Source of the DNA: a bacterium
GTDB taxonomy: Bacteria; T1Sed10-126
NCBI GenBank assembly: GCA_003557545.1
Contig: PWOD01000224.1
Span: 1-8,057, forward strand
Direction: 5' to 3'
DNA: 8,057 nucleotides
This document shows positions 1 to 8,057 of the stretch, piece by piece. Each line of letters begins with the position of its first letter. Positions within the stretch are counted from its first letter, which is position 1. The position numbers were made by a program, and so were the translations under genes. The notes under the pieces were generated by a model that worked only from the letters and a program-made list of their open reading frames with translations, was not told where the DNA came from and did not search any database.

Positions 1-360
1 GAAAACTTTCTTAATGTCTCAGATGAAGAAATAGAAGATGCAAAAGCTGCTTGGTTTTATGCATCCCCTAATGGGAAACATGATATCGGTATATGGGAAG
101 TGGCGCATAAATCATGCTCAATGGATGAAAATAAGGTAGAGGAAAACTTAGAAAATAAGTTAGAGGAAAACTCCGATGAATTCCATATAAGTGAAAAGGC
201 AAAGCGGTTCATGAGTCAGAATAATCTCAATCTCGCATTTCTTCATTTAAATGATATTATAAAATCGGTGGTAGGAACTTACCGATTTAATGCTAGTCTC
301 TCTCATTATGATAATGATCCAACTTTTAAGTATGTGAAAGTTGAAGTTTTCCCAAGCTAG
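1..360 (+). CDS. Unknown acidic protein, 3' part of the gene, ending at TAG
   Basis: The frame is open from the first base of the window, so the true start is probably upstream; GTG at 100 and ATG at 121 are possible internal starts but neither has a convincing ribosome binding site. The visible 119 residues begin ENFLNVSDEEIEDAK, followed by a highly charged stretch with an 8-residue tandem repeat (ENKVEENL then ENKLEENS). A more ordinary alternating region follows, with a hydrophobic helix (LNLAFLHLNDIIKSVV) and a beta-like end (YVKVEVFPS). I recognise no family, signal peptide or membrane segment. It lies just upstream of the replication helicase in the same direction, so it probably belongs to the same operon. 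The oddity is the end: after the TAG the frame stays open for 38 more codons (see 361-477), so this stop may be a nonsense mutation or a read-through codon. Confidence 0.65.
   Translation, partial: ENFLNVSDEEIEDAKAAWFYASPNGKHDIGIWEVAHKSCSMDENKVEENLENKLEENSDEFHISEKAKRFMSQNNLNLAFLHLNDIIKSVVGTYRFNASLSHYDNDPTFKYVKVEVFPS
127..172 (+). repeat. In-frame 24-bp tandem repeat, two copies
   Basis: Bases 127-148 and 151-172 match at 21 of 22 positions, with a period of 24 bases, so exactly eight codons are repeated. The only mismatch (G136 versus T160) changes Val to Leu. The repeat encodes the acidic segment ENKVEENL/ENKLEENS. It looks like a recent replication-slippage duplication in a flexible linker. 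Confidence 0.8.
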
Positions 361-477
361 GTAAATGCTGATACTTCACAGGCTATGGGACTCGAAACTA
401 TGATAGACGATTTATTTCTTGAGAGTCATAAAGAAGAATATGTGAAGTTTGTGATTTTTGTTAGAAACAACAAATAA
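361..477 (+). other. In-frame open extension after a TAG stop (possible read-through or decayed C-terminus)
   Basis: Directly after the TAG at 358-360, the same frame runs for 38 codons to a TAA at 475-477. The translation starts VNADTSQAMGLETMIDDLF and ends YVKFVIFVRNNK, which looks like a helix followed by a beta-strand and fits as a continuation of YVKVEVFPS before the stop. The TAA overlaps the ribosome binding site of the helicase gene (AAAGAGG, 476-482), which is normal operon spacing, whereas a gene ending at 360 would leave the largest gap of the replication block. Alternatives are a nonsense mutation, a sequencing error, or a separate 30-codon gene from ATG 385, which lacks a clear ribosome binding site. 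In AT-rich DNA a 38-codon open stretch can also arise by chance. Confidence 0.5.
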
Positions 478-489
478 AGAGGCAATTGA

Positions 490-2118
490 ATGAAATGGGA
501 TGAGGAAAGGTTAGTTCATTTAATAGAATTAATGTATGCTAATGAAGATGTATTTCAGGCATTTGAAAAGGGTATAAGGGAGAGCGAGAATCTTCTTAAA
601 CCTTTTGAATATCTGTACGAAGAAAATTTTGATAGATATCCTCACCTTCCCATAGCAGAAATTTCTGTAGTTTTTACTATTATCTCAAAATGTATATCTG
701 AATATAATCGGACTCCTGAAAATATAGATTTCCTTAAAAATATTGGAACCGATATATTTGCTACTGTCGAGATACCTAAGTATTCGAAATCAAAAATAGG
801 GAATATCATAAAAAGATGTTGTAAAAACAAAACCCAATTAAGTAACAGGATTGGTGAACAACGGGCAACCGAGATTATGGATCAATTTATTGCTGACTTT
901 TATTTTAAGTCTAAAATTATTAGTTTAGTTCAAACCCATAAGAACGGAGCCTTTAATTTAAGCCCTAAACTACGGAATATGTCAGATATAATCGATGGGT
1001 GTTCACCCGGGGCTCCTCCGGAATACTATGGTTTGGAGTTAGCAGAAACAATGCTGGATGAGGTGGTATCGTCTAAAACAGGATTAGATTTTCTCGAACG
1101 CCTTATGCCGGACGGGTTTGTGTCCGGGGATGTCATTCTATTGGCGGGGCCGACGGGAACGGGTAAAACTACATTCTGTGTTCAGGCGGCAATGGATGTT
1201 GCAGTTGACAATGGAGGGTTCGTAGCCCACTTTACATATGAGGAAGCCTTTGAACGAAAGGCAGACCCGAAGAAAGTGCCTAAAGAAGGTGAAACGAATA
1301 ACCGGTCAGAACTGACGGCTAGGGCCATAGCATGTAAACTGGGTATAAGCAGAACTAGGACTAAGAAGGGGCTAACGAACTTGAGCGAGGCAGAAATAGC
1401 AAATATAAGAGATCTTAGTAGTGGTCCGTGTGGTAGAGATTGGAAGATAATTGATATGACCAAGGCGAAAGGCGCAAAGCAAACTTTTGAAGGCATGAAA
1501 GACAAAGCGCGTAAATGCCATGAAGAAAGGCATATAGATCTTCTAATTATTGATCCTTTCTGGGATTTAGTTATGGTGACCGCTATGTGGGAATATACTA
1601 ATCCGAGCCTTGAGCAGATCCGTTCATGCGCTAATGACATTGCAGCAAAGCTGAAGGATTTTGCTGACGAGCTAGGGGTTCCTATTCTGGTCACGCATCA
1701 GGTATCAGCAGAAGGCGCTAAGGATAATCCCAAAAAGGTTAGCTCATATTGCTTAGCTGAAAGTAGAGTTCTTATGTGGAAGTGGACTGTAGGCCTTGTT
1801 ATGACAAAAATGGATGAAAACAATCAAAATGCTTTGGTTTTTGTAAAAGGCCGCTCACAAGGAGAAGTTGGTGCTTATGAGAAATTATCTTATGACAGGA
1901 AAACAAGTTCTTTTGAACTGAGAAAAGATAATGAAGCGGTCAATAAATTAGACGTAGGAGGTCTGCAAAGTAAAAATATGATAGAAGCTTTTGAAGATAT
2001 CTCCGGTCAAATAGAGTCACAACCCGGGAAATCTGTTGAAGATAGTTCAGGTATACTTGAATCAGAACCTGAGCCTGATGAGTTAGAAATGGATGAAGAA
2101 ACAATTGAATTTAGGTGA
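490..2118 (+). CDS. DnaB-like replicative DNA helicase (RecA-fold ATPase)
   Basis: This 542-residue protein is the likely replication-fork helicase, using ATP to unwind DNA as a ring. The RecA-type core begins near residue 195. It has a Walker A motif GPTGTGKTT (220-228), a following strand with acidic residues FTYEE (248-252, the place of the catalytic Glu in DnaB), a Walker B strand LLIIDP (351-356, Asp355), a sensor-like strand PILVTHQ (398-404), and a late basic motif FVKGRSQG (451-458) where DnaB has its KNR motif. Residues 1-180 are mostly helical and do not look like a primase; they may be the collar or oligomerisation domain, which I cannot identify by sequence. The last 35 residues are very acidic and probably disordered, a possible docking tail. 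Start ATG 490 has AAAGAGG at 476-482. It ends in TGA immediately before the primase start, so the two are translationally coupled. A RadA/KaiC-like role is less likely given the primase and polymerase neighbours. Confidence 0.85.
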   Translation: MKWDEERLVHLIELMYANEDVFQAFEKGIRESENLLKPFEYLYEENFDRYPHLPIAEISVVFTIISKCISEYNRTPENIDFLKNIGTDIFATVEIPKYSKSKIGNIIKRCCKNKTQLSNRIGEQRATEIMDQFIADFYFKSKIISLVQTHKNGAFNLSPKLRNMSDIIDGCSPGAPPEYYGLELAETMLDEVVSSKTGLDFLERLMPDGFVSGDVILLAGPTGTGKTTFCVQAAMDVAVDNGGFVAHFTYEEAFERKADPKKVPKEGETNNRSELTARAIACKLGISRTRTKKGLTNLSEAEIANIRDLSSGPCGRDWKIIDMTKAKGAKQTFEGMKDKARKCHEERHIDLLIIDPFWDLVMVTAMWEYTNPSLEQIRSCANDIAAKLKDFADELGVPILVTHQVSAEGAKDNPKKVSSYCLAESRVLMWKWTVGLVMTKMDENNQNALVFVKGRSQGEVGAYEKLSYDRKTSSFELRKDNEAVNKLDVGGLQSKNMIEAFEDISGQIESQPGKSVEDSSGILESEPEPDELEMDEETIEFR

Positions 2119-2121
2119 GTG

Positions 2122-3165
2122 ATGCTTAATGAAAAACTATATAAACGTATAGAAAAAGTTTTTGAACAAAAACCTGGCATTATCAACGAAGGTATGGAAG
2201 CTGAGTATAAAACTACACGTCTACGGGATGGAAGTTTTAAAGCCAAGGTAGAGGTGTTTGGGGAAGCTTATACTGTAAATTGCCGATTCTGTGGAGATAC
2301 AAGGGAAAGACTTAACATATCTTATACCTATGGCTTGGAATTGGTAAAAGACGGTAAGGTAATAAAGTTTCCCCACAGCTGGATTTGCTATAATGAAACA
2401 CAATGCGCTAATGGTAATGAACCAAGGAAAAAGAAAAATAGGCACGAACTCTATGAAGCTCTGATAGCAGGAGAACCGTTAAGGGTTGATGATAGGCATT
2501 TGCAAAAAGCTAAGAAAGAAAAAAGTGATTCGCAAAGGCCTTTACCCTATAATATGGTACCTATTGCTAATCTCCTAGATTCTCATGAGGCCAGGTCATA
2601 TTTATTAAATCGAGGAATTAATAGTGGTATTATACGGGAGGCAAATGTCCAGTACATAAAATGGGACCCTTCACCTATTTTGAAGGGAAGGATATTTTTT
2701 CCGGCTTATAGTGTGGAGGATCCCAAAGACTGTATAGGAGGACAGGCCAGGTATATAGAAGATGATGGCAGCGGTATTAAATATTATACTGTCAATAAGT
2801 TGCCGTCTCGTTCCCTGTATGGCTACCATCGATTAAAGGATAAAAATTTTGCAGTGGTAGTGGAAGGACCGTTAGATGTTTTAGCTTTGAAAGGATATGG
2901 TTTGGGGATTTATAGCTGTGCAATTACTAGAAATCAGTTAAAATTACTTAGCAAATTTAAGACAATTGTTATAGCACTAGATCCAGATTTGAAAGAAAAG
3001 AATGAATCAATGTTTGGCAGACTTCAGCGTCAGATAATAGAGCTTAAGTCTGCATCTAATGTTTATCAACTAACACTACCCGACGGGTATGACCCTGGTG
3101 ATCTGGGTTTTAGGGAAATGTTTAAATTAATAAAAAAACAATTTGGTATAATTTGGAAGGTGTGA
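2122..3165 (+). CDS. DnaG-like DNA primase with TOPRIM domain
   Basis: This 347-residue protein probably makes RNA primers for the fork. The N-terminal part has Cys54-x2-Cys57 and, about 30 residues later, Cys89-x5-Cys95 with His85 nearby, a likely zinc-binding domain of the primase type though not of standard spacing. A middle region (about 145-235) contains RGI and KGRIFFP, the usual lead-in of the DnaG catalytic core. The TOPRIM fold follows: AVVVEGPLDVLAL with Glu248 and Asp252, then IVIALDPD with Asp287 and Asp289, the metal-binding DxD. The end has LPDGYDPGDLG, like the DnaG 'P.G.DP.D' segment. At 347 residues it is far shorter than bacterial DnaG (around 600) and lacks a helicase-binding domain. 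I chose ATG 2122 over GTG 2119, because AGGTGA (2113-2118) is already very close. It follows the helicase stop codon with almost no gap. Confidence 0.85.
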   Translation: MLNEKLYKRIEKVFEQKPGIINEGMEAEYKTTRLRDGSFKAKVEVFGEAYTVNCRFCGDTRERLNISYTYGLELVKDGKVIKFPHSWICYNETQCANGNEPRKKKNRHELYEALIAGEPLRVDDRHLQKAKKEKSDSQRPLPYNMVPIANLLDSHEARSYLLNRGINSGIIREANVQYIKWDPSPILKGRIFFPAYSVEDPKDCIGGQARYIEDDGSGIKYYTVNKLPSRSLYGYHRLKDKNFAVVVEGPLDVLALKGYGLGIYSCAITRNQLKLLSKFKTIVIALDPDLKEKNESMFGRLQRQIIELKSASNVYQLTLPDGYDPGDLGFREMFKLIKKQFGIIWKV

Positions 3166-3166
3166 A

Positions 3167-3262
3167 ATGTTAATACGAGTAAATAAAGTAATGAAAGGGG
3201 AAGTTAAAAATGTTTTAATTAATGTTGATCACATTATTGAAGTTGAACCTATGAAACCTTAA
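3167..3262 (+). CDS. Small 31-residue protein, FlbD-like in appearance
   Basis: A short open frame fills most of the gap between the primase and the next gene: ATG at 3167, TAA at 3260-3262, 31 codons, beginning MLIRVNKVMKGE and ending VDHIIEVEPMKP. A good ribosome binding site, GGAAGGTG (3155-3162), precedes the ATG at normal spacing and overlaps the primase stop. The pattern (short beta-strand, turn, strand with 'I.V..DHI..VE') resembles very small phage proteins of the FlbD-like beta type ('N.d.I..ie'), a family whose function in phages is not known to me. The resemblance is by eye only and the protein is short, so it could be a non-functional open frame, but the position and ribosome binding site favour a real gene. 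Confidence 0.55.
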   Translation: MLIRVNKVMKGEVKNVLINVDHIIEVEPMKP

Positions 3263-3279
3263 CTTAATGGAGAAAACTT

Positions 3280-3723
3280 ATGGGAGTATGTAAAGTTTGT
3301 GATGGTAAAGGAGAAGTGAATGATTTTCATCCTGAATTTAAAAAAGAATTAAAATCCAAATCTAAAAAAGAAGTAGCAGAATACAAAAAAGCATTGAAGA
3401 AAAATGTAATGGCTCCTTGGATAATAAAGATTCCTTGTTTAGCTTGTGCTAAAACAGGTCAGGATTTGAAGGTAGATAAAGCCACATGGGAGAAAATAAG
3501 GAAGTGGGAAAATGAAGTCAACAAGTGGAAGGATGTAACTGCCAATACCCCACGGATATGGATTGTAGTTTATGAAACTATCAGCAATTTTGGCTTTGAT
3601 GAGTATATTAAAAATGTAGGATTTGAACCTCCATTTGAGCAGTACTGCAGCAAGAAAAATAAGTGCTTTATCTTGGATCTAACGGATATGACTATAACAG
3701 GGATTGGCAATTTAGATAAGTGA
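3280..3723 (+). CDS. Small zinc-binding protein with split DnaJ-like CxxC pairs
   Basis: The 147-residue protein has two motifs of the DnaJ zinc-centre type: CKVCDGKGE (Cys4, Cys7) at the very start and CLACAKTGQ (Cys53, Cys56). Together these four cysteines could bind one zinc ion. Between them lies a long lysine-rich helix (about residues 18-42), a longer insert than in DnaJ. Residues 65-147 form a second part (Trp-rich helix WEKIRKWENEVNKW, then IWIVVYETISNFGFDEYI and a C-terminal CFILDLTDMTITGIG) that I do not recognise. It has no J domain, so it is not a chaperone DnaJ; zinc-mediated binding to DNA or to a replication protein is an inference from the position between primase and polymerase. 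The ATG at 3280 has TGGAGA at 3268-3273. The stop TGA is 28 bases before the polymerase start. Confidence 0.75.
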   Translation: MGVCKVCDGKGEVNDFHPEFKKELKSKSKKEVAEYKKALKKNVMAPWIIKIPCLACAKTGQDLKVDKATWEKIRKWENEVNKWKDVTANTPRIWIVVYETISNFGFDEYIKNVGFEPPFEQYCSKKNKCFILDLTDMTITGIGNLDK

Positions 3724-3740
3724 AACCGGTTATTTTATGT

Positions 3741-3746
3741 AGGTGA
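3741..3746 (+). promoter_or_regulatory. Ribosome binding site that fixes the polymerase start
   Basis: AGGTGA ends five bases before ATG 3752. The in-frame GTG at 3743 lies inside this site and so cannot be the start that it serves. This sets the polymerase at 940 residues. Confidence 0.7.
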
Positions 3747-3751
3747 AGTTA

Positions 3752-6574
3752 ATGAAAATGAAGCAATTCGCGACGAAAATATTGCAAAAAGAAATTGAAG
3801 GTATTGGAAAACCAGAATTAATAGATACGGTAGCTGCCTATTATGATGAGACTGTGCTCAGAACGGCGTTACGTATGTTTTTTGACCCATCTTTGGTGGT
3901 TAGGCTGTCACCCCCCAAAAGTCCAGCTTATGCTGATACGTGGCTTCCTGGCCGCTCTCTGACAACGACAGGGCTACAGGACTGCGATAAGGGTATGATG
4001 ATTATCAGTAAAACTGTTACAGAGGAGGACCAAGCCAGAAAACACATTCTGTCTGGTGATTCATCGCTTCAGTTTTTTCAACTTCTGAAAGATACTGGAA
4101 TAGATTTAAATGACATCTACTTTACTTCAGCGTTTAAATTCAAATCTGATGATAATAAACCACCTAATTGGAAACGGGAGATAGCTCTATTTTTTCTCTA
4201 CCACGAAATCAAGGCAGTAAATCCTGAGTATATATTACTTTTGGGGACAGTTCCTTCGGTAGTTATTTTAGGTGACATACTTAAAAATACACGAGGAATT
4301 TTAAAAGAAATAGAGTTTGAATTTACAGATAAACCAATTAAGGTGTACACAACTAAAGATCCCTTTAATGTGTTAGAAAGTTCCCCTTATGAGCTGCCGG
4401 GACTCAGAGCAGATCTACAGCAATTTAGACATATCACAAAAACAGGAAGCATGAAAGAGATACCTCCTCTTAAGCATAAAGTAATTCAAAGCGAGGAAGG
4501 TGTAGTGGAAGTTATTAAAAGCATCAAAAGTGGTAGTATAGTGTCCTTGGATTCTGAGTGGGGTTATGATGGTGAAGGAGACGGCTGGCTTAGGGGTGTT
4601 CAGCTGTCGTGGAAGAAGAACGAAGCAGTATTTATTGAAGTAAATGCTGCCATAGATGATCCCGCCGAGAAGGGCGAAGAAGTTATCAATGCAAAAAAAC
4701 TAGGTAACATACTGGACAAAGCGTGTAAGCATAAAAAATTTAAACTAATAGGGCACAATCTCCGGTCTGATGCACGGATTATGCAAGACGTGCTGAGGTT
4801 TAATCCAATAGAATATGTCTTCCACGACACTATGGCAGCAGACCACCTAATCGAATGTCAACGACCCCATGGTTTAAACGACTGCATTCTCAGGGATACG
4901 GATTTAGGAGTATATGATGATGAATTAAATAAGTATATATCAGAAAGCCCTATTGATGAGAAGAAGTATGGTTATGGATTTATCCCGACGGAGGTATTAG
5001 TCCCATATGCATGTAGGGATGCCGAGGCTCTCCTGAGATTGTACGAGGTGCAGGATAAGGAAATTAAAGGAAAGCAAAGAGAGTTATTCTACAACCTAAT
5101 TATGCCGTCCCAAGCAGCACTTCTTGAATGTGAAACAACAGGGTTTAAATTAGATGTTGAAACTATAAAAGAATTTACAGATATTTTCAAACAGAAGTCA
5201 GAAGAGATAGAACAGCAACTTGAAATAATAGCTGAAGACTACGGTATGGAAAAATTTAATCCAAATAGTACAAATCAGGTTAAAGAGTTGTTGTTCGATA
5301 AGCTGGGTTTGGAGCCATTAAAAACTACCAAAGCTTATAGGGAGAAATCATGGAGCGAGGTGAAAAATTTGTCAGAAGAAGAAAAAGCAAAAAAGAAAAT
5401 TTCACCAAGCACAGATAAAGTCACATTAACGGTTCTACGTAATAAGCATGAAGCAGTTGATTTAATGTTTAGGTATAGGAAAATTGATTACCAATCGAAG
5501 AATCTGTTTAAACCATATTCAATAGATGAAAATGGGAAATTAAAACCTGAGGAGAAAAGTCTTTTGGGGTATATGGATAAGGATGGGTTTATTAGGCCGT
5601 CTGTTAATGATACCATTGATACTGGCAGAAGAAGCACCAGGAGTCCCAATCTCCAGAATATGGCAGGTAAAGAAGTAGTAGCATTATATAAAGCAGCAAG
5701 AATGGAGGATCATAAGCATCTTCGCTCTGCGATTACAAGTCCTGAAAAATATTTATTTGGTTACGCCGATTTAAATTCAGCTGAAATGTTTGTTATGGCG
5801 GAACTTTCAGGCGATGAAAATCTAAAGAAGGTGCTGTATGACCCAGCAAAAGATTTTCACAGCTCCAATGCTATTCTGATTTTCAATCTCCCCTATAAAG
5901 AAGAATACGGGGATATGAGGAAATGGCTGGAGGAAGAAGTACCAGAAGGGGAGCTGAAAAGGTCTTCAGCAAAGGCTACTGGGTTTGGGTGGAGCTATGG
6001 TATATACCCAAAAAGGCTACACCAGGACATGTTGTCCCTGGAAATACCAGCTACAGTAGACCAGTGCCGAGGATGGCTGGAATCATTTGATACGAAGTAT
6101 AGTCAAGTGGTTGAGTTCTTTAAAATAGCCGCTGATAGGGTTAATAATGAAGGGTTTGTAGAAAACCCATTTGGAAGAAGAAGGAATCTATATTATTTGG
6201 CGGATGAAGGAGCCCTCGCGCATCAGGGGCGGGCTGCTGGAAATTTCCTTATCCAATCCACAGTAGCCGACCTAACAAGAAGTATAATGATAAAAGCACG
6301 TGAAGTGAGAGATAAAGAAAAAATTGATGCGCGCCTTAGCCTGGATCAGCATGATGCAGTTACTTTTTATGTCAATGTCAAAGATGTGGGGCCGTTTATT
6401 GATGTTCTTCTACCCCAAGCTTTTGACATCCCAATACCACAAATAGATTTAAAGCTGGATTATGGTATTGAAAATTTAGGAATTTCTTGGTCAGTCCCTG
6501 ACTCAAAAGAAGAATTAATTGATTGGGGAGTTTCGGAAGAAGATTATGAAAAATATGGTAAATTTTTTACTTAA
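3752..6574 (+). CDS. Family A DNA polymerase with N-terminal UDG-like domain and 3'-5' exonuclease
   Basis: The 940-residue protein is the replicative DNA polymerase of this element. Residues about 40-230 resemble family 4/5 uracil-DNA glycosylases: SGDSSLQFFQLLKDTGID, DIYFTSAFKF, then EI..VNPEYILLLGTVPS. The GEAPG-type motif and the final HPS motif are not preserved (IISKTVTEED and TTKDPFNVL stand in their places), so base excision is doubtful. The exonuclease is intact: LDSEW (Asp267, Glu269), GHNLRSDARIM (Asp340), YACRDAEA (Tyr419, Asp423). Polymerase motif A is YADLNSAEMF (Asp673, Glu678), motif B is RSSAKATGFGWSYG (Arg737, Lys741, Phe745, Tyr749), motif C is DQHDAV (His867, Asp868, with Ala869 where most relatives have Glu). 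Residues 500-660 hold a thumb-like helical part and TGRRSTRSPNLQN. It ends in TAA, without a clear terminator directly behind. I recall similar UDG-polymerase fusions in SPO1-related phages, but cannot check this. Confidence 0.93.
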   Translation: MKMKQFATKILQKEIEGIGKPELIDTVAAYYDETVLRTALRMFFDPSLVVRLSPPKSPAYADTWLPGRSLTTTGLQDCDKGMMIISKTVTEEDQARKHILSGDSSLQFFQLLKDTGIDLNDIYFTSAFKFKSDDNKPPNWKREIALFFLYHEIKAVNPEYILLLGTVPSVVILGDILKNTRGILKEIEFEFTDKPIKVYTTKDPFNVLESSPYELPGLRADLQQFRHITKTGSMKEIPPLKHKVIQSEEGVVEVIKSIKSGSIVSLDSEWGYDGEGDGWLRGVQLSWKKNEAVFIEVNAAIDDPAEKGEEVINAKKLGNILDKACKHKKFKLIGHNLRSDARIMQDVLRFNPIEYVFHDTMAADHLIECQRPHGLNDCILRDTDLGVYDDELNKYISESPIDEKKYGYGFIPTEVLVPYACRDAEALLRLYEVQDKEIKGKQRELFYNLIMPSQAALLECETTGFKLDVETIKEFTDIFKQKSEEIEQQLEIIAEDYGMEKFNPNSTNQVKELLFDKLGLEPLKTTKAYREKSWSEVKNLSEEEKAKKKISPSTDKVTLTVLRNKHEAVDLMFRYRKIDYQSKNLFKPYSIDENGKLKPEEKSLLGYMDKDGFIRPSVNDTIDTGRRSTRSPNLQNMAGKEVVALYKAARMEDHKHLRSAITSPEKYLFGYADLNSAEMFVMAELSGDENLKKVLYDPAKDFHSSNAILIFNLPYKEEYGDMRKWLEEEVPEGELKRSSAKATGFGWSYGIYPKRLHQDMLSLEIPATVDQCRGWLESFDTKYSQVVEFFKIAADRVNNEGFVENPFGRRRNLYYLADEGALAHQGRAAGNFLIQSTVADLTRSIMIKAREVRDKEKIDARLSLDQHDAVTFYVNVKDVGPFIDVLLPQAFDIPIPQIDLKLDYGIENLGISWSVPDSKEELIDWGVSEEDYEKYGKFFT

Positions 6575-6576
6575 CC

Positions 6577-6598
6577 TGCAGATGGTTTGAGCTCTGCA
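6577..6598 (+). repeat. Small inverted repeat after the polymerase gene
   Basis: TGCAGA (6577-6582) and TCTGCA (6593-6598) are perfect complements around a 10-base loop, three bases after the polymerase stop. The stem is only six pairs and the bases behind it are not a clean T-run, so it is at best a weak terminator or an RNA-stabilising hairpin. Confidence 0.35.
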
Positions 6599-6622
6599 TT
6601 ACTTCTAATTTTACTCAAAACT

Positions 6623-6630
6623 AAGGAGAT
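6623..6630 (+). promoter_or_regulatory. Ribosome binding site that fixes the start of the GIY-YIG-type gene
   Basis: AAGGAGAT is a near-perfect Shine-Dalgarno sequence four bases before ATG 6635. It rules out the upstream in-frame ATG at 6587, which would add 16 residues that do not belong to the domain. Confidence 0.8.
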
Positions 6631-6634
6631 TATT

Positions 6635-6955
6635 ATGAAAGTTTTTACTTATTTAATGTCAGCAGGAAATTCGTTTAAGATTGGTAAGTCAAAAGATCCA
6701 GTAGGTCGCAGAAAAGGAATACAGACCAGTAACCAAAATGAAGTTAGATTATTAGCTATGTGGGATCCACAAGATGGTGGACCATCAGAGCAAGAAACCT
6801 TAGCTATCTTTGGTAACTCCATAATGAGAGGCGAGTGGATAAAAGCAGAGAAATCCACTATTAGCAAATTTCTCAATTCAATACCAGGAGTGGTCACAGA
6901 AAGTTTTTCAGAGGCAGTTTTAAGTTCGTCTATCAGTAATCCAAAATTTCAGTAA
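6635..6955 (+). CDS. GIY-YIG superfamily protein, T5orf172/MUG113-like
   Basis: The 106-residue protein matches the small GIY-YIG-related domain known from phage T5 Orf172 and MUG113. A first strand VFTYLMSAG (residues 3-11) is followed by FKIGKSKDPVGRRKGIQT (14-31; the 'KIG' corresponds to the YIG part, Arg25/Arg26 to the catalytic arginine region). Then come strand VRLLAMW (37-43), an acidic helix start SEQETLAIF (51-59; Glu54 likely the metal ligand) and the typical GEW (66-68) before a last helix. This family is linked to DNA binding or nicking, but activity has not been shown for most members and none is claimed here. The last 20 residues are a Ser-rich tail outside the domain. The gene stands between the polymerase and the terminator at 6982-7028 and is flanked by a short direct repeat, so it may be an insertion. 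Confidence 0.8.
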   Translation: MKVFTYLMSAGNSFKIGKSKDPVGRRKGIQTSNQNEVRLLAMWDPQDGGPSEQETLAIFGNSIMRGEWIKAEKSTISKFLNSIPGVVTESFSEAVLSSSISNPKFQ

Positions 6956-6981
6956 TTTGTAATTCTGGTATTTTTCATTTT

Positions 6982-7028
6982 AACCTGCAAGGTTGTTTTA
7001 ATCTAATTCAACCTTGCAGGTTGTTTTT
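6982..7028 (+). terminator. Rho-independent terminator with perfect 14-bp stem
   Basis: AACCTGCAAGGTTG (6982-6995) and CAACCTTGCAGGTT (7009-7022) are perfect reverse complements around a 13-base loop, followed by GTTTTT (7023-7028). It would end the transcript that carries the replication genes and the GIY-YIG-type gene. Each arm is itself nearly palindromic (AACCT-GCA-AGGTT), so the DNA could also serve as a protein-binding site or form alternative hairpins. The next ribosome binding site begins three bases after the T-run. Confidence 0.85.
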
Positions 7029-7030
7029 AC

Positions 7031-7036
7031 TGGAGA
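7031..7036 (+). promoter_or_regulatory. Ribosome binding site that fixes the start at 7042
   Basis: TGGAGA lies five bases before ATG 7042. The in-frame TTG at 7021 is part of the terminator stem and is not a plausible start. Confidence 0.7.
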
Positions 7037-7041
7037 TTTCC

Positions 7042-7260
7042 ATGAAATTAGCTATTTGTTTTAATGGTAATATTTATAGGTTCGAAAACATAAATGGAAT
7101 CAATGTATCAACTACTGAATTAGAAAAAGATTTAAAAGAATATAGTGATTTAGAAGAGACCAGGATAGTTAAAGATTTTGTTCACTTTTTTGTAGATCAA
7201 AAATTATTGGATAGCCGGGATAGTGTAGTAGATGTAATTTACAATCAGTTAAAAAACTAA
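7042..7260 (+). CDS. Unknown small protein, 72 residues
   Basis: The protein begins with a beta-hairpin-like MKLAICFNGNIYRFENING, followed by an acidic helical region (ELEKDLKEYSDLEE) and a last helix with DFVHFFVDQKLLD and VVDVIYNQLKN. It has no cysteine pairs, signal peptide, membrane segment or motif that I recognise. It follows the terminator at once and is 15 bases upstream of the next gene, in the same direction. No promoter is visible between the terminator and its ribosome binding site, so it is expressed either by read-through or from a promoter I cannot see. Confidence 0.7.
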   Translation: MKLAICFNGNIYRFENINGINVSTTELEKDLKEYSDLEETRIVKDFVHFFVDQKLLDSRDSVVDVIYNQLKN

Positions 7261-7275
7261 AAACGGGAGCTGAAA

Positions 7276-7479
7276 ATGGTAGAAATGATAGAAGAAGACT
7301 CGACGCTAAGTATTGGAATTTTCTGGGATGATTTAACACAAGAAGTAAAGGATGAAATTACTGACACATTGTACGATTATGGTATAGCGGATTACATATC
7401 TGATAGTAACTATGATATGTTCCCATTTGGTATTCATTCGATATCCCTCTATGAATGCGAGAAAAATGATGAACGATAA
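7276..7479 (+). CDS. Unknown small acidic protein, 67 residues
   Basis: The ATG at 7276 is preceded by GGGAG (7265-7269) at good spacing. The protein is acidic, with a motif IGIFWDDLTQEVKDEITDTL (13-32) that resembles short phage proteins of the type 'I.WdDLt.e....l...'; I know no function for these. The rest is a short D/Y-rich segment and FGIHSISLYECEK. The end overlaps the start of the next gene by 11 bases in another frame, so the two are probably translationally coupled. Confidence 0.7.
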   Translation: MVEMIEEDSTLSIGIFWDDLTQEVKDEITDTLYDYGIADYISDSNYDMFPFGIHSISLYECEKNDER

Positions 7480-7957
7480 AGAATTAACTAATCAAGAGAT
7501 AAAAAGAAGATTTACTGATAACAACATCATTGCTTGTGTGACAACTTTAATGGATTTTGTTTTAAAAGTTAGTGTGGATTCATTTCAAAATGCACCATTC
7601 ACGTTCGAAGATATAGAAAATTTTTACAAAACATTATATTGGTGTGATGAATGCAGTAACTATATGGAGGAGTCGGAATATGGCTGTTTAACAGATGGAG
7701 ACGAATGCCCCCTTTGCGGTGAGTTTTCAATAATAGCGGAGGAAGGGGCTTCGGAGATTTTTGAATGGTGGATTGTCTCACCGTTTCTTTTTCAAGAATT
7801 ACGTCTTGAAAAAGAATGCGTAATAGATACTTACTTCAATCACTATTGGGGGAGGTGCTGCACAGGGCAAGCGCTTTTCCTGGACTCTGTAATCCACTCT
7901 ATTTGCAATAGAAATGGTTATTTAGTTGGCCAAGAAAACGAATGGTTGATCCGTTAA
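7469..7957 (+). CDS. Zinc-ribbon phage/plasmid-type protein of unknown function
   Basis: This 162-residue protein has two CxxC pairs, CDEC (Cys59, Cys62) and CPLC (Cys80, Cys83), that should form a zinc ribbon. They are followed by a segment with EWWIVSPFL (99-107), VIDTYFNHYWGRCCTGQA (118-135) and FLDSVIHSI (137-145). The pattern 'W.VS.wL...L...GE.Vi.....wWGR..TGQ....D..i..i' is one I recall from hypothetical proteins of phages and plasmids, with no known function. The first 55 residues are helical. Three in-frame ATGs compete (7451, 7466, 7469); I chose 7469 because the weak site GCGAGA (7458-7463) is five bases before it. All choices overlap the previous gene. The gene's stop lies inside the promoter of the next unit, and no terminator is seen behind it. 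Confidence 0.75.
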   Translation: MNDKELTNQEIKRRFTDNNIIACVTTLMDFVLKVSVDSFQNAPFTFEDIENFYKTLYWCDECSNYMEESEYGCLTDGDECPLCGEFSIIAEEGASEIFEWWIVSPFLFQELRLEKECVIDTYFNHYWGRCCTGQALFLDSVIHSICNRNGYLVGQENEWLIR

Positions 7958-7974
7958 GGGATTTGTGCTACAAT
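7946..7974 (+). promoter_or_regulatory. Sigma-A/sigma-70 promoter with extended -10
   Basis: TTGATC (7946-7951) and TACAAT (7969-7974) are separated by exactly 17 bases, and the -10 is extended by TGC (7966-7968). This is close to consensus. Transcription would start near 7980-7982. The -35 covers the last codons of the zinc-ribbon gene. It drives the partial gene at 8005 and marks the start of a separate transcription unit. Confidence 0.85.
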
Positions 7975-7976
7975 AG

Positions 7977-7993
7977 ATTAATTATTAATTATT
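7977..7993 (+). repeat. 7-bp tandem repeat ATTAATT in the leader
   Basis: ATTAATT occurs twice in tandem (7977-7983 and 7984-7990), followed by a further ATT. It spans the expected transcription start, just downstream of the -10, where a repressor could bind. It is very AT-rich and short, so it may be without meaning. Confidence 0.35.
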
Positions 7994-7999
7994 GGAGGT
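7994..7999 (+). promoter_or_regulatory. Strong ribosome binding site GGAGGT
   Basis: GGAGGT is a full Shine-Dalgarno sequence five bases before ATG 8005 and is the strongest in the window. Together with the promoter upstream it suggests that the following gene is well expressed. Confidence 0.85.
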
Positions 8000-8004
8000 T
8001 TTTG

Positions 8005-8057
8005 ATGAAAATAGCAGGAAGAAATGAAGAGATTGACCGTCAGTTTGAATCGAAGGA
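8005..8057 (+). CDS. Start of a gene cut by the window edge, possibly an ATPase
   Basis: Only 17 complete codons are visible: MKIAGRNEEIDRQFESK. The start is well supported by GGAGGT at 7994-7999 and the promoter at 7946-7974. The 'I.GR..EI..' opening resembles the first residues of archaeal-type AAA ATPases, which begin like this ahead of a GRRRVGKT motif; the spacing here is shorter and the Walker motif lies outside the window, so this is a weak guess. The gene has its own promoter and so is probably not part of the replication operon. Confidence 0.6.
   Translation, partial: MKIAGRNEEIDRQFESK

Follow-up and report, generated by a model that had tools for sequence, protein, structure and literature searches.

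The described systems with which the locus analysed here can be compared include TAG-recoding phages. The phage phAss-1 carries TAG in 41 ORFs together with three suppressor tRNA genes (PMC10607447), and known code-15 phages show an association of recoding with late structural genes (PMC9523058). Gene 1 of the phage operon reported here resembles the code-15 (TAG=Gln) crAss-like phages and phAss-1 in that an in-frame TAG is followed by coding-like sequence (PMC9523058, PMC10607447). A preliminary description of this DNA had considered both TAG recoding, including pyrrolysine, and a recent nonsense mutation. Of this interpretation, our analysis retains one coding-like frame cut by a TAG, with a nonsense change or sequence error as the simplest account; TAG recoding and pyrrolysine are not supported in the bin, and recoding is not indicated in the phage.

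Results

A phage replication operon with an in-frame TAG

The DNA analysed (8,057 bases, hereafter the window) is one complete contig, C111, of a bacterial metagenome bin, which comprises 2.15 Mb in 239 contigs, is 91.9% complete and in which no SSU rRNA gene was found. The GC content of the contig is 37% compared to 46% in the remaining contigs of the bin. Profile matches (Pfam, PHROGs, NCBIfam) identify its gene content as a phage replication operon, encoding a DnaB-like helicase, a Toprim primase, a family A polymerase and a MUG113-like protein together with small genes; no tRNA gene lies within the 8,057-base window. The host of the phage is presumably the organism of the bin, as assumed from the binning. 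The relevant features are listed below with the evidence for each.

1–357, + strand: gene 1 up to the TAG, its 5' end off the contig, with no family match (ORF; codon score 0.134)
358–360, + strand: in-frame TAG (sequence)
361–474, + strand: open extension of 38 codons, coding-like, in the frame of gene 1 (ORF, codon score, shuffles)
475–477, + strand: TAA closing the extended frame (sequence)
478–489, + strand: spacer directly 3' of the TAA with the probable ribosome binding site of the helicase gene, AGAGG (sequence)
490–2118, + strand: DnaB-like replicative helicase, ATG at 490, TGA stop, no in-frame TAG (ORF and profile matches)
2119–3165, + strand: DNA primase (Toprim), TGA stop, no in-frame TAG (ORF and profile matches)
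3167–3262: 31-codon ORF, the ninth of the other complete genes (ORF)
3752–6574, + strand: UDG-like / 3'-5' exonuclease / family A DNA polymerase, TAA stop, no in-frame TAG (ORF and profile matches)

As the preliminary description had it, the TAG at 358–360 is followed by 38 open codons and a TAA at 475–477. The helicase ATG at 490 follows after 12 nt, with AGAGG just upstream. Gene 1 contains no in-frame stop besides the TAG, which leaves this codon as a single lesion.

Two further observations concern the polymerase gene and its surroundings. The protein encoded at 3752–6574 combines an N-terminal uracil-DNA-glycosylase-like domain with a 3'-5' exonuclease and a family A polymerase, and carries the motif FGWSYG at the place of FGIIYG, FGIMYG and FGILYG in the three relatives aligned with it. 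In the intergenic region at 6955–7041, an inverted repeat, AACCTGCAAGGTTG ... CAACCTTGCAGGTTG, is followed by a T run and resembles an intrinsic terminator, a candidate proposed from sequence; a related AACCTGCAG sequence occurs 3' of the polymerase gene at about 6575.

The frame beyond the TAG is coding-like

The extension had been described as coding-like, and codon usage, a shuffle test and the length of the gap to the next gene all agreed with this. On a codon score trained on the nine genes of this one contig, the short extension (38 codons) reached 0.122. Windows of 38 codons from true genes averaged 0.119, and the extension lay at their 52nd percentile. Of the open windows in other frames, only 0.9% scored as high, a share that is not an independent p value as the windows overlap. 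GC by codon position was 0.47/0.21/0.29 in the extension and 0.48/0.27/0.29 in gene 1 before the TAG, and the remaining two forward frames of the extension contained 5 and 4 stops. Among 20,000 dinucleotide shuffles of 361–489, 445 (2.2%) were open for 38 codons, and only 19 (0.1%) were both open and as coding-like as the extension. The gap between gene 1 and the helicase gene is 12 nt with the extension; without it, the gap would be 129 nt and the widest intergenic gap in a window where all others measure at most 86 nt. These findings support a coding-like extension, in the frame of gene 1 only.

Openness by itself is weak evidence, since 9–15% of the long ORFs in the MAG contigs stay open for at least 38 codons past their stop, alike for TAA, TGA and TAG. 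This agrees with the caution about chance openness voiced in the preliminary description. In a single-sequence AlphaFold model, the part encoded before the TAG contained strands, and the extension a helix and a strand. The helix-then-strand order proposed earlier was thus seen in the fold prediction, but at a confidence too low to count (pLDDT 44.5), and the model carries no weight.

TAG is an ordinary stop in the genome bin

The release-factor search and the count of TAG stops that the preliminary description had suggested were both carried out on the bin. By profile search, a prfA (RF1) gene was found above cut-off on contig C15, and a second release-factor gene, probably RF2, on contig C121. 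Among the 300 ORFs with a length of 300 aa and above in the MAG contigs read, 54 (18%) have TAG as their stop, most contigs below 3 kb (read as N) being left out of the count; the value is 17–18% at other length cut-offs. No CUA anticodon occurs among the 40 tRNAs detected in the bin, and the best match to pyrrolysyl-tRNA synthetase (PylS, TIGR02367) reached 19.9 bits compared to a cut-off of 178 bits, in a MAG that is 92% complete. TAG in this bin is an ordinary stop, and recoding or pyrrolysine is not supported. The earlier candidate causes of that kind thus find no support in the bin; a suppressor tRNA with a CUA anticodon was seen neither among these 40 tRNAs nor in the window.

Within the window, the nine other complete genes end in six TAA, three TGA and no TAG. 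This agrees with the earlier statement that the other genes never end in TAG, now counted over nine genes including the 31-codon ORF. It had also been cautioned that the absence of TAG stops is not significant alone, and indeed, with 18% TAG stops in the MAG, none among nine has a probability of about 0.17 and is therefore uninformative. No in-frame TAG occurs across these nine genes (about 2,400 codons, on one contig of the phage), and on this basis TAG recoding in the phage is not indicated.

Other phage-like contigs in the bin encode a prohead protease and capsid (C12, L013), an HTH regulator (C27, L178), and a terminase and portal (C6, L008), of which C12 and C27 are nearest to the window in GC and tetranucleotide usage (r 0.89). 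All three, which may stem from other phages, carry long genes free of in-frame TAG. C27 also carries an 81-codon ORF without family match, which is probably a TAG-ended gene and has a hairpin-like sequence directly 3' of its TAG.

Search for homologues of gene 1

Neither viral contigs, phages and plasmids nor the 41- and 386-genome sets and the PDB contained a homologue of gene 1, and no family match was obtained in Pfam, PHROGs or NCBIfam. A match to Agrobacterium phage Atu_ph04 had E=4 and was read as chance. Close phage relatives were also sought via the helicase or the polymerase; this returned polymerases only, the best-matching phage and viral ones being only 25–29% identical, and no match to gene 1 was found near the 80 best-matching viral polymerases. 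The single contig matched by a polymerase motif (L233) was unrelated.

We suspected that gene 1 belongs to an alpha-beta-DPE-beta-alpha-beta fold family, whose members would presumably align across the TAG. A hand-written consensus of this family retrieved genuine members. A smaller profile of eight members matched gene 1 marginally (33 of 2,000 shuffles were as good), and this match was lost with 17 members, where the profile gave 0.6 bits and 650 of 3,000 shuffles were as good. The probability returned by hhalign was 0.4%. The assignment was rejected. A small alpha-beta family with the motif DPE was seen at L142, L144 and L151, in several genomes; the neighbours of these genes resemble what we take to be TIGR04255-type and HEPN-like proteins.

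Discussion

Our findings suggest that positions 1–477 are probably a single phage ORF cut by one TAG, either through a recent nonsense change or through an error in the consensus. This is the simplest account, and either event is likelier than an altered genetic code. The region would then be a single frame, belonging to an ordinary gene without a known family in the replication operon of the phage, and the unbroken frame would be the ancestral state. The single TAG may have arisen recently in the sequenced population, or may be an error of the consensus; it lies 358 bases from a contig end, and read depth is often low at such ends. As the genome bin suggests standard use of TAG, termination at this codon would be ordinary and RF1-dependent, yielding a protein short of its last ~38 residues, with read-through expected at background only.

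In order of likelihood, such an interruption comes first and a true stop second; leaky read-through ranks below these, and recoding last. If the TAG were the natural end of gene 1, the DNA at 361–477, ahead of the helicase gene, would go untranslated or be open by chance. We regard this as a tentative alternative and rather unlikely, although several results are in line with it: 13 of 84 long TAG-ended ORFs in the MAG contigs are also open for at least 38 codons after the stop, the match to the suspected fold family across the TAG is no better than that of shuffles, and no homologue in the collections searched supports a continuation through the TAG. It is difficult to reconcile, however, with codon usage and codon-position GC that do not change past the TAG in the frame of gene 1 only, with the 0.1% of shuffles that are as open and as coding-like as the extension, and with a 129-nt gap as the widest in a tightly packed operon.

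A coding-like extension would also be expected if the TAG were leaky and some ribosomes read through it to give a minor, C-terminally extended product that has its own function. This appears improbable, as RNA folding at 340–489 is no stronger than in shuffles (z 0.15), Rfam gives no match in the window, and no relatives with the TAG retained were found. We are more sceptical still of the idea that a phage from a bacterial lineage with little sampling uses the single TAG, in a gene of its replication operon, to switch between shorter and longer forms of the protein, either by leakiness or with the help of a suppressor. The phage might finally recode TAG via its own suppressor tRNA, encoded off the 8-kb contig as in code-15 phages, to which we give hardly any credence. 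TAG is indeed absent from the nine other stops, the rest of the phage genome lies outside the contig, and, given the known link of recoding to late structural genes, replication genes alone do not decide against it (PMC9523058). On the other side stand one TAG here versus the 41 ORFs with TAG in phAss-1 (PMC10607447) and the lack of a tRNA in the window. The long capsid/protease genes of C12 and terminase/portal genes of C6 without in-frame TAG, and the probable TAG-ended gene on the similar contig C27, would point the same way if these contigs belong to the same phage.

An interrupted gene 1 by itself is ordinary and matters little. Read-through or recoding, if demonstrated, would mean that the replication operon of a phage can contain a regulated stop; for a single in-frame stop on a short metagenomic contig, relatives or reads are needed before recoding is called.

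Compared to the known systems, gene 1 shares with pyrrolysine-decoding organisms the in-frame TAG. It differs from them in that PylS stays below cut-off in the bin and that gene 1, lacking a family match, gives no sign of a methylamine methyltransferase. Unlike the code-15 phages, the window has one isolated TAG rather than many, with no suppressor tRNA seen and with a bin in which TAG terminates genes in the ordinary way. A proven nonsense-interrupted ORF would have what gene 1 lacks, an intact relative that establishes the unbroken frame as ancestral. In the other respects compared, gene 1 is like a nonsense-interrupted phage ORF (a point pseudogene) or an assembly or consensus error: one stop stands in an otherwise coding-like frame that carries no further lesion, in a bin with the standard code.
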